In this document: positions 1 to 64,000 of the stretch, in pieces | Position numbering within the stretch: position 1 is the stretch's first letter | How the letters are laid out: every line of letters begins with the position of its first letter | Source of the DNA: Hyphomicrobium methylovorum | GTDB lineage: Bacteria; Pseudomonadota; Alphaproteobacteria; Rhizobiales; Hyphomicrobiaceae | Direction of reading: 5' to 3' | DNA: 64,000 nt | Assembly: GCF_013626205.1 (NCBI RefSeq) | Contig: NZ_QHJE01000001.1 | Span: 434,001-498,000 of the forward strand | Notes under the pieces: generated by a model | What the model was told of the DNA's origin: nothing | What the model saw: the letters and a program-made list of their open reading frames with translations, nothing else | The model's database searches: none | Position numbers and translations under genes: made by a program

Positions 1-340
1 CATTGCTGATCCCCTTGGTTTGCGGCCCTGTCTGAGCCGTCGATGGACTTAGGTTAATGCAGGGCTTAGCTGATGGCGATGGCGACGTTCCGGTGCTCTG
101 ACGTCCTGCTCGCCCAACGCTAGCGGACATTCATGTATTCCGCGTGTTCCCTTGGGCATTGCCTGCGCGCTTTCCAACGAACGAGGCATCCAATAATCAA
201 TGGGCGGAGCCTAAGTTACCCCCTACTTCATTTGCCATTTCATCAGCCGACAAACAAATGCCACGCTGCCTGCGATAGAACCGCCCGCCTGCCTCGTTGA
301 ACCCCATTCCTGCCAAGATCGGCCAAGCATACCAACGCAC
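1..340. other. Intergenic region, nothing recognised
   Basis: No convincing gene is visible in this stretch; short open frames here lack a good ribosome site or a recognisable product. It should hold the promoter of the glucan biosynthesis gene that starts at 341, but I see no clear -35/-10 pair. It begins at the window edge, so it may contain the tail of a gene outside the window. Confidence 0.4.
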
Positions 341-1909
341 ATGACTTTTCCCCTCAATCGTCGTGACGTCCTTGCCGGAGCCATTGCTGCTTCCGCCGCA
401 TCCTGGACGTCCTCCGCGATCGCCGACTCATCCGTCGGACCGTTCGCGCTCGGTCCGGCCGAACCCTTCTCGTTCGATATGCTGAAGGAGCGCGCCAAGG
501 CGCTCTCGACGAAGCAATATGTGCCGCCCCTGCAGCCGTCCGATTCCGATCATCTGCGCGGCATGACCTTCGATACGTTTGCGCAGGCCGTGTTCAAGCC
601 CGAGATGGAACTCTGGCGCGACGTTCCCGGCGCGCAGAAGGTCCGCCTGTTTCCCCAGGGGCGTTACTACGCGGAACCGGTTGCGATCAGCGTTCTTGAA
701 AACGGGCAGTCGCGGTTGATCGAATACTCGCCCGACTTCTTCAAGATGCCGGACAATCATCCGCTGCGGAAACTGAAGACGGCAGGGTTTGCAGGTTTTC
801 GTTTGATGAGCCGCGGCGGCGTGAGCGATTGGCTTGCGTATCTCGGCGCGTCGTACTTCCGAGCGTCCGATCCCAACGATCAGTATGGCGCGTCGGCGCG
901 CGGGCTTGCGATCAATACCGGACGGCCCGAAGAATTTCCGCGGTTCACCGCGTTTTGGCTGGAGCAGAACGGCAGCGGGCTCACGATCTACGCGCTGCTT
1001 GAAAGCCAGAGCGTGACTGGTGCCTATCGCATGGATAGCCGGCGCGTTCAGGGTGGCCAAGCCGGTGCGGTGCAGGACGTCGAGTGTGAGTTGTATTTCC
1101 GTGCACCGGTTGACCTGCTCGGCATTGCGCCGCTGACAGGTATGTTCTGGTATGGCGAGAATTCGGGCCATTTCCGCGGCGACTGGCGTCCGGAAGTTCA
1201 CGATTGCGACGGGTTGCAACTCTGGACCGGTCGCGGTGAGCGCATCTGGCGGCCGCTCGTCAATCCGCCTCGCATCGTGACGAACAGCTTCAGCGATGAA
1301 AACCCCAAGGGATTCGGACTGATCCAGCGTGATCGGGATTTCGAGAACTACCAGGACGATAGCCTCTTCTACGATCGCAGACCGAGCATCTGGGTTGAGC
1401 CTGCGCCCGGCTGGGGTAAGGGCGCCGTCAATCTGGTGCAACTGCCCTCGCAGAATGAGACCGAAGACAACATGGTCGCGTTCTGGACGCCGGAGAAGCC
1501 GGTGGTTGCAGGTTCGGTGATTAACGCGCGCTATCGGATGTATTGGGGCGTCGAAGCACCTCCAGCGGGTGACGTTGCGCGCGTTGTTGCAACGCGCGTC
1601 GGCCTCGGCGGGCTTGGAGGGCGCGATCTCGATCTGCGCCACACCAAGCCTGGCGCGCGCAAGTTCATGATCGACCTTGAAGGCAAGGCGCTTGAAGATC
1701 TGACGCGCTTCGATGGCACGCGGACGGCTGTTACCACGTCACGGGGCACGATCAGCGGCGTGGAAGCGTTCCCCGTTGTCGGCACGAACCGTTGGCGCAT
1801 GATGTTCGACCTGTCCGATCTCGACGGTCAACCCGCCGACTTGCGTGCCTACTTGGAAAAGAACAACACGCAGCTCAGCGAGACGTGGATTTACGAAGTC
1901 TTCCCCTGA
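341..1909 (+). CDS. opgD: Periplasmic glucan biosynthesis protein, MdoG/OpgD family
   Basis: The 522-residue protein belongs to the MdoG family, which shapes osmoregulated periplasmic glucans (branching or chain-length control of beta-1,2 glucan backbones) in the periplasm. A twin-arginine signal is visible at the N-terminus (NRRDVLAG, about residues 7-14, then an Ala-rich stretch), which favours OpgD over the Sec-exported OpgG. The family-typical segments 'F..D.L..RA..L' near residue 45 and 'MFWYGENS' in the middle are present, and length fits the family. It stands alone, followed by tRNA-Gly. The start has a weak ribosome site, but the Tat motif supports it. OpgD versus OpgG is an inference from the signal type. 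Confidence 0.85.
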   Translation: MTFPLNRRDVLAGAIAASAASWTSSAIADSSVGPFALGPAEPFSFDMLKERAKALSTKQYVPPLQPSDSDHLRGMTFDTFAQAVFKPEMELWRDVPGAQKVRLFPQGRYYAEPVAISVLENGQSRLIEYSPDFFKMPDNHPLRKLKTAGFAGFRLMSRGGVSDWLAYLGASYFRASDPNDQYGASARGLAINTGRPEEFPRFTAFWLEQNGSGLTIYALLESQSVTGAYRMDSRRVQGGQAGAVQDVECELYFRAPVDLLGIAPLTGMFWYGENSGHFRGDWRPEVHDCDGLQLWTGRGERIWRPLVNPPRIVTNSFSDENPKGFGLIQRDRDFENYQDDSLFYDRRPSIWVEPAPGWGKGAVNLVQLPSQNETEDNMVAFWTPEKPVVAGSVINARYRMYWGVEAPPAGDVARVVATRVGLGGLGGRDLDLRHTKPGARKFMIDLEGKALEDLTRFDGTRTAVTTSRGTISGVEAFPVVGTNRWRMMFDLSDLDGQPADLRAYLEKNNTQLSETWIYEVFP

Positions 1910-2067
1910 GCGGCTCCAACCGTATAAACGCGCGTCGGCGGCCGCCTGATCGGCGTCTCGATGCGACTGCGACGATGAACGCGCGTGATTGAATCGGTTT
2001 GAACGATTGCAGGTTCGACGGAGCTGTGCCAGAAACCGGCTTCGTTTCGAGAACCTGAGCGTTCTCT

Positions 2068-2141
2068 GCGGGTGTAGCTCAATGGTAGAGCAGCAGCCTT
2101 CCAAGCTGAATACGTGGGTTCGATTCCCATCACCCGCTCCA
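2068..2141 (+). tRNA. tRNA-Gly(TCC)
   Basis: A 74-nt cloverleaf is readable: acceptor GCGGGTG pairs with the 3' CACCCGC, the D arm is GCTC/GAGC, the anticodon loop is CTTCCAA (anticodon TCC), and the T arm contains GTTCGATTC. The 3' CCA is encoded. The outer base pair of the anticodon stem is a G-A mismatch. Confidence 0.95.
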
Positions 2142-2324
2142 ACCTCCCTCCCCCGCTAAAAGTGCCGACGTGACGCTGAGCAGCCGCTGACTTCGGCGCA
2201 GGCGTTTTTTGCGCGTCTTGCGCGCCACAGCGGTTCTTCGTCCGTGTCGTCTCGAAAGCGCCTCTGGACGAAACAGGGTGAGGTCTGGTGTCATGGACTT
2301 GCAGCGCCTATCGCCGGGGAAGCC

Positions 2325-2657
2325 ATGACATCCATTTTCATTTTCTCACTCACCGCAATTCTCGAGATCGCGGGATGCTTCGCTTTCTGGATCTGGGCGC
2401 GAGAGAATGCTTCGGGCTGGTGGATGCTGCCGGGCGTCGCTTGCCTGATTGGCTTCGCATACCTCTTGACGCAGATCGACGTTAGCCACGCCGGGCGGGC
2501 CTATGCCGCTTACGGTGGGATTTACGTCGTCGCGTCTCTCGCGTGGCTGTGGGGCATGGAAGGCGCGCGTCCGGATTTCTGGGATTCGGTCGGCGGCGCG
2601 ATCTGCGTGCTGGGTACGCTCGTCATTCTATTTGGACCGAGAGCTGTCGCGTCTTGA
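2325..2657 (+). CDS. YnfA/UPF0060 family small multidrug-type membrane protein
   Basis: The 110-residue product is a four-helix inner-membrane protein of the YnfA (UPF0060) family, related in fold to small multidrug resistance transporters. Typical family segments are visible: an N-terminal 'LTAILEIAGCFAFW', the central 'AYAAYGGIYV', and a C-terminal 'D..G..ICVLG..VILFGPR'. The ATG at 2325 was chosen because the family starts just before the first helix and the reading frame upstream is unlike the family. The natural substrate of the family is not settled. Confidence 0.88.
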   Translation: MTSIFIFSLTAILEIAGCFAFWIWARENASGWWMLPGVACLIGFAYLLTQIDVSHAGRAYAAYGGIYVVASLAWLWGMEGARPDFWDSVGGAICVLGTLVILFGPRAVAS

Positions 2658-2672
2658 TATGCGCCCGCGACG

Positions 2673-3092
2673 TCAACCGATGATGCCGCGACTGGCCTGA
2701 ATGCCGAGATGCAATGACTCCGCAATGCGGCGCGAGCGGTCGATGAATAATTTTGCTGCGGCGGGTGGGCAATCACGCTCTACCGTTTCCGCGAACAGCG
2801 CCAGCCAGCGCGCGAAATGCTGCGGCGTGATTTCTTCGATCGCGACGTGAACCGGCATCGGGCGGCCCTTGTAGCGTCCCGTCATCAATACGACCGACGA
2901 CCAGAACGCTTTGAGCTTTGTCAGATGCTCATCCCAATCTTCGACGCGGGAATTGAACACCGGACCAAGCAACGGGTCTTCGCGGACAGCCGCGTAGAAG
3001 CGGTCCACAACCATCGCAATCATCGCTTCGTCGATGCCCGCTTCGATGCCGGGAGCTTTGGGATGCGGCGGGCTCAGTGCAGTTTCGGTCAT
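2673..3092 (-). CDS. Group III truncated haemoglobin
   Basis: The 139-residue protein is a group III (P-type) 2-over-2 globin, a cytoplasmic haem protein that in other bacteria handles NO or O2. The segments 'VDRFYAAVREDPLLGPVF' and 'GRYKGRPMPVH' are typical of the group, and the histidine of 'ITPQHFARWLALF' is the likely proximal haem ligand. The start at 3092 gives the usual family length. A candidate NsrR operator lies just upstream (3104-3126), which would place it under nitric-oxide control. It is convergent with the ynfA-like gene, leaving only 15 bp between them. Confidence 0.88.
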   Translation of the reverse strand: MTETALSPPHPKAPGIEAGIDEAMIAMVVDRFYAAVREDPLLGPVFNSRVEDWDEHLTKLKAFWSSVVLMTGRYKGRPMPVHVAIEEITPQHFARWLALFAETVERDCPPAAAKLFIDRSRRIAESLHLGIQASRGIIG

Positions 3093-3103
3093 GTGTTCAC
3101 CAA

Positions 3104-3126
3104 AAGATGCAAACGTAATGTATCTT
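3104..3126 (-). promoter_or_regulatory. NsrR-like operator upstream of the truncated globin
   Basis: The sequence is an interrupted palindrome: AAGATGCA, seven bases, TGTATCTT. This matches the known NsrR pattern (AAGATGCAT half-sites around a short AT-rich spacer). It sits 12 bp upstream of the globin start. The rest of the gap to 3417 contains no gene that I can support. Binding is inferred from motif and target only. Confidence 0.6.
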
Positions 3127-3417
3127 ATGGACTCTCCCGCCATTCCGCAATGACTCCGTCGCCGGATCTTCTGCGGCGCAGGGTCCCGCTCAGCTCCCAG
3201 CCATCACGAGCGCGACAATACTTGGAGTTGCGATAACTCTGGATCGGCCGCAGAGTGACGATCACGGGTTTACCCGCCCTATCCGAGCCGCGCCGCGCGC
3301 ACCTTAGCTCGACGCCCCTCGAACGATCTCTACGTTGCGAACAATTGCGCGCCGCTTGACGCGACAGCACCATGCTGTGCGTCCGCTGCGAACGAACAAA
3401 ATATTTTGGAGGGGACT

Positions 3418-4392
3418 ATGTTAAACACACGTTTGACTGAGCGGCTTTCGCTGCGCTTTCCGATCATCAACGCACCGATGGCGTTTGCTGCTGGTGGCAA
3501 GCTCGCGGCGGCGGTGACTGCGGCCGGTGGTTTCGGACTGATCGGCGGCGGCTATGGCGACGCCCAATGGCTTGAACAAGAATTTCGCGCGGCCGGAGAT
3601 CAGAAGGTCGGCTGCGGTTTCATTACTTGGTCACTTGGCAGACAGCCCGAACTCCTCGATCTCGCGTTGGCGCATAAGCCGCGCGCCGTTCTGCTGTCAT
3701 TCAGTGATCCCGCTCCTTTCGCGGATCGCATCAAGGCATCCGGTGCGCTGCTTTTCTGCCAAGTCCAAACGCGGCGTGATGCCGAGCGCGCGATTGATTG
3801 CGGTGCTGATGTCGTGATCGCCCAAGGTTCAGAAGCGGGCGGACACGGAGAGAAGCGCGGCACGCTTGCGCTCATTCCGGAAGTCGCGGATCTCATCGCG
3901 GCCAAAAAATCAGACGTTCTTCTTTGTGCCGCGGGTGGCATTGGCGATGGACGCGGTTTGGCTGCCGCGCTTCTTCTCGGTGCCGACGGGGCAATGATCG
4001 GTTCGCGCCTGTGGGCGTCAACGGAAGCGAACGTCAGCGAGGGAATGCATCGCGCCGCCCTTAACGCGACGGGTGACGATACCATTCGCTCGCAGACGAT
4101 GGATCTCGCGCGGAAGCTGCCGTGGCCGCAGCGCTATTCGGCGCGTGTTCTGAAGAACGCTTTCATCGCGCGCTGGCATGGCAATGAAGCCGAGCTGATG
4201 ACGGTGGCCGACGAGGAAGCCGCCAAGTATCGCGCGGCCTGGGCCGAAGGCGATCCCGATCGCAGCAATACGTTTGTCGGTGAGGTTGTCGGATTAATTC
4301 GGGAGATCGAACCGGTGTCGACGATTATCGAGCGCATGGTGCGCGAAGCGGAATCGGTGCTACGGGATTCGCAGCGGTTCATCTCAAGCTGA
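3418..4392 (+). CDS. Nitronate monooxygenase (2-nitropropane dioxygenase family)
   Basis: The 324-residue protein is an FMN-dependent TIM-barrel enzyme that oxidises alkyl nitronates such as propionate-3-nitronate. Visible family marks are the N-terminal 'PIINAPMAFAAGGKLAAAV', the FMN-phosphate loops 'AAGGIGDGRG' and 'GADGAMIGSRLWA', and the conserved 'SEAGGHG' segment carrying the family's catalytic-type His. The start at 3418 has a strong ribosome site (TTGGAGGGG, 5 nt spacing). It is a single-gene unit next to an NO-related globin; whether they act together is not shown. Confidence 0.88.
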   Translation: MLNTRLTERLSLRFPIINAPMAFAAGGKLAAAVTAAGGFGLIGGGYGDAQWLEQEFRAAGDQKVGCGFITWSLGRQPELLDLALAHKPRAVLLSFSDPAPFADRIKASGALLFCQVQTRRDAERAIDCGADVVIAQGSEAGGHGEKRGTLALIPEVADLIAAKKSDVLLCAAGGIGDGRGLAAALLLGADGAMIGSRLWASTEANVSEGMHRAALNATGDDTIRSQTMDLARKLPWPQRYSARVLKNAFIARWHGNEAELMTVADEEAAKYRAAWAEGDPDRSNTFVGEVVGLIREIEPVSTIIERMVREAESVLRDSQRFISS

Positions 4393-4502
4393 GTGACGGT
4401 TCCGCACAATTCAAACGCGACTGTTAAGCTGGCTTTCGGGACACGCAACCGGCTGCCATAGCAGCCGGCTTCGCGCCGAAAATCAGTTGTGACGAGGTTT
4501 CG

Positions 4503-4766
4503 CTAAACCCCTCGTCGAACCAATCGCAAAACCAAGAGCAGCAGAATGGCACCAATCGCGGCTGTGATAATTGCGCCGAGGATGCCGCCGCCGAGAGAAA
4601 AATGCAGGCTCGGGAACAACGCACCCGCGATGAACGCGCCGACGATTCCGACGATGATGTCTCCGACGAGGCCGAAGCCGCCGCCTTTGACGATTTGTCC
4701 AGCCAGCCAACCGGCAACGGCGCCGACTATCAACCAGATGATCAATGCTTGGGGATCGATATTCAT
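4503..4766 (-). CDS. GlsB/YeaQ/YmgE family stress membrane protein
   Basis: The 87-residue protein has three hydrophobic helices rich in Gly ('IVGAVAGWLAGQIVKGGGFG', 'GDIIVGIVGAFIAG', then a Leu-rich final helix), the standard layout of the transglycosylase-associated/YeaQ family. The family is tied to general or envelope stress, but its activity is unknown. It is monocistronic, with 110 bp to the convergent upstream gene. Confidence 0.85.
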   Translation of the reverse strand: MNIDPQALIIWLIVGAVAGWLAGQIVKGGGFGLVGDIIVGIVGAFIAGALFPSLHFSLGGGILGAIITAAIGAILLLLVLRLVRRGV

Positions 4767-4904
4767 TAGCTCTTCTCCCTGTCCAGCACGCTCACGAATC
4801 GGACCGCGACAATAATCCGCGCCATCGAGACGATTGACAAGGTGGATTGGGATAGAGGCCAGGCAGCACTGCGCGAATCACTTCGCGCAAATGCCAAATT
4901 CGCA

Positions 4905-5441
4905 TCAGTCGTAATGCTTGATCGTGCCGTCCAGCCATTGCGTCAGCTTCGTAAAGTCAGCTGTGCCCGAGAACGTCGTGACGGAGCCGTCGCCCGCGAC
5001 AAGTCTCGTGTAGGGGAGCTCGCCTTGCCAGTCATGGTCGACTGCAAAGCGGAGCTTTTCTTCGTATCCGTCAGCAAGAGCAAAGCTCGGCAGATGTCCG
5101 AGACCCGACTCGGTTAGCGCGGTGCCCATCCGTTTTCTGTCGGCGTTGCGGCGGTCCCAATTGACGAGCACGATCTCCGTTCCGGGATGCTCGGCAGCGA
5201 AGCGGCCCCAATCTTTAAGTTCGACCATGCAGTTGCCACACGTCAGGCCCCAGAAGTGCACGATCATCGGGCGACCCTGGCGGCTTTCCGCGAAGGCTTT
5301 CCAAGTCGCCGCGTCGAGGTTGCGGAGGGGCTCGGCAGCCCACACCGCGGTAATCGATAGCAATGAGGCTGCCGCAGCGAGAAGCGCGACGGCCGTGTTG
5401 CGTCTGCGTGGGGTTGGCGTGGCGCCCTGGAATACGTTCAT
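4905..5441 (-). CDS. TlpA-like thioredoxin-fold protein, exported
   Basis: The 178-residue protein has an N-terminal signal/anchor (Arg-rich stretch, then hydrophobic residues about 14-33) and a thioredoxin fold with the redox motif CGNC in 'HFWGLTCGNCMVEL'. It probably works in the periplasm as a thiol reductase or chaperone. Its ATG overlaps the stop of the upstream beta-propeller gene by 4 nt (ATGA), so it is the last gene of the TonB-receptor operon. Such thioredoxins often keep Cys metal ligands or Cu sites reduced, which fits the neighbours. The specific partner is unknown. Confidence 0.75.
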   Translation of the reverse strand: MNVFQGATPTPRRRNTAVALLAAAASLLSITAVWAAEPLRNLDAATWKAFAESRQGRPMIVHFWGLTCGNCMVELKDWGRFAAEHPGTEIVLVNWDRRNADRKRMGTALTESGLGHLPSFALADGYEEKLRFAVDHDWQGELPYTRLVAGDGSVTTFSGTADFTKLTQWLDGTIKHYD

Positions 5442-6661
5442 GATTGTGGCTCCAGCGGAATGAGCCGATAGCCGTCTTTCACCGTCATCCAAGATAGGTA
5501 GGCATTGCCCGTTTTGTCGGCAACCAACAGGGGATGATCCGATTCATCGCCCGTCGATGCTGCGACGCGCGGAGCATCCCACGTTTTTCCCGCGTCCGCC
5601 GACGTCATCAGCTCGATGTCCGTCTTTTCGCCGTCGAACGATTTGTAGACGAGGTAGACCTTGTTCGCCGTGGCCAAGACGTAAGGACGAGACGTCTGCG
5701 TTCCAGTACGTCCGAGATGCACCGGCGTTGAGAACGTCTTCCCGTTATCTTCCGAGCGGGCGTAGTAGTTGCCTTTCAGTTTGCGGCCGAGCGCAAACCA
5801 CGTCGCGTGATAGACATCCTGCGGGCCGATGGCGAGGGTGGGGCCTTGATGCGGACATGCGTCGATCTTCGCGTCGTCATCGCTCACCCGGTGCAGTTCG
5901 CCGGGCTTGCCTGCGTTCGAAAACGCAATGACGGCGTGATCGCGAATTCCACCATCGAAGATGTTGCGGAACATGACCACCGGCTCGGACGCGGCATCGA
6001 ACGCGACGGAGATGCGGCAGCACTCACACGTGTTGTCGCGCGCGATCGTAGCTGTTTCGAGCTTGCCGCCGGTCTTGTCGCTCCACGCATACGCGAGCGC
6101 TGCGCCCTCATAAGGTATGCCAGCCTTTTTCGCAGCGGCCATGTTGCGTTTATCGATCCAGGCAACGAACGCGCGGCCATCAGGTGTAATCACCGCCGTT
6201 TCGAAGCGCTGGCTCGGTGAGTTCGACGTGATGGGTTCGGGTGTCGCAAATGTTTTGCCGCCGTCGTTCGAGCGCGTGATGAATGCGTGGCCATTGTATT
6301 TTTCATCACGCGTTGCGAACGTCACGATCACTTCGCCTGCGCTACCCACCGCGATCTTCGCGCGCGCATCGGGGCCGTCGTCGAGGCCAGACTCGGTCTT
6401 GGGCAGCATAACAGGTGTCGAAATGTGCTGGCCCAGGTCCGTCGAGCTTGCAACGGAGATCCGACCGCCTGCAGCCCATACGAGCCACAGCTTTCCATCG
6501 GATCCGAATGTTGTCGAGACGACACTCGCGCACGCAAGCTCTGTCGTCTTGCAGGCGGTTGCGGGGCCGTGATGATGACCGTTGTGCGCCTGCGCGGCAG
6601 GCGGAGCGGTGATGAGTGCGAGCAATGCTGCGCTCGCACCGGCAAGAAGATACTTACGCAT
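5438..6661 (-). CDS. Exported sialidase-like (BNR) beta-propeller with His-rich N-terminus and CECC motif
   Basis: The 407-residue protein has a signal peptide (residues 1-26) and a mature N-terminus rich in His (HNGHHHG). Repeated Asp-box-like elements ('S.DGGKTF', 'SEDNGKTFSTP', 'SADAGKTWDAP') give a BNR/sialidase-type propeller. The segment 'NTCECCRISVAF' and a further 'CPHQG' could bind metal or be partners of the downstream thioredoxin. No sialidase catalytic set was checked, so enzymatic activity is not claimed. The ATG at 6661 follows the TonB-receptor stop by 2 nt, so the three genes are one operon. Confidence 0.7.
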   Translation of the reverse strand: MRKYLLAGASAALLALITAPPAAQAHNGHHHGPATACKTTELACASVVSTTFGSDGKLWLVWAAGGRISVASSTDLGQHISTPVMLPKTESGLDDGPDARAKIAVGSAGEVIVTFATRDEKYNGHAFITRSNDGGKTFATPEPITSNSPSQRFETAVITPDGRAFVAWIDKRNMAAAKKAGIPYEGAALAYAWSDKTGGKLETATIARDNTCECCRISVAFDAASEPVVMFRNIFDGGIRDHAVIAFSNAGKPGELHRVSDDDAKIDACPHQGPTLAIGPQDVYHATWFALGRKLKGNYYARSEDNGKTFSTPVHLGRTGTQTSRPYVLATANKVYLVYKSFDGEKTDIELMTSADAGKTWDAPRVAASTGDESDHPLLVADKTGNAYLSWMTVKDGYRLIPLEPQS

Positions 6662-6663
6662 AC

Positions 6664-9171
6664 TCAAAACCTCACTTTCATACCGCCGTAATAGGTTCGC
6701 GGGGCGCCGGAATAGATGGAGCCTGGCGCGTTCGCCAGCGTGACTGGCGTACTGGTCACCGCGTCGGTGATGTTATTGGCTGACGCGATGTAGGTTTCGT
6801 CGAATATGTTGCGCACTTCGACGTAGGCCATCAGCGAGCGGATCGGGCCCCAATCGAGCTTCTTTTCGTAATGCAGGTTGACGTCGACCAGCTGATAGCC
6901 GGGCGCCGTCAGCAGGTTTGCGTTCTCCATGTAGAAACCGTCGTGCCACTGATATTCGACGTAAGCACCGACGCCTTTATAAAGGCCGGTTGGCACATCG
7001 TAGCTCAGCCGCGCCGTCAATTCATGGGGCGAAACTCCGGGGATCTTATTGCCGTTCCGGCTGACCGGACTGGCGGCGCCCGCGAGCATTTCGGCATAAT
7101 CGGTGTAAATCTGGTCGTTGAAGAGATAGGCGGTCGTCAGACGCGCACCTCCGCCCAGATCGATATTGGCGGCCACTTCAATGCCGCGGTGCTCAGAGCC
7201 TGGAGCGTTAAAGGTGAAGTTCGGCAGGCCCGCAGTCGGCGGCGCTTGCGACACGAGTTCGTCGTTGAAGAACTCGTAGAAGCCTGTGACGCTCAACATC
7301 ACGCCGTTGACCGGGGTCCAGTCCGCGCCGAGATCGTAGCCGACGTTCTTCTGCGACTTGAGATCGGTGTTGTTGCCCGGCGTGCCCTCTGGCGTCACGA
7401 ACAGGTTCGTGAACGCGGGCGTGCCGTAGCCTGTGCCGACGCGAGCGCGCAGTTGCCACTGCCGGTTTGCCCGGTAGAGAACGCCAAGCTCGGGAGCGAT
7501 GTTCGTCATTTCGCGATCCGCCGAGACCGATGCCTCGCTCAGCAGCGAGCCGTCGGGATTATAGCGGAAGCTCCGTTGCGATCCGTTCAGCGCCGTCCGT
7601 TCGACAGTCGCTCCACCGACGACAGAGATCGCGTCCGTCAGTTGCACTTCCTGACGCGCACGCGCGCCGTAGTTCATCGTCGAGCCGATCGTTCGGGATT
7701 GCAGCAGACCAAGGCGGGCATTGCCACCCGGCGCCACGTTGTACGTTAGCCCGTCGACCGGCAGGTAATTCCAAAACGCGCCGAGGTATTGAAGCGTTGG
7801 CAGGCCCGCGAAGGTGGCGCGGTTGGTGATGCCGGTGCTCAAATTGTACGACAGGTAATCGCCGATCGAACTGGTCGTTCCGGTCGGCTGACTGATGTTG
7901 CGGTCGTCGATGACGAATTGGATCTGTCCCGTCGTCGCGGCGTCGAAATCATGCTCCCAGCGCATGCCGCCGATGCTTCGGCGATCGTTGCGGCCAGCGC
8001 CTGCTTCCTCCGCGGTTTGCGGCGTGCGTGTTCCCGAACCCGTTGCCGAGAAATTGTTGATGACGCAGCCCGGCGCAGCGGTGGCGGCCTTCTCGCATCC
8101 TTTTTGATAGGGATTGAGCTTGAAGTTGTTCAGCGACATGCGGAACGGCAGCTCGGTGTCGACTTCGTTATTGATCGCCTTCAGCGTGATCCTGTCTTTG
8201 GATGTCGGCATCAGCGTGATGAGGGCGTTGATGGTTTGCGTGTCGAACGCGCTGTAGCCAAAGTTGCCGTCGCCGCGCACGTCACTCATGAAGACGGATG
8301 CTTCGTAGCCGTCGCCACTTGTGCCGCCGATCACATAGTTGTTCAGGTAATTCGAGCTGCCGACATCAACGCCGTATTCGACGCCATTGATCTCGCCGCC
8401 CGGGCGGGTGCGGAAATTGATGGCGCCACCGGTCGCGTAGTTTCCAAACAGCGCTGACGATGGTCCGCGCCAGACGTCGACGCCGGAATAGGCGCGCGGA
8501 TCGATCAGGTCGCTCCGCGAAAGGCCATCTGGCTGCGTTACCGGAAATCCGTCATCAAAGATAACGATGTTGCGAATGGCGAAGCCGTTGCGGGCGTTGG
8601 ATCCGCGGATCGATATGCCCATGTCGCGCGGGCCATTGCCCTGCTTCAGCGAAACACCCGGCACGTCGTGCAGAATGTCGGACACCGAGAATACCGGCGT
8701 GTTCTCGAAGCGCTTCATGCTGGCGCTGGTTGCGGTTTGTGCGCCTGCCGAGTTGGCTCCGGCGATGCCTGCAACGCCGGATGACGGCGCTCCGGGATTG
8801 CTCTCAGCCGGGCGAAGGCTGGCAGCATCTATAGTCAGTGGGAAGTTCGGCTCGCTCGTTGGAAGCGACGCAGGTTGAACGGGCTGCGCGACCGGCTTCG
8901 CTGGTTTTTTCGCGGCTGTTTTGTTCTGCGACTTCTGCCCCTGCCGTGGCTTGGCCGCAGCTTGTTGGGCAGGCGTCTGCTGCACGGTTACGTCCGGCAG
9001 CGAGATTTCGTCTTGCGCAGGCTCGGCGTCCTGTGCCGACAAGGCTGTGGGACCGGTGAAGAACGCAGCGAGCGCGCATAGAGCGACTGCTGCACGGCGT
9101 GAGTGGCCGTTTGTCGGATTGCGTCGCACCTCGCGCGCGGTTTCCGGACATCGGCTGGACTTAGGAAACAT
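6664..9171 (-). CDS. TonB-dependent outer-membrane receptor
   Basis: The 835-residue protein has a signal peptide near residues 24-46, a long Lys/Pro/Gln-rich linker, a plug domain from about residue 145 ('VSDILHDVPGVSLKQGNGPRD', then 'ISIRGSNARNGF'), and a 22-strand-type barrel ending in aromatic Phe ('YYGGMKVRF'). It should import a bound ligand across the outer membrane using TonB energy. Clustering with a DUF2946 protein, a His/Cys-rich propeller and a thioredoxin suggests a metal (copper is the best guess) rather than a sugar. The ligand is an inference. Confidence 0.85.
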   Translation of the reverse strand: MFPKSSRCPETAREVRRNPTNGHSRRAAVALCALAAFFTGPTALSAQDAEPAQDEISLPDVTVQQTPAQQAAAKPRQGQKSQNKTAAKKPAKPVAQPVQPASLPTSEPNFPLTIDAASLRPAESNPGAPSSGVAGIAGANSAGAQTATSASMKRFENTPVFSVSDILHDVPGVSLKQGNGPRDMGISIRGSNARNGFAIRNIVIFDDGFPVTQPDGLSRSDLIDPRAYSGVDVWRGPSSALFGNYATGGAINFRTRPGGEINGVEYGVDVGSSNYLNNYVIGGTSGDGYEASVFMSDVRGDGNFGYSAFDTQTINALITLMPTSKDRITLKAINNEVDTELPFRMSLNNFKLNPYQKGCEKAATAAPGCVINNFSATGSGTRTPQTAEEAGAGRNDRRSIGGMRWEHDFDAATTGQIQFVIDDRNISQPTGTTSSIGDYLSYNLSTGITNRATFAGLPTLQYLGAFWNYLPVDGLTYNVAPGGNARLGLLQSRTIGSTMNYGARARQEVQLTDAISVVGGATVERTALNGSQRSFRYNPDGSLLSEASVSADREMTNIAPELGVLYRANRQWQLRARVGTGYGTPAFTNLFVTPEGTPGNNTDLKSQKNVGYDLGADWTPVNGVMLSVTGFYEFFNDELVSQAPPTAGLPNFTFNAPGSEHRGIEVAANIDLGGGARLTTAYLFNDQIYTDYAEMLAGAASPVSRNGNKIPGVSPHELTARLSYDVPTGLYKGVGAYVEYQWHDGFYMENANLLTAPGYQLVDVNLHYEKKLDWGPIRSLMAYVEVRNIFDETYIASANNITDAVTSTPVTLANAPGSIYSGAPRTYYGGMKVRF

Positions 9172-9264
9172 GGATGTATTCCACTGAAACTGATGCTTCG
9201 AGAATGCGGTGCGGCGTCTCTAAGGACGACCTGCGGCCGCGGCAAAATACTCGGAACTGTCAGA

Positions 9265-9633
9265 TCAAGCGGTCGGTGGCCCTCGGGCGGATCGGGCGCT
9301 CGGCAACGGCGTCGCGCTGTAATGATCGGCGATGATGCGATAGGCGACCGCAACGTATTCAACTGTCCGAGCGAGGCTGGGCAGCGCTTCGGACGCGGGT
9401 GCGGTTGCGCCTACTGGCGTATACGGACAGGTGTCCTTCGCGGAGACAGGCGACTTCTCCGGCACCGAACTATCCGAATCGGCGACCGTCATGCTTTGCA
9501 GGCCGTGGCCGGTGCAGATGATGATTTCAATCCCAGCGCCCTGCACCGGTGATGCAGCCAGCATGAAGCCGACGGGCAGCATACAGCGAACCGCAAAGAC
9601 GAAGCCGAATAAGATTTTCAGCAAACGGTGCAT
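9265..9633 (-). CDS. DUF2946-type exported protein
   Basis: The 122-residue protein has an N-terminal hydrophobic segment and the family layout 'R.MLPVGFMLA', 'IIICTGHGLQSMTV', 'CPYTPVGA' and a C-terminal 'RGPP.A'. DUF2946 proteins recur beside TonB receptors, PepSY proteins and copper genes, but their function is not known. The start at 9633 puts the hydrophobic helix at the N-terminus. It lies 93 bp upstream of the TonB-receptor gene in the same direction and probably belongs to that locus. Confidence 0.7.
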   Translation of the reverse strand: MHRLLKILFGFVFAVRCMLPVGFMLAASPVQGAGIEIIICTGHGLQSMTVADSDSSVPEKSPVSAKDTCPYTPVGATAPASEALPSLARTVEYVAVAYRIIADHYSATPLPSARSARGPPTA

Positions 9634-9857
9634 CGTTGACCCGGTCGACACGAGAGTCGATGCGACAACAATAATCTGCGAACTGGTGTTCTGCAACTCA
9701 CGCGCGTGACTTTATCGTCACGTAAAACTACGCGCACAGTGCCTTTTCTCGGGCACGGTAATGTCGGATGAACCGGGCATTGTTGTATTTAAGCCGAAGC
9801 ATCGCGGGCGCGCTGTGATATGCTTGGGCAACGACGGGCATTTGGGTTTACTAAATT

Positions 9858-10433
9858 ATGCTGCACGAAGACGTCATCCTCGTTGATAGCGAGGACCGAG
9901 AGCTTGGGATCGCTGAGAAACTAGAGACGCACCTGCGCGGCGCGCTGCATCGTGCATTCTCGGTGATGATCTGGGACAGGAATGGACGGCTGCTGCTGCA
10001 GCGACGCCAGATCGACAAGTATCATTCGGGTGGCCTTTGGACGAACTCGTGCTGCGGGCATCCTCGCCCCGGCGAGAGCGCGGGGGACGCGGCGTTCCGG
10101 CGGCTCAATGAAGAGATGGGCTTCTCGTGCCCGCTCGCGCCCATCGGCACATTCACTTATCGCGCCGAACTTGATGGCGGCCTGATCGAGAACGAACTCG
10201 TCCATATCTTTAGCGGCAGGTATGACGGAGCCATCGCTCCCAATCCGGAAGAGTGCGACGGCTTCAGCTGGTCGAGCCCGGAGGTGATCCAACGCCAAGT
10301 GTCTGCGGTTCCGGAGGCGTTCAGCGCGTGGTTTCGCAAATACGTCGCCGCAGGTTGGCCCATAGTGCCTCCTTCCGAGACGGCACTGCCGCAGCGAAGC
10401 ACGACTGCCGCCGCGGCGCGGGTGCAAGACTAG
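9858..10433 (+). CDS. idi: Isopentenyl-diphosphate delta-isomerase, type I
   Basis: The 191-residue Nudix-fold enzyme interconverts isopentenyl and dimethylallyl diphosphate for isoprenoid synthesis in the cytoplasm. The signature 'WTNSCCGHPRPGE' contains the catalytic Cys (about residue 66), the Nudix helix 'AAFRRLNEEMGF' follows, and the metal-binding 'ENELVHIF' holds the catalytic Glu. Length matches bacterial type I enzymes. The last 25 residues are Ala/Pro-rich and unlike the core. Type I idi is patchy among alphaproteobacteria. Confidence 0.93.
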   Translation: MLHEDVILVDSEDRELGIAEKLETHLRGALHRAFSVMIWDRNGRLLLQRRQIDKYHSGGLWTNSCCGHPRPGESAGDAAFRRLNEEMGFSCPLAPIGTFTYRAELDGGLIENELVHIFSGRYDGAIAPNPEECDGFSWSSPEVIQRQVSAVPEAFSAWFRKYVAAGWPIVPPSETALPQRSTTAAAARVQD

Positions 10434-10561
10434 GCAATTTTCCGGCGTGCGCAGCTTTCGGCGCGCGGAGCGGTAACGGCACGGGGTTCGGGCGCGTACG
10501 GTTTAGCGTATGACAAGCCGCGCTCCCGCGTGGCGGCCCAAACCGTAAACCGAGATTTTGC

Positions 10562-12313
10562 ATGCTGCTGCTCCTGCTCGCCTACCTCGGCGGTGTTCTG
10601 ACCATCGTCAGCCCCTGCATTCTGCCGGTCCTTCCGTTCGTATTCGCGCGCGCCGATCGTCCGTTTTACAGCAACGGGCTGCCGACATTGATCGGCATGG
10701 CGGTGGTGTTCGCGCTGGTCGCGACGCTTGCGGCGGTCGGAGGCGGATGGGCCGTGGCGGCAAATGTTTACGGCCGCTATATCGCGCTCGCGGTCATGGC
10801 GCTGCTCGGGGTGACGTTGATTTTCCCAGAGCTTGCAGAGCGGCTGTCGCGGCCAGTCGTGGCGCTAGGAAACCGCTTGTCGCAACGCGCGGATGCAACG
10901 ACTGCTGCTGGCGAAAAGCAATCGATCCTCTCTCCGCTGCTGCTCGGCGGCGCTATCGGACTTCTTTGGGCTCCGTGCGCGGGACCAATCCTCGGGTTGA
11001 TCCTGACGGGCGCGGCTCTCAACGGCGCGAATGTGCAAACGACGGGTCTGCTCGTCGCGTATGCGGCCGGCGCCGCAACGTCGCTGGCGCTCGCGCTGTT
11101 AGCAGGAAACCGCGTCTTCCAGGCGATGAAGGGGTCACTCGGAACGAGTGAATGGATTCGCCGCGGTCTCGGCGTTGCCGTTCTCGCCGCCACGGCTGCT
11201 ATCGCGCTTGGCGCCGACACCGGCTTCCTGACTCGGCTCTCCACGACCAGCACGGCGGCAATCGAGCAGCGCCTCGTGGATGCGTTTCGCAAACCGCGTG
11301 GATCGGGCGACGATGCAAAGGTTGCACACACGTCAGATGATCTGGCGATCGAAGGCATGTTGCCGTCGCTTGGCGGCGCGGTCGAATGGCTCAATTCGCC
11401 GCCGCTCAGTGCCGACGAACTCAAGGGCAAGGTGGTGCTCATCGATTTCTGGACGTACTCGTGCATCAATTGCTTGAGGACGATCCCCTACGTTCGGGCG
11501 TGGGCCGAGAAGTACAAGAATGACGGCCTCGTCGTCATCGGCGTGCATACGCCGGAGTTCGCGTTCGAGAAGGATGCCAACAATGTTCGCCGCGCGCTGA
11601 CGGACCTCAAAATTTCCTACCCCGTCGCGATCGACAACAATTACAGCATCTGGCGCGCATTCAAAAATCAGTACTGGCCCGCGCACTACTTCATCGATGC
11701 GCATGGCAACGTGCGCTACCATCATTACGGCGAAGGCGAATACGAGCGCTCTGAGAAAGTCATTCAGAAGCTTCTCATGGAAGCTGGCCAATCGAACATT
11801 CCGCAGACGACCGTTGCGGTGACGGGTTCGGGCGTCGAGGCGTCTTCACAGCTCGATCTCGTCAAGTCGCCGGAAACGTACATCGGCTACAATCGCGCGG
11901 AGAATTTCGTCTCGCCGGGCGGCGCAGTTCGCGACGTTGCGCACGACTACCGTGCGAGTGCGTCAACGCCGATGCTCAATCAGTGGGCGCTGGCTGGCAA
12001 GTGGACGATCGGCGGTCAGCATGCGCGGCTCGACGCGGCGCCCGGTTCGATCGACTATCGTTTCCACGCACGCGATCTGCATCTCGTGCTTGGCCCTGGC
12101 GCGGATGGAAAGCCCGTGCGGTTTCGCGTGACTATCGATGGCAAAGCGCCTGGCGCTGACCACGGCGCGGATACAGATGCCGAAGGCAACGGCACCGTCA
12201 CAAACAACCGCCTGTATCAACTCGTGCGGCAAGCCGACTCTACGCGCGAGCGGACATTTTCGATTGAGTTTCTCGATCCCGGTGTCGAAGCGTACGCTTT
12301 CACGTTCGGATAG
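10562..12313 (+). CDS. dipZ: DipZ-type protein: CcdA/DsbD transmembrane domain fused to thioredoxin and C-terminal domain
   Basis: The 583-residue protein begins with a six-helix CcdA-like domain (paired Cys in 'IVSPCILPVLPFV' and 'LLWAPCAGPILG'), continues with a periplasmic thioredoxin domain holding CINC in 'FWTYSCINCLRTIPYVRAW', and ends with a beta-rich domain of about 150 residues. The order and length match DipZ, which moves reducing power from cytoplasmic thioredoxin to periplasmic disulphides. It is the last host gene before the prophage; 217 bp separate its stop from attL. Confidence 0.9.
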   Translation: MLLLLLAYLGGVLTIVSPCILPVLPFVFARADRPFYSNGLPTLIGMAVVFALVATLAAVGGGWAVAANVYGRYIALAVMALLGVTLIFPELAERLSRPVVALGNRLSQRADATTAAGEKQSILSPLLLGGAIGLLWAPCAGPILGLILTGAALNGANVQTTGLLVAYAAGAATSLALALLAGNRVFQAMKGSLGTSEWIRRGLGVAVLAATAAIALGADTGFLTRLSTTSTAAIEQRLVDAFRKPRGSGDDAKVAHTSDDLAIEGMLPSLGGAVEWLNSPPLSADELKGKVVLIDFWTYSCINCLRTIPYVRAWAEKYKNDGLVVIGVHTPEFAFEKDANNVRRALTDLKISYPVAIDNNYSIWRAFKNQYWPAHYFIDAHGNVRYHHYGEGEYERSEKVIQKLLMEAGQSNIPQTTVAVTGSGVEASSQLDLVKSPETYIGYNRAENFVSPGGAVRDVAHDYRASASTPMLNQWALAGKWTIGGQHARLDAAPGSIDYRFHARDLHLVLGPGADGKPVRFRVTIDGKAPGADHGADTDAEGNGTVTNNRLYQLVRQADSTRERTFSIEFLDPGVEAYAFTFG

Positions 12314-12499
12314 CTGAAGCGATCACGCTGAGCGCAGTCGAAAGACGGGCTTATCGACGACCGTATCGATGAAGCCGACAAAACCGGGTGGCATCAACGG
12401 TCGGCCACCCGAAAACTGCAGCAGGGTACGCACGCAGTGTGCTCGCAACGTCATTCTGCGCCTGCAAAAAAACAGGGTTACTTGGAGAATGTCTGGAAG

Positions 12500-12526
12500 G
12501 CGTTAGCTCTCCAAATTCGCTAACGC
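12500..12526 (-). terminator. Hairpin, probably the displaced tRNA-Pro terminator
   Basis: An 8-bp perfect stem (GCGTTAGC at 12,500-12,507 and GCTAACGC at 12,519-12,526) lies just outside attL. Before phage insertion it would have been directly downstream of tRNA-Pro on the minus strand. It has no strong U-tract. The remaining gap between dipZ and the first phage gene holds attL and no gene. Confidence 0.4.
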
Positions 12527-12530
12527 GTTG

Positions 12531-12584
12531 GAAAGTGTTGGTCGGAGCGAGAGGATTCGAACCTCCGACCCCTTGCTCCCGAAG
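12531..12584. repeat. attL: left 54-bp attachment repeat (3' part of tRNA-Pro)
   Basis: This 54-bp stretch is identical to 53,760-53,813. It covers the 3' half of a tRNA-Pro gene from the anticodon loop to the CCA end plus 7 bp beyond. The match ends abruptly on both sides. The tRNA 5' half is missing here, so this is the displaced original 3' end and marks the left border of the prophage. Confidence 0.93.
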
Positions 12585-12757
12585 AAACCCGTCTTCCGTG
12601 TTTTATGGCGTTTTCACGCTATTGACTGGCGATTCGTTCGCTTCGCGTTCACGCCTTTCACGGGCGGTAGCACGGGCGGTGGATCACACCACCAGAATGA
12701 ACGTCACGATCCCCACGCAAGCGAGGAACACCTGAGTTCCGGGGCAAATGCCTGCGG

Positions 12758-13012
12758 TTACTTTCCTCCATAGAGACGGACGAGACCGGCGACCACGGTC
12801 GACCAGCCGACTTTCTCGCTCAGAGCTGCGAACACCATCGCCAGGCCCGAACCAGCCATCATGAAGTCTCTGGGCTGCCACTTGGGGGATTCGCCGCTCC
12901 GGTCCGTAGTCTTCGCTCCACGTTGCCGAATGAGGGTTTCCAAGCGGGTAACCCGGCGCTCGATATTGAGCATCCAGGGCCAGCTCGGTGGCAACCCGTC
13001 GGAGTTTTGCAT
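12758..13012 (-). CDS. Holin candidate
   Basis: The 84-residue protein has a polar N-terminal half with a short predicted coiled coil ('LNIERRVTRLETLIRQRG') and one clear hydrophobic segment near residues 50-76, ending with a charged tail. It follows lysozyme and spanin genes as the last gene of the late operon, the place where a holin is expected. No holin family is recognised with certainty, and the topology differs from classical two- or three-helix holins, so the role is inferred from position. Confidence 0.5.
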   Translation of the reverse strand: MQNSDGLPPSWPWMLNIERRVTRLETLIRQRGAKTTDRSGESPKWQPRDFMMAGSGLAMVFAALSEKVGWSTVVAGLVRLYGGK

Positions 13013-13088
13013 GGGTCATGATCTTTCGTTCCATGTTGGGAACGCAGGCACTCGTTAGTAGGTGAGAAGTGTAGGGCGGTGGCGCGTC

Positions 13089-13310
13089 CTACCCCTTGCA
13101 GATACTGTCCCAGGCGCGATTGTGAGCGACCACTTCACGCTGCGTTTGCGCAGTGTCCTGCCGACTCCAGTGGATCGGAGCGAAGCTTTTGCAGCCGCTA
13201 TCGATCGGCAGGCTCGAGCAGCCGCTAATCGTTGCGCCGATAACGGTCGTTAAGCTGATCGAGAGGAACCGTTTCGACAGAGCGGCGCGCGGCGGTAGCT
13301 TTTTCGACAT
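13089..13310 (-). CDS. Outer-membrane spanin lipoprotein (Rz1-like)
   Basis: The 73-residue protein has a lipoprotein signal with lipobox 'ISGC' (Cys about residue 31). The short mature part, with 'CKSFAPI' and a C-terminal Cys, follows the pattern of o-spanins in related prophages. Its first 86 nt lie inside the i-spanin gene in another frame, the typical overlapping Rz/Rz1 arrangement. The two spanins would fuse inner and outer membranes in the last step of lysis. The ATG at 13,310 was chosen because it places the signal peptide directly at the N-terminus. Confidence 0.72.
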   Translation of the reverse strand: MSKKLPPRAALSKRFLSISLTTVIGATISGCSSLPIDSGCKSFAPIHWSRQDTAQTQREVVAHNRAWDSICKG

Positions 13311-13470
13311 TGGCTGAGTTCCGTTGTTCGATCTTCGAGATAACGCGGTTTTCAACCTTACTGTCGTGGTGATAGAGCCAGCCGAACCACGCGCCGGCAA
13401 TGAAACCGATGACGGCGAGACGGCCCAAGGTCGTGCCGAACCATGGGATCAGGCTTGCGAGAGCGGTCAT
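13225..13470 (-). CDS. Inner-membrane spanin (Rz-like)
   Basis: The 81-residue protein has one N-terminal transmembrane helix ('LGRLAVIGFIAGAWFGWLY') followed by a charged, helical periplasmic part, as in i-spanins. Its start overlaps the lysozyme stop by 4 nt, and the o-spanin gene starts inside it. It is shorter than lambda Rz (153 residues), but the topology and overlap support the role. Confidence 0.65.
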   Translation of the reverse strand: MTALASLIPWFGTTLGRLAVIGFIAGAWFGWLYHHDSKVENRVISKIEQRNSANVEKATAARRSVETVPLDQLNDRYRRND

Positions 13471-14249
13471 GTCGGCGTCTCCTGTTTCTTCGGCAGGTAG
13501 TGGCAGATGAGGTAGTAGAACCCGCCACAGGCTGCGATTGCGAGCAGAGCGGAGAGCGGCACACCGGCGGAGGCCCAGCTGTAGAGGCCGTGTCCCTGAT
13601 CGCTGATGCCCTTGACGCGCTGGCCGGTCTTCAAGGCGGTTTCGACGGAGGTCAGCGGATCGGCTGGCATGAACTGAGCCACGCCCGTAGCGGCGCTGAC
13701 AGCGACAGCAGCGACGGTTTTGCGCGAGGGGGGGTCAGCGCTTTCCGACACGACATGCGGCATGGCCGGTTCTTCCGGCGCAGCCATCGGCTTCTGAAAA
13801 AGCGAGGCTTCCCGTGTACGCCGCGACGTGAGCCCTGCGAGCGCGACTTTCTTTCCTTTGACGGTCGCCTTGTTCCATCGGCCGAACTCGGCCACAGCGC
13901 CCTTCCTGTCGCCCTTGTTCAACTTCTTGAGCAGCGTTGAACCCTTGAACCCGGCAACGCCGATGTTGTAGGCGAAGCTGATGAGCGCATCCGCTTCGTT
14001 CTGATTGATGGAGACAGTCACCGCTTCCGTGACGGCCTCTTCGAAGCGCCCCATTTCCTTGGCGAACATCGCTTCGCCTTCGGCCTCGGTGACGACCATG
14101 CCGATCTTCACACCCGTGGTGCATCCGGCATAGATCGTCGGCACGCCAGCAGGGCAGAGATAGGCGGCATAGCGGCCATCTCCGAGCGCTTTATGAAGCC
14201 CCTCAAATGAGTAGATAAGCCGTTTTCCTTCGGCCGAAAGCTTCGCCAT
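13467..14249 (-). CDS. Phage lysozyme (GH24) with C-terminal membrane segment
   Basis: The 260-residue endolysin has a T4-type lysozyme domain (residues 1-145). The catalytic Glu is in 'YSFEGLHKALGDG', and 'AYLCPAGVPTIYAGCTTG' is the second active-site loop, with Cys where T4 has Asp, as in many prophage members. Residues 165-225 form a polar linker, and a hydrophobic helix lies near residues 230-252, so the enzyme may be membrane-tethered. The usual order is reversed: signal-anchor endolysins carry the helix at the N-terminus. Confidence 0.88.
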   Translation of the reverse strand: MAKLSAEGKRLIYSFEGLHKALGDGRYAAYLCPAGVPTIYAGCTTGVKIGMVVTEAEGEAMFAKEMGRFEEAVTEAVTVSINQNEADALISFAYNIGVAGFKGSTLLKKLNKGDRKGAVAEFGRWNKATVKGKKVALAGLTSRRTREASLFQKPMAAPEEPAMPHVVSESADPPSRKTVAAVAVSAATGVAQFMPADPLTSVETALKTGQRVKGISDQGHGLYSWASAGVPLSALLAIAACGGFYYLICHYLPKKQETPT

Positions 14250-14266
14250 TGTGGTATCTTTCTCAA

Positions 14267-14866
14267 ATGGAACAATGGAAACGCATCGACTTCCTGCCCG
14301 GATATGGCGGGGTGATAGAGGTGTCAGATCGCGGCCGGATGCGGGTTTCGAACCGCCGCTACCGCATACGGACTAAGTGGGGCACCGTTAGCGAACAAAC
14401 TAAGCCCGATCAGATGATCGCAGGCGAAGTCGGCAACCACGGTTACCGCGCCGTCGCTTTTTACGTTCAGAGAAAAAGGCACCGTTTTCTCCTTCACCGA
14501 TTGATCGCTCAGGCGTTTGTGCCGGGGTATGATCCTCAGCTTACGGTCAATCACATAAACGGCGACAAGCTGGATAATCGAGCGACCAATCTTGAATGGG
14601 TGTCGCTAGAGGAAAACACGCAGAAGCAATGGGAAACAGGATTGCTCGATCTGCGCGGCGAAAAACACCCGAGTGCGAAGCTCTCTGACGCGCAGCTGCG
14701 TGAGATAATCGCGCGGCTGGACGCCGGTGGCGTCGTATTCCGCCGTCTCGCTGCAGAATACGGCGTGTCCGACTCTCTGATTTATAAAATTCGGAAGGGG
14801 CGGAAGCGCCCTGCGTCTGAGAGCTTCATGCCCCACCCCCTCCGCCAAGTTTCTTTTGCCCCTTAA
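14267..14866 (+). CDS. HNH homing-type endonuclease (NUMOD4 + HNH + HTH)
   Basis: The 199-residue protein has a NUMOD4-like N-terminus ('WKRIDFLPGYGGVIEVSDRG'), an HNH core ('HRLIAQAFVP' and 'VNHINGDKLDNRATNLEWV') and a C-terminal helix-turn-helix ('FRRLAAEYGVSDSLIYKIRKG'). This is the plan of free-standing homing endonucleases. It runs against the surrounding leftward operon, starting 17 bp from the lysozyme start and overlapping the 3' end of the next gene by 41 bp on the other strand. It looks like a selfish insertion between late genes. Confidence 0.85.
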   Translation: MEQWKRIDFLPGYGGVIEVSDRGRMRVSNRRYRIRTKWGTVSEQTKPDQMIAGEVGNHGYRAVAFYVQRKRHRFLLHRLIAQAFVPGYDPQLTVNHINGDKLDNRATNLEWVSLEENTQKQWETGLLDLRGEKHPSAKLSDAQLREIIARLDAGGVVFRRLAAEYGVSDSLIYKIRKGRKRPASESFMPHPLRQVSFAP

Positions 14867-15194
14867 GAAGCTCGACAAGCGACGTGTTGACGGCTTTCAC
14901 TTCGACGTCCTGGGCGTCGATGGCGCGCGCCTGACCGATGACCGTCTGTTTCAGAGCGTCGATCTGGTCTTGTATGGGTTGCAGGTCCACAGGCGCCGAT
15001 CCGCCGGTATCTCTCCGGGACACCATCTGCATCTGCGGTGCCCGCGCTCGCACATCATCCGAAATCTTTCTCGCCACGTCTTCGGTGATCTCGATCGAGC
15101 CTTCCGGCATTAGTCGCTTCACGCCGTTGCAGGCGCGCGGAAAACCATCCTCGCCGTCCACCTGGAACCAGCCCATTTCTTCAGGTTCTCTCAT
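14826..15194 (-). CDS. Phage late protein, unknown
   Basis: The 122-residue product is not recognised. The C-terminal half is a predicted coiled coil ('LQPIQDQIDALKQTVIGQ', then 'VKAVNTSLVELLKG') ending in a Gly run. The start at 15,194 overlaps the upstream gene's stop by 14 nt. The position after the tail protein suggests a structural or lysis-linked role, which is only inferred. Confidence 0.6.
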   Translation of the reverse strand: MREPEEMGWFQVDGEDGFPRACNGVKRLMPEGSIEITEDVARKISDDVRARAPQMQMVSRRDTGGSAPVDLQPIQDQIDALKQTVIGQARAIDAQDVEVKAVNTSLVELLKGQKKLGGGGGA

Positions 15195-15624
15195 TGTAAG
15201 CCTTCCACATGATTGCTTCGTCGATGCGTTGCGCGTGGTCGCTGTCGATCCAGACCGGCCCGCCATTGGCGGATCGTCGCCATGCGTCCCGGTAGGTTCG
15301 GTCGTTCGGAAGGTCGTCGATGTCGATAATCTCTAGGGCGCCGCCCAAATGCCCGCAGTCGCGCTCCGCAATGAGCTGGATCGCATCTCGTCGCGTGCAG
15401 CCGCCCGTTACCATCATCCGGCAATAGCGGTAGGCAGCCCGGGGCAGGACACCGCGCGCGATCATGCGATTGAACTGGACGATCCAGAACCACCACGGAC
15501 GTCCGTGCCAGGGATGGAACGGATCTGTTGATCCGCGCATCAGGTAACTGATCCCGGACTCTGCCGGACACGTCACAGCCACCCGGCCGTTGGCGCGGGT
15601 GTCGAGAATGCGCTCACGCGTCAT
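15181..15624 (-). CDS. Phage late protein, unknown
   Basis: The 147-residue protein is rich in Trp and Arg in its central part ('HPWHGRPWWFWIVQF') and ends with 'AWRRSANGGPVWID', a segment I have seen in other alphaproteobacterial phage proteins without an assigned role. ATGA overlap with the upstream tail gene shows co-translation. Confidence 0.6.
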   Translation of the reverse strand: MTRERILDTRANGRVAVTCPAESGISYLMRGSTDPFHPWHGRPWWFWIVQFNRMIARGVLPRAAYRYCRMMVTGGCTRRDAIQLIAERDCGHLGGALEIIDIDDLPNDRTYRDAWRRSANGGPVWIDSDHAQRIDEAIMWKAYNERT

Positions 15625-16967
15625 TGATCACCAAGGCCAGACCAGTGCCACGCCCCCGGGTCGCTCAGCCCGTCAGCGTCCTGACGCGTGGTACAGGCGA
15701 ACTCGACGGCACCTGCGGATTGCCCCCCCGAAACGATCCCGGCAAACTGAATATTGCTGCCGCTCGCGTTCGTCAGGAGCGCAGCGCACGCCCAAGCGTT
15801 GCTTGAGAAATCTGTCGCGATGGTCGCCGTCAGATCCCCTACACCCGAATCGGTGATACTGGTCATATTGAACGACGCAACGAGACTAGGATTGCCGCCG
15901 GAAACGCTCGCCTTGCCCCACACGGACACGGCAGAGGGATGCCACTGCTGCGTGCCGGGCGTAACTGCAGTGTCGTTCGCCGCCGCGGCTTCCTGAGACG
16001 TTTGGTTGGCGACTTTCACCCGGCCAGCGCGGCCCGTCGTTGCGTTTTGCGAGACCCAAGCTGAATCCTGAAACTCATAGTAGAGGTTCTCGTCTTGCAC
16101 GAAGACGAGCCAACCGCAGTCTGTGTACGGCGTAATGCTGACCCAGCCTGCCCCGGTGTAGAGCGCGATATCTCCCGTGGTGAAGGTTGACCACGAACCA
16201 CCGACGCCCGTGAGGAGATAGGCTGATCCAGCGGCTGGCGATCCCGGAGACGTCGCCAGACGATCGACGATCGGAATGACGCCCTGGCTGTTTTTGATGA
16301 ATGGGGTAGTGTGAGCTGAGACACGCCAGTTGCCGCCGTCCGACGTGATCTCGCAATCCTCGCCGTTCAGCGCCAGAGCAAACGACGCGCCGCCATAGGT
16401 CTTGGTGCCTTCGTTGATCGATTGCCCAGACCCGGACTTTCTGACGATGATTGCCTGGTTGGCCGATCCTGCGTGCTGGACCTTTATCTTCCATCCATTG
16501 GCGACATCGGTTGCGGAGGGCAGCGTCAGTGTCACGTTTCCAGATGAGCAATTGACCAGGAAGGTCGTGTTCTGGTCCTCTGGAAGTACGGTGTAACTCA
16601 GCGACTTCGTGACGACGGGGAATATTGCAGTGACGGCGACATCGACCGATGAGGCGGAAACCGTAGCTCCGGGGCGGTTGTCCTTGGTTTCGATGACGAC
16701 GCCATTGGCGTCTTTGATGACGACCTTGTAATCGGCCGGTCCGACGAACACGTCGGTTTTTGCCGTTCCATTGGATGTTGGGCACCCAAGAGAATCGGTG
16801 ACGACGGACGTTCCCAACTCGACAGAGAGGTCACGGTCGGCGTAAACGGTTTTAGGGTTGGTCGACTGAGCGTCGAAGAATTGAATGGTCGCCCCGATGA
16901 TGGGAGCACCGGTTTCAGAGTCGGTTAGGCGATAGCCCGGAGGCCATACGGCAACGGCGTCGGTCAT
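15621..16967 (-). CDS. Tail fibre/tailspike-type protein with DUF2793 domain
   Basis: The 448-residue protein begins with a short adaptor-like domain ('YRLTDSETGAPIIGATIQFF', residues 12-85). It continues with a beta-rich middle part (residues 110-215) and then a DUF2793 region (about 230-315: 'PGSPAAGSAYLLTGVGGSW' and 'GDIALYTGAGWVSITPY'), found in phage tail fibres. It probably sits on the virion exterior and contacts the host. Its start codon abuts a divergent small open frame. Confidence 0.72.
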   Translation of the reverse strand: MTDAVAVWPPGYRLTDSETGAPIIGATIQFFDAQSTNPKTVYADRDLSVELGTSVVTDSLGCPTSNGTAKTDVFVGPADYKVVIKDANGVVIETKDNRPGATVSASSVDVAVTAIFPVVTKSLSYTVLPEDQNTTFLVNCSSGNVTLTLPSATDVANGWKIKVQHAGSANQAIIVRKSGSGQSINEGTKTYGGASFALALNGEDCEITSDGGNWRVSAHTTPFIKNSQGVIPIVDRLATSPGSPAAGSAYLLTGVGGSWSTFTTGDIALYTGAGWVSITPYTDCGWLVFVQDENLYYEFQDSAWVSQNATTGRAGRVKVANQTSQEAAAANDTAVTPGTQQWHPSAVSVWGKASVSGGNPSLVASFNMTSITDSGVGDLTATIATDFSSNAWACAALLTNASGSNIQFAGIVSGGQSAGAVEFACTTRQDADGLSDPGAWHWSGLGDQ

Positions 16968-16982
16968 ATGGGGGATTTCCTA

Positions 16983-17171
16983 ATGTTCCGAGGCGATCCA
17001 GAGCGCTGGAAGCCACTATTCATGTTCGTCTGTATGACGATCGGCATGGGTCTGCTGGGCGTGTTCGTTCGCTTCGCCACGTCCCCGGAGAACTGGCACT
17101 GGTACGCAGGCTTCTGGGTCGTAATGGGCGTGATTATCTGGAAGTTTTGGGACTATCGCCCGCCGGATTAA
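16983..17171 (+). CDS. Small two-helix membrane protein on the opposite strand
   Basis: The 62-residue product has two hydrophobic helices ('LFMFVCMTIGMGLLGVFVRF' and 'WYAGFWVVMGVIIWKFW') separated by a short loop. It exactly fills the gap between two leftward late genes. A good ribosome site (GGGGGA) precedes the ATG at 16,983; an upstream in-frame ATG at 16,968 lacks one. The opposite orientation suggests independent expression in the lysogen, for example as a moron or exclusion protein; this is inference. Confidence 0.55.
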   Translation: MFRGDPERWKPLFMFVCMTIGMGLLGVFVRFATSPENWHWYAGFWVVMGVIIWKFWDYRPPD

Positions 17172-19423
17172 CGCCTATGCTGATCTGCCTGCGCGCCACC
17201 GAGCACATACGGCGCAACATTCGGCCGAACAGGCCTTGCAGTTGACCGCACCGCCTGCTTCGCGGCTGCTGAATTCCAGGCGTTGCCGATACCCGTTCTC
17301 TCCAGCACCGCCCGCGCGGGCGTTCCAATGCCAAACGAGTCAATGATCCTAAGAATGCCTTCCTTGGCGAAAGATGCAGCGGTATAGCCTGATCCCGACG
17401 CATTTGGCGGCTTGTAAGACACCGTTTCCAGCGCCTTGAGCATCTGGGTGATCTGTCGCCGTTCTGGCTCGGTGTATAGCGTCTGCATTACGCTCGCCTG
17501 ATTGTGGAGAGCCGATTTCAGATTACTTGCCATTGCGGTCGGGCCGAGAAGATCGCCGTTCTTCCCAGTCACGAGCCGCGACCAGTACGCAAGCCGAATA
17601 TCGTTCCAAGCTTGCGTTGCGTGCTGAGGAGCGAACCGGTCTAGCGCGATTTTGACGTTGCGCAGCGCATGAACCGCCCCGGACGGAACATCGCGCGAAC
17701 CGGGCGTACCGATGAGATTTTTAATGACGCTCTCGCCGCTATCTGCCTTGGCTCCATCGAGCGCTGCAATGATTCTGCGACCGGCGCCGGATCGCGTTCC
17801 ATCAGCAGCGCGCGGCTCAAAAATCTGACGCACCTCTTTGGTAAAGGCCCGCGCTTTGACGAGTTGCATCGCGGCTGCGGGGTCACCCGCGAGAAGAGAT
17901 TTGCTCGCCGCGTCCCCGATCCAATCGTTGAAGGCGTCGTATATCTTTCCTGCTTGGTATTTGTCGGCATCCGGTGCCGCTTCGACAAGCTCACCGAGCC
18001 TCCGCCGCATCTGGTCGACCGTCTGCACGGGCTTTAATTCGATGCCCCCGGCCGCATTCACCGGCGCTTTGCCTTCTGCGAACTCTCCGAGCACCTTTGC
18101 CATCGCTTCGCCTGTCGGCGTGAACGCCGTCTCGTCAGCGAGAGCCGCAGTGATGTTCGGGCGCAAGGTTTCGAGTGCTTCGGGAGTTGCTGCAAGGTTC
18201 TTGACGTTATCGTCCCAAAGTTTGGATTCCTGCTGCTTCGCACCTTGTCTGGCAGACTGCAACGCATCCTGCACGCTCTCGCCTAAAACGCCTGGTGCAC
18301 GGTCGGCTTGTCCGCCGCCGATGACGCGATCGGGATTGATCCGTCCACCGATGCCCACAAAATGACTGCTGTCGTCACCAAATGCAGCGCGTTCGATCGC
18401 TTCTGACTGACGCTGATCAAAACCGCGCATCGTGTCCTGTGCACTCTCGCCGTAGAGACGGCGGCGCATCCCTTCCTCTTGCGTGAGGAGATACGGATCT
18501 TTCGTGATCTGCCCACGTGTTGCCGGAATATTGAACTGGGACAGACTGCCTTCGGTCGCCGCTTCTGCGGAATTACCCGATCTCGCAAGCGATTCCGAGA
18601 ACGCCTTGGCGAAATCCGGTTCGATGTTGGTCGTGTCAATGCCCGCCGATTTTGCGACTTCCATCCCTTTCGGCGTCAGCTGACCGGTTGATCTATCGAT
18701 TAGACCTGGGATGGTGACGAACCGGCGCCAAAGCGCGCCAGCGGCCGCACCAAGCACCGGCGCACCTGCACCGAACGCGGTCATCGCCCCAGCCTTGCCA
18801 AGTTCGACGAACTGATCCGATCCGAGTGGAATTTGCGCCACGTCACCTGCAACACTCGTAGTTCCCGCGCCGACGCCCTGGGAGATCGCCTGAATGCCAA
18901 TACCGGCGCCGCGTGTAGCCGCGCCGATCGCACCCCCGACGAGCGCATACGGCAGTGTCCCGCGAATGGCGCGCGTCACGTCTTCGCTGTCCAGGCCAGG
19001 CTTATTCAGGTAGCCGCGTTGCTCTTGGCCATCCTCACCTTTAGTGACGAAGATGTCGTAACCGTTGGCGTCCTGCTCTCGACGGATGAATCGATCGCCA
19101 AGCTTCTTCTCAAACACATCGCCTAGTTGCGCGTCGGAAGCTCCAAGAAAACCTTCCCAACCGCCCGCCGCTTCGAGTTCGCCGGGGAATTGCTGGTAAA
19201 CGGTCCCAAGATCTTTAAAGCGTTGATCCTGACGGCCCTGGATGTCTTGCTTCCGACGTCCCCACCATGTCGGTGCGTCAGGCGTCGCGTTGGGGTCGGC
19301 GGCTTTTGGGTCTACGGATGGCGATCCGAGCAACTGAGAAGAGTATTTGCCCGGTCGTGGCCCGTTCTGCTCCGACGCTTGATCGGCTACCGGGTTTAGT
19401 AGTGCATCCGAATATTTCCCCAT
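17168..19423 (-). CDS. Large virion ejection-type protein
   Basis: The 751-residue protein is large, Ala/Gly-rich and helical, with a hydrophobic Gly-rich stretch near residues 155-245 that could insert in membrane. It lies in the place of the P22 gp7-gp20-gp16 ejection cluster, after the tail accessory genes, and is the largest of three consecutive genes of this kind. Such proteins leave the capsid with the DNA and help it cross the envelope. No enzymatic motif was seen, and the assignment is by position and composition. Confidence 0.6.
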   Translation of the reverse strand: MGKYSDALLNPVADQASEQNGPRPGKYSSQLLGSPSVDPKAADPNATPDAPTWWGRRKQDIQGRQDQRFKDLGTVYQQFPGELEAAGGWEGFLGASDAQLGDVFEKKLGDRFIRREQDANGYDIFVTKGEDGQEQRGYLNKPGLDSEDVTRAIRGTLPYALVGGAIGAATRGAGIGIQAISQGVGAGTTSVAGDVAQIPLGSDQFVELGKAGAMTAFGAGAPVLGAAAGALWRRFVTIPGLIDRSTGQLTPKGMEVAKSAGIDTTNIEPDFAKAFSESLARSGNSAEAATEGSLSQFNIPATRGQITKDPYLLTQEEGMRRRLYGESAQDTMRGFDQRQSEAIERAAFGDDSSHFVGIGGRINPDRVIGGGQADRAPGVLGESVQDALQSARQGAKQQESKLWDDNVKNLAATPEALETLRPNITAALADETAFTPTGEAMAKVLGEFAEGKAPVNAAGGIELKPVQTVDQMRRRLGELVEAAPDADKYQAGKIYDAFNDWIGDAASKSLLAGDPAAAMQLVKARAFTKEVRQIFEPRAADGTRSGAGRRIIAALDGAKADSGESVIKNLIGTPGSRDVPSGAVHALRNVKIALDRFAPQHATQAWNDIRLAYWSRLVTGKNGDLLGPTAMASNLKSALHNQASVMQTLYTEPERRQITQMLKALETVSYKPPNASGSGYTAASFAKEGILRIIDSFGIGTPARAVLERTGIGNAWNSAAAKQAVRSTARPVRPNVAPYVLGGAQADQHRR

Positions 19424-20916
19424 CAGATGCCAAACTCCTTGGAGAGTTGCTTCTTCGTGGCGCGTTCCAACGACATCGGGTCAATCTTCGGGTTTTGCGC
19501 CTTCAACTTCTGCTCGATTTCATGCCCCCGTTTGTCGATCGCTGCAGGAACATCGTCGAGGCTGAGAAACTGCTCAGCGGTGTTTCTGTCGAACTTTAGA
19601 CCGCGTGAACGCATGAAATTCATACGTGCCATGGCGGCCCGAGCAACACGCTCTCCGTTGTCGAGCTTCGACTGCAGAGTAATCGGATCGTCACCATCGA
19701 AAATCCCTTCGCCAGGATTCGGCTGAACGAGTTTTTGCCGCTGGAGTTCTTGCGCGGACACCGCCGTGCCGGACAATTCTTTCAAGAGCATGTTGAAGTT
19801 ATTGTAAGCCGTCGATCTGTAGGCCGAATAATCTTTGAGCATCTGCGTCGTGCCCGCACCGAATGTCTTATCTGGATCGGCGCCAAGAAATGAACTCCAC
19901 GATGCCCCAGACATTTTAAATTTACCCGCCAGAGTTTGAAATTCTGGCTTGAACCCTTTCCTTATGTCGCTCAGTCGTCCGAGTGTATTCGCTGCGCTAA
20001 TAATGCCCTTGTCTAAGTCGGTCTCAGCCGGTTTAGCGAGTTGCCCTGGGCCGCCTGAACCTTCTTTCGCAAGATCAACGAGGATTTTTCCGAATGCTGC
20101 GCGCTTCGGGTTGAGGGACATCTGCGCGCCAAGTTGCATTGCATCGCGGCGCGACATTGGCCCCATTGGGGTATCGATTTCCTCATCGCCTCCGACCGCC
20201 TGATGTGGTTCTTGATCACCACCGTCGGATAGCGTGTCCCCGACAAGCTGAACGCCGGGCATCAGGCCAGACTGTGGCTGCGGAGATGGCGGCGGCGCTC
20301 CGATGGTGTTGTTGATATTCTGCAGTCTCGGTTGTTGCGGCGCGCCCTCAAAGCTTTGCTGCTGCATGTAGGGGACCGGAGGTGCGGGACGTGGTGCTTG
20401 TGATGGCGACTGCAAGCCGCGCATCCGATCTGCGATCATCGTGTCAATCGGATCGATTGGATCGCGGCGATTGTAATAGTCAATCTCCGCTTGCGTCTTC
20501 CGAAGACCGAGCTCCTTCTCTTGTTTGTCCAGCTGGTCTGTAAACTGTCCCGCCTGTGCCATCATCAACTTTGGGCCGGTAACTGGGTCTAGTTCTTCCG
20601 GTGTCAATCCATCGGTACCGTGTTTGGCGAGAACGGACTGCCACGCCGCGGCTCGCTGTGACCCCTGCATCTGTTCCACTGCACCCGCCTGTTTCCCGAA
20701 TAGCTGCACGGCCTGCAGCTTGTCCTGCTTCTCATCCCGTCCATGCCGGTACTGCTGTTCTTGATCAGCCCGGTCGCTCTGCTTCTGCTGCAGCTCGAAC
20801 TGCCGGTTGGCGTTGTTCTGCGCCGTGATGCTGTCGAGCGCATTGCCGATCGGTGAGAAGTTAATCGGGTTCGTGTTCGGCTGGTATGTCGGAAGGTTCG
20901 CGAAATAATTAGCCAC
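19423..20916 (-). CDS. Virion ejection-type protein, Gln-rich
   Basis: The 497-residue protein has a Gln/Asn/Asp-rich N-terminal coiled region, a Pro/Gln-rich centre (residues 170-235) and a helical C-terminal half. Its stop overlaps the start of the next gene by 1 nt. It is the likely second member of the ejection-protein cluster. Sequence similarity to gp20 is not evident by eye. Confidence 0.55.
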   Translation of the reverse strand: MANYFANLPTYQPNTNPINFSPIGNALDSITAQNNANRQFELQQKQSDRADQEQQYRHGRDEKQDKLQAVQLFGKQAGAVEQMQGSQRAAAWQSVLAKHGTDGLTPEELDPVTGPKLMMAQAGQFTDQLDKQEKELGLRKTQAEIDYYNRRDPIDPIDTMIADRMRGLQSPSQAPRPAPPVPYMQQQSFEGAPQQPRLQNINNTIGAPPPSPQPQSGLMPGVQLVGDTLSDGGDQEPHQAVGGDEEIDTPMGPMSRRDAMQLGAQMSLNPKRAAFGKILVDLAKEGSGGPGQLAKPAETDLDKGIISAANTLGRLSDIRKGFKPEFQTLAGKFKMSGASWSSFLGADPDKTFGAGTTQMLKDYSAYRSTAYNNFNMLLKELSGTAVSAQELQRQKLVQPNPGEGIFDGDDPITLQSKLDNGERVARAAMARMNFMRSRGLKFDRNTAEQFLSLDDVPAAIDKRGHEIEQKLKAQNPKIDPMSLERATKKQLSKEFGI

Positions 20917-20919
20917 GGC

Positions 20920-21543
20920 TCAGCCTCCCGCTTTCGGCATCGGGACATTGCCAATTGGGTTCACAAACTTCGCTGCGGTACCAAGGACGCCGAGCACGTT
21001 GTTAATTCCAGCATTTCGGGTGCTGGCGATGGCGTTCCCGTAGTTGATTGAATTGGCGGCTTTGGTGGCTCCATATCCGTAGGCGTTGTCACCTTGTGCC
21101 GTGCGGATGCCCGCCTTCTGTCCGGTCGCTCGGAACCCCTGCTCTCCAAGGTTGGCGTAACGATCAAGCCAATTGCCGTAGTTTTCTGTCAGCACGCGTT
21201 GACCGGCGAGCGCCGCAGCCCCACTGGCTCCCATGCCACGTGCATTCAGGTTCTTCAGGACGTTGTTGCTATCGAGCGCGAACTTTCCGCTCCAAAGCGG
21301 ATCACTGGTGATCGTGCCCTGTGCTTCGGCGCGTGCGTCGTCGCCATTCAGCCCAAGCACGTTACCGTAGAACGTCGAGGCCTTGCCGCCCTGATCGACA
21401 TAAGGATCGAACGAATCCGCTGCCTCGTCGTAATACCCCTGAGACGCGTTATAGCCTTTATCGAGCGCCGCATTGGCTTTGCTGTTCGCAGCGCTGATGT
21501 CTTTTCGCGATGATGCGCCAGTAAAGTCCGCAAAGAACCCCAT
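20920..21543 (-). CDS. Virion ejection-type protein, small
   Basis: The 207-residue protein is rich in Ala, Gly, Asn and Tyr, with phrases such as 'NSKANAALDKGYNASQGYYD' and 'NARGMGASGAAALAGQR' that recur in podovirus internal proteins. It is the first of the three candidate ejection genes, where P22 has gp7. Function is inferred from order and composition. Confidence 0.55.
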   Translation of the reverse strand: MGFFADFTGASSRKDISAANSKANAALDKGYNASQGYYDEAADSFDPYVDQGGKASTFYGNVLGLNGDDARAEAQGTITSDPLWSGKFALDSNNVLKNLNARGMGASGAAALAGQRVLTENYGNWLDRYANLGEQGFRATGQKAGIRTAQGDNAYGYGATKAANSINYGNAIASTRNAGINNVLGVLGTAAKFVNPIGNVPMPKAGG

Positions 21544-21555
21544 GGGATGTCCTAT

Positions 21556-22320
21556 TCAGTCAGAGGGAGAAGTAGGCGCGTCGACAAGAGAGCCGTTGAC
21601 GCTGAAATTGCCGCCGAAGCCCTTGTTGCTGGCGAATGAAGACGCAGGACCAGAGAGATAGACCGCAGGCTGGGCGCCCGTTGGCAGGGAACCGTCGAGA
21701 CCTAAAAAGACCGGCTTACCCAACCCGGTGCGGAATTTTGCGAGGTTCGCTGGGACCGTCAGATCGAGGTAGGTGGTTGTAAACCACAGCTCGGCAACAT
21801 CGGCGTTGAGCCACGCCGGGAGGTTTGCGCCGCCGACGTTTCGACCAATGCGGGGCGTGTCACGCGCAAAGTTGATGCTGTTGCCGGAGGTAAACCCATT
21901 GGTGGCAACGCCGTCGATGAAGACCGTCGACTTGGAAGACCCATCGCCAGAAAAAGCCAGATGTCGCCACACCCCGTCATTCGTCGGAAGCGTGTTGACC
22001 GCGGAGACGCCACCAATAACTGTCGAGCCTCCACTATTCGTCACTGAAACGCGGAATCTATCCGTCGACGGTCCGTCTTGATAGAAATCGACAACCGGAT
22101 TACCCCCGCCTGAGTTCTTAAGGCAGAATATCTGTTGCCCAGAGCCGCTCGGCGCCGCGCCATTGAATTTGACCCAACACGAAAACGTGCACTTATTCCC
22201 CGTTGGAACGCCACTCAAAGCCGACGTTCGCCCCACATACGTGGTTGCCCCGTCAAACCTCACCGCCCTGGCCTTGTACCTTGCGGCGCCAGCAATGATC
22301 GGGAATGCGCCGGGTATCAT
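21556..22320 (-). CDS. LamG/concanavalin-like virion protein
   Basis: The 254-residue protein has a laminin-G-like jelly-roll fold: 'VRFDGATTYVGRTSALSGV', 'FSCWVKFNG', 'DGVWRHLAFSGDGSSKSTVF' and 'AELWFTTTYLDL' are the usual strands of this domain. It probably decorates the particle or tail and may bind glycans. Its start overlaps the upstream stop by 1 nt. Confidence 0.75.
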   Translation of the reverse strand: MIPGAFPIIAGAARYKARAVRFDGATTYVGRTSALSGVPTGNKCTFSCWVKFNGAAPSGSGQQIFCLKNSGGGNPVVDFYQDGPSTDRFRVSVTNSGGSTVIGGVSAVNTLPTNDGVWRHLAFSGDGSSKSTVFIDGVATNGFTSGNSINFARDTPRIGRNVGGANLPAWLNADVAELWFTTTYLDLTVPANLAKFRTGLGKPVFLGLDGSLPTGAQPAVYLSGPASSFASNKGFGGNFSVNGSLVDAPTSPSD

Positions 22321-22835
22321 TATGTGGGATTATTCACGACGGCCGTGACGACGATATTGGATGCGTCATCAACAAAGTAAAAGAGATACGCCGTCTTACC
22401 GCTATCGATAGTGACCGGAAAAATAAGATCCGACGTGCTTTTGTAGTTCGAGCCGATACTGAGTGTTCGGTTCGCAGCGGAGGCCGTGACTTTGATGCAT
22501 CCGCTCTGCCCCGTCTTGGCGTTCGATGGATTGCCGAGCGTTCGGTTGCCAGCAATCGAGACTGAGAAATTGAACCCGGTTGCCATGTCTACGGCAATCG
22601 TTGCGCCATCTGTTAAGGCGACATAGGCCGCAGCGTTCCACACCGTTGTCGGTGTCAGCGCGAGAAACCCCGCGGCTTTCCCTTGGTAGTCCGCTACCGA
22701 CGCTTCGCCCGCTGCCGATTTCGCCGTCTGGACCGCATTCTGCTGCAGCGAACTAAGCCATTGATACGCCCGATCGCTCAGCGTTCCGTCTTCGGTCGTC
22801 ATAGACCGGGGTGGTGGTGGCGGAAGAAGGACCAT
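22320..22835 (-). CDS. Virion-associated protein, unknown
   Basis: The 171-residue protein starts with a Pro run, then 'LSDRAYQWLSSLQQNAVQT' (helical) and a beta-rich C-terminal domain of about 110 residues. It lies between the gp10-like tail factor and the lectin-like protein, roughly where P22 has its tail needle, but the sequence does not show the needle's long coiled coil. Treated as a structural protein of unknown role. Confidence 0.6.
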   Translation of the reverse strand: MVLLPPPPPRSMTTEDGTLSDRAYQWLSSLQQNAVQTAKSAAGEASVADYQGKAAGFLALTPTTVWNAAAYVALTDGATIAVDMATGFNFSVSIAGNRTLGNPSNAKTGQSGCIKVTASAANRTLSIGSNYKSTSDLIFPVTIDSGKTAYLFYFVDDASNIVVTAVVNNPT

Positions 22836-24256
22836 TATTCGCCGTCCTTCGTTACATCAGCCGCCATCGCATAAAGCGCACGGTCCACTTTTGCTGACCA
22901 TGACAGCCGATAGACACGGCCATTCTCTGGTGCTTGCCCGAGACGGTGCGCCCGCACCCGCGTCAATGCTTTGCCCTGCGGTCCGAGCTTCAATGTCCGT
23001 TGAACGTGGAACGTCTCTCCGCCGTCGTGGCTCCATTCCAGCATGAGAGACGGATCGACATCCTGAGCAGCCCCTTGCCCGGTTCCAACGCCACGCTGCA
23101 CGTCGATATAAAGCGCGTCATGCGTCAGCCGATAGGGGAACGCATGGACGGGCGGCAGCACCACGGACGAGACAAGCGGGTCGCCCGCATCGTCGGCGAA
23201 CTGCGGCCCCATCTCGAACAGAGCACCCGTCGTCGCATCTCCCGCAATCAACCGATTGCCGAACTGCACAACGAACGACACCCGCCAGCAGGGACGGTTG
23301 TATGTCTTGCGCTGGTGCCACCGTTTCTGCCGGGTATCATAAACCCAGGTCCACTCGGGGCAGGTGATCTTGTAAAACGTATGTCCGCCCGAAACCCACG
23401 AGGTGGCATTGATCGTGCTGCCATCCTCAACTGTCTGGATGTCGCGCTCTACGTCAGGATCGGAGATGATCGACGGCGCGTCACCCGCGGCCAGCATGCG
23501 CACAGTGCGATCATGCGCGACCCAGGCAATCGTTCCGTCAATTGTTGCAACTGAGTTCGCGGCAAAGATGCCCATCGGGATGACGAACGAACGCTGATAC
23601 GCAAAATCGCCCCCGCCGGTGTCCTGCCAAATTTCGACGGACTTTTCCCCGAATAAGAGGAACTGCCCTTGGATCGCAGCGATGCGCACGAGGGAATCGG
23701 GATCAGCATCCGCCGTTGCGAAATCCAACCTATCCCAGGCACTCGCATCGTCGATCGCGCCGATCTGCCATTTGTTTTGCGCGGTCGTGATACCGAAGTA
23801 TCCGTCCGAGAACGCCAGCGTGATCGGAGACAGCAGGTCTGTATCCGTGACCTGGGTCAGCACGTCTGCACGGCAGTAATACATCAGTCCATCGCAGACG
23901 ATGCCGATGTCGGTTGGAACGCGACGATTGCGCTCCATGAACACCGGAGCCGTCGTCGAAATGTTCATGGACCCAATCAAGGTCTGCACGCCGGTGTCCG
24001 TTACCTTGTAGAGACTGACACCGGCGACGACATAGAGCGCGCCGTCGAGGACGAGACCAGCCCGGCAACCCAGTCCGTCGGCAACGCTCTGCAACAGACA
24101 AAAGCCCTGCAGCCCATCTGATGCATAGATCGCTCGCTGGACCTTTCCTTCTTCCCCGATTTCCGAAACGTAGCAGTTGTTCAGCTGAGCCGAGCCCCCT
24201 TGCGGAAACTTGGCCTTGTTCGAACGAGTTGGGAGTTGCAGCGGGATCAGCGTCAA
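22835..24256 (-). CDS. P22 gp10-like packaged-DNA stabilisation (tail hub) protein
   Basis: The 473-residue protein fits the P22 gp10 family of tail accessory factors that close the portal after packaging. Family-like parts are the N-terminal 'NNCYVSEIGEEGKVQRAIYA', the central 'NKWQIGAIDDASAWDRLDFA' followed by 'ADPDSLVRI', and 'LFGEKSVEIWQDTG'. Length equals that of P22 gp10 (about 472). It directly follows the gp4-like gene, as in P22, with a 4-nt overlap. Confidence 0.82.
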   Translation of the reverse strand: MTLIPLQLPTRSNKAKFPQGGSAQLNNCYVSEIGEEGKVQRAIYASDGLQGFCLLQSVADGLGCRAGLVLDGALYVVAGVSLYKVTDTGVQTLIGSMNISTTAPVFMERNRRVPTDIGIVCDGLMYYCRADVLTQVTDTDLLSPITLAFSDGYFGITTAQNKWQIGAIDDASAWDRLDFATADADPDSLVRIAAIQGQFLLFGEKSVEIWQDTGGGDFAYQRSFVIPMGIFAANSVATIDGTIAWVAHDRTVRMLAAGDAPSIISDPDVERDIQTVEDGSTINATSWVSGGHTFYKITCPEWTWVYDTRQKRWHQRKTYNRPCWRVSFVVQFGNRLIAGDATTGALFEMGPQFADDAGDPLVSSVVLPPVHAFPYRLTHDALYIDVQRGVGTGQGAAQDVDPSLMLEWSHDGGETFHVQRTLKLGPQGKALTRVRAHRLGQAPENGRVYRLSWSAKVDRALYAMAADVTKDGE

Positions 24257-24801
24257 CCGTCAACCCTCCGCCAGCACCATTCAACGGTTCCGTCGGTGAT
24301 CGACGCCGCCGTCCCTGTCGGTCCACCGCTTGCCCCCGATGTGCCTGCGGTAATGCACTCGTAGATGCTGGCATCGTTGACCACGAAGGTGCGCAAGTCG
24401 TAGGCCGTAGACGCCTGCCAGGGCAGGTAATTCTCATTGCCGTTGCTCAAACGGCGATAGCGTGTGCTGACCAAAGCAGGATCGAACCGCGCTTCTGGCG
24501 TCGAGAGGAACGCTGCCTGGATCTGCGCCCAACCATTGCTTGCGTCGCGCGTCAGCACAGGGCCGGGCGTTTTGCCGTAGTCTTCCGCCATGCGCACCGC
24601 GAGCATGGCGGTGACACCGGCTTCAAACCGGGCATCGAGCGGAAGCACGTCATCCGTCAACCCTTCGGTTTCCCAACTCGCAATCATCGCGTTGAGCGCA
24701 TCTGTTGCGTCCGCCACGTCCTCTGCCGTCGGCGTTTCCCCGGCACCGACAATGCGCAGACGCTTCAGCGCCTTGGTGGCAATCTCAGTTGCTGTCGCCA
24801 T
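24253..24801 (-). CDS. P22 gp4-like tail accessory factor
   Basis: The 182-residue protein resembles P22 gp4, the adaptor that binds the portal ring: 'ATKALKRLRIVGAGE', 'DALNAMIASWETEGL' and the middle 'RFEAGVTAMLAVRMAEDYGK' are typical of the family. In P22, gp4 also has muralytic activity; no catalytic residues are claimed here. It overlaps the previous gene by 17 nt. Confidence 0.82.
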   Translation of the reverse strand: MATATEIATKALKRLRIVGAGETPTAEDVADATDALNAMIASWETEGLTDDVLPLDARFEAGVTAMLAVRMAEDYGKTPGPVLTRDASNGWAQIQAAFLSTPEARFDPALVSTRYRRLSNGNENYLPWQASTAYDLRTFVVNDASIYECITAGTSGASGGPTGTAASITDGTVEWCWRRVDG

Positions 24802-25105
24802 CGCTCACCGGCTCGTCGTCTTCTACCTTCTTCGCTTTGGCTTTCTTCTTGCTGGTGTCAGCTTCCGGCTCGTCCTTCCAAGGCGTTTGCGACCACCCTT
24901 CAGGAAACGGTGCACCGTCGGGCAGGTCAAACACCCGGAATTCGCAACGTTTGCCCTCCATCGTTTCGATGCAGGACAGGACCGAGTCATCGGCCGCCAA
25001 CCGCCACAACATGCGTGCGTGTTGCATTGGGTTCTCCACAATGGTCGGGGACGGATCATCCGTCCCCGAACCGTTGATCAGGTTGTTGTTGCTGATGGCC
25101 CGCAT
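24785..25105 (-). CDS. Small late protein, acidic/basic C-terminus
   Basis: The 106-residue product is not recognised. Its start overlaps the coat gene stop (TGATG), which decides the start. The C-terminal 35 residues are highly charged, with a Lys/Ala stretch followed by an acidic tail. It lies between coat and gp4-like genes and may be a head completion or decoration protein. Confidence 0.6.
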   Translation of the reverse strand: MRAISNNNLINGSGTDDPSPTIVENPMQHARMLWRLAADDSVLSCIETMEGKRCEFRVFDLPDGAPFPEGWSQTPWKDEPEADTSKKKAKAKKVEDDEPVSDGDSN

Positions 25106-26328
25106 CAGCCCGTGAGCCTCACAGCCAATTCGGGATAGATGCACTTCACCCCGTAGAGGATATCGAGACGGATGATGTCTCGATCGAGGTCGATGTCGTA
25201 CTGCTTGATGACACGAGCTGAGAGGTTGTTGGCAGACTGCCGTGCCTTGAACGCAGCGCCATCCGGCAGATCGAGATCGGCCATGACAAGAGCAAACGCG
25301 TTCTTGTGGAAGCAGAGGTTCTGCGCATACGACGTTGACGCCGTGCCGGTGACCACCTGGATCGGCGCATCGTCTGCCGGGCCAGCCGTGACGTTCTGGT
25401 AAGGACCAGAGGTAACGATGGCCGGCGAGATCGTCAGAGCCGCCGGACCGGTCGACGCACCCGAGTTCACGTTCGCAAGAACGACGAACTGCTTTTTATA
25501 TCCCAAGTCCTGATAGGTCTTGGGGTTGATGTCGTTGACACCCGTGATGGTGATGACATCGCCAGCCTTGAGAACACCCGTGACGCTGTTGGACCAGCCG
25601 TCGGTGTTCAGCGTCATTGAGTTGGCCTGCGGTGTCGCGTTCGCGTTCTGCGACGCGCCCTGAACCAGAGGGGTTCCGGCGAACGCGCCGACCGTGTGGT
25701 TGACGATCGAAGCGCTTTCGTAGGTCTCGAACCCGGCATACTTGCCAACGCGAACACGCTCCAATGCCGTCTGCGTCTTCTGCTGGGTGAACAGCGCCTT
25801 GAGGTCGTTGGCGACTTTCAAAGACGCAGCGGGATTGAGAACCGCATTCAACGTGTCCTGCGGAGCGGCGTGCTCGACGAGTTTCTGACGAGCGGCGCCC
25901 AGTTCAAGGAACGTCGACGGAACAGTGCCAGCGGTACCGGTCCACATCGGGACCTGATTGTAGAGCCCCATCAGCGAGCTTTCGACCTGCTGAGAGAGTT
26001 CGATCATCGCGGGCTTGATATAGCGTTCCGAGTAGTCCTCAACCGTCAGGGTCAAGTCCTTGGACGAGAAATCCCAAGAGACATGCTTCTGCTTGTCGAC
26101 GACCAACGGCACGGTGCCCTCGAGCACGTCGGATGAGACGCGCGTCGCACCGTCCGAGGACCGGAATTTCACCGGCTTGCGGATAGAAACGGTGTCACCG
26201 ACCTTGGTGAATTCCTTGGCGAAGTCGCGATGGACGAGCTGGCCCATCACGAGGTTGTTCTCGAGCTGCATCAACGCCTCTTTGGCGATGACGCTCGGGG
26301 TAATCAGGGTGTTGGAAGAAGCGGCCAT
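25105..26328 (-). CDS. Major coat protein, P22 gp5-like
   Basis: The 407-residue protein matches the P22 coat family: 'VIAKEALMQLENNLVMGQLV', 'KEFTKVGDTVSIRKPVKF', 'VDKQKHVSWDFSSKDLTLTV' and 'YIKPAMIELSQQVES' are characteristic. It forms the icosahedral shell with the HK97 fold and, in P22, an inserted I-domain. Length is close to that of gp5 (430). The scaffold gene lies directly upstream, as in P22. Confidence 0.92.
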   Translation of the reverse strand: MAASSNTLITPSVIAKEALMQLENNLVMGQLVHRDFAKEFTKVGDTVSIRKPVKFRSSDGATRVSSDVLEGTVPLVVDKQKHVSWDFSSKDLTLTVEDYSERYIKPAMIELSQQVESSLMGLYNQVPMWTGTAGTVPSTFLELGAARQKLVEHAAPQDTLNAVLNPAASLKVANDLKALFTQQKTQTALERVRVGKYAGFETYESASIVNHTVGAFAGTPLVQGASQNANATPQANSMTLNTDGWSNSVTGVLKAGDVITITGVNDINPKTYQDLGYKKQFVVLANVNSGASTGPAALTISPAIVTSGPYQNVTAGPADDAPIQVVTGTASTSYAQNLCFHKNAFALVMADLDLPDGAAFKARQSANNLSARVIKQYDIDLDRDIIRLDILYGVKCIYPELAVRLTG

Positions 26329-26358
26329 TGTCTCAAAATCCTATGAGAAAGGCCAAGG

Positions 26359-27195
26359 TCACGACGCCTGTCCCATGCGGATCTTCTTGTAAGTTTCGTA
26401 GTCGGCCGTTGCGAGGTCGACTGCGGCACTCTTGGAAGAGCCGCCGGACACGGTTTGAACCGGTGCGGGTGCTTGGCTGATGCGTTTGGTTGGGGTGGCT
26501 TTGACGCCAGCAGCGAGCTTGCCGATCTCGATAAAGACGGTGGCATCGTCTGCACGGCAGAGGCGCGCGGCTTCGCGCGGATTCTTCAGCAAATGATACG
26601 CAACCAGCGCGCCGTTTTCGACGCGGGACAGAGCTTCTCCCATGGTCGGCGTAATGCTTGGCCCGCCGGCCGTATCCGGGAGAAAGATCTTGTCGATATC
26701 CGGGATGTGCTCCCGCATCTCTTCGACCTGCGCAGCAATGATCTGCTGCGTCGTCTGCGTTGACCGGGATTCGAGATCCCGTACTTTCGAAACCGTGTCC
26801 TCAAGCTTCTCGGCTTTGATCGCGCGCCGGATTGCTTCGGTCTGCTGACCTTCGAAATCGGCGGGGTCGATCTGGGACTTGGCGCTGAGCTGCTTTTGGA
26901 GTTCAGCCGCTTCGGCTCTTAAAGCCGCGACATCGCGCGCCGTGTCATGCTTCTGGCGCGTGAGTTCGTTGATCGTCGACTGCAGCTTTTCAACACGGGG
27001 ATGCTTCGGCAGAAACTTGCCTTCGGTATCCCGCGGTTGTTCGGCTTTGCCGTCTTCGACTGATGGTTGAGCACCGTCCACCTGTTCGGCTGACTGTGCG
27101 TCGGTTTCGCTCGTGGCAGGCGCGTTGGCCTGAGCATTCGGGTCAACTACAGGCGTGGCGACAGCTTCCGCTGCCGGTTGGGTCGTCTCAGACAT
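26359..27195 (-). CDS. Scaffolding protein (P22 gp8-like position)
   Basis: The 278-residue protein has an acidic, Ala/Gln-rich N-terminal third and a long predicted coiled coil ('KLQSTINELTRQKHDTARDV', residues 70-160), then a helical C-terminal part with basic residues near the end. Position between portal and coat, length close to P22 gp8 (303) and composition support scaffolding, which guides procapsid assembly and leaves before DNA packaging. Confidence 0.8.
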   Translation of the reverse strand: MSETTQPAAEAVATPVVDPNAQANAPATSETDAQSAEQVDGAQPSVEDGKAEQPRDTEGKFLPKHPRVEKLQSTINELTRQKHDTARDVAALRAEAAELQKQLSAKSQIDPADFEGQQTEAIRRAIKAEKLEDTVSKVRDLESRSTQTTQQIIAAQVEEMREHIPDIDKIFLPDTAGGPSITPTMGEALSRVENGALVAYHLLKNPREAARLCRADDATVFIEIGKLAAGVKATPTKRISQAPAPVQTVSGGSSKSAAVDLATADYETYKKIRMGQAS

Positions 27196-27246
27196 GTGGG
27201 GAAACTCCGGGATGTGGCGCGGCTAATCCGCGAAAGAACGCACGTC

Positions 27247-29349
27247 TTACTGCGAGGTTTTTGACGCCTCGGATTGGCTTGGCTCTGGCGTCATGAGTTG
27301 CTTCGCTTTCAGAGCGTTATCGAGATGCGCCGCGTCGAGACCGTTGAGCCGTTCGGCGTGATCCATCGGCGCACTATGCAGTTGTGACTGTTTGATCAGG
27401 TTTTCGAGGTACTCGCCCTTGATCTGAACCTTCGTCAGTTCGGTCTTGGCCTGTGTTTCTTCAACCTTGGCCTGTTCACCTGCGATCTGAAGCTGCGCCG
27501 CCTGCTGCTGCATTTGCTCGGCCATCTGCTGCGCCGGATCCGGTGGCGGTGGCGGTGCGTTCGGATCTTGCGTTGCCTGCTGGGGCAGCATCGCCTTGAG
27601 CCGTTTGGCCGCTTCCTGTGCGTCTGGGATATCCATGTTGCGAACGGCGATATCGGCCAGCAGCGGCGCGAGTTCGGGCGGCAAGGCTTTCATCAACTCA
27701 ACAATGGCGTCGGCGGCTTCAAGGCGCTTCGATGCGTAACTCGGGCCGATCGTCACCCGCACGTCGAACCGTCCTTGGTTCAGGTCGTTGACGATGACGG
27801 GCTGGCCCTCGTTGTCATAGAGCGTCTTGTTGATCGGGATAAACTGTTCTGATCCGTCCTCTGCCAACATCCGAGCCGTGCGCTCGTTGTCGTAAATCTT
27901 CGGAATGAGATCAATCAGGACGCGACCGCACTGTTCGATCGAGCGTTGCAGGTTGTCCTGGTAGTGGAAGTTTGCCGTGTCGCCCTGGTTCTCACGGCGC
28001 CGAATGGCGACGCCGGAGGTTTCATTGCTGCGTGCGCCAAGGCTCGCATCATAGATGCCGGTCGTCGCCTTGATATCATCCGTCGCCATCTCGCCCTCTT
28101 GCCAAAGGGCCTGCGGCGGTTCGGGGGCGTTGATACGATCCGGCTTCATGCCCGGCGCCGTCGGGTCTGGCGTATAGCGGAGATAGGTGCGGTTCTTGGT
28201 GTTGAGCGAATCCCAGTCCGACTTGTGCTTCGCGATCATCGTGTCGGTGACGAGGTACGGGCTCTTCGGGCTGAGCGCGATGTGTTCCGCCGCAGCCGAG
28301 CGATAGAAGTTGTACAGCTGTTGTGGGTCGCGCGCATTGCGGAGAAGCCCGTGGCGGATCGTCGTCGTTTCTAGCGGGATCTCTGTTCCGATGACGGCAA
28401 TGATCGGAATGTGATTGCCAGGCCATTTGTTCGGGCCGGACAGCACCTCCGATCCGGACACGAGGCTTTGCTCGATGCGATAGCCGTTGGCCTCCCGCTT
28501 CTGCACGATCGGACCGAACTGCATCTGCATCTGGTAGAGCCTGATCATGTCAAGCCCGGTGATGTCGGCGGTCGCCCCGCTTTCGAATGCCGCGATCGTC
28601 TTCTTCTGTGGCTTCTTGCACCAGTATTCCGCAATCAGCACATGGTCGTTCTGCGCCCAAAAGATGCTGCTGGACATGCCATTCGCGCTGTTGAAAGAGC
28701 GGATCGCGTCGACACTGATCGGCTGCGCATCAGGATATTTTTCCTCGAAGGTATCCTTCGGTATCATCTCGACGACGATGCACCACATAGCATCTGAGCG
28801 ATCGGGCTTGACGGAAGCAGGGTCCCAATAGACCGAGAACGGATATGGGATCAGCTCGATCGCGACTTCCTGATCGAACCCGTCGTCTTCAATGTACTGG
28901 GTCGTGATGCGCCAGTGGCCGATACCGCAGGCGGCTGCGTGGTAAGCCGCCGTCGCATAGACGTGCTTGGCGCTCGACCGGTACTGAATATCGGAGATGA
29001 TACCGTCATAGGTCTTCGCCAGCTGCGGATCGGTGTTGCCATCAACGGGCGTCGCTTTGATCACCGGTGCATTCTGGCGAATGTCATTGGTGACCTGGTG
29101 TAGGAACTGCGGGAGCTTGTTGACCGTCAGCATCGGCCGGTTGACGCGGGCCTGCTTGGCATATTCCGGCCATTGATCACCGGCGAGAAAGCGCATATCT
29201 GCGGCGCCCTCTTCACGGTTGCCCCTGTCGTGCGTATAGGCGCGCTCCAACCGCTTGCGCACGGTCCCAACGAGGTCTTCGGTGGGTTGCTTTGCCGTTT
29301 CAGTTGCCGGTCGATTGCCGGTCACTTGCGGCGGTTGCGCCGCTGGCAT
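27247..29349 (-). CDS. Portal protein, P22 gp1-like
   Basis: The 700-residue protein is a P22-type portal: the N-terminal region 'ADMRFLAGDQWPEYAKQAR', the core 'PRMLTV'-like 'RPMLTVNKLPQFLHQVTNDI', and 'GARSNETSGVAIRRRENQGD' are family marks. The C-terminal 130 residues are Gln/Ala-rich and coiled, like the P22 barrel. It forms the dodecamer through which DNA passes. The ATG at 29,349 was chosen; 25 further in-frame residues upstream overlap another small gene and are unlike the family. Confidence 0.92.
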   Translation of the reverse strand: MPAAQPPQVTGNRPATETAKQPTEDLVGTVRKRLERAYTHDRGNREEGAADMRFLAGDQWPEYAKQARVNRPMLTVNKLPQFLHQVTNDIRQNAPVIKATPVDGNTDPQLAKTYDGIISDIQYRSSAKHVYATAAYHAAACGIGHWRITTQYIEDDGFDQEVAIELIPYPFSVYWDPASVKPDRSDAMWCIVVEMIPKDTFEEKYPDAQPISVDAIRSFNSANGMSSSIFWAQNDHVLIAEYWCKKPQKKTIAAFESGATADITGLDMIRLYQMQMQFGPIVQKREANGYRIEQSLVSGSEVLSGPNKWPGNHIPIIAVIGTEIPLETTTIRHGLLRNARDPQQLYNFYRSAAAEHIALSPKSPYLVTDTMIAKHKSDWDSLNTKNRTYLRYTPDPTAPGMKPDRINAPEPPQALWQEGEMATDDIKATTGIYDASLGARSNETSGVAIRRRENQGDTANFHYQDNLQRSIEQCGRVLIDLIPKIYDNERTARMLAEDGSEQFIPINKTLYDNEGQPVIVNDLNQGRFDVRVTIGPSYASKRLEAADAIVELMKALPPELAPLLADIAVRNMDIPDAQEAAKRLKAMLPQQATQDPNAPPPPPDPAQQMAEQMQQQAAQLQIAGEQAKVEETQAKTELTKVQIKGEYLENLIKQSQLHSAPMDHAERLNGLDAAHLDNALKAKQLMTPEPSQSEASKTSQ

Positions 29350-29353
29350 CGCG

Positions 29354-29503
29354 TTATCGTAGATCAAATGTGATCTCCACGCGGACGCGGGTCGCGTCGC
29401 TCTCGATGTCATGCGATTGCACAAGCCGTTCGATGCGGACGTTGCTTGCCTTCAGTTTTTCTAAGGCGTCGGTGATCGTGTCTTTGAGGCGTTGCTCGTC
29501 CAT
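29354..29503 (-). CDS. 49-residue protein between terminase and portal
   Basis: A short open frame fills the gap between the terminase stop and portal start. Its ATG overlaps the terminase stop (TGATG) and its TAA is 4 bp before the portal ATG, so it is tightly coupled on both sides. The product begins with a charged amphipathic helix ('LKDTITDALEKLKASNVRI') and ends with a strand-like 'TRVRVEITFDLR'. Function unknown. Confidence 0.7.
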   Translation of the reverse strand: MDEQRLKDTITDALEKLKASNVRIERLVQSHDIESDATRVRVEITFDLR

Positions 29504-31080
29504 CACATCCCCATCCAGGCGCCTTCGCCGTAGCTGCGTTCGTTGTCTTCAACCGTTTCGCTGAGCAGGCTCATGTCGATGGCGAACGTCAGCGCCGCCG
29601 CATCTCCGAGATCGGGAGAGAACATCAGTCTATCGCGGATCTTGTCCTTTGGCTCGATGATCAACTGCCCCGATGAGTTGAATCGCGTCGCGCCGTTGCC
29701 GCGTTGTGGTGCACAGACATCGCCTTGAAACACATCTTCGTCCGGCACCTGCACACCAGCCGGGTCTTCGAAGAACTGCCGAAGTCCGTCCCACATTTCC
29801 GCGCGACGGTTGGCGTAAGCTTCGTGATCGAACGCGCGCGCGCCAAAGTTGACGCCCTCAACGAGATCGCCCAGCGTCTCACGCAAGCGGTCATAGAGCC
29901 CGGCCCCGAGGCCAGTGGTATCGACGACGACCTTCTTGAGACCGAGCGGGATGAGGCGTTTGACTTCCCGCTGAACCTCGCCCGCCGTTGCCATCAGATC
30001 GTTGTTGTCGACGCGGCGGCAAACGTGCTCACCCAGTCTGCGGCCTTGCCGTGTGATCATTCCGGTCTTGTCACCGCCGCCGCGCGCCGGATCGACGCCG
30101 AGTATAATCGGCCCATAGCCTTGCACGCTGTTCTTGCGGGCCTTCAACACCTTGACCGGCTCGATGAACGCGAGATCGCCCGCGGTCTGGAAAGCTTCCT
30201 CGGCTGTCGCCGGGTATTCCTGTTTGAACTTCCAGCACGGCTCGTCGGGAGAACCACCGGCGATTGTCGCCATGTCCCGGTTCTTGAGCCATGCCCAATA
30301 GGTTTGCGACCGTTCGAGACCGTGTGCGTCCTCGTATTCGAGAAACGCCATCGGGGGCTCCCAGCCGTCCGGCGGAGTGGCGCTGTATTCTTCATGCCAG
30401 AACCACGGAATGAAGATCGCCTCGTATTCGCTATCGCCGCGCTCTGCGGCCTTCCATTGCGAATAGAAGCTGTTGCCTATGCCGTTAGCGGTGCTCTCGC
30501 GAATGTCCTCCGTCTCAGGCGCGTTCGCGATCGCTTGCCCGATACCAGCTGAGTGGTTCTCGGCGTTGGGCCAGAAGGCAACCTCGGAGCCGTGGAACAA
30601 CTGGATCGTCTCTGAGCGCCCAACCTCAGCACTGCCGGCCGTCGCGACCTTGTAGCCGCTGTCCAGCTTAGCGAACGAAAGTTCCTTGGCGTTCGCTTTG
30701 CCGGTTTCGGGTCGGACAAGATCGGGGCAGCTCTCATGAAAACGGCGTGCCATCCCAAACAGATTGTCTGAGGCTGTGTCGAGATGCGTGAGGATGAACG
30801 CGCGTACGCCGAACTTATGAGTGATCTTCCAATAGAAGCGCCCGCCGATGTAGGTGGATATTCCAACCTGGCGCCCTTTGAGGACGAGAGCACGGACCTT
30901 GCCCTTTTCTCGCAACTGTTTTTCGAGACGCTCATGCAGATAGCGCTGCGAGCGGTTGAGTTGGAAGGCGTTGACATCTCCCGCCTTGGTACGAATGCGC
31001 AGGCACTTTGTAGCGTAGTGAGCGAAATCATCCTTGAGCTTCTGCCGTATGGCGCGCTCGCGGTCAGAGAGCGTGCTCAC
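29503..31080 (-). CDS. Terminase large subunit
   Basis: The 525-residue packaging motor has an N-terminal ATPase with the Walker A-type 'VLKGRQVGISTYIGGRFYW' (residues 65-83) and a C-terminal RNase H-like nuclease beginning at 'LGVDPARGGGDKTGM' (about residue 330; catalytic Asp) with a second acidic position in 'VVVDTTGLG'. It cuts and translocates phage DNA into the procapsid. The GTG/ATG region overlaps the small-subunit stop by 4 nt. Confidence 0.93.
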   Translation of the reverse strand: MSTLSDRERAIRQKLKDDFAHYATKCLRIRTKAGDVNAFQLNRSQRYLHERLEKQLREKGKVRALVLKGRQVGISTYIGGRFYWKITHKFGVRAFILTHLDTASDNLFGMARRFHESCPDLVRPETGKANAKELSFAKLDSGYKVATAGSAEVGRSETIQLFHGSEVAFWPNAENHSAGIGQAIANAPETEDIRESTANGIGNSFYSQWKAAERGDSEYEAIFIPWFWHEEYSATPPDGWEPPMAFLEYEDAHGLERSQTYWAWLKNRDMATIAGGSPDEPCWKFKQEYPATAEEAFQTAGDLAFIEPVKVLKARKNSVQGYGPIILGVDPARGGGDKTGMITRQGRRLGEHVCRRVDNNDLMATAGEVQREVKRLIPLGLKKVVVDTTGLGAGLYDRLRETLGDLVEGVNFGARAFDHEAYANRRAEMWDGLRQFFEDPAGVQVPDEDVFQGDVCAPQRGNGATRFNSSGQLIIEPKDKIRDRLMFSPDLGDAAALTFAIDMSLLSETVEDNERSYGEGAWMGM

Positions 31081-31307
31081 TCAAGATCCCGCAGGGCTTC
31101 TTCGTGGTGGTGATGGAGGTTCATGGAGCCTTCCACACTCTGCAAATCAGGGATTGTTTTCTTCAAAAGACCAAGCGCTGCAGTGACTTGCGTTTTCTTC
31201 ACGTCAGTCCCGTTAAACACATGCATCTGCAAGAAGTTTATGAGCTGACTTGCCTGGATTTTTGCGCGCACATCTTCGGTGTGTCTGACCTTCTTTCGAG
31301 CGGCCAT
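31077..31307 (-). CDS. Terminase small subunit candidate
   Basis: The 76-residue protein has the layout 'VRAKIQASQLINFLQMHVFN' and 'VTAALGLLKKTIPDLQSVEG', seen in short DNA-recognition proteins directly upstream of large terminases in related phages. It probably binds the packaging start site. A C-terminal HHHH stretch is unusual. It is shorter than P22 gp3 (162 residues), so the assignment rests on position plus motif. Confidence 0.75.
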   Translation of the reverse strand: MAARKKVRHTEDVRAKIQASQLINFLQMHVFNGTDVKKTQVTAALGLLKKTIPDLQSVEGSMNLHHHHEEALRDLE

Positions 31308-31343
31308 ATTCGTCGTCCTGTCGTGGCGTGGTTGCCCACGGGG

Positions 31344-31772
31344 TTAAACGGTGATGTCTCTCGGGAGCGTCCGAGACGTTGTGATGCTCGTAACCTTTGG
31401 CACTGGGGATGTGATCTGCTTGGTCAGCGCCTTGTCGCTCGTAATGTCTGCGTCGAAGCTCCGGCCAGTGGTGACCTGCGTCCCGAAGTCCGTCGGACTT
31501 ACGATCTCCGTGTTCAGGGAGAAGCGGGTGGTGAGCTCTGGCCGCCCGAGCGTTGGTGTGAGACGGATGCCACGGGCAACGAGCCCATGAATTGCATGAA
31601 GACTGGGACGGCCGAGACGCGGTGTCGTCGTAAGGCCGAGTACTGTGAGATCGTGCTGTTGCTCGAGAGCCGGTGACCCAAGCCGGGGAGTCGCCGTTAC
31701 CCCGATTGCCGCGAAACTTTCGTCCTGGGGGATAACCCCGCCGATCGGTGCCCCGACGAAACTACCGATCAT
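31344..31772 (-). CDS. Repeat-containing virion protein
   Basis: The 142-residue protein contains three imperfect repeats of about 22 residues, each centred on a TP(R/T)LG(S/R)P motif (near residues 28, 50 and 72), followed by a Thr/Ser-rich beta-type tail. Similar 'TP.LG.P.L' repeats occur in other alphaproteobacterial phage proteins without a proven role. It lies between tail fibre-type genes and the terminase and may be a decoration or fibre-linked protein. Confidence 0.6.
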   Translation of the reverse strand: MIGSFVGAPIGGVIPQDESFAAIGVTATPRLGSPALEQQHDLTVLGLTTTPRLGRPSLHAIHGLVARGIRLTPTLGRPELTTRFSLNTEIVSPTDFGTQVTTGRSFDADITSDKALTKQITSPVPKVTSITTSRTLPRDITV

Positions 31773-31796
31773 CGGACGTTATTCCTGGTTCTTGTC

Positions 31797-32240
31797 TCAG
31801 TCAGGCCAGACGATTGCCGGGAGTTCGGAAATAAACTCAGCAATTGATGGCTGGGCGCGCTGTCCGGTGAGGACTTTGGCTAGCTCGCTGTAGGCGTAGA
31901 ACCACACAGCATCACGCCAAGCGACGAACGCTTGAGCCTCCGCAGCCCATCCGGGAACGGTGCTCGCCACGTACGAGGCAAGTGAAACGCCATCGGCGTA
32001 GTTGCGACTGCGCGCGGCGGCGTCGATGTGCGCCTGCACTGCGTCTTTGTAATCGTCCTGTGTCGGTGCGGACGGTTCTACCACTGGTGCGATGAACTTC
32101 TCGCCATCCCAAGTATCACCGACGTTTGCCGCGGCCCTGATGAGTACCAAGCCTTCAGGAACGGTCCAATCTGCATCGTCATCGAGCATGACGGTATTCA
32201 CGACGACGCCTTCGCTATCGATCAGCGATACGACGCCCAT
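31797..32240 (-). CDS. Tail-fibre-associated/assembly-type protein
   Basis: The 147-residue protein has an N-terminal strand-rich domain ending in 'NVGDTWDGEKFIAP', the pattern found at the start of many tail fibre assembly or fibre-tip proteins, followed by a helical domain. It directly follows the tailspike gene (1-nt overlap), the usual place for a fibre chaperone. Function is inferred. Confidence 0.6.
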   Translation of the reverse strand: MGVVSLIDSEGVVVNTVMLDDDADWTVPEGLVLIRAAANVGDTWDGEKFIAPVVEPSAPTQDDYKDAVQAHIDAAARSRNYADGVSLASYVASTVPGWAAEAQAFVAWRDAVWFYAYSELAKVLTGQRAQPSIAEFISELPAIVWPD

Positions 32241-34306
32241 CAGTAAAACTCCTCGATAATGACGACGCCCGCACCGCCTGCACCGCCATTTGCTGCGCTT
32301 GTCGACGTTGTCACGATGGCGCCGGACCCGCCGCTCCCGTAACCAACAGCATCGTTACCAGCCAAATTCGCTCCGCCCCCCCACTGGCGCTTTGCAGCAG
32401 CCGCACCCCCAAACGCAGACGGAGCACCAGCACCTGAGAGGCCTTGAGCCGCCTCAAGCATGAAGCCCGCATCTCCGCCGTTACCGCCGCAATTGATGTC
32501 GCCGTTGCTCGCAGCGCCACCGGCTCCGCCTTGTGTGGTGTACACACCCGCATTACCGGTGGTAGACCCACTCCCTCCACCACCGCCATCGGCCTTGCCG
32601 TAGACGTTACTCGTTCCGAGCCCCGATGTGCCGCCAGCACTTCCGTTACCGCTTGTTCCGCCGGCACCGCCTGCACCAACGGCCACCGTCAGCGAGGAAA
32701 TCGAAGTAACGTCCAGCCACTTGATGACGAACCCGCCGCTTCCACCACCACCGCCGGAAGCGCCCTTAGTAGCGCCGTTTGGCTGCACAAACCCGCCGCC
32801 GCCTCCGCCACCCTGTATGGTCGCCTTGATGAGCTTGCAGCCTGTCGGCTTCGTCCACGTACCAGATGATGTGAATATTTGCTTCGTTGGCGCGCTCTGG
32901 AAGAGCCACTTACCAAAGAACTCTCCCATATCGGAGAACCCACGCAGCTTCGGGTGCGACGGCAGCGGTTCGCTATCACGTGTGGTGTGGTTCACAAAGA
33001 TATGGTCGCCAATGTCTCCCGGTCCCGCAACGAGGATCGTGTTCCCCATAAGCGAACAACCATAGAAGAAATTGTTCTGTGGGAACGGGTAGGCCGCATC
33101 TGTATTGAGCAGGCAGAGAGGGTGGCCCTGACCGGTACCTACGACGTTCGAATCGCACTCGATGAACGTATTGCTATCCGCCATCCCCAGCATAATGCCG
33201 TAGGAGTTTTGCGTCGTCTTATTCACCTGGATCACGACGTCAATAAAGGTGTTTCGGTGCGGATCGCGGTTGCTCGTGATGTCACCGTCCAGATAGAGAC
33301 CGGCCGCGTAGCTTCCGTTCACATCAGAAGTGATGCTGATGTTCTTGAACGTATTGTTGGCGCACCACGATGGGATATTACTGTCTGTCGTTGCGCGCCC
33401 GATGAGCGCCAGACCGTTTGTCGTGAACTGTTTGAGCGTAAGACGTTCAAAGTCAGAGTGCGAGACGCCGATCATGTAAAGGCAGGCTGACGCAACGCCG
33501 GACCCATCAAGGGTAAAGCCCGCCATCTTGATGCCGCCGATACCGCCGCGAACGTCGAGCATTCGGCCGCTGCTTCCCGACCGCGCTTTAATCATCGTGC
33601 CCGATACGACGCCGCTGCCCGGCGGCAGATACGCATTTTCCCCAGCACCGAGGATGCACTGGCAGTTTTTGGTTGAGTAGGCACTCGTCGTGCCGTTGCC
33701 GAGAATGAGTGTTCCGGCGTCCACCATGATGATCCCGGGCGGCAGGATCAGCGGAAGCCCGGAGGACTCCATGGCAGCAAATGCAGCAACCATCGCTGCG
33801 GTGTCATTGGTCGTTCCATCAGCGGTAACGCCGAACCATTCTGCACGAAGTTCGGTCTTCCCGAAGCCGAGCGTGGTACGCGCTGCCGATGCGTCTGCTT
33901 GTGTTAGAAGGGACCGGCCAAAGGATGCCGTAGACAGTGCAGCGATAGCGGTGAGATCGCCATCAAGCGGCTGCGCATACGCAACGAGATCATCGGACGA
34001 CACCTGTTTTTCAGCAGGGAGATCGTTCGTTAAATCCTTCACGCCTGCTGAGAAGCTAACAAGACTGTTGCCGTTTGAGCTTTCGACAACCGTATCTCGG
34101 ACGAGCGTCGTCGCATTGGACATGTGGCCCGTGCCACGCTCCCACTCCGAGACATCCCGGTTTGAGATGAAGTAATAGAACCTATCCGACCCGCCGGTGC
34201 CAAAAGCACCGCCGAACGTCTGTTTTCCGTTCACGGCCGCGAGCGTGAAATTTCCCGTTCCCGTGGTTGTCGAAACCTCATGAACGAGATTGGCAATGTC
34301 CGGCAT
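32240..34306 (-). CDS. Tailspike: pectate-lyase-like beta-helix with glycine-rich C-terminal domain
   Basis: The 688-residue protein has a virion-binding N-terminus (residues 1-140, 'GSDRFYYFISNRDVSEWERG'), a right-handed beta-helix starting at 'AEWFGVTADGTTNDTAAM' (about 160) with repeated 'NTF..' rungs, and a C-terminal Gly-rich domain from about 535 ('GTWTKPTGCKLIKATIQGGG'). It should bind and perhaps cut surface polysaccharide. The start at 34,306 overlaps the previous stop (TAATG); the open frame upstream of it is not coding. Confidence 0.85.
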   Translation of the reverse strand: MPDIANLVHEVSTTTGTGNFTLAAVNGKQTFGGAFGTGGSDRFYYFISNRDVSEWERGTGHMSNATTLVRDTVVESSNGNSLVSFSAGVKDLTNDLPAEKQVSSDDLVAYAQPLDGDLTAIAALSTASFGRSLLTQADASAARTTLGFGKTELRAEWFGVTADGTTNDTAAMVAAFAAMESSGLPLILPPGIIMVDAGTLILGNGTTSAYSTKNCQCILGAGENAYLPPGSGVVSGTMIKARSGSSGRMLDVRGGIGGIKMAGFTLDGSGVASACLYMIGVSHSDFERLTLKQFTTNGLALIGRATTDSNIPSWCANNTFKNISITSDVNGSYAAGLYLDGDITSNRDPHRNTFIDVVIQVNKTTQNSYGIMLGMADSNTFIECDSNVVGTGQGHPLCLLNTDAAYPFPQNNFFYGCSLMGNTILVAGPGDIGDHIFVNHTTRDSEPLPSHPKLRGFSDMGEFFGKWLFQSAPTKQIFTSSGTWTKPTGCKLIKATIQGGGGGGGFVQPNGATKGASGGGGGSGGFVIKWLDVTSISSLTVAVGAGGAGGTSGNGSAGGTSGLGTSNVYGKADGGGGGSGSTTGNAGVYTTQGGAGGAASNGDINCGGNGGDAGFMLEAAQGLSGAGAPSAFGGAAAAKRQWGGGANLAGNDAVGYGSGGSGAIVTTSTSAANGGAGGAGVVIIEEFY

Positions 34307-34683
34307 TAGGCATTCACCGCGTCGGGAATCGTCACATCGAAGGCGGCCAGCGTGAACGTGTTGCCGTTGGTCACGGCCTGAGACGATGAAAGCGATCCCG
34401 TTGCTAGCAGTCTGGAATTGGCCGTATCGACAATGGACCAATGCGTGGCTGTACCAGTCCCGGTAACGTCACCGTTGCTGATCGCCGCAACCGTCACCTT
34501 GCGGCCGTTGGGCGAAGCATCCGTTGCCGATCCAATGGACAACGAGGTTTTGTTGCCGAGCGTGTAGGTGCTCGTGGCCCCGGCGTAAGAAACCGGTTCC
34601 TGAGAACAAATGTCGAGGCGGTTGCCATCCGTGTCGAGGATAGCAAGCGCCGCGTCGAGAATGGTGTCGGAGAGAAACGCCAT
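34306..34683 (-). CDS. Phage protein, unknown (beta-rich)
   Basis: The 125-residue product is rich in Thr, Ser, Gly and Ala with alternating strand-like segments ('NRLLATGSL'-type turns), as in virion proteins. It is coupled on both sides (overlapping stop/start codons) between a small membrane protein and the tailspike. Not recognised. A longer open frame upstream is non-coding, because it covers two other genes. Confidence 0.65.
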   Translation of the reverse strand: MAFLSDTILDAALAILDTDGNRLDICSQEPVSYAGATSTYTLGNKTSLSIGSATDASPNGRKVTVAAISNGDVTGTGTATHWSIVDTANSRLLATGSLSSSQAVTNGNTFTLAAFDVTIPDAVNA

Positions 34684-34844
34684 CAGATGCTCTGCATAAG
34701 CCAGCCAGCGAGACCCACTTCCCACCAGGCATGGTTGAAGGGGACATTGACGCCAAAGAACATGATCACCCCGACGATGATGAGGATCTTGCCCAGTAGC
34801 TGCGTAAGCGGCCGGACGGGCTGAAGCGCGGTGTTGAGGTCCAT
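34683..34844 (-). CDS. 53-residue membrane protein
   Basis: A short open frame with one strong hydrophobic helix ('LLGKILIIVGVIMFFGVNV') and a second weak one ('WEVGLAGWLM'). Its ATG overlaps the stop of the large membrane protein upstream (TAATG) and its TGA overlaps the next start, so translation is coupled. Function unknown; holin-like or superinfection-exclusion roles are possible but unproven. Confidence 0.7.
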   Translation of the reverse strand: MDLNTALQPVRPLTQLLGKILIIVGVIMFFGVNVPFNHAWWEVGLAGWLMQSI

Positions 34845-36013
34845 TAGGCAAATGCTCCAGACGTACGAGGCTGCAGAAGCGCAAGAGCGCGATCTGCGTG
34901 AGAGGCCATGTCCTTGCGAAGCTGACTGATGCCGCGCTCATCGGTGATCGAGACGCTGCTGTGAACACCGGGAAGCGAGCCCGCCTCAGTCGGCAGATGG
35001 GCGCCTGACCGGCCGGCCGTCTCCGCAAAACTTTCGTACGGATACGACGCCTCTTCCTTTGCGCCGTAGATCCATTCGTCCAGCACACCCGGGCGCCGGT
35101 TGAGTCCCGCGCAGAGGTAGAACATCGGAGCGAGCAGCAGGAACGCAATCGAGCTTGCGCCCATGATGCCGGTGTTCGTGGCTTCGCGCTCATCCGTCGT
35201 AACGCTCGATACGAACTGACCGCCGACGAGGCTCACAGCCTTGTAGAGGGTGTCCGTGTGGTTCACCGCAGTGGATGAGACGTAGTTCGTCGCCTTGGCC
35301 GTAGCCCGGGCTTTGTCGAGGCCGGTCTGAGCCGCGAGCAGCATCGATTCATGCTTGCTCAGCTCTTCCGCCTTGCCGGCACGTTCCATCACGTCGGCAA
35401 GTTCTTTCTTAAGGCCGAGGCACTTGGGGCCGCAGCCGCCGCGACGGGATTCCTGTGCAATCGCTTCTTCAAGCGCGGGAGCCTGAGCCTTGAGGCCATC
35501 AGCCGACACCGTCGTGATCCAGGGGTTTGCGTCCTTCAGAGCCGCGATGCGATCGGAGAAGAACTTGATCTTGCCTTCCGCGTCAGAGACAGCGGCGCGG
35601 GTGTCCTCGTATTTGACGTTCGAGACCGAGGACTGCTGCATGTCGCCAACACGGATCGAAGCCGAGTAGCCGACGTGGGTAAGCAGCGCGACCATACCGA
35701 GCGGGATGCAGGCAACGCCAATCCAGCCTGCGGTTGCCTTCTGACCTTTGCGAAACTCCATAGCCGCCACGTCCGGCAGGATGCAGAACGCAAGCGCGAC
35801 AAGGCCGAAGCCGATTGCGTGCAGGGAGCTGAGCGTCGAACCGAACTCGTAGGCGATGCCGCTATCGACCGCGATGGCGAAGAGCGCGAGCACCCAGAGC
35901 ATCTGCCCGAACGGTGTGTATTGCTTCCACTGAGCGGAGAGGAATGCGCCAATACCAACGATGAGCATCGCGATACCGCGGGGAATGGCCTTGAAGAGCT
36001 GCCAAAGGGACAT
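34844..36013 (-). CDS. Membrane protein with coiled coil and CGPKC motif
   Basis: The 389-residue protein has three hydrophobic helices in the first 110 residues, a long charged coiled-coil region (about 125-245) interrupted by a 'GGCGPKCLGLKKE' motif near 195, another hydrophobic helix near 285-305, and a polar C-terminal tail. The ATG at 36,013 has GGGAG 8 nt upstream; a GTG 45 nt earlier is less likely. It heads the leftward late operon. It shares its architecture with the protein at 37,613 (CGKRC). No family name is known to me. Confidence 0.75.
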   Translation of the reverse strand: MSLWQLFKAIPRGIAMLIVGIGAFLSAQWKQYTPFGQMLWVLALFAIAVDSGIAYEFGSTLSSLHAIGFGLVALAFCILPDVAAMEFRKGQKATAGWIGVACIPLGMVALLTHVGYSASIRVGDMQQSSVSNVKYEDTRAAVSDAEGKIKFFSDRIAALKDANPWITTVSADGLKAQAPALEEAIAQESRRGGCGPKCLGLKKELADVMERAGKAEELSKHESMLLAAQTGLDKARATAKATNYVSSTAVNHTDTLYKAVSLVGGQFVSSVTTDEREATNTGIMGASSIAFLLLAPMFYLCAGLNRRPGVLDEWIYGAKEEASYPYESFAETAGRSGAHLPTEAGSLPGVHSSVSITDERGISQLRKDMASHADRALALLQPRTSGAFA

Positions 36014-36578
36014 GGGTGTGTCTCCCGGTTTGGGGGTGTATTTGCGGGAATCGGGCACGGGAAAGGGGGCCGCTGCGAACGGGCCAGAAACGGCTTGAAA
36101 GGCGGGTATCAGGAGAGTGGTCCGATCAGCACGAGGTGACCGGCACCGCCGCAGCGAATGCGAATTGTGTGGGGTTGTTTTAGGGACAGTACCGGCGTGC
36201 GCCTAATTTGGCTGGGATGACGAGCACGCTGTCCGGCAAATCCGGATGGGCTACGTCCTTAGGGTACACACACCCTGTCCCGTAAACGCGAACTATGACG
36301 TTTAGAGACTGATTTGCACTGTCAGCACAAGAGGATAATTGGCGGAATCTAAGCGCAAAGCGACGGGTGTGATTCGAGAGTCACTAATGGCTGCGGAATA
36401 AGATCCCCTGGCCATATATCGAATCATTCTATGAATGAGTTTGGCCGGGAACGCTTGCAACGACCCGGCCAAATATCAACCCGCCGATGGCCGACGGGCT
36501 CATGATAGCGAAGCAGAGTGTACACTTACGCGGAGTCGGGTCAAGCGGCCATCGGCTACCCACAGAAAGGGTAGCCTA
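36014..36578. other. Divergent control region with inverted repeats
   Basis: No gene is supported in these 565 bases between the leftward late operon and the rightward GIY-YIG gene. The region should hold promoters for both sides; I cannot place them with confidence. It contains a perfect 10-bp stem (36,440-36,449 with 36,464-36,473) and an 11-bp perfect inverted repeat (36,483-36,493 with 36,546-36,556), described separately. Confidence 0.5.
36440..36556 (+). repeat. Two nested leader hairpins before the GIY-YIG gene
   Basis: The first hairpin has arms TTTGGCCGGG and CCCGGCCAAA with a 14-nt loop and may act as a terminator (followed by AT-rich sequence). The second is GCCGATGGCCG and CGGCCATCGGC with a 52-nt loop that contains GTGTACAC. 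The second arm ends 22 bp before the ATG at 36,579. Confidence 0.55.
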
Positions 36579-36911
36579 ATGAGTTACATCGATTGGCCAG
36601 CAAAATCTGGCGCATCCTATCGCTATTGGTTTGTCGATATGAGCAAACCGTTCAATAGAGTCGCTGCGAATTACGTGTTTGCGAAGCAGCTGCCGAACGG
36701 AAACTTTTCTCCGCTCTATTTTGGTGAAACCGGCGATCTAAGCTCCCGTATGCCGACGCATGAGGTTTGGTCTCAAGCCATTCGTCTCGGAGCTACCCAT
36801 GCACTGGCGCACTCCACGCAAGGCGGAGAACAGGCCCGCCGCGCCGAGGAATCCGATTTGATTGCGCGTTGGAATCCTCCGCTGAACACACACTATCGAA
36901 CGACTGGCTAA
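36579..36911 (+). CDS. GIY-YIG-like nuclease domain protein
   Basis: The 110-residue protein has a divergent GIY-YIG pattern: 'NYVFAKQLPNGNFSPLYFGE' (Y...LYFGET), then an Arg in 'LSSRM' and a conserved Glu in 'EQARRAEESDLI', ending in 'RWNPPLN', which is typical of the fold. Such small proteins cut or bind DNA. The ATG at 36,579 follows AAAGGG; upstream in-frame codons overlap the leader hairpins. It is a solitary rightward gene near the head of the late operon. Confidence 0.65.
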   Translation: MSYIDWPAKSGASYRYWFVDMSKPFNRVAANYVFAKQLPNGNFSPLYFGETGDLSSRMPTHEVWSQAIRLGATHALAHSTQGGEQARRAEESDLIARWNPPLNTHYRTTG

Positions 36912-37087
36912 CGCCAGAAGTCGGTTGCAATTGACAGGGGCTTTCGGCACCGGTTCTGGCCGGAACTCCTGTCATACGCAGGAGGATCTCAGCATTGATT
37001 TTTGATGATTTATCCATCCGTCAAGACAACGTGAGTCTGGTTTAGAAGTTCCTAAGAGGTAGCCATCCTCTCGGTCACCGCCGCCCA

Positions 37088-37297
37088 TCAACCTCGCTTC
37101 CTCCCCGTTAGTTCCTCGATCACGCCGAGGAGTTCCGGTCTCGCCTGAATGAGCCGGATGATCAATGCGACCGGCCCCGGTACGGCGACGCTCGCCCAAT
37201 ATTGCCCGGTGCGCGGCTTGGCCCCCAACATCTCGGCAAACTCTGTCTGAGTGTACTTCAGCGCCTTCACGGCTTCACGGTATGCGGCCGGGCTCAT
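37088..37297 (-). CDS. HTH (XRE/Cro-type) transcriptional regulator
   Basis: The 69-residue protein has the layout 'SPAAYREAVKALKYTQTEFA' followed by 'EMLGAKPRTGQYWASV', a helix-turn-helix of the Cro/CI kind, and a Pro-bounded C-terminal helix pair. A TTG at 37,330 could extend it by 11 residues, but related proteins begin at the ATG used here. It is divergent from the membrane-protein operon at 37,497, and TTGCGTAT motifs lie between them; it probably binds these. Confidence 0.75.
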   Translation of the reverse strand: MSPAAYREAVKALKYTQTEFAEMLGAKPRTGQYWASVAVPGPVALIIRLIQARPELLGVIEELTGRKRG

Positions 37298-37320
37298 CGG
37301 GATGATTCGCTTTATGTTGC

Positions 37321-37419
37321 CAATACGCAACCTTTAGCACGAAACCCGGCTATATCAAGACAAAGATACGCAATCCTTGTGGATTCCCTCTTGACGAAAC
37401 GCGCAATAATTGCGTATTG
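37321..37419 (+). promoter_or_regulatory. Promoter with three TTGCGTAT operator motifs
   Basis: A sigma70-type promoter is readable: TTGACG at 37,390 and TATTGT at 37,414, spacing 18. Copies of TTGCGTAT(TG) occur at 37,321-37,330 (inverted), 37,366-37,373 (inverted) and 37,409-37,418 (direct, covering the -10). The middle sequence CGCAATAATTGCG is palindromic. The neighbouring HTH protein is the likely ligand. Confidence 0.6.
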
Positions 37420-37496
37420 TAACAATCGAGCCCCAGAAGCGCGCGAACGCTCCCGAGGCTCTTGATCTCCACCTTGTCTCGAAAGGCAAAGACCCA

Positions 37497-37616
37497 ATGG
37501 ATACCCTAGCAACTCTCGCCCTCCTCGTCATCCTCGCGCCGATTGTTTTCCTCGGCCTCGCGGTGACCATCTCCTTTATCGTCGAAGACTCCGTGCGTTC
37601 GGAGATCGGACAATGA
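37497..37616 (+). CDS. 39-residue membrane protein
   Basis: A short protein with one hydrophobic helix ('LALLVILAPIVFLGLAVTI') and an acidic C-terminus. Its stop overlaps the start of the next gene (ATGA). It is the first gene of the operon controlled by the TTGCGTAT promoter. Function unknown. Confidence 0.7.
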   Translation: MDTLATLALLVILAPIVFLGLAVTISFIVEDSVRSEIGQ

Positions 37617-38611
37617 CCAGCTCCCTCCGCGGACGCGCTCTTGCGCTCATCGCTGGCGCTGCCTTCACGGGTGGCGCTCTGACCATCCTTCTCGGACCAG
37701 CCCTGCTGACGCCGTGGGACTGGTCGTCCTACCACGTCCTGACAGTGTTGAGCGTGTTCGGGACCATCGCTGCCGGTCATCTACTTGCAGAGGCAGGCTT
37801 CAAAAACCCCGTCGCTGCAATCGGCTTCCTGATCCTGTTTGTAGGCGGCACGGGCCTCGTCGTCGCCAACAGTGTCGGCCGGCAGGCAACCGCGTTTCAG
37901 GAAACGAACCTCTCGGCAGAGGCGACGAACACCGCCATCACGGAGAAACTGGCCGAACTGAAAAGCGCGCGCGCACGGCGGGACTTTGCCGACGCTCAAG
38001 TGCAGAAGGAAATGACCGGCTCTCGCTGTGGCAAGCGCTGCCGGGACTGGAAAACCAACTCCGCCGACATCTCGGTCGTCATCGGCCAGCTCGAAGCCTC
38101 GATCCGGTCGCTCGGCCCTCAGAAGCCGGTGAACGCCAAGGCGGAACGGATGGCCGACCTTGCCGCCCTGTTCGGGATCAGCAAGGCCAAGGCGATGGCG
38201 ATGTACATCCTGCTCGAGCCCCTGCTCAACTGTTTGTTCTACGAGCTGGGGTCAATCGTCTCGCTCGGGTTTGCGTTCCGGCAGGGCAAGCGTCCGTTGG
38301 TTGCCGCCAACGATCAATTGCCGAAGCAAATCAATACGATTGCCTCAGTTGCCGAACAGTTGCCGGAGGCTCCAGAACCTCCGAAGGGCAAGCGTCGCAA
38401 ACCGTTGCCGAGGGAGGTAATCGACTTCAGCAATCATCCCGTCGTCAAAGCTCTGCGTGAGAATGGCGGTTCCGTTGCCTCGCATCAGGAACTTGCGCGG
38501 TTGCTGAATATGGACGAGGGCGCAGCGTCTCGGCGTCGGCAAGAAGTTGAAGATCAGTTGTGTGTCACACGTCACGGCAAGCAACTCAGAATATCACTCA
38601 AGGCTGCGTAA
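37613..38611 (+). CDS. Membrane coiled-coil protein with CGKRC motif and C-terminal winged-helix
   Basis: The 332-residue protein has three hydrophobic helices in residues 8-88, a charged coiled coil (95-170) with 'GSRCGKRCRDWK' near residue 140, a hydrophobic segment at about 195-222, a Pro/Lys-rich linker and a C-terminal domain of about 60 residues that looks like a winged helix ('LARLLNMDEGAASRRRQEVE'). The first part resembles the protein at 34,844-36,013. A membrane-anchored DNA-binding protein is suggested but unproven. Confidence 0.75.
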   Translation: MTSSLRGRALALIAGAAFTGGALTILLGPALLTPWDWSSYHVLTVLSVFGTIAAGHLLAEAGFKNPVAAIGFLILFVGGTGLVVANSVGRQATAFQETNLSAEATNTAITEKLAELKSARARRDFADAQVQKEMTGSRCGKRCRDWKTNSADISVVIGQLEASIRSLGPQKPVNAKAERMADLAALFGISKAKAMAMYILLEPLLNCLFYELGSIVSLGFAFRQGKRPLVAANDQLPKQINTIASVAEQLPEAPEPPKGKRRKPLPREVIDFSNHPVVKALRENGGSVASHQELARLLNMDEGAASRRRQEVEDQLCVTRHGKQLRISLKAA

Positions 38612-38631
38612 CGATTGCTCTGAGAGATCAT

Positions 38632-38664
38632 CAGCCCTCGCTGGAAACGGCGTGGGCTTTTTCG
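38632..38664 (+). terminator. Rho-independent terminator after the membrane-protein operon
   Basis: A stem of AGCCC..CGCTG with CGGCG.GGGCT around a GAAA loop is followed by TTTTTC. It lies 20 bp after the stop at 38,611 and separates this operon from the convergent early operon ending at 38,666. Confidence 0.8.
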
Positions 38665-38665
38665 T

Positions 38666-39055
38666 TTAAGCGGTCCACCAATTCCCGCAGTCTTCACAGT
38701 CGTATTCGTAAATCACTCCGGGCATGAACCTGGGACGATCAACAATCGGCCGCCGCAACGGCGATGACCTGCTCACCGACTGAGACCCGCACTCGGGACA
38801 GGGAATATGATCTACGTTCGTCTGTAGTCGCAGATCACGTTCGTCTAGCGGTGGCCCGATCGTGTGGGACAGAGCCATGATCTGGACATGCTTGCCATTG
38901 CATCGGCTGCACCGGAGACGGCGCCTGATCACCTCGACTGGTGTGTTGGGGTCGTCCCGGTCGGTGATGATCGACGCTACGTCTACGGTCCGATCCCGGT
39001 AGCAGTTTGGACAGTGGAGCCGGACGCGCTTGGACTCACCTAATACGCTCGTCAC
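38666..39055 (-). CDS. Zinc-ribbon protein
   Basis: The 129-residue protein carries three CxxC pairs ('CPNC', 'CSRC', 'CPEC') and a fourth 'CEDC' near the C-terminus, enough for two zinc ribbons. It likely binds nucleic acid or protein. It is the last gene of the leftward early operon and overlaps the NusG-like stop by 4 nt. No specific family recognised. Confidence 0.7.
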   Translation of the reverse strand: MTSVLGESKRVRLHCPNCYRDRTVDVASIITDRDDPNTPVEVIRRRLRCSRCNGKHVQIMALSHTIGPPLDERDLRLQTNVDHIPCPECGSQSVSRSSPLRRPIVDRPRFMPGVIYEYDCEDCGNWWTA

Positions 39056-39561
39056 GCCGCCTCCAGGCTCTCCAGCAGAATGGTGGCGACCTCTGTCGCT
39101 CCTCCGAACAACTCCATCATGATCGTAGCCTTGCGTCCGCGCAACCCGACCACCTTCACGATCCTGCCGAAAAACGCGCCGTGCGTGATCTCAGCCATGT
39201 CACCGGGGCGTAAAGCCTTGTGCGTGTTCACTGAGCGCCCGTGCGGGATGGATTGTCCAGTAAGCGATTTCAGTTTCGCAATCGCTGCTTCCGAGATCGG
39301 TGCAGGCTTGCCGTCAAACCCCACGACGCCTTGGATCACGGCAAGGCGTGCGAGATCGTACCAGGGCGGCTCGCCTTCGAACCCGACAAACACGTATGAC
39401 CGCATCATCGGGTAGGTAACCGCAATGCGCTTGCGCTCGCGGCTTCGGGAGCGGCGGATCTTTGTCTCGACCGGCACGAACACGTCATGTCCTCGCCGCC
39501 GCAGAACCATCTCTGCCGCGAATTCTTTCTGAGGGGTCGTCATAAGCGCGTACCAGATCAA
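39052..39561 (-). CDS. NusG/RfaH-family transcription elongation factor of the phage
   Basis: The 169-residue protein has a NusG N-terminal domain ('IWYALMTTPQKEFAAEMVL', then 'DVFVPVETKIRRSRSRERKR' and 'YPMMRSYVFVGFE') and a C-terminal KOW-type domain ('LRPGDMAEITHGAFFGRIVK'). The start is a TTG that overlaps the stop of the preceding 47-residue gene (TTGA) and has GGAGAG upstream; no ATG fits the domain. Such paralogues bind RNA polymerase and alter pausing or termination, so an antitermination role is plausible. Targets are unknown. Confidence 0.82.
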   Translation of the reverse strand: MIWYALMTTPQKEFAAEMVLRRRGHDVFVPVETKIRRSRSRERKRIAVTYPMMRSYVFVGFEGEPPWYDLARLAVIQGVVGFDGKPAPISEAAIAKLKSLTGQSIPHGRSVNTHKALRPGDMAEITHGAFFGRIVKVVGLRGRKATIMMELFGGATEVATILLESLEAA

Positions 39562-39701
39562 GGCACTCTCCGGATCGGTTTCTGCTTCTTGGATTTTTTT
39601 GCACGTATGGCCGCGCTCGCATCCCTGTAGATGGGGAGCATCTTTACTTTCCCGCCTTTTATCTTCGCGCCCTTGCCGAGCTTGATGACGTAGCCGGTCA
39701 T
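39558..39701 (-). CDS. Small basic protein, translationally coupled to the NusG paralogue
   Basis: A 47-residue, strongly basic product (many Lys/Arg, 'VIKLGKGAKIKGGKVKM'). Its ATG overlaps the upstream stop (ATGA) and its TGA overlaps the TTG start of the NusG-like gene. Composition suggests nucleic-acid binding. Not recognised. Confidence 0.7.
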   Translation of the reverse strand: MTGYVIKLGKGAKIKGGKVKMLPIYRDASAAIRAKKSKKQKPIRRVP

Positions 39702-40111
39702 TGTTTCTTCCCAAAGATTGATCTCAGCGCTTCGGTGGTCTGCGGCGCTGCTTTGGAGAACAATTTGTCATCGATCGATTCTAGCTGGCGCCGAGCATCC
39801 ACCTCTTCGGAATACCCGATGCGCGCACACGTATCCGGGTTGGAGAGCAAATGGTCTAGAACCGCCGCTGCATCTTTCGCTTCGTCAGCCAGCCAGTTGA
39901 TCATAACTTCATTGATGGGCAGTCTCTGATTGGCAGGATCTCGGATCTTCGTTCCTATGTCAGGAAACCTTTTGTCGTTCTCGATCTCCAGCAAAAGCCG
40001 ACCGCGTTTTCTCATTTTCGCATCGTGCTCGGCCATGAGGGCGTCGGCTCTGTTAGGGTTTTCGAGCGCAATGGCGATGCGCTCCAGAACAGAAATCAGA
40101 TCTTTCATCAT
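39698..40111 (-). CDS. Early phage protein, unknown
   Basis: The 137-residue product is largely helical and charged ('LISVLERIAIALENPNRADA', then 'NEVMINWLADEAKDAAAVLD'). It overlaps both neighbours by 4 nt inside the leftward early operon. No family recognised. Confidence 0.65.
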   Translation of the reverse strand: MMKDLISVLERIAIALENPNRADALMAEHDAKMRKRGRLLLEIENDKRFPDIGTKIRDPANQRLPINEVMINWLADEAKDAAAVLDHLLSNPDTCARIGYSEEVDARRQLESIDDKLFSKAAPQTTEALRSIFGKKQ

Positions 40112-40359
40112 TCTGCAGCCTCACGAAACTGCTGTGTCAAACCAACTTCAGCGCGGAACATCTCAAGCTGCTCTTCGTCCTCGCAGATTTTTGACCGCTT
40201 GTCGCTATCGAGGATCATCTCTCGCGCAACCTTGCGAAGCATGCGGGGATTGACCCCTGCGTCCTTTGCTGAGTTCACGAGGTCTTTGATGGCCTCTTGC
40301 TCATCGGCAATTGTCCTGAGATGCGTTGCGAGCGTTGTGGCGTAGGTTTTCACGGTCAT
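40108..40359 (-). CDS. GapR-like (DUF2312) DNA-binding protein
   Basis: The 83-residue protein resembles the alphaproteobacterial GapR family: a helical N-terminus ('LRTIADEQEAIKDLVNSAKD'), 'NPRMLRKVAREMILDSDKRS' in place of the GapR 'KALR.IIRLRKMD' segment, and 'EMFRAEVGL' at the end. GapR clamps overtwisted DNA ahead of forks and polymerases. A phage copy could serve replication or transcription. The match is by pattern, not alignment. Confidence 0.65.
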   Translation of the reverse strand: MTVKTYATTLATHLRTIADEQEAIKDLVNSAKDAGVNPRMLRKVAREMILDSDKRSKICEDEEQLEMFRAEVGLTQQFREAAE

Positions 40360-40574
40360 CGGTTTGTAATCCCCATTAGAGCGATTTTCGCCTGTTCAAA
40401 CAGCCAGAGGACGGTTCCGCCGTCGGCGGTCGTCGATGCGAAATACAGGTCTCCGTCCTTGTCGTAACCAACGACAATCGCCGTATTGAGCTCCGACCCA
40501 AGCGCCTTGCTGAGTATCCGCTCCGCCGGGATGTCCAACGTCGTTTCGCAGTTGAGTTCGACGACGTTGCTCAT
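40356..40574 (-). CDS. Early phage protein, unknown
   Basis: The 72-residue product has a short strand pattern ('TAIVVGYDKDGDLYFAST') followed by a helix ('VLWLFEQAKIALMG'). The same layout occurs in small hypothetical proteins of other phages. The ATG at 40,574 overlaps the upstream stop (ATGA), which sets the start. Confidence 0.65.
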   Translation of the reverse strand: MSNVVELNCETTLDIPAERILSKALGSELNTAIVVGYDKDGDLYFASTTADGGTVLWLFEQAKIALMGITNR

Positions 40575-40825
40575 ATCTGATCCTTCAACATCGAAATCGA
40601 GGGCAGCGTCACCGGGATTTTCCGGTTGGAGATGCTGGAGGCACGCGCCCCACGAATGCGGCCGCGCGCCTGGCTCTTGGCTGATACGGTCACGTGGTAG
40701 CCGGCACGCTTCGCCGTATCGAGAAGGTTGTAAGCATGCGCTTCTGTGATGCTGAAGCGGCGTGCGATCTCCTTCGTGTCGCATCCGTCGAGGAATAGGG
40801 AGCGGATTTGATTGGCGTGGATCAT
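40571..40825 (-). CDS. Small helix-turn-helix protein
   Basis: The 84-residue protein has an N-terminal HTH ('IRSLFLDGCDTKEIARRFSI' then 'TEAHAYNLLDTAKRAG') and a basic, Ser-rich C-terminal tail. It is likely to bind DNA as an early regulator. Start at 40,825 overlaps the upstream stop by 4 nt. Confidence 0.68.
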   Translation of the reverse strand: MIHANQIRSLFLDGCDTKEIARRFSITEAHAYNLLDTAKRAGYHVTVSAKSQARGRIRGARASSISNRKIPVTLPSISMLKDQI

Positions 40826-41271
40826 GCGGCGTTGTCCTGTGCAGCGGCGCGGTTCTTTTCGATCAACCGGCGGAGGAAGCCACTGAGGTCGCCGCCTAAG
40901 AGATTGGCTTTCTGCCATTCAGCAGCGCGCTGGTATTGCGCCGCCTGATCCCGGGCATAGTCGACCCATTGTTTCGGGGGCATCAGGCTGTCGATATCGC
41001 CATAGGCTTCGCCGAGAAGAATTCGCTTCATGACGGTCAGAACCAGATGGCTGCGGAGTTCTTTGCCCCATCCCTCGGAGATCGCGCTCCGCACCCACGG
41101 ATGCGGCAGGAAGCGGTCCGCGAACTCGTACCCAACAGGCTCCATCTTTCCCGAGGTTCCGTGCCGACGCATCGGGTTTACGAAGCAGCGCGCGCGATAT
41201 TCGGCAAGGCGTCGGAATTCGAGAACTTCCTCGGCCGTTTTGCAGGACTTGAGCGATTCAATTGATGACAT
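40822..41271 (-). CDS. Early phage protein, unknown
   Basis: The 149-residue protein is helical, with 'RARCFVNPMRRHGTSG' and 'LLGEAYGDIDSLMPPKQWVD' as its most distinct parts. It lies directly after the replication initiator, overlapping its stop by 14 nt, in the place of a helicase loader, but no loader ATPase motif is seen. Unknown. Confidence 0.6.
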   Translation of the reverse strand: MSSIESLKSCKTAEEVLEFRRLAEYRARCFVNPMRRHGTSGKMEPVGYEFADRFLPHPWVRSAISEGWGKELRSHLVLTVMKRILLGEAYGDIDSLMPPKQWVDYARDQAAQYQRAAEWQKANLLGGDLSGFLRRLIEKNRAAAQDNAA

Positions 41272-42124
41272 TGGTCAGCCCCTGCTCGATCATTTCGAGC
41301 GCGATGCGCTCCTTCCAATCATCGTCGCAGCGGATGCGCGGCGGGCTCTGCGGTGCGGTTGATTTACGGGCCGCGTCGCTGCTGTAGGCACCGTCGTGGA
41401 CCTTTGCGAACGACGAAGCCTGCAAGAGGAAATCCAAGCTGGCGCGCCATTTTCCGTCGCCCCCCTCGCCCTTGAGGAACGGCGAGGTTTTGATGTTTGC
41501 GAGTGCCCGGTGCCAGCCGTCTAAGCCGAATTCCTTCAGCCGAGCGATGATTTTTCGCTCGCGGTCTGGCGTCATTCGCGACGCTTGCGGGATGGCGCAC
41601 ACGAGCGCCGTGTCGTTGTAGGCGTGGAAGGCTTCCAGCGCTTGCGTTCGACCGAATTCGGGTTTGGGTTTTTGCTTCTGGGGGGTAGGGGGGATATTAT
41701 TATTTAAATAACTTACTTCCGAAGGAAGTTCTTTAGTCGCGCGTGTAGTTATATCTCGGGCGCACGAAGGCTCCGGCTCTGAAATTCTCACTGGTGAGAA
41801 TGGTGAGACGGTTTTTCCCGTTATTTTCTCATCAGTGGGAATTGTGGGATTCTCACTGGCGGGAATTGTGAGAATGGTAGAGTTCTCAGTTTTCTCACCA
41901 GTGAGAACGGTGAGACTCGTGGGAATGAGGTCAAACCCGTGCTCGATGAACTCATTGTGCGCACGATAAACGGTTGACTTCGGCAATCCTGTAATTGCGC
42001 AAACGTCGGCAACTGAACGCGCACCGGTTGCGCACATGATTGTGCCCACGTACTTCGCCGTGGCGGAAATCGGCAATCGACCAATGGCCTTGAAATCGCC
42101 ATTGCCCTCGACGATATTATCCAT
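41258..42124 (-). CDS. Phage replication initiator (O-like), with iterons inside the gene
   Basis: The 288-residue protein has an N-terminal HTH ('SVADVCAITGLPKSTVYRAHNEF'-type region, about residues 37-58), a low-complexity Thr/Pro/Glu-rich linker (65-150) and a C-terminal domain with 'LDGWHRALANIKTSPFLKGE' and 'KWRASLDFLLQ', a pattern seen in phage replication proteins. The linker-coding DNA holds repeated palindromes (41,784-41,907), as the lambda origin lies inside gene O. It is the first gene of the leftward early operon. Confidence 0.75.
   Translation of the reverse strand: MDNIVEGNGDFKAIGRLPISATAKYVGTIMCATGARSVADVCAITGLPKSTVYRAHNEFIEHGFDLIPTSLTVLTGEKTENSTILTIPASENPTIPTDEKITGKTVSPFSPVRISEPEPSCARDITTRATKELPSEVSYLNNNIPPTPQKQKPKPEFGRTQALEAFHAYNDTALVCAIPQASRMTPDRERKIIARLKEFGLDGWHRALANIKTSPFLKGEGGDGKWRASLDFLLQASSFAKVHDGAYSSDAARKSTAPQSPPRIRCDDDWKERIALEMIEQGLTNVIN
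41690..41907. other. Candidate phage replication origin: iterons plus AT-rich stretch
   Basis: Four related 18-bp palindromes of the form ATTCTCAC-NN-GTGAGAAT lie at 41,784-41,801 (perfect arms), 41,825-41,842 (degenerate), 41,849-41,866 (one arm degenerate) and about 41,892-41,907 (16 bp, perfect arms). Extra GTGAGA half-sites lie between them. An AT-rich block (about 41,692-41,715) lies on one side. The protein sequence coded here is low-complexity, which fits a DNA-level constraint. Confidence 0.65.
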
Positions 42125-42192
42125 GTTGACTGGTCCTGAGTTGTTGAGCGTTGCCGGTCAAGTTTGCACCCCCCAAAATCGACTAGTGTTCT

Positions 42193-42230
42193 GACCCTCG
42201 CTCTGGTTGCCCCTGGAGCGAGGGTCTTTT
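42193..42230 (+). terminator. Rho-independent terminator (rightward)
   Basis: An 11-bp perfect stem (GACCCTCGCTC, 42,193-42,203, with GAGCGAGGGTC, 42,216-42,226) is followed by TTTTC. It would stop rightward transcripts that run antisense to the replication gene, isolating the region downstream. Confidence 0.8.
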
Positions 42231-42251
42231 CGTATGTGTGCCGCCCAAAAA

Positions 42252-42405
42252 GCCCAGGGCTGGGGAGCCCTGGGAAGTTGAGGGAGGAAACGCCCAAGGA
42301 GGGCTACGCGCACACGGCAGGAAGCGCTGAGGGATGACCAGTCCGCGGGGATGCAACCGCGTTGCCCTTTCGGGCGCACCTCAACGCTCCCGGCGGTAGG
42401 CGCCG
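42252..42405 (+). ncRNA. Candidate structured RNA in the early control region
   Basis: No gene fits here. The sequence folds by eye into hairpins: CCCAGGGCT/AGCCCTGGG, GCCC/GGGC, CGCGG/CCGCG, GCCC-tttc-GGGC and CGGCG/CGCCG. A long-range helix GTTGAGG (42,277-42,283) with CCTCAAC (42,379-42,385), extended by GGGA/TCCC, closes a multibranch loop. It could be a small RNA or the 5' leader of the gene at 42,498. I match it to no known family. Confidence 0.4.
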
Positions 42406-42497
42406 GAACACACGCAACTGAACAGAACTGGAAACGCGCGCCCCGAACCTTCAGACTGAGGGTGTCAAAGCCAACTCAACAGAAGGAACGGGACGCA

Positions 42498-42773
42498 ATG
42501 CAGGAACATGAGATCACGATCGCTGTCCGCACTCAGGCGATGGAGACCGTGATGACGGAAGTGGTCGGTGCCATGCTCTCAGTCTCAGGACTGTCCGAAG
42601 CGGCCATCCAAGAAATGTATCGACGAGTGACCGCAACCACGGATGGCGTGAGTATTTCCGGCGTCGATCCAGTCGAATCCGATCACGTCGCAGGCGAATT
42701 TCAGGATGCAACGCGCTATCTGGTAAAAGAGATTGAAAGCGCTCGCCTAAGGCATCTCCGTCGAGGTCAGTAG
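42498..42773 (+). CDS. Early phage protein, unknown
   Basis: The 91-residue acidic helical protein ('METVMTEVVGAMLSVSGLSE') is not recognised. The ATG at 42,498 follows GGGA with 7 nt spacing. It lies between the candidate structured RNA and the repressor operators and is probably read from a separate rightward promoter. Confidence 0.6.
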   Translation: MQEHEITIAVRTQAMETVMTEVVGAMLSVSGLSEAAIQEMYRRVTATTDGVSISGVDPVESDHVAGEFQDATRYLVKEIESARLRHLRRGQ

Positions 42774-42850
42774 CGTCTGTCATGCGACCCTCGTTGCACA
42801 TCAAACCGCACTTGCAAATAAGCTGCTAATGAGTTTGACGATGCCATTAC

Positions 42851-42885
42851 CGTAACTTGACGTTACCGTAACTGTGCGGTACGGT
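42851..42885 (+). promoter_or_regulatory. Repressor promoter with two overlapping 17-bp operators
   Basis: Operator copies CGTAAC-N5-GTTACC (42,851-42,867) and CGTAAC-N5-GGTACG (42,867-42,883) abut each other. They cover a promoter with TTGACG at 42,857 and TACGGT at 42,880 (spacing 17) that reads towards the XRE gene at 42,980. The arrangement implies autorepression. Confidence 0.68.
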
Positions 42886-42979
42886 CAAGCCTACGGAATG
42901 CGGACCAATAATGTCCGTGCACGGTGGCCAGTGGATAATCACTCTGGCCCTCATGGTTACGAGCAGACACGAGAAAATT

Positions 42980-43222
42980 ATGAAGACCTTCGCCAAGCGA
43001 CTGAAGCAGGCGCGGAAGGAAGCGGGATACCGTTCCGCTGAATCGTTCGCTGCTGCAGCAAGCCTCGAACCACACACATACCGAAAATATGAACGTGCCC
43101 AGAGCGAACCGAACTTCGAAACGCTGATGCGGATGTGTGAGCTTTTGAAGGTACCTACGAGCTTCTTGCTCCCGCTCGAATCCGAAAAAAAAGCGCGGAG
43201 CGGAGTTGCAGCGGCCGCCTGA
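42980..43222 (+). CDS. XRE-family repressor (immunity candidate)
   Basis: The 80-residue protein is a single HTH_3 domain ('FAKRLKQARKEAGYRSAESF', then 'AAAASLEPHTYRKYERAQSE', then 'LMRMCELLKVPTSFLLPLE') with a short tail and no RecA-cleavage domain. The ATG at 42,980 was chosen because the domain starts at once. Operators with the same 17-bp motif lie on both sides, so it likely represses its own promoter and that of the rightward early operon. Confidence 0.8.
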   Translation: MKTFAKRLKQARKEAGYRSAESFAAAASLEPHTYRKYERAQSEPNFETLMRMCELLKVPTSFLLPLESEKKARSGVAAAA

Positions 43223-43396
43223 CGCCGAGCGATGTAAACTATCTCGCTTGGCAACGCGACGCCCGGGACGAAGGCGTCGTCTTGCGTATCCTACGGCGCA
43301 GCGGGCTTTTTAATGCGTCCGACCAGGGACGCCCTGATGACCAGGCCGATGACTAAGGACAGCTCGCCCTCGCCTGCCATGAGCGACCTCCCGAAC

Positions 43397-43515
43397 CGTA
43401 CCGTACGTTTACGCTTATCACTCAGCAACAAGTCCGCCTTTTCTCTGTCCAAATAAATCGTAACCGTTAGTTACGATTTATATTGACCTGCATGTGACCG
43501 TAACGTATGGTTACG
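43397..43515 (+). promoter_or_regulatory. Early rightward promoter with 17-bp operators
   Basis: Three further operator copies: CGTACC-N5-TTTACG (43,397-43,413, two changes), CGTAAC-N5-GTTACG (43,459-43,475) and CGTAAC-N5-GTTACG (43,499-43,515); the last two are perfect palindromes. A promoter with TTGACC at 43,483 and TATGGT at 43,506 (spacing 17) lies between and under them and reads into the early operon. Confidence 0.68.
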
Positions 43516-43571
43516 CAATCACCGGCGCGAACGACTGTCCCCGAACCAGTCCCTAGCTCGTACCGGAGACT

Positions 43572-43638
43572 CCGCCGCCCGGACTCCCAATGGTGGGATT
43601 CCCGTCTTCACGAACGACCGTCCGGGCGGCGGCTTTTT
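43572..43638 (+). terminator. Strong promoter-proximal terminator in the early leader
   Basis: A 13-bp perfect stem (CCGCCGCCCGGAC with GTCCGGGCGGCGG) is followed by CTTTTT, about 120 bp after the early promoter and before the first gene (43,762). The loop is 35 nt. A second small hairpin (GGAACGC/GCGTTCC, about 43,708-43,734) follows. The leader from 43,516 to 43,761 has no convincing gene. Confidence 0.75.
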
Positions 43639-43761
43639 GAAATTCAGGTTTCGCGCGGGGAGTGGTCCGAGGGGGTTCAGGCCACGAGCTGAAGCGGGGA
43701 AGTCCGGAACGCATCGAGGTGTGTGGTGCGTTCCGGTCCCCAATCTCAAAGGGCAAAGCTG

Positions 43762-43998
43762 ATGAGCACTGAGACACCAGCACTCACCAAAACAAAGATC
43801 CTCGCGGTTCGCGCCTACATCGGCGTCGCCATTCGGAATTTGAGCGCACTCAGCGCCGACGACAAAAACGAAACCGGCATTGCCGACACCGCGAACGAAG
43901 CGGGACAGCTCCTCGCTCGCTGCCATGCCGACCTCACCGATCTTCTGAAGCTGCAGGATCAAAAGCCAGCGGCTGCACACGACAAAGTCGCGGCATGA
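43762..43998 (+). CDS. Early phage protein, helical
   Basis: The 78-residue protein is Ala-rich and helical ('ILAVRAYIGVAIRNLSALSA', then 'AGQLLARCHADLTDLLKLQD'). It is the first gene of the rightward early operon, after the leader terminator, and overlaps the next gene by 4 nt. No family recognised. Confidence 0.65.
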   Translation: MSTETPALTKTKILAVRAYIGVAIRNLSALSADDKNETGIADTANEAGQLLARCHADLTDLLKLQDQKPAAAHDKVAA

Positions 43999-44159
43999 GC
44001 GGCCTGACCTCTCAGGAGGAAACCGCGCTCGCCATGCTTCGTGCCGGGCGATCGTTCGAGGAAGCCTCCGACAGTACCCACGTCGATTTCAAGCGTCTCA
44101 TCGAACTCTGGAAGCTGGAAACAGCACCACCCAAAGACACCGAGGGCTCCGCATCATGA
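43995..44159 (+). CDS. Small HTH-like early protein
   Basis: A 54-residue protein with the pattern 'EETALAMLRAGRSFEEASDS' followed by 'VDFKRLIELWK', resembling a minimal helix-turn-helix. It overlaps both neighbours by 4 nt (ATGA), so it is co-translated. Role unknown. Confidence 0.62.
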   Translation: MSGLTSQEETALAMLRAGRSFEEASDSTHVDFKRLIELWKLETAPPKDTEGSAS

Positions 44160-44521
44160 ACCCCATTGCAGATTACGCCGTTGAAATCCCGTTCGAGGAA
44201 ATCGGCATTCAGATCGATGGCGCCGACGTCGGCATGTTCGACGGAACCGCGCACGTCGATCAACACGGATCAGTCGTTGGTCTTGAGATCGACGGCTATG
44301 TCACAGACCCGGTGAACCCACTTGGCCGGCGCAAGCAAGTGACGCGCTACCTCAAGGTCCCATTCTGGAATGGACCGGCGCCGACCAACTTCATCGACAT
44401 ACTGGCGAAGCACCTGGCGCACGAGATCACCGTCTCATGCGAACCGGAGATCAACGACAAGCTGAACGACTGGTCCGTCTCTCTCGCAGAGAAGGAATGG
44501 CACCCGGAGCAAGCAGCATGA
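44156..44521 (+). CDS. Early phage protein, unknown
   Basis: The 121-residue acidic protein has a strand-rich first half ('GIQIDGADVGMFDGTAHVDQ') and a helical second half with 'FIDILAKHLAHEITVSCEPE'. ATGA overlaps at both ends. Not recognised. Confidence 0.65.
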   Translation: MNPIADYAVEIPFEEIGIQIDGADVGMFDGTAHVDQHGSVVGLEIDGYVTDPVNPLGRRKQVTRYLKVPFWNGPAPTNFIDILAKHLAHEITVSCEPEINDKLNDWSVSLAEKEWHPEQAA

Positions 44522-44604
44522 CGCGCTTCGATTGGTGGTTTGGACTTCTCGTCTACGCGGCTCTTACGCTGCTCTTTCTCTACGCACAAATTCTACTGAG
44601 GTGA
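44518..44604 (+). CDS. 28-residue membrane peptide
   Basis: A single predicted transmembrane helix ('FGLLVYAALTLLFLYAQILL') with a short charged N-terminus. It starts within the stop of the preceding gene (ATGA) and is followed after 4 nt by another membrane peptide. Supported by coupling only; function unknown. Confidence 0.5.
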   Translation: MTRFDWWFGLLVYAALTLLFLYAQILLR

Positions 44605-44608
44605 CGCC

Positions 44609-44701
44609 ATGGATCGCAGGCTGATCGAGGCGTTTGCCCTCGCAGTTCTCGCGTCAAGTTTCGGCCTGTTGGCGTTGGCCGTCGTTTTCGTTCTTGGGTG
44701 A
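44609..44701 (+). CDS. 30-residue membrane peptide
   Basis: A single hydrophobic helix ('FALAVLASSFGLLALAVVFV') after a charged start (MDRR). GAGGTGA upstream of the ATG is a usable ribosome site. Its stop overlaps the GTG codon that could start the next gene. Unknown role. Confidence 0.5.
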   Translation: MDRRLIEAFALAVLASSFGLLALAVVFVLG

Positions 44702-44715
44702 AGCGGGGTTTTCTG

Positions 44716-45174
44716 ATGCTGACCAAAATCGGACAGGCACTGGGATTGAACGATGCGGACCCGACCGCGCGTCCCGCTCGTGCCAGCGCCTTTCGCGACA
44801 TGCTGGAACGCGCGTCGAAGACGGAAACGAAACCCGCCGCCGTCGTTCGACAACTCTATTCCCTCGACCAGTTGGCAAAGCGGGCGCTGAGCCTAACGCC
44901 GACGGTGATCGACGCCCAGGTGAAACTCGAAAAGCTGCAAGCTGCCTATCGCGATGCGGTTGAGGAAGCGAACGCCTACCTCGAAAAGCTGAAAGAAGAA
45001 TTCGAGGCGCAAATCACGACAGCCGAGATCGATCTCAGCAAGGCCCGCATCGAACGGCGGCGCGCACAGTACCGCTTGATCCGCCAGCAGGTCGAAACCG
45101 GCTGCTTCGAAGATGTCAAAGACCTCAGTGAACTGTGCCGGTCCAAGGAATTTCTCGAGACGAATGAGCAATGA
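44716..45174 (+). CDS. Early coiled-coil protein
   Basis: The 152-residue protein has a disordered N-terminus and a long coiled coil (about residues 60-130: 'AQVKLEKLQAAYRDAVEEAN' and 'ITTAEIDLSKARIERRRAQY'). A GTG at 44,698 would add six residues and overlap the previous stop; the ATG has CGGGG upstream. It precedes the recombination genes. Not recognised. Confidence 0.65.
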   Translation: MLTKIGQALGLNDADPTARPARASAFRDMLERASKTETKPAAVVRQLYSLDQLAKRALSLTPTVIDAQVKLEKLQAAYRDAVEEANAYLEKLKEEFEAQITTAEIDLSKARIERRRAQYRLIRQQVETGCFEDVKDLSELCRSKEFLETNEQ

Positions 45175-45548
45175 GACGTCCGACGACATTGGACGAGCAG
45201 TTGGCCTGGTGGCGTTCAAATCAGAATGGCTCGGTTCACGCTGACGGACCCGAGTGTGGGTATTTCAAACGCCGCATGGAGGCGTGGAGCAAAACATGGA
45301 TACCGGTTCGAATTTATCTGGAACAGCCGATCGATTGGGAAACGGGCGAGCTCGCAGCGCCGGAACAATTTCGGCTCGACGCGAACGGACGCCTGCTGAC
45401 GGATCACTGGACGATATGGGAAGCGTGGCAGCGTCTACGTCCGGTGACGATGGACGAGTGGAAATGGCTGACAGCACGGCAATCCCTCAGAAGTGGAAGC
45501 CCAGCGACAGCGTATATCTCAGACTTGCGAGAGCGCAGTCTGATGTGA
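45171..45548 (+). CDS. Early phage protein, Trp-rich
   Basis: The 125-residue protein is rich in Trp and Arg ('LDEQLAWWRSNQNG', 'DHWTIWEAWQRLRPVTMDEW'). Its 3' end overlaps the Erf-like gene by 85 nt in another frame, and its start overlaps the previous stop. Function unknown. Confidence 0.6.
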   Translation: MRRPTTLDEQLAWWRSNQNGSVHADGPECGYFKRRMEAWSKTWIPVRIYLEQPIDWETGELAAPEQFRLDANGRLLTDHWTIWEAWQRLRPVTMDEWKWLTARQSLRSGSPATAYISDLRERSLM

Positions 45549-46153
45549 GGGTGATCACGCTCGATGCTGATATCGAGGTGAAGAAGGAGGGAAAGACCGT
45601 CGCCAAGTACAAAGGCGTCACCTCTGCTCAAGTTGTCACTTTCGCAAAAAGCGCTCTACTCGCCAACGGCATTGTTTTCTACCCCGTCATGAAGCGCGAC
45701 GGCGTACAGGTCACCGGCAATAAAACTGCCGTCTATATCGATGGTCACTTTGTATCGGTCGATGACGATACCGACCGCATCGTAACCGGCGCATGGGGTG
45801 CGGGTACCGATTTCAACGACAAGGATTACTCGAAGGCGTTTACGAACGCCGTCAAGAATTGCCTGGCCAAGATGCTCGGCATGTCAACGCTTGAGGACGA
45901 TAGCGCCGAAGCGACGCCGCATGAGCCCGAGCACAAACCGCGTGCGGTCAAGAATGCTGAAGCCCTGACAGACGTCGCCATTAAGTCGTGGGCGGACGCT
46001 TTCAAGGTTGCTCTCGACGGTTGCCGGAGCCTCAAACAACTGAAGCAAGTGAGGGCCGACAACGCTCCGATGATGAACAACGCGGGCGTTCCTCAAATCA
46101 CGAAGGATTACTTCCTCGACAAGATTGCAGCTCTGGAGGGTGTTCTCGAATGA
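45464..46153 (+). CDS. erf: ERF-family single-strand annealing recombinase
   Basis: The 229-residue protein fits the ERF superfamily of P22: 'SDVRVITLDADIEVKKEGKT', 'FAKSALLANGIVFYPVMKRD' and 'WGAGTDFNDKDYSKAFTNAV' followed by 'LAKMLGMST' correspond to the conserved core, which anneals ssDNA for phage recombination or circularisation. The C-terminal 80 residues are a variable helical domain. The start at 45,464 is chosen where the domain begins; earlier in-frame codons overlap the upstream gene. Confidence 0.82.
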   Translation: MADSTAIPQKWKPSDSVYLRLARAQSDVRVITLDADIEVKKEGKTVAKYKGVTSAQVVTFAKSALLANGIVFYPVMKRDGVQVTGNKTAVYIDGHFVSVDDDTDRIVTGAWGAGTDFNDKDYSKAFTNAVKNCLAKMLGMSTLEDDSAEATPHEPEHKPRAVKNAEALTDVAIKSWADAFKVALDGCRSLKQLKQVRADNAPMMNNAGVPQITKDYFLDKIAALEGVLE

Positions 46154-46320
46154 TGGACACCCTTGGCACCTTCCTGTTCGTCTTTGTCTTCGCGCTCGTA
46201 ACGATTGCGATCTGCTCAAGCGTTGCACCGTCTGACGGCATCCATGTCCGTTCCGTAAAGACGGTTGTGGTCCACACCGACGATGAACTCGATCAGATTT
46301 ACAACGGAGCCGACCGATGA
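46150..46320 (+). CDS. 56-residue membrane protein
   Basis: One N-terminal transmembrane helix ('LGTFLFVFVFALVTIAICSS') followed by a short polar domain. ATGA overlaps join it to erf and to the next gene. Not recognised. Confidence 0.62.
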   Translation: MMDTLGTFLFVFVFALVTIAICSSVAPSDGIHVRSVKTVVVHTDDELDQIYNGADR

Positions 46321-46547
46321 TGCGCGCGCGCCTTTTGGCCGAGAACCCAAACGATATCGTTTTCACAATGAAGATTTCCATGACCGCTGGAGAATGGGAA
46401 GCGCTCCGCGACGCGCTGGACGCCATCCGCAACAGCGGCCAAGGCGACCACAACGTTTACCGCCTAATCTCCGCGGTTTCTGAGCTTCTGTCCGACGCGC
46501 GCAAGACGTTTTGGTGCGACGAACCCGACGGGAAAGAAGTGACATGA
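46317..46547 (+). CDS. Early phage protein, unknown
   Basis: The 76-residue helical acidic protein ('GEWEALRDALDAIRNSGQGD') has 4-nt overlaps on both sides. No family recognised. Confidence 0.6.
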   Translation: MMRARLLAENPNDIVFTMKISMTAGEWEALRDALDAIRNSGQGDHNVYRLISAVSELLSDARKTFWCDEPDGKEVT

Positions 46548-46783
46548 CAGATCTCTTCGACAAACTGACCTCCATGAGGGAACGCATCGACGAACTGATG
46601 CAAGGCGAACAAGAGCGGGCGGAAAAGCTCCAGCTTGAGATTGCCGACCTCAATGACCGGATCGCACTCGCGAACGCTCTCGCGGCTTTAAAGGCTGCAG
46701 CATCCGACTGCCGGCACGAACGTGTGCGTGTTCAGGTGAACGGCGCTCGGGATCAACTCGTTAAAATCCTGGGGGCAGCGTGA
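46544..46783 (+). CDS. Small coiled-coil protein
   Basis: A 79-residue protein with a coiled coil ('MRERIDELMQGEQERAEKLQ', then 'LEIADLNDRIALANALAALK'). Overlaps both neighbours; unknown role. It may help an adjacent recombination protein. Confidence 0.6.
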   Translation: MTDLFDKLTSMRERIDELMQGEQERAEKLQLEIADLNDRIALANALAALKAAASDCRHERVRVQVNGARDQLVKILGAA

Positions 46784-47232
46784 TGGCATCAGAGGTTCCG
46801 CGCGAGCGCATCTACGGGAATTTCCGTCCGTCGGTAATGCAGAGGTCCAAGGCGAAACGAATGGCGCCGAAAGAGAAGCGCGCGAAGCGGCCGGGGAACA
46901 GCGATGCACACAAGCTGGCAATCCAAAAATGCCCCTGCTGCATCCCGGGCTGCAATGTCGTTGGCGTCGAGGGGCATCACTTGAAGCACGGCCCGGCAGC
47001 AGCTGAGCGCTCAGTCGGTCGGAAAGCAACTGACCGTTGGCTACTCCCGCTTTGCCACAACCATCACATCAACGGCGTCGAGATCGATGCACCGAACGCA
47101 AAGCGAGAACCAGGATGGTTCCGAGATCGCGGGATCGATGAACCGATCGAACTTGCGGCAGCGCTGTGGGCAGTGAGCCCGAACGCAGCTGCGATGACGC
47201 GAATTATCCTAGCACACAAGGAACGCCGATGA
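46780..47232 (+). CDS. HNH-type (DUF968-like) nuclease protein
   Basis: The 150-residue protein has a basic N-terminus and a zinc/HNH-like core: 'KCPCCIPGCNVVGVEGHHLK' and 'WLLPLCHNHHINGVE', giving Cys and His pairs as in DUF968-type phage nucleases found beside recombinases. It might process recombination intermediates. GTG at 46,780 or ATG at 46,783 may start it; both are linked to the upstream stop. Confidence 0.72.
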   Translation: MMASEVPRERIYGNFRPSVMQRSKAKRMAPKEKRAKRPGNSDAHKLAIQKCPCCIPGCNVVGVEGHHLKHGPAAAERSVGRKATDRWLLPLCHNHHINGVEIDAPNAKREPGWFRDRGIDEPIELAAALWAVSPNAAAMTRIILAHKERR

Positions 47233-47288
47233 CCACCGCGTTCATCGTCGCTGCTTACTTCCACAAGGATACGGACAATTGGCCATGA
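47229..47288 (+). CDS. 19-residue linker ORF
   Basis: A minimal open frame whose ATG overlaps the preceding stop and whose TGA overlaps the next ATG (47,285). It may serve only to carry ribosomes across the gap. Protein function is doubtful. Confidence 0.35.
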   Translation: MTTAFIVAAYFHKDTDNWP

Positions 47289-48034
47289 CAGACACGCAAA
47301 TCGATACCAACCGGCTTTCGCAGATCACGGTTCTCGGAGAGGGTTCACATACGTCATTCGATGATGGACTTTGTGCAATGGAAGCTGTGGCGTACATCGC
47401 AGGCGAACCCTGGTCGGATCATCCGGCGTGTGCATGTCCCGTCATCGCAGCATTTATGAGATCATGGAACGACGGGCTACCGAGCGACGAAGATCGAAAT
47501 CGGCTATTGCTCCCGCTCGTGCCGAAACTCGTCGGTACGCGCGCCACGCCGGAAATCGAACAGCGGCGCGCGACGATGGCCGCCGACTGGTTGATCCGCA
47601 CGCATACGGTTGCGTGGTTGCGGCTAGCAAAACTTGATGCCCAGGCCGATGCGCTCGCCGCGTTGCCGGAGATCACCGACTTTGCTCAGTGCCCATCTCT
47701 TATGCCGACGCTCGAAGCGGTGCGGCGTGATGCGACCGCTGCTAGGGCCGCTGCCTGGTACGCCGCCGGGGCCGCTGCCGGGGACGCTGCCTGGGACGCT
47801 GCCTGGGCCGCTGCCTGGGATGCTGTCGGGGCCGCTGCCTGGGATGCTGTCGGGGCCGCTGCCTGGGCCGCTGCCAGGGCCGCTGCCGGGGACGCTGCCT
47901 GGGACGCTGCCAGGGCCGCTGCCGGGGACGCTGCCTGGGACGCTGCCTGGGACGCACTGAAACAGACTACGGCCGAACTCCAGATCTCGGCTGTCGCACT
48001 CGTAGAGCGAATGATCGCTGTGGAGGCACAATGA
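47285..48034 (+). CDS. Phage protein with C-terminal Ala/Trp tandem repeats
   Basis: The 249-residue protein has an N-terminal domain known from many phages ('GLCAMEAVAYIAGEPWSDHP', then 'CPVIAAFMRSWNDGLP') and, from about residue 150 to 225, tandem repeats of AAWDA/AAGDA type, probably an amphipathic helix with regularly spaced Trp. The DNA there is a tandem array of degenerate 12-bp units. The final 25 residues are non-repetitive. Function unknown. Confidence 0.72.
   Translation: MTDTQIDTNRLSQITVLGEGSHTSFDDGLCAMEAVAYIAGEPWSDHPACACPVIAAFMRSWNDGLPSDEDRNRLLLPLVPKLVGTRATPEIEQRRATMAADWLIRTHTVAWLRLAKLDAQADALAALPEITDFAQCPSLMPTLEAVRRDATAARAAAWYAAGAAAGDAAWDAAWAAAWDAVGAAAWDAVGAAAWAAARAAAGDAAWDAARAAAGDAAWDAAWDALKQTTAELQISAVALVERMIAVEAQ
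47746..47956 (+). repeat. Tandem 12-bp repeat array inside the Ala/Trp-repeat gene
   Basis: About 17 imperfect units alternating GCTGCCTGGGAC and GCCGCTGCCGGG types, in frame. Exact longer duplications are visible (for example a GCTGTCGGGGCC block occurs twice). Copy number may vary by slippage without changing frame. Confidence 0.85.
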
Positions 48035-48606
48035 CTGAAGCAAAAGCACCGGCACCGGCACCGGACTTCGCGCTGCCTCTCAAGGTGACGCGTTCGATAA
48101 CCGGCGCGGCGGTAGAAGACGCGAACGAAATGATAGTGGCTTTTGGGATGAAGCCTCACGATGCGGAAGCCTTCGTCGCCGCCGTCAACAACACCGCTGC
48201 GAAAGACGCAGAGATAGCGCGGCGGAGAGAAGCGCTGAAGGAATCGAAAGATCGCGTGATTCACTATCAGAAGATCGCGGGAGAGCAGGGCACGATGCTA
48301 TTCCGCAAAGACGTTCTGCTGAAGACCGCACGACAATTCGGTGTTTTGTCTCGCGCGTATGATGGCTCCGTAGCGGTAGCGATTGCCGACGCAATCGACG
48401 CCGGAACCCCGCTCGCATGGCCGAGCTCGCCATTCGCTCAAAGGTGGCTAAACGAACATAGTTATTCCGACTGCCGCGGGCTTGTCGGAATGCGGATCAC
48501 AATGAAGCTGGCTGACGGTGTCGAAGCGGGTGACGACGGCACGGCTCTGAGCAGCATCCCTACGGCAAGCGATACGGCTGCACATGATGCAGAGACCGGG
48601 GAATAG
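48031..48606 (+). CDS. Early phage protein, unknown
   Basis: The 191-residue protein has an acidic Ala-rich N-terminus, a coiled segment ('AKDAEIARRREALKESKDRV') and a C-terminal helical part ('AVAIADAIDAGTPLAWPSSP'). Overlaps the previous stop by 4 nt. Not recognised. Confidence 0.6.
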   Translation: MTEAKAPAPAPDFALPLKVTRSITGAAVEDANEMIVAFGMKPHDAEAFVAAVNNTAAKDAEIARRREALKESKDRVIHYQKIAGEQGTMLFRKDVLLKTARQFGVLSRAYDGSVAVAIADAIDAGTPLAWPSSPFAQRWLNEHSYSDCRGLVGMRITMKLADGVEAGDDGTALSSIPTASDTAAHDAETGE

Positions 48607-48984
48607 ATGGTCGCGATCAATTTTCAGCGCAATTTCGCCGCCGACATTCGGTCTGGCCACAAAACGCAGACGATCCGGCAGAGCGCGCGCTGCAAGACCG
48701 GCGACACGCTGCAACTGTACACCGGGCAGCGGACGAAGAATTGCGAACTGATCGGCACCGCGACGTGCGCGATCTGCGAGCCAATCACGATCGCCGAGGA
48801 TTATCTCGCGACCGGCTATTTCCGATTGCCGTCAGGCGACGCGCATCACATCGCGAAGATTGACGGCTTCCCAAACCTCGCTGCGATGCGTGACTGGTTC
48901 CGAGAGCGCTACGGCCTGCCGTTCCAAGGTTACCGCGTCATGTGGAATGACTTCGCACCGGCCGAGAAGGGAGCGGAGTGCTAA
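48607..48984 (+). CDS. ASCH-domain protein
   Basis: The 125-residue protein has an ASCH fold pattern: 'INFQRNFAADIRSGHKTQTI' (start of the domain, with Lys/Thr), 'CKTGDTLQLYTGQRTKNCEL' and 'GFPNLAAMRDWFRERYGLPF'. ASCH domains bind RNA or modified nucleosides; phage members may act on modified bases or host RNA. Starts directly at the previous stop. Confidence 0.75.
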   Translation: MVAINFQRNFAADIRSGHKTQTIRQSARCKTGDTLQLYTGQRTKNCELIGTATCAICEPITIAEDYLATGYFRLPSGDAHHIAKIDGFPNLAAMRDWFRERYGLPFQGYRVMWNDFAPAEKGAEC

Positions 48985-49208
48985 TGCCATCGCAGACAGA
49001 GCTCTTTCCGAGGCCGCCCCGTCCGCACGTCTGGCGCATGCACGTACACGATGCGGGCGACCGCGTAATCGAGTTCCAGTGCCAGCGCTGCGGGCACAAC
49101 ACCGGATGGATCGATTGGGACAACGGCGTCGCAAAGGCAAAGCGCGGCATCCCATGTCCGAAGTGCAATGCAGAGACGGCCGAGAGCATTCAACAGAAAG
49201 GACAATGA
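48984..49208 (+). CDS. Small zinc-ribbon protein
   Basis: A 74-residue protein with two CxxC pairs ('CQRCGHNTGWIDWD' and 'CPKCNAETAE') and a preceding 'PRPHVWRMHVHDAG' segment. Probably binds one zinc ion. The ATG at 48,984 overlaps the upstream stop; role unknown. Confidence 0.62.
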   Translation: MPSQTELFPRPPRPHVWRMHVHDAGDRVIEFQCQRCGHNTGWIDWDNGVAKAKRGIPCPKCNAETAESIQQKGQ

Positions 49209-49209
49209 C

Positions 49210-49479
49210 ATGACCGACCACCAGCCGATGCCCGTGAAGGGCTACCAGCCGCAATCCGACGACAATGTTGCTCTGGCCAACGAAGGCAAGCTGCTCGAAG
49301 AACAATATCTGCGCTGGCTCGACAAACTCGATGCGCTCCCGACCGCCGCGACAACGCAGGACGGCCGCGAAGCAAAGGGCATCGACAAGCGGATGGTTGC
49401 GCTCGCGCGCACGAACATCCAGCAGGGCGCGATGTGGGCTATTCGCTCAATCTTTCAACCGAAGCGGATCACCGACTAG
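49210..49479 (+). CDS. acb2: Acb2-type cyclic-nucleotide sponge (anti-CBASS)
   Basis: The 89-residue protein matches the Acb2/Tad1 hairpin domain family: 'MPVKGYQPQSDDNVALANEG', 'LLEEQYLRWLDKL' and the C-terminal 'ALARTNIQQGAMWAIRSIFQ' followed by PKR. Acb2 is a helical phage protein that forms hexamers and traps the cyclic di- and trinucleotide signals of CBASS, blocking effector activation. Tyr12 and Lys27 lie where I recall the ligand contacts Tyr11 and Lys26 of the Pseudomonas phage protein. It sits in the early operon, as expected for counter-defence. An 8-residue insertion separates the two helices. Confidence 0.87.
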   Translation: MTDHQPMPVKGYQPQSDDNVALANEGKLLEEQYLRWLDKLDALPTAATTQDGREAKGIDKRMVALARTNIQQGAMWAIRSIFQPKRITD

Positions 49480-49510
49480 CGGCAGAGACGGCCGAGAAGG
49501 GAGACGTGAC

Positions 49511-49936
49511 GTGAGCGAGACCGAAACAAAACCAGTTAGCATCGCAGCAGGCTTCCGCGCGATGTGGGGAGTGATTGCAGACGCGGCCGACGCATCGCGC
49601 GGGCGGAACGCCGATGCACGATACTCTGCAATGCACGATGCAGCGACCAAGGCCAACCTTTGGCTCACGTCACGCAACACGATCGGCGCGCTGATGAATA
49701 CCTGCGCGAAGCACCAAGACGAGATCACGTCTCTACGCGCACAACTCGCTGATGCGAAGGCAAAGGCCATAGAGGAATGCGCGAAGACCGCGGAAGCCTT
49801 CGGCGAAAATCACGGCGTACAGTGGGGCAACCGCAAGCGATTTGAGTTGCGCGATTTGCAGCGGGCAATGCGCGGCGCGTGCAATCTGATCGCCGAAGAC
49901 ATTCGCGCCCTCGCCTCTCTCAAGGAGGGAGAGTAG
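49511..49936 (+). CDS. Early phage protein, helical
   Basis: The 141-residue protein starts with GTG at 49,511, preceded by a GGGAG ribosome site; no ATG fits. It is helical with a coiled segment ('QDEITSLRAQLADAKAKAIE') that occurs in many phage hypothetical proteins. The same GAAGGGAG-type site precedes several genes here. Unknown role. Confidence 0.65.
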   Translation: MSETETKPVSIAAGFRAMWGVIADAADASRGRNADARYSAMHDAATKANLWLTSRNTIGALMNTCAKHQDEITSLRAQLADAKAKAIEECAKTAEAFGENHGVQWGNRKRFELRDLQRAMRGACNLIAEDIRALASLKEGE

Positions 49937-50341
49937 ATGCTGATCTGGTGCTGCACTTGCGCTCGCGATGTCGAGGCACGACTGACGAGCGGCGCGGAAG
50001 TCTATCCGCATCGGTCAGATCTTGCTGACGTTCCGCGTTGGAAATGCGACGGCTGCGGCAATCACGTTGGCACACATCACAAGACCAAAAACCCAACAAA
50101 GCCGCTCGGCAACATCCCGTCCAACGAGATCAAATACGCGCGCATCAAAATCCACGAACTGATCGACCCGCTTTGGAAGTCTGGCCTCCTACGCCGCGGA
50201 AAGGTCTACGCGAAGATGAGCGATGCGCTTGGTTACCCCTACCACACTGGGGAGATCAAAACGATTGACGAAGCAAGAGATGTTTACCGCGCTGCTCAAG
50301 GGGTAATTCGAACAGCTATCGCAACTCGGGAGGGAGAGTAG
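49937..50341 (+). CDS. Zinc-finger (DUF3268-type) protein
   Basis: The 134-residue protein has an N-terminal zinc finger ('CCTCARDVEARLTSG' and 'WKCDGCGNHVGTHHKTK') and a conserved helical part with 'NEIKYARIKIHELIDPLWKS' and 'AKMSDALGYPYHTGEIKTID', the DUF3268 pattern common in phages. Likely nucleic-acid binding. Directly abuts its neighbours. Confidence 0.75.
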   Translation: MLIWCCTCARDVEARLTSGAEVYPHRSDLADVPRWKCDGCGNHVGTHHKTKNPTKPLGNIPSNEIKYARIKIHELIDPLWKSGLLRRGKVYAKMSDALGYPYHTGEIKTIDEARDVYRAAQGVIRTAIATREGE

Positions 50342-50677
50342 ATGAGATTTCGTAAGAAGCCGGTCGTGGTCGATGCCGTTCAATGGAGAGGGCGCGAAGA
50401 CACGAACCGCGTTCTGAACTGGCTGGCACAGCAGGGAGCGAGCATCGCAGGATGGCTCTTCAACGATACCGACATCACAATACCGACGCTTGAGGGCAAC
50501 CATCGAGCGACGCCGGGCGACTGGATCATTTGTGGCGTTAAGGGCGAGTTTTATCCGTGCAAGCCGGACATCTTCGAAGCGACTTACGAGCATGTATTTA
50601 TCCCGATCGGCTTGGCGCCAGAACTAACTGAGGAAGCGCCAGATCCGCGCAGCACGACGGGGGAGATCATCGGGTGA
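50342..50677 (+). CDS. PGDYG-type phage protein
   Basis: The 111-residue protein begins 'FRKKPVVVDAVQWRG' and has 'HRATPGDWIICGVKGEFYPC' followed by 'KPDIFEATYE', a very common phage protein pattern (PGDYG-like) with no proven function. Starts at the previous stop; overlaps the next gene by 4 nt. Confidence 0.72.
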   Translation: MRFRKKPVVVDAVQWRGREDTNRVLNWLAQQGASIAGWLFNDTDITIPTLEGNHRATPGDWIICGVKGEFYPCKPDIFEATYEHVFIPIGLAPELTEEAPDPRSTTGEIIG

Positions 50678-51072
50678 CTCGCATCGAAACACTACGCTCT
50701 TTGCAGACGCGACTCCGGGAAGCAACAGGGCCCGATAGCGAGTTGGACAAGGACATATCCACGGCACTCAATCACTATGATGATAGTTTGGTGCCCTGGG
50801 GTGGCGACTTGCACCCATATGATTACACCACCGACCCTGACGGCCTTGGAGCGTGCGTGGCGCTGATGCGGAGTGTCTTGCCGAGGTGGCTATTCGACAT
50901 CCGCCAGCAGCATCAAGACGACTTTCAGGCGCGGGTCTATCGGCGCTGTTTGAAGCGGACTCCGCATGACGATGTTTTCGCGAGCCATCGATTAGCTACG
51001 CACGCCACGTTGCTCGCAATCGTGTCCGCGCTCATAGCGATAGAGGAAGCAAAGGAGAAAGCCGATGTCTGA
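50674..51072 (+). CDS. Early phage protein, unknown
   Basis: The 132-residue protein starts with GTG inside the upstream stop (GTGA). The N-terminal part 'LRSLQTRLREATGPDSELDK' and 'YTTDPDGLGACVALMRSVLP' is a pattern seen in other phage hypotheticals of unknown role. Confidence 0.62.
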   Translation: MTRIETLRSLQTRLREATGPDSELDKDISTALNHYDDSLVPWGGDLHPYDYTTDPDGLGACVALMRSVLPRWLFDIRQQHQDDFQARVYRRCLKRTPHDDVFASHRLATHATLLAIVSALIAIEEAKEKADV

Positions 51073-51262
51073 GACGACGCCAAAAGACGACCGGATCGTC
51101 GTTGAAGCGTGGATGCTGTTCGAGGGGCTGGCGGTAGAGCTCGCAAAGGTTGCAGGCGATGTCGATGCCACGCAAGAACTTGCGCAGCACGTAAAAGGCA
51201 TCGCCGAAGCGCTCCGCGAACACGGCGCCTCTCTCCCATCCAGTACGGAAAAGGAGGGGTAG
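51065..51262 (+). CDS. Early phage protein, unknown
   Basis: A 65-residue acidic helical protein ('LFEGLAVELAKVAGDVDATQ'). It overlaps the previous gene by 8 nt and abuts the next. Not recognised. Confidence 0.58.
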   Translation: MSETTPKDDRIVVEAWMLFEGLAVELAKVAGDVDATQELAQHVKGIAEALREHGASLPSSTEKEG

Positions 51263-51709
51263 ATGGCGGTTCCGTACGCGAGCGCAACCAGTGGTGACAA
51301 AGCCCGCGCTGAGATTACCAAGATGCTGCAACGATTCGGATGCGAAAGCGTCGGCATCATGGACGACTTTGCCGAACACTCCGTTCTGTTGGCGTTCAAG
51401 CACAGGGGCCGCGCGGTGCAGCTAAAGGCGTCCGCCAAAGGTTGGGCCGCAATGTACATGCGCGAGCAACCGTGGAACCACAAGCGACGCGCGAAACGGC
51501 AGGACTACGAAGCAGCCGCGCTGCGCCAAGGCCAGATCGCCGTCAATTCAATGCTTCGCGATTGGGTCAAGGGACAGCTTACCGCCGTTGAATGCGGGCT
51601 GATGTCATTCGAGGCTGTGTTCATGCCTCACATGCTCACACGTGACGGCCAGACGCTTCTAGAACGCGTGGCCGATGCGAAGATGCTGCCCCCGCCTGAA
51701 GATAAATAG
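51263..51709 (+). CDS. Phage protein, conserved type, unknown
   Basis: The 148-residue protein has a conserved look ('LLAFKHRGRAVQLKASAKGW', 'AVNSMLRDWVKGQLTAVECG' and 'FEAVFMPHMLTRDGQT') shared by small proteins in other alphaproteobacterial phages. Its job is not known to me. GGAGGGG ribosome site precedes the ATG. Confidence 0.65.
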   Translation: MAVPYASATSGDKARAEITKMLQRFGCESVGIMDDFAEHSVLLAFKHRGRAVQLKASAKGWAAMYMREQPWNHKRRAKRQDYEAAALRQGQIAVNSMLRDWVKGQLTAVECGLMSFEAVFMPHMLTRDGQTLLERVADAKMLPPPEDK

Positions 51710-51744
51710 CGCCGCCCTCTCACACCAGGAGTCTGAATAGAGAC

Positions 51745-52065
51745 ATGGCAGACATAAACACGAGACCTATAGACCCGATCTCCCAACTCACAGCGAGAGT
51801 AGAAGAACTCGAAGCGCGCAACGCGATGCTTCAACGGAAGTTGTGGCAGGTCCTCAAGGATAGGAGAGACACGACGATTCAGTCCGCCAGCAACGCCGCA
51901 TACGATCTCGAATGGGCAATCAAAGAAGGGCTCAATAGTCACCTTCCGACCATCGAAGACGTTATCGCTAACGGACCTTACGTGCGCGTTGGGTGGAACG
52001 AGTCAATTGAAGAAGCCGATGCACGCACGGCTCTCGGCACAGCGGTAAAGGACGGAGGGAAATAG
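51745..52065 (+). CDS. Small coiled-coil early protein
   Basis: A 106-residue protein with a short coiled coil near the start ('SQLTARVEELEARNAMLQRK'). It lies 35 bp after the previous gene with an AGGAG site upstream. Not recognised. Confidence 0.58.
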   Translation: MADINTRPIDPISQLTARVEELEARNAMLQRKLWQVLKDRRDTTIQSASNAAYDLEWAIKEGLNSHLPTIEDVIANGPYVRVGWNESIEEADARTALGTAVKDGGK

Positions 52066-52066
52066 G

Positions 52067-52432
52067 ATGAGTAAGGAAGATTCAATTCAATCCGACACCG
52101 AGCGCTCTGCTTCGTCAGAACGGTCAACGGAACATTGGTGTGCGCTTGAAGAATTTGCGCAGCGCGACCTCAAATCTTACCAGAGCCATCGTGAACGTAC
52201 CGCCTACAGAGCGGGCCTGTCGATGGCGGCTGCTGTCTGCGATCATGTTGCCGTTGATTACGGGGCATCAAAGCCTGTGACCAAGAAGGCGGCTAACCGG
52301 TTCGTTGTCGCACAAATCTGCGGCGACCGGATCATGGGATTCCATCAGCAGGTCAAATCTTCCGATGACCGTGACGTAGACACCGAGCGTGCTGGCGTCA
52401 GCGTGAACCAAACCACAGAAGAGACGGAGTAG
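52067..52432 (+). CDS. Early phage protein, unknown
   Basis: The 121-residue protein is mostly helical with 'AGLSMAAAVCDHVAVDYGAS' in the centre and polar ends. Abuts the previous stop with AGG upstream of the ATG. Not recognised. Confidence 0.58.
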   Translation: MSKEDSIQSDTERSASSERSTEHWCALEEFAQRDLKSYQSHRERTAYRAGLSMAAAVCDHVAVDYGASKPVTKKAANRFVVAQICGDRIMGFHQQVKSSDDRDVDTERAGVSVNQTTEETE

Positions 52433-52436
52433 AGGG

Positions 52437-52805
52437 ATGGCGGACATTGAACCCGTCTATTCACTGAAAGAGGCCGTGGCGAAAGTGTTGCGGGGCCGGT
52501 GGACCGTTGCCTCCTTGCGCACAGAGATTCGCAAGGGCCGGTTGAGGCCGACCCGCATTGCGGGCAAATTGGGCGTAACAGACTCGGCTCTGGGGGAGAT
52601 GCTGAAACTATGCCAAGACGCGCCAAAGGCCCAAGACTGTTTCTCAGACCCGCCCGCCATCAAAGACAGGCAACCTGGGTCATTGTCGACCGAGGACAAG
52701 AAACTAGCACTGGATGCAGCGAGGGAGACAGCGAGGGCGCTGAAAGCGCGCTTGCCCGTTACATCACACAGAAGTACGAGCCGCCGCGCACCAACGGACG
52801 CCTGA
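52437..52805 (+). CDS. Excisionase-type DNA-binding protein candidate
   Basis: The 122-residue protein starts with a winged-helix-like segment ('YSLKEAVAKVLRGRWTVASL', then 'RTEIRKGRLRPTRIAGKLGV'), the plan of MerR-like excisionases that bend DNA at att sites. Its 3' 196 nt overlap the integrase gene in another frame. Position directly before the integrase supports the role; similarity is only partial. Confidence 0.62.
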   Translation: MADIEPVYSLKEAVAKVLRGRWTVASLRTEIRKGRLRPTRIAGKLGVTDSALGEMLKLCQDAPKAQDCFSDPPAIKDRQPGSLSTEDKKLALDAARETARALKARLPVTSHRSTSRRAPTDA

Positions 52806-53734
52806 GCAAAACCGCCATCCCCGACGTCATCAACCTCTATCTCACCGAGCACGCCCCGAGCACATCCGATAAAGGCGTGTGGATTGGCTACATGGCCGTC
52901 TCAGTTCTCGACTGGTGGGGAGAAAAGGTTCTCTCGGATGTCAACAAAACGTCCTGCGCGGACTATGTTAAATGGCGGGTCAAACAGAATGTGACCGACC
53001 AGACCGCGCGCCACGAGCTCAAGACGCTGCGTGCCGCGATCAACTATTATCACGCCAGTTCCTACGGGCCTCTCGACGCCGTTCCCGTCGTCACCCTGCC
53101 GGCCAAATCCCCGCAGAAAGTCGATTATTGGCTCACCCGTAAACAAGTAGCCGACCGTCTACGTGCGGCCCGGCGAATCCCGCGCTGCCAGCACGTCGTT
53201 CGTCTGATTCTTATCGGCGTCTATTCTGGAACACGCCCGGGGGCCACAATGGCGCTCAGGTGGATTCCGTCGACAACGGGTGGCTGGATAGACCTCGACA
53301 GCGAAACGCTGCACCGACGTGCGATCGGAAAAAAACAGACAAAAAAACTTCAGCCGCCGGTTCGGATTCATCGCCGATTGCTGCCCCATCTCCGCCGCTG
53401 GCGCGAAGCCGACATGGCGAAAGGCATTACGAATGTGGTGCATTATTTCGGAGGGGAAGTGGCTGACGTCCACAAGTCGTGGGCAAAGGTCGCCACGGGC
53501 GCTGGCCATAAGCCGGACGGGCCGCACATCACACGTCACACCTGCGCGACGTGGCTGATGCAGTCAGGCGTCGATCTCAACGAAGCGGCGAGCTATCTCG
53601 GGATGAGTCCGGAGACCTTGTGGAACACATACGGTCACCATTCGCCAGCCATGATGGGCAACGCCGCACGCGCGGAAGGGCGCCGAATTCCAACGAGCAC
53701 CGTTGCCTTTCCCGGGCGGAAACCCGGGCGGTGA
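52610..53734 (+). CDS. int: Tyrosine recombinase, phage integrase
   Basis: The 374-residue integrase has an N-terminal arm-binding part ('RRAKGPRLFLRPARHQ'), a core-binding SAM-like domain (about 60-150) and a catalytic domain with Arg in 'GVYSGTRPGATMAL', 'HITRH' (about 306-310), and the nucleophile Tyr341 in 'WNTYGHH'. It recombines attP and attB. The ATG at 52,610 gives the usual N-terminus 'MPRRAKGPRL'; a longer upstream frame is not coding. It ends 25 bp before attR. Confidence 0.95.
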   Translation: MPRRAKGPRLFLRPARHQRQATWVIVDRGQETSTGCSEGDSEGAESALARYITQKYEPPRTNGRLSKTAIPDVINLYLTEHAPSTSDKGVWIGYMAVSVLDWWGEKVLSDVNKTSCADYVKWRVKQNVTDQTARHELKTLRAAINYYHASSYGPLDAVPVVTLPAKSPQKVDYWLTRKQVADRLRAARRIPRCQHVVRLILIGVYSGTRPGATMALRWIPSTTGGWIDLDSETLHRRAIGKKQTKKLQPPVRIHRRLLPHLRRWREADMAKGITNVVHYFGGEVADVHKSWAKVATGAGHKPDGPHITRHTCATWLMQSGVDLNEAASYLGMSPETLWNTYGHHSPAMMGNAARAEGRRIPTSTVAFPGRKPGR

Positions 53735-53759
53735 CCGGACGATGTTCATCTAAGCTATT

Positions 53760-53813
53760 GAAAGTGTTGGTCGGAGCGAGAGGATTCGAACCTCCGACCC
53801 CTTGCTCCCGAAG
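53760..53813. repeat. attR: right 54-bp attachment repeat
   Basis: Identical to 12,531-12,584. Here it forms the 3' part of an intact tRNA-Pro, so the phage supplied a replacement 3' end. The identity starts in the anticodon loop, the usual crossover zone for tyrosine integrases in tRNA genes. Confidence 0.93.
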
Positions 53814-53844
53814 CAAGTGCGCTACCAGGCTGCGCTACGCTCCG
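53768..53844 (-). tRNA. tRNA-Pro(CGG), intact, at the prophage right end
   Basis: A 77-nt cloverleaf on the minus strand: acceptor CGGAGCG pairs with CGCTCCG, the anticodon loop TTCGGGA gives anticodon CGG, the T loop is GTTCGAATC, and CCA is encoded. The 3' part from the anticodon loop lies in the att repeat. Confidence 0.96.
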
Positions 53845-54234
53845 CCCGACCGACAGCCTGAATTTAGGCTTCCCGGAGGATACGCGTTCGCGGATGCTCC
53901 AGAGAGGGGCGTTATAGCGATCCGATCGCGGGGCCGCAAGCGCCCCTTGCGCGGCTAAATGCAATCGAAAAAAGTCGGCCACGCCATGAGTTGCGCAGGC
54001 CTTCGAAGCCTCCTCATCTCAGTTTCCGGCCCTTTTCCAGCCCAACTGGACGCATCCGCCATCGATCGAGCTGGATTCGCTCGGACCGGGGCAAATTGCT
54101 GCGCCGGTTGCCAGCGCCCCCTCCGAGACGCCCGGAATGGAGGGGGCGCGACGGAGCGCAATTTTGCGTTGTCATACCCGCGTCTTTGCCGGCCTTGCCC
54201 TGACGCGCAAACGCCTTTAGGAAGCCGCGAGTGA
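53845..54234. other. Intergenic region between two divergent tRNA genes
   Basis: No gene is supported. It must carry the promoters of tRNA-Pro (leftward) and tRNA-Gln (rightward). A tail-to-head hairpin-rich stretch (GGCCGC / GCGCCCC near 53,930-53,955) is visible, but I assign no function. Confidence 0.4.
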
Positions 54235-54309
54235 TGGGATGTAGCCAAGTGGTAAGGCAGCGGATTTTGATTCCGCCATTCCCAGGTTCGAACCCTGGCA
54301 TCCCAGCCA
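54235..54309 (+). tRNA. tRNA-Gln(TTG)
   Basis: A 75-nt cloverleaf: acceptor TGGGATG with CATCCCA, anticodon arm GCGGA-TTTTGAT-TCCGC (anticodon TTG), T loop GTTCGAACC, encoded CCA. The acceptor starting with T-A and the anticodon both indicate glutamine. Confidence 0.95.
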
Positions 54310-54772
54310 TCGCTCCTCCGGTTGTTGCACAAAGCGTTGCAAGTCCGCGCAAATGAAACAATCGCCAGTCTCTTTGGCGTGACGGCGAAGCTCGCGATGG
54401 GCGGACGAATCCTCTCGACATCATTCGATTGACGCGGTGGAGAGCGGATTGCGCGCCTATGATGGTGCGCTGCTCGTTGTCAGCCATGACGAGGTCTTTC
54501 TGCGGGCGAACGGCATTTCGCGCAGGCTCGAACTTGCACCGATGCAGGTGTGATCGCAAAAGGACGGGGCGCGCGGGTTCTGGGGCCGCAAATAGGCGAT
54601 ATTCGTCGAGAGTATAACTGCTCGTGCACAAGCCGCTCGGCGCCGGGCCTAGCAATCGCCCGGGTTTCTGAGTATGGCACTCGCTCATAATTGCGGCGCC
54701 GACGTTATTCGACGGTGCTAGTTCTTCTGTGCGCGTGCTCCAGCGTCAGGCCGAAACCATAGTCAGGCGAGA
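54310..54772. other. Intergenic region, nothing recognised
   Basis: Short open frames on both strands look non-coding. It should carry the promoter of the LuxR-type gene at 54,773; none can be placed with confidence. Confidence 0.4.
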
Positions 54773-55534
54773 ATGACGATGTCTTTTCCAACCGACCTTC
54801 GCGAACCGTCGGTCCAGGTGATCCTGGTCGATGGACGCGGGATGGTTACAGACGTGCAGCAGCAGGGTCCGGAGCCGGGCTATGGCAAGTCTGCTGCGTC
54901 GAGCGGCGACTATCAGGCTGGACAATCCTATTTCGATCATTGCGACGATGAACATCGCACCGATGTGCAAGCGCTGCTGAAGCGGAAGAGAAGCCTTCTC
55001 TCGTTCGTCATTTCGAAGCGCACGGGCCGCGAAAAGAACTGGTTCGTCGTGGTCGGCGTTCCGGCTGGCGGTGACGCGGGCGCTGGCGCGCTGCTGATGC
55101 ATATCGATATCACACCCTGGATTCAGGAGCGTGGTGGTTTCAACGATGGAGATAGCGCGCCGGGCTGGGACATGCCGGTGACGCTGAACCCGATGCTCGT
55201 TCAAGACACGATCGCCAAAGCGTTGGCAAAACAGTTCGCACAATCGATCCCGGAGCCGAAGCGCGGATCTATAGGCTTTGCCGCGAAGTCCACGCCGGTC
55301 GCGCATGCGGACGTTGACAGTCTCAGTCCGCGCCAACGCGAGGTGCTTCTTCTCGTTGCCGCAGGCAAAAGCAATCAAGAGATTGCGGAAGACCTCGACT
55401 GCTCGCTGAATACCGTAAAACGCCATGTTACTGCGGTGTTGCAGAAACTTCGTCTGCCGAACAGGACGCGCGCGGCAGCGTTGGTCAATCAGTTGAATTT
55501 GCTTCCAGCCGACAATCGGCGGTCGCGCCGCTAG
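54773..55534 (+). CDS. LuxR-family transcriptional regulator
   Basis: The 253-residue protein has an N-terminal sensor-like region (residues 10-125, with a PAS-type strand pattern ending 'GALLMHIDITPWIQERGG') and a C-terminal GerE/LuxR HTH ('SLSPRQREVLLLVAAGKSNQ', then 'EIAEDLDCSLNTVKRHVTAV'). It probably senses a small ligand and controls unknown targets. ATG codons at 54,773 and 54,779 are both possible. It stands alone. Confidence 0.82.
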   Translation: MTMSFPTDLREPSVQVILVDGRGMVTDVQQQGPEPGYGKSAASSGDYQAGQSYFDHCDDEHRTDVQALLKRKRSLLSFVISKRTGREKNWFVVVGVPAGGDAGAGALLMHIDITPWIQERGGFNDGDSAPGWDMPVTLNPMLVQDTIAKALAKQFAQSIPEPKRGSIGFAAKSTPVAHADVDSLSPRQREVLLLVAAGKSNQEIAEDLDCSLNTVKRHVTAVLQKLRLPNRTRAAALVNQLNLLPADNRRSRR

Positions 55535-56099
55535 CTGTTGCTGGCCGTCTCTCGGCACGGACGCGTCTCGGTCGTTGTTCACATCGGCACCAGGATTTTT
55601 GATTGCTTCGCTGCGCCGACCGCAGTCGATTTGCGGTGCTCGATATGTCGGCGAACGAGGTATTCGGAAATGTTGGGCGTGCGCCGCTCACACATCATAT
55701 GAACGGCCGTACGCGCGAGCGCACCGTCGCCATCAGCGTCATTTTCAATTGGCGACAGGACTGACATTCTCAGCACGGGCGCCTTCCGCCCGAGGTTTTT
55801 TCCTGTCGTTAGCTTGGCACCGATGAATGCGGTCGCGACTGGAACTGCGAACGCGCCAGCAACTTGATCGCGCCGCTAGGCTAACTCCGATCGCATTCCT
55901 TCGTCTCCCTAGAATCGAAAAGTATTAACACTAAATTACTATAAATCAGGAGCCACACAAGATATGTTCGAGCGCTCACGTCGGAAGTCGCACCGGCGAC
56001 GCTTCCGTTAATACCAAAATAGCACTTTAGTGTTATTTGTTTGCTCTCTCGAGGCGCCGCGTGCGCTCTCCCATCCGCGTCAACTGGCAAGGAGCGACC
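55535..56099. other. Intergenic region with a 9-bp inverted repeat
   Basis: No gene of normal size is supported. AACACTAAA (55,927-55,935) and TTTAGTGTT (56,026-56,034) form an inverted repeat around 90 bp that contain an AGGAG site and a 15-codon Arg-rich open frame (55,963-56,010). Local AT content is clearly higher than the surroundings, so it may be the promoter region of the PilZ gene. Confidence 0.4.
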
Positions 56100-56516
56100 A
56101 TGAAGAGTTTGCGCATCACGGGGCAGTTCCTTCGTAGAAATGACGAACGGCTTCCGCTTCAATCCGCTGCCATCTTGGAATGCCGGGGCGTGTCCCGCCG
56201 CATCGCCATCGTGGATTTTTCGAGCACGGGATTGCGCGCCGATCACGTTACGGGACTGGCTGCGGGAGATGCCGTTACCATTGCTCTGACGCCGGAACTG
56301 GCTGTTGAGGGGACCATTGTTTGGCTCGTCTGGCATAAAGCCGGTATTCGCTTTTCGCGCCCTCTGGCGAACTCCGATCCCGTTCACGCTCACCTTGCCG
56401 CTGAGGCTGCGAAGCTCGTGCTTGCGCGTTCGCGTGCGGTCACGGCTCTGGCACAGAGGGACGCGAGCCGAGCACAAGCCGAAAGCTGCTCCGATCCGAA
56501 TGGACCCCGTGCGTAG
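56100..56516 (+). CDS. PilZ-domain protein
   Basis: The 138-residue protein has a single PilZ-like domain: basic N-terminus ('ITGQFLRRNDERLPLQSAA'), 'RIAIVDFSSTGLRAD' (the D.S..G motif), and 'GTIVWLVWHKAGIRFSRPL'. PilZ domains bind cyclic di-GMP. The usual RxxxR motif is only approximate (RRNDER), so binding is uncertain. Start at 56,100 follows AAGGAG. Confidence 0.75.
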   Translation: MKSLRITGQFLRRNDERLPLQSAAILECRGVSRRIAIVDFSSTGLRADHVTGLAAGDAVTIALTPELAVEGTIVWLVWHKAGIRFSRPLANSDPVHAHLAAEAAKLVLARSRAVTALAQRDASRAQAESCSDPNGPRA

Positions 56517-56763
56517 GCACGCGCCATCGTGGCTTTTGCGCAATCCGATTGAAATCCAGATGCTTTCCTGCCCGCACAATGCGCGCGGCGGCATCGAGCC
56601 TGCTTGCAACCTCCTCGTGATTTGTTAGGCACTGTGCCGGCTGGTATTTGCCGTGCGCCGAATTTGGCCTCAGGCAAATGCGGACTCGGCGCACGCTGGT
56701 CCGTCGCCGCCGCACCGGAGGTTTGGAGGCAATCGCTTGGCCGCACTCGATTTCAAGACCGAT

Positions 56764-57645
56764 ATGGCCTTCGCCTATGGCGAACCTTCGCCGATGGGTC
56801 GGGGGATCTTGCGGATCGTTGCCAACAATCCTGGCCCGTTCACATTCAAGGGCACAAACAGCTACCTCGTCGGCTCGACGTCACTCGCCATTATCGATCC
56901 AGGCCCGGATGATGCTGACCATCGCGCGGCCATTCTGCGAGCCGCTGGCGGCCGACCGATTACGCACATTTTTTCAACGCACGCCCATCGCGATCACGTC
57001 GATGGTATCTCCAAACTCAAAGCGGAAACCGGCGCGATTGTCGCCGCCTATCCACGCGATTCTGATGCCAGCAGGATCGCCCTCGCGGATAGTCCATCGG
57101 GCAGCATCTTCGTCGACTATGGGTTTCTTCCCGATATTCCGCTGGCTGGCGGCGATAGCGTCTCGGGAGAGGATTGGACCCTGACGGCGATCCATACGCC
57201 AGGACATGCACCGGATCATCTCTGCTTTGCGCTTGCGGACCGGCCGATGCTGTTCTCCGGCGATCATGTCATGGCGTGGAATACAACGGTGGTTGCGCCG
57301 CCCGAAGGGCGAATGGTCGATTACGTCACGTCGCTCGAAATCTTGCTCGATCGCCGGGACGACGTTTTTCTTCCCGGTCACGGCGGCCGCATCTACGACC
57401 CCCAGCGCACTGTGAAAGCGTACCTTTTGCATCGGCGCTGGCGGGAGCAATCCATTCTCTCCGCGCTCTCAGAAGGCGCCATGACTATTCGTCGAATTGT
57501 CCCCGTGGTCTACCAGAACCTCGAACCGAAGATGCTCCCGGCTGCGACGCTTTCCGTTCAGGCCCACGTCGAATTCCTGCGCGAGAAGGGTCTGGTCGCC
57601 TGCGATCTGCCTTTGACGCCGGACCGCGAGCTTTCGGCGATTTGA
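56764..57645 (+). CDS. MBL-fold metallo-hydrolase (LACTB2-like)
   Basis: The 293-residue enzyme has the metallo-beta-lactamase fold: 'FKGTNSYLVG', the metal site 'STHAHRDHVDGISKL', 'HTPGHAPDHLCF' and 'FSGDHVMAWNTT', then a C-terminal winged-helix-like domain ('HVEFLREKGLVACDL'). Members hydrolyse thioesters or RNA; the substrate here is unknown. A TTG at about 56,737 could extend it by nine residues. Its 3' end overlaps the convergent DUF1499 gene by 161 bp. Confidence 0.82.
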   Translation: MAFAYGEPSPMGRGILRIVANNPGPFTFKGTNSYLVGSTSLAIIDPGPDDADHRAAILRAAGGRPITHIFSTHAHRDHVDGISKLKAETGAIVAAYPRDSDASRIALADSPSGSIFVDYGFLPDIPLAGGDSVSGEDWTLTAIHTPGHAPDHLCFALADRPMLFSGDHVMAWNTTVVAPPEGRMVDYVTSLEILLDRRDDVFLPGHGGRIYDPQRTVKAYLLHRRWREQSILSALSEGAMTIRRIVPVVYQNLEPKMLPAATLSVQAHVEFLREKGLVACDLPLTPDRELSAI

Positions 57646-58555
57646 CCTTGTTTTTCTCCGCCTTTGCCTTGCGCGCCGCATCCTTCTCTGGATCCGGCAC
57701 GGACGCTTCGTAACGCGCCGCAATTTCTTTCAGCAGACCGCGCACGCGTTCGGCATTCCGGCCAAAATCGTTCTGTCCGTAGCGGGCAGCCGATCGCACG
57801 TCGATGCGCGAGGATCCTTCTCCGGCAAGAACGCGCACGACAACGTCGTCGAAAAGCCCGAGGATGAGCGAGTGATCGGAGAACTCGATAAAGCCCGGTG
57901 CGTTTTCCTCGTCCTCGGGCGGGAGTTCCAACGTCGTGCGATATTTCAGTTTCGTCAGCGCCTGCAGCACGATCTCGTAAGATTCATCCGTCGAGCGTGG
58001 AAGAACGAGGCTCTTCAAGTCCGGGTAGTTCTGGCGTTGTAGATCCGCGACGCGCGCACCTGGATAATCCGTCGGGTTGGCTTTCGCGTCGCGCGCTTCC
58101 TTTGCGTCGGTGAAGTCAGGCGGCTCGTTGACGTCCGTTGAGATGTCGCTGATTTCGGGCCAGCTCCAGCTCAGCACCCAAAGTCCCGCGGGGATCGCTA
58201 ACAGCATCAGCGCGACAAGCGCACCGCAGACGACACGCGCCGTTCCCTGGCGACCCGTGATCCAGATATCGAGCCCTGCGAAGGCTGCCATCACGAGGGC
58301 CAGGATCGCACCGGCGATCACGGCCGCAGCGATCGTCATGGCGACGGGCGTGGCAATCATCGTCAAGCGATGCAGGACAGCCGTCACGAGAGCGGCGACA
58401 GCAGCGAAGATCGCGAGGCGGCTTGTCCAGACGGCCAACGCCAGCGGCGGCTGACCAGCGGCGTAATAAACCCGCGTGGATTGGACACGGTCGCGCGGGC
58501 GCCGCTTTCTAGGCCGTTCCTGCGCAACGCTCTCCGTCAACATTGCCGGTCCCAT
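57485..58555 (-). CDS. DUF1499 membrane protein
   Basis: The 356-residue protein has four hydrophobic helices in the first 140 residues and a DUF1499 domain (about 170-285: 'YPDLKSLVLPRSTDESYEIV', 'GFIEFSDHSLILGLFDDVVV', 'RIDVRSAARYGQNDFGRNAE'). The last 70 residues are Lys/Arg/Pro-rich and lie in the region overlapping the MBL gene, so that tail may be recent or dispensable. A second ATG at 58,543 is possible. Function unknown. Confidence 0.75.
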   Translation of the reverse strand: MGPAMLTESVAQERPRKRRPRDRVQSTRVYYAAGQPPLALAVWTSRLAIFAAVAALVTAVLHRLTMIATPVAMTIAAAVIAGAILALVMAAFAGLDIWITGRQGTARVVCGALVALMLLAIPAGLWVLSWSWPEISDISTDVNEPPDFTDAKEARDAKANPTDYPGARVADLQRQNYPDLKSLVLPRSTDESYEIVLQALTKLKYRTTLELPPEDEENAPGFIEFSDHSLILGLFDDVVVRVLAGEGSSRIDVRSAARYGQNDFGRNAERVRGLLKEIAARYEASVPDPEKDAARKAKAEKNKVKSPKARGPASKADRRRPDPSRAGIRRGPERKASQPGASSVRGSGRPRGQFDE

Positions 58556-58634
58556 CCCCCGTCGCGGCGTCTTTGAAACCCATTATCCCGTAGCGGCCAA
58601 AACGGAGCTTTTTTGCGATGGCTCCGTCGGACAC

Positions 58635-59288
58635 TCAGGGATAGAGGCGTGTCTTGTGCCAGGAATCGTGCGGCGCGTCGCGGCGAAAGACAATCCGGTT
58701 ATGCAGGCGGTAGTCGCCGGCCATCCAGAATTCGATTTCGACCGGCACCACGCGGAAGCCACACCAGTAAGGAGGGCGCGGCGTCTCACCCTCTCCGAAC
58801 TTCGCTTCGTAGTGCTTCACCTTGGCCTCGAGCACCTCGCGCGACGATAGCGGGCGCGATTGCTGCGAGGCCCATGCGCCAATGCGGCTTTGGGGATGGC
58901 GCGTGGCAAAGTACCGGTCGGCTTCCTCGTGGGACACGAGAGAGACGGCGCCTCGAATCCGGATCTGGCGCGACAGCGATTTCCAATAGAGGAGCAGAGC
59001 TGCCTTTTGCGACGCAAGCAACTCGCGTCCCTTCGCGCTTTCGATGTTCGTGTAGAAGTGAAAGCCGCGCTCGGCGACATCGGGTTCGTCGACACCTTTC
59101 AGCAGAACGGTTCTGACGTTCGGCAGGCCGTCCCCATCGACCGTCGCCAGCGACATGGCGTTCGGGTCTACGCTTTCGGATTTTTCAGCCTCAGCCATCC
59201 AGACGTCAAATAATGCGAACGGATCATCCGCAGCCGTAAAGTCCGGTTCCTGCCCGCTCGCTTCAGTCATGCTCTCACTGCCGCTCAT
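58635..59288 (-). CDS. pdxH: Pyridoxamine 5'-phosphate oxidase
   Basis: The 217-residue FMN enzyme oxidises pyridoxine or pyridoxamine phosphate to pyridoxal 5'-phosphate. Typical parts are '[20 protein letters not shown]', '[20 protein letters not shown]', '[12 protein letters not shown]' and the C-terminal '[20 protein letters not shown]' that binds substrate. Length matches the family. Monocistronic. Confidence 0.95.
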
Positions 59289-59442
59289 GTTGCCTACTCA
59301 ATCATTGATTTTAACGCGTAACGACGCCTGAAAATAGTACAGCGCCCCCGCGATGTTCAGATCGCCTTAACCATAGCGAGTCACACTCGCTTCGTCGCCC
59401 TGTCGGCGATTGTTTGTAGCGGTTGCGTCAGAGAGTCGAGTT

Positions 59443-59889
59443 ATGTCCTCAAATGCGTCTCTTTTTCCCCTTGCCGCGACTGGCGCCACAGCTGTCGCGT
59501 TAGTCGCGGCCATTTTCTTCATGAGCGGTTTCGCGAGAGCCGCTGAGCCAGCCGCCGCGGCGCCGAATTGCCCCGCGGTCAAGGATGAGCGCCCGTTGGC
59601 GCCGTCCAAACTTGCGATCGCCCCTCCCCCGCTCGACGAGGTCGATGAATATGCGGCCCTTGAAAGCGTGCAGTACGCGCTGACCCAGGTTGCCGACGGT
59701 TCGAGCTACGTCTGGCATCGTGCCCACGGACGCCTCTCAGGCCTCGTGAAGCCCGTCTCCTCGTTCAAGGATACGCACGGCTCTGTTTGCCGCCACGCCG
59801 TTGTGGTGCTTAGCGGAACCGACGTGACCAAGCGCACCGAGATCGTGGCCTGCCGCCTTCCCACCGGCATCTGGCAAGTCTCGGGTTGA
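59443..59889 (+). CDS. Exported protein, surface-antigen-like C-terminal domain
   Basis: The 148-residue protein has a signal peptide (hydrophobic residues 10-33, then 'ARAAEPA') and a small domain with 'ALESVQYALTQVADGSSYVW', one Cys pair ('GSVCRHAVV' and 'EIVACRLPTGIWQVSG'). The ending is typical of short exported proteins of the 17-kDa surface-antigen type. Role unknown. Confidence 0.65.
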   Translation: MSSNASLFPLAATGATAVALVAAIFFMSGFARAAEPAAAAPNCPAVKDERPLAPSKLAIAPPPLDEVDEYAALESVQYALTQVADGSSYVWHRAHGRLSGLVKPVSSFKDTHGSVCRHAVVVLSGTDVTKRTEIVACRLPTGIWQVSG

Positions 59890-59929
59890 GGGTGCTGGGC
59901 CTTCGCGAACGGTCGAGGCCAACGGCGCT

Positions 59930-60073
59930 TTAGTGCCGGGCGGAGCCGTGGGTATGGACGCCGGGGAGCATGTGGCGTGATCCGCGTTCGTTGCCGACGA
60001 TGGCGTTTGCGACGACCGTTCCGATAACGGTCACGATGATCCCGATGACGATCTGCGAAAACCAGCCGCGCAT
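59930..60073 (-). CDS. 47-residue membrane protein
   Basis: A short open frame with one hydrophobic helix ('FSQIVIGIIVTVIGTVVANA') and a His-containing polar tail. The ATG lacks a strong ribosome site, but the helix is clearly protein-like. Unknown function. Confidence 0.5.
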   Translation of the reverse strand: MRGWFSQIVIGIIVTVIGTVVANAIVGNERGSRHMLPGVHTHGSARH

Positions 60074-60238
60074 GTTCGATCCCCGTTGCGTTGACGCGCG
60101 ATAGCGCATGCCGTGGGTTCAACAACCGTCTCGGCACCTGAAATCCGTCGCGCGAATGATGCGCAGCGCACGACGAGCGCCTCTGTACTCAGTCTCATTT
60201 TTGCGGGTGTGGAAAACTGCCAATTGCCCCGACTTGCG

Positions 60239-60253
60239 GAACGAGACAAGAAC
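60239..60253. promoter_or_regulatory. LexA box (SOS operator) upstream of lexA
   Basis: GAAC-N7-GAAC, which on the other strand reads GTTC-N7-GTTC, the known alphaproteobacterial LexA-binding motif. It lies 120 bp before the lexA ATG and implies autorepression. The rest of 60,074-60,372 contains no other feature that I can support. Confidence 0.8.
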
Positions 60254-60372
60254 GTGTAGTGTACAGACACGATATGTACCGCGCATGTGCTTGCGTTTCG
60301 ATGGGTACGCAGGTTGCGCGAATAGCGCCTGCCAAGCTGACAGACTGCTCAACGGGGGCGAGAACTCACTCG

Positions 60373-61110
60373 ATGCTGACTGAAAAACAGAAAGACCTGC
60401 TGCTGTTTATCCATGGACGGATGCAGGAGCGCGGCGTTCCTCCCTCCTTCGACGAGATGAAGGACGCGTTGGATCTACGTTCCAAGTCCGGCATCCACCG
60501 GCTGATCACGGCACTGGTCGAACGTGGTTTCATTCGCCGCCTGCCGCATCGGGCACGCGCTATCGAGGTCATCAAGCTACCTGACAACCAACCGGCCGCT
60601 TTCGCTGCACCAGCGCCGGCCGCCGCTGCAACGCCCCAGCGCGGATTTCAGCCTAGCGTCATCGAAGGCTCCGGGCCGCCGCGGAGCAGTCTTGGCTCCA
60701 CGCCTCCGTCACATGTCATCGACGCGCGCACAGTTTCGGTGCCGGTCATGGGCCGCATCGCGGCGGGTACGCCCATTAGTGCCATTCAGAATCATACCCA
60801 CGACATCGCCGTGCCACCCGACATCCTGACCAACGGCGAGCATTTCGCGCTGGAGGTCAAAGGCGACTCGATGATCGAGGCCGGTATTCATGACGGCGAT
60901 ACGGTCATCATTCGGCGGTGCAACACGGCCGAGAATGGCGACATCATCGTTGCCCTGGTCGAAGGCGAAGAAGCGACGCTGAAGCGGCTGCGCAAAAAGG
61001 GCTCGACGGTTGCGCTCGAAGCGGCGAACCCCGAGTTCAAGACGCGCATTTTCGGGCCGGACCAGATCGACATACAGGGTCGGCTTGTCGGTCTTATGCG
61101 GCGCTACTGA
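60373..61110 (+). CDS. lexA: SOS repressor LexA
   Basis: The 245-residue protein has an N-terminal winged-helix DNA-binding domain ('[20 protein letters not shown]', '[20 protein letters not shown]'), an Ala/Pro linker and a peptidase S24 domain. The self-cleavage Ala-Gly is in 'GRIAAGTPI', the catalytic Ser in '[15 protein letters not shown]' and the Lys in 'EEATLKRL'. RecA-stimulated cleavage derepresses DNA-repair genes. The start at 60,373 matches family N-termini. Overlaps convergent comEC by 7 bp. Confidence 0.96.
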
Positions 61111-63464
61111 AATTCGCCCTCGTCCGCGTCGTGCTCTGCTTCGCCGGGATCATCGTAGTGTCCGGCGGACGGCGGCGGGGACCTGGCGTCGGACGGGGCT
61201 CCTGCGTTTCCGCTAACGGCCTCGGTCTTGGATGTTTTTGAGCCCGGGCCGTTTGCAATGTTGGGCACGGGCAAGGTATTCGATGACGCCGCGCCTGCCG
61301 GTTTGAGCCTTGCGCGATGCACGGCGCTGCGTTCCGGCGTCGGGCTCCAGGGGCGGACGCCACGGCGGGCCGCCACCGTTTCGAAGCGCACGCGCACTTC
61401 TGGATTGTTGCTCTCCTGATCGAGATAGAGTGCGTAGGCGCCGTTGCGCCAGCGGTCGAACACGTCAATGACGGTCGCGGGTACGGCGCATTCGGCGGGC
61501 TTCGGCGTAGCGAGAATAAGCACGTCGGCATTCAAGCAATCGTCAGGAACTGCGGCCGGGTGCCGGGCAACGGCGATCGTTGCGCCTTTGACGCGTGCGG
61601 TGCAGCCGACGCTGTCACACGTGAACGCCGACATTTTCTGAACTTCGGCGGCGCTGCGTGAATCGCCGTCGTATTCAAGCCAGCGTTCGAGATCGTATTT
61701 CGCGTTCTTCACCGGAAGCGCCGAGAGGCTGCCTGATGCGTCCCGTACGGCGACGAGCGTTCCTTTCTGCGCGACAAAGATATCGGGACGTCGCATCCAA
61801 GGCGCGATCATCACGCCGATAACTGCAATGCCGACGCCGAGCAGTCGCAACCGCGTGCGCCAAAGCGCAAGCCACATCCCGCCCGCAACCATCAACGCAA
61901 ACGAGGCGAGAGAGATCTCAGGGAGATGGCCGACCGCACCCGGCAGCGCGCCGACGTAGTTTGCGCACCACGTCATTCCCTGAATGCCCCAGCCCATCGG
62001 CACCAGCCCCAAACCTTCCAATCCGAGCGGCATGAGAAACATCGCAACGAGTGCCGCTGGCATCACGAGCAAGTTGCAGATGGGGATCGCGATCATGTTC
62101 GCGAGCACGGCGTATTGCTGGCTCTGATGGAAATTGTAGGCGGCAAACGGCGCGACGGCGAAACTTGCAATCAGCGTGGAGGCAACGATCCCGGCGAAGA
62201 ACCCACCAAGCCGCAATACAGGATTTGGGCGCGCGCGCGTTCCGGCGAACCGGCGCAACAGTTCATGCGAGGCGATGAGCGCCGTCACAGCCGCGAACGA
62301 CATCTGAAACCCAGCGTCGAGCAAGCTCTCTGGAAACACCACCAAGATCAGGAAGGCCGCAAGCGCGACGTTGCGCAGGGCGAGCGCGGGCCGATCGATC
62401 AAGACAGCACCGAAGATAATCAGGATCATCAGCGCTGAACGCACGGTCGCGAACGCGCCGCCGGAGATCGCGAGATAACCGATTGAGCTGAGTATGCCGC
62501 CTGCTGCTGCGATTTTCTTGATCGGCAGTGTCAGCGCGACACGCGGAATGGCGGCAAGCATCAAGCGCAATGAATAGAAGACCGCGCCCGCCGCGATCAC
62601 CATATGCAGGCCCGAGATCGACAAGATGTGAAAGAGGCCCGAGTTCTTGAACGCGTCGTTGGTCTCAGCGCTGATGCCGCCGCGTTCGCCGGTGATGAGG
62701 GCCAGTGCGATTTCCCCGGATTCGTCGGGCAGCACTGCGCGGATTTTTACGGCAATCGACTGGCGGATATTTTCAATGCTGCGGCGATACCATTCGGAAA
62801 GGCTGCCGGTTTCGGCATGTGCCTCGATCGCGGGTGCCGCGAATGCGTATCCCACAGCTCCGATGGAATCGAACCAGGCCGTGCGTGCGTAGTCGAAGCC
62901 TCCGGGCAGTGCGGGGCGCGCCGGAGGCGAGAGGTTTGCTTTGATGCGAATGCGGTCACCGGGCGATGCGAGAACGCGCGACGACATCGTCCGGATGCGC
63001 ACGACGGCGGGCGTCATCTCCGCCGATACTCCGGAGATTGCCGGATCTCTGATCGTCAGCCGCTGCCCGCGCGGCGTTTTCGCTTCGACCATCACGACGG
63101 TTCCGGTCACTTCGACGTTGCGCATCACCTTGGTCAGCACCGGCGCGCGCACCCATTCGGCTCGCAGCTTGGCGATGAGGAATCCGGTTCCCGCCAATAT
63201 CATTGCTGTCAGAAGAACCGATGCGAGTGTGCCGCGTACGGTCACCGCCCGCAGAATGAGCATCAGCAGAAGCGGTACGGCTGCGACGAAAATGGATGGC
63301 TCGGCAGGCATTGCGAAATAGGCAGCGATCCCTGCGCCGAGACATACGGGCGCCCAGAGAAAGAACTGCTCACGCTCACGATCGATCGCTGCCGCCAGGA
63401 AGCGCGGCGTAGTCTGCGATGGTGCAGCCATCGACTCATCGATGCCGCGCGTTTCGATCGACAT
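61104..63464 (-). CDS. comEC: ComEC/Rec2-type DNA-uptake membrane protein
   Basis: The 786-residue protein has an N-terminal membrane pair, an OB-like periplasmic domain with '[20 protein letters not shown]', and the competence domain with '[20 protein letters not shown]' and '[20 protein letters not shown]' followed by several helices. It is the expected channel for ssDNA entry in transformation. The metallo-hydrolase-type C-terminal part seems reduced, and the last 70 residues are low-complexity. The comEC-lexA-gltX order is typical of the order Hyphomicrobiales. Confidence 0.92.
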
Positions 63465-63579
63465 GATCCCGCCCGCCGTTCAAGGCCCGGGCAGTTTCCC
63501 CCGCCCCCTTAACTTGTCAGCCCCTCCATGCTACGAGCGGTCTGAAAATCCCTCAACCTCCGTTTAAGCAAAAGGTCCA

Positions 63580-64000
63580 ATGGCAGAGACCCTGAATTCC
63601 GACGCGCCCGTTGTTCGCTTTGCGCCCTCACCAACCGGATACCTGCATATCGGCGGCGCGCGCACGGCGTTGTTCAACTGGCTCTATGCGCGCGGACGTG
63701 GCGGAAAGTTTCTGCTGCGCATCGAAGATACGGACCGTGAGCGGAACAATGAGCAGGCCGTTGCCGCGATACTGGATGGCCTCAACTGGCTTGGGTTGAC
63801 GTGGGACGGCGAAGCCGTTTCGCAATTTGCACGTGCCGACCGGCATCGCGAGGTTGCGCAGATGCTCCTGGAGCGTGGTGCGGCTTACTATTGCTACGCG
63901 TCGCCCGCCGAGATCGACGCCGCGCGCGAAAAGGCGCGTGCTGAAGGTCGCCCGCATATCTTTCTATCACCCTGGCGCGACCGCGATCCGAGCGAAGCAC
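63580..64000 (+). CDS. gltX: Glutamyl-tRNA synthetase, 5' part
   Basis: The first 140 residues are visible before the window ends. '[20 protein letters not shown]' carries the class I HIGH-type motif (HIGG), followed by '[20 protein letters not shown]', both typical of GltX. It charges tRNA-Glu (or, in some alphaproteobacteria, a second copy charges tRNA-Gln in the transamidation pathway). The rest lies beyond the window. Confidence 0.95.

Follow-up and report, generated by a model that had tools for sequence, protein, structure and literature searches.

The DNA stretch examined here (the window, 64,000 nucleotides) contains a prophage in which a short gene, acb2, is found at 49210-49479 on the plus strand. 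The question it raises is whether the product belongs to the Acb2 family of cyclic-nucleotide sponges, as the first-pass annotation had proposed, and, if so, which defence signal it would hold. Our reading, in which we place high confidence, is that acb2 encodes an Acb2-family sponge whose likely target is the type I CBASS resident in the same chromosome. The host genome (3.45 Mb in 4 contigs, completeness 100, contamination 0.14) carries a single gene matching the family profile PF24729.

The prophage and the gene block of acb2

The prophage, of ~ 41.3 kb, is bounded by an exact direct repeat of 54 bp, the left copy of which lies at 12531-12584 while the right copy, at 53760-53813, overlaps a tRNA-Pro gene (CGG, 53768-53844, minus strand) next to the integrase. 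The latter, a tyrosine integrase (52640-53734, plus strand; PF00589, 5.5e-7), closes a series of small genes on one strand, acb2 among them. The prophage also encodes a P22-like portal protein (27247-29424, minus strand; PF16510, 2.4e-181) and an O-like replication initiator, and the block of acb2 holds an ERF-like single-strand annealing protein (45470-46153, plus strand) with a below-cut-off PF04404 match (4e-4). The gene had been placed in the early operon of the prophage: the prophage itself is borne out by the repeat and the integrase, and we infer the early type of the block from its gene content (the ERF-like protein and the integrase) and its layout.

The start of acb2 falls one base past the stop of the preceding gene, and an AAAGGA ahead of it resembles, by eye, a ribosome site. 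The product of the gene directly upstream (48984-49208, plus strand) is small and zinc-ribbon-like, with Pfam matches below cut-off; the gene two upstream (48607-48984, plus strand) matches phrog_8581 and is ASCH-like in our own judgement; the one directly downstream (49511-49936, plus strand) gave no informative match. Promoter and terminator scans around acb2 returned matches at chance level only. The protein encoded at 47285-48034 (phrog_3416, annotated as of unknown function) consists in its C-terminal half of successive AAWDAAWAAAWDAV-like repeats.

Judged by sequence comparison, the early region is a mosaic. Megablast of a 10-kb early region found no match among phage records, and when the same 10 kb was searched in 31 genomes, gene-length DNA matches were obtained only in G003 and G008, which at the protein level hold homologues of a few window genes and are both without a PF24729 match. 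The 48607-48984 gene has a 78% identical homologue in one of these, the genus relative G003 (L122). Furthermore, six stretches around order-level acb2 relatives were compared with the window at E up to 1e-8, and the sole homologue was one late gene (in L125); the acb2 relatives in those stretches themselves miss this threshold against the window acb2.

In Mu-like phages the acb2 homologue is found elsewhere: it follows the major capsid gene at a distance of 0.4-1.0 kb, in the same orientation and not among the early genes. This placement was seen at L015:2455-4291 and in 22 of 80 IMG/VR loci. It may be meaningful, since capsid mutations are reported to help phages escape CBASS in the available part of a review (PMC10419184).

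Membership of the Acb2 family

The acb2 frame opens with ATG and closes with TAG, giving 89 codons and a stop within a whole open frame of 136 aa. The coordinates and strand first given for it are correct, and the quoted motifs are all present: PVKGYQPQSDDNV at residues 8-20, EEQYLRWLDKL at 30-40, ARTNIQQG at 66-73 and AIRSIFQPKRI at 77-87. The HMM search that the first-pass annotation had proposed against the Acb2/Tad1 family gave a strong match: PF24729 (Acb2/Tad1 hairpin) was the sole Pfam match, with an E value of 2.5e-15 and 56.8 bits, about twice the curated cut-off of 27. The best PHROG is phrog_717 (E 4e-16), whose annotated function is unknown, and the NCBIfam and PADLOC profiles gave no match to the protein. 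On phmmer against the PDB (E up to 1) the only matches are T4 Vs.4 (1.8e-4) and two p26/Acb2 sequences (0.0022 and 0.0033). The profile match, these PDB relatives and the top fold matches described below agree, and the 89-aa prophage protein is confirmed as a member of the Acb2 family.

Relatives were detected by tblastn (E up to 0.01) in 298 of 50,697 phage records, every one below 60% identity, the best of them in Rhizobium phages at ~ 46%. Closer sequences exist in IMG/VR, of which the best 80 of 230 were used, the nearest (L020) being 66% identical. The homologues in Rhizobium, Rhodobacter, Brevundimonas and Caulobacter phages share 37-47% identity with the prophage protein and are annotated as hypothetical proteins, so that a set of unannotated small proteins in these phages are, by sequence, Acb2 homologues. 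They differ from it by a shorter inter-helix stretch in the five that were aligned, and in some by N-terminal extensions. Indeed, the homologue of Caulobacter phage Jess A (L018:2725-3291) has ~ 90 extra residues before the match, and that of Rhizobium phage RHEph10 (L014:2872-3252) ~ 40. A gene adjoining another acb2 homologue (L016:3444-3983) is annotated as a TIR protein, yet its Pfam matches are DUF1937/DUF4406.

Compared with the Acb2 of Pseudomonas phages (p26; 8h2j, 8h2x, 8ixz), the prophage protein is alike in size, hairpin fold, a GY near the N-terminus, the Lys at residue 26 of p26 and a similar C-terminal end, whereas the stretch between the helices is different and identity in the structure alignment is ~ 25%. 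The two also differ in carrier, since the prophage Acb2 belongs to a temperate phage whose host is alphaproteobacterial, a class taken from the first-pass annotation and from the phage relatives. T4 Vs.4 (7uq2) is of equal length, and its Tyr8 and Thr68 are both kept despite low identity; T4, unlike the prophage, is lytic and also carries Acb1.

Predicted fold and inter-helix loop

The AlphaFold2 model built from 60 sequences (mean pLDDT 88.3, pTM 0.71) displays two helices, at residues 17-41 and 60-79, forming the long antiparallel pair found in solved Acb2. On Foldseek, the nine top-ranked matches are without exception Acb2 or Vs.4 (8h2j, 8h2x and 7uq2 among them, the best being Pseudomonas Acb2), with probability 1.00 and TM 0.61-0.68, at E values of 2e-3 to 1e-2 (no match reaches 0.001) and at 20-25% identity to the solved proteins; the best non-Acb2 probability among the matches listed is 0.60, for a Rop hairpin. 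A fold without the paired helices and a Tyr/Lys pocket had been named in advance as what would speak against Acb2; in fact the helices are predicted and the Tyr/Lys pair is conserved. Acb2 is described in the available part of a review (PMC12043709) with a separate short helix before the hairpin; this helix does not appear in the model, where residues 1-10 are of low confidence (mean pLDDT 63).

By its name and description, PF24729 covers the hairpins of Acb2 and Tad1 alike, which brings in the alternative of a Tad1-like sponge that would take up gcADPR and block Thoeris. Tad1 is described, however, with a four-strand sheet N-terminal to its two helices (PMC12043709, available part), a domain that the prophage protein appears to lack in the model: its first helix runs from residue 17, and the 136-aa open frame leaves little room ahead of it. 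Moreover, one ThsB_TIR profile (E up to 0.001) gave no match in the host genome. Disfavoured by its domain layout and by this result, the Thoeris reading was set aside and strikes us as scarcely credible.

An inserted run between the helices had also been singled out in the Acb2 protein. This loop comprises residues 42-59 (49333-49386, plus strand) as delimited by the predicted helices and by the row lengths of the alignment, and the gap from D38 to R61 is 22 residues, the longest of 60 rows, in which the commonest value is 10. The insertion is therefore real against close relatives, but it amounts to ordinary variation, since the length varies from 9 to 22 across the 60 rows (six others at 16-21, three of them at 20-21) and the solved T4 and Pseudomonas proteins are longer there, as the gaps fall on the query side of the alignment. 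On these grounds the loop was rejected as a special feature or new domain.

Residues of the ligand pocket

Tyr12 (codon 49243-49245) and Lys27 (codon 49288-49290), both on the plus strand, align gap-free by HMMER to residues 11 and 26 of the 8h2j chain and are found in 60/60 rows. Tyr11 and Lys26 of the Pseudomonas (PaMx33) Acb2 are, we take it, ligand residues, and the correspondence that the first-pass annotation had drawn by offset is upheld on this assumption. The GY-x14-K spacing is kept in 80 of 80 IMG/VR relatives, including 21 outside the 60-row alignment. Tyr12 aligns as well with Tyr8 of T4, and Thr68 (codon 49411-49413, plus strand) with T4 Thr68, the position being Thr in 57 rows and Ser in 3 of the 60. 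Changes of these T4 residues are reported to matter, Y8A being binding-deficient and T68M lowering affinity (PMC12657230, in the text available).

The 60 rows consist of the window protein and 59 of the 80 IMG/VR loci; 21 loci were omitted by hand, 7 because their frame lacks an ATG close to the match, the other 14 being mostly near-duplicates. Invariant throughout are G11, Y12, K27, E30, E31, D59, R61, M75, R79, P84 and R86, and an equally invariant M1 is an artefact of which loci were chosen.

The hairpin could in principle have been re-used for a non-immune job, for example as a structural or regulatory phage protein, and the widely differing positions of the homologues (within an early-type block in this prophage, past the major capsid gene in Mu-like phages) as well as the N-terminal extensions of some of them would suit such a role. 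All pocket residues that could be mapped are kept, which argues against it, and we consider this reading very unlikely beside that of an Acb2 sponge.

The resident CBASS and its predicted signal

The host genome was inspected for CBASS, as had been suggested, and a two-gene type I system was found at G000:C1:611029-612875 (= L009:11030-12876; minus strand) by PADLOC and PDB comparison. It consists of a CapE-like patatin phospholipase followed by a CdnE CD-NTase and lies outside both the window and the prophage, ~ 128 kb off on the same chromosome. PADLOC matched the phospholipase effector at 1e-159 and the cyclase (PDLC00788) at 1.3e-114. Against the PDB, the phospholipase is nearest to the cUMP-AMP-activated 9iom (1e-125, 422 bits), cGAMP-activated ones reaching only ~ 1e-16, and the best match of the cyclase is the cUA-producing RmCdnE (6e0k, 6.4e-53). 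With Pfam SMODS, the cyclase stays below cut-off (~ 20 bits vs 26.5), and its class therefore rests on the PADLOC and PDB CdnE matches.

As in the known CdnE/CapE type I systems, which signal with cUMP-AMP, both the cyclase and the phospholipase have their catalytic motifs, read from the translations: GGGAKG, GTSTG and DGG in the phospholipase, GS...DSDVD and a later Asp in the cyclase. The system is predicted to be intact. On one side it is flanked by a cupin, a 3-dmu-9_3-mt (ubiquinone-methyltransferase-like) protein and uvrA, on the other by a carbonic anhydrase; a PADLOC scan of the cupin, 3-dmu-9_3-mt and carbonic anhydrase neighbours gave no match. The operon is, as far as its genes can be read, of the two-gene type I layout, with no Cap2/Cap3 or HORMA/TRIP13 ancillary genes. 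The expectation that the phage meets CBASS or Thoeris-like signalling is hence supported for CBASS, which the host possesses, but not for Thoeris, for which the ThsB_TIR profile found nothing. A further source of cyclic nucleotides, the cyclic oligoadenylates of type III CRISPR, was looked for with one Cas10 palm profile, which had no match in the host genome.

The signal of the resident cyclase was predicted from two sequence rules, both in the available text of PMC10442399. RmCdnE makes 3',3'-cUA and recognises uracil in the acceptor site with Asn166, whose change to Ser makes cAA the main product, and makers of cyclic di-pyrimidines have an (R/Q)xW motif. By alignment with hand-counted positions, the host cyclase has an Asn (in IDNFPK) at the place of Asn166, which is occupied by Ser in the purine-making EmCdnE, and Val-Thr-Trp at the site expected for (R/Q)xW, so that this motif is missing. 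Given Asn at this position and no (R/Q)xW, the predicted product of the host CdnE is therefore 3',3'-cUMP-AMP (cUA).

Reviews credit Acb2 with a high affinity for cUA (PMC12043709, PMC10419184), and Acb2 proteins are described as binding several signals, with ligand ranges that differ between homologues (PMC12043709, available part). Furthermore, T4 with Acb2 and without Acb1 is reported to overcome a type I CdnE system from Yersinia aleksiciae whose signal the authors give as 3'3'-cUA, while a 3'2'-cGAMP system was not defeated by Acb2 alone in the same test, according to the portion available (PMC11722364); the same Yersinia aleksiciae enzyme was given earlier as a source of 3'3'-cUU (PMC9117128, likewise in part). 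For the prophage Acb2, cUA would rather probably be the main ligand.

Proposed action of the prophage Acb2

By homology, the prophage protein would assemble as a hexamer of helical hairpins and bind cyclic di- and trinucleotides while leaving them intact; this sequestration would keep the free signal under the level that the CBASS effector requires. The 3',3'-cUMP-AMP expected from the resident CdnE would switch on the CapE-like phospholipase, leading to membrane damage; with the signal held uncut by the hexamer, we propose that the phospholipase would stay off while the phage replicates. Acb2 would be made with the other early genes at prophage induction, or on entering a CBASS-positive relative, and would sequester the signal for the time that phage production takes, to the presumed benefit of the phage. 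The position of acb2 fits the review account, as available, of Acb2 acting in lysogenic induction rather than maintenance (PMC12043709).

A more specific form of this proposal, in which the sponge is adapted to 3',3'-cUMP-AMP, the long inter-helix stretch adjusts its pocket or hexamer to this pyrimidine signal and the host is thereby enabled to carry and induce the phage, seems to us improbable, though worth stating. On this specific reading, counter-defence and its target share one chromosome, and but for the sponge the induced cell would die of its own CdnE/CapE system. As far as the literature surveyed tells, experimental work on Acb2 has centred on Pseudomonas and T4-like phages. A temperate-phage Acb2 and, in the same chromosome, a CBASS with a signal predictable by two sequence rules would form a self-contained natural pair, in which one could ask whether the sponge works when the prophage is induced, in the lysogenic state or solely when the phage enters new hosts. 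The prophage Acb2 is ordinary in kind and above average in testability.

Distribution of acb2 and CBASS genes

Among 397 genomes of the order, a CD-NTase was found in 4 of 19 Acb2-positive genomes vs 53 of 378 others (one-sided p 0.28), and p becomes 0.48 when this genome is left aside; there is no significant association. The 397 genomes of three profile scans were taken as one draw. Acb2-positive means over the PF24729 cut-off, two of the 21 genomes with any match being below it and dropped, and the 57 CD-NTase-positive genomes are the union of PF18144 (46) and PDLC00788 (18), a set that includes below-cut-off Pfam matches and misses other cyclase clades. With both genes in 4 genomes and a p of 0.28, the pairing seen here is one case and not a trend.

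Over the cut-off, PF24729 occurs in 3 of 60 relatives' genomes, including none of the 21 other genomes of the genus. In these 21, the CBASS genes are uncovered among the DNA matches listed, though their flanks are covered. The scarcity of acb2 in relatives and the uncovered CBASS genes thus point to separate histories of the two. Both look recently acquired, CBASS being uncovered in the genus matches listed and G003, which has relatives of some early genes of this prophage, being without PF24729, and they may have met by chance.

These histories and the missing association, together with the several signals that Acb2 proteins are reported to bind (PMC12043709, available part), speak for an alternative in which the protein is an Acb2 sponge but the ligand that matters is a different dinucleotide, or a cyclic trinucleotide, from the CBASS of other hosts, the resident cUA-type system being coincidental. 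Against it, the resident CBASS has intact motifs and is of the kind reportedly defeated by T4 Acb2 (PMC11722364, available part). We regard this alternative as possible but clearly the less probable one, and retain the resident CBASS as the likely target.

A literature search of limited reach found no report of an alphaproteobacterial Acb2. In other phages, Acb2 is annotated in a Microbacterium phage (PMC13348362) and a CBASS antagonist is mentioned in mycobacteriophages (PMC11953737), both sources being available in part. Two genomes, G042 and G004, gave weak PF24729 matches that we discounted as false after inspection of the frames. In the family relative G028, a 77-aa protein (L005:1492-1725, minus strand) passes the PF24729 cut-off without the GY pocket motif, which suggests a divergent or non-sponge member of PF24729.
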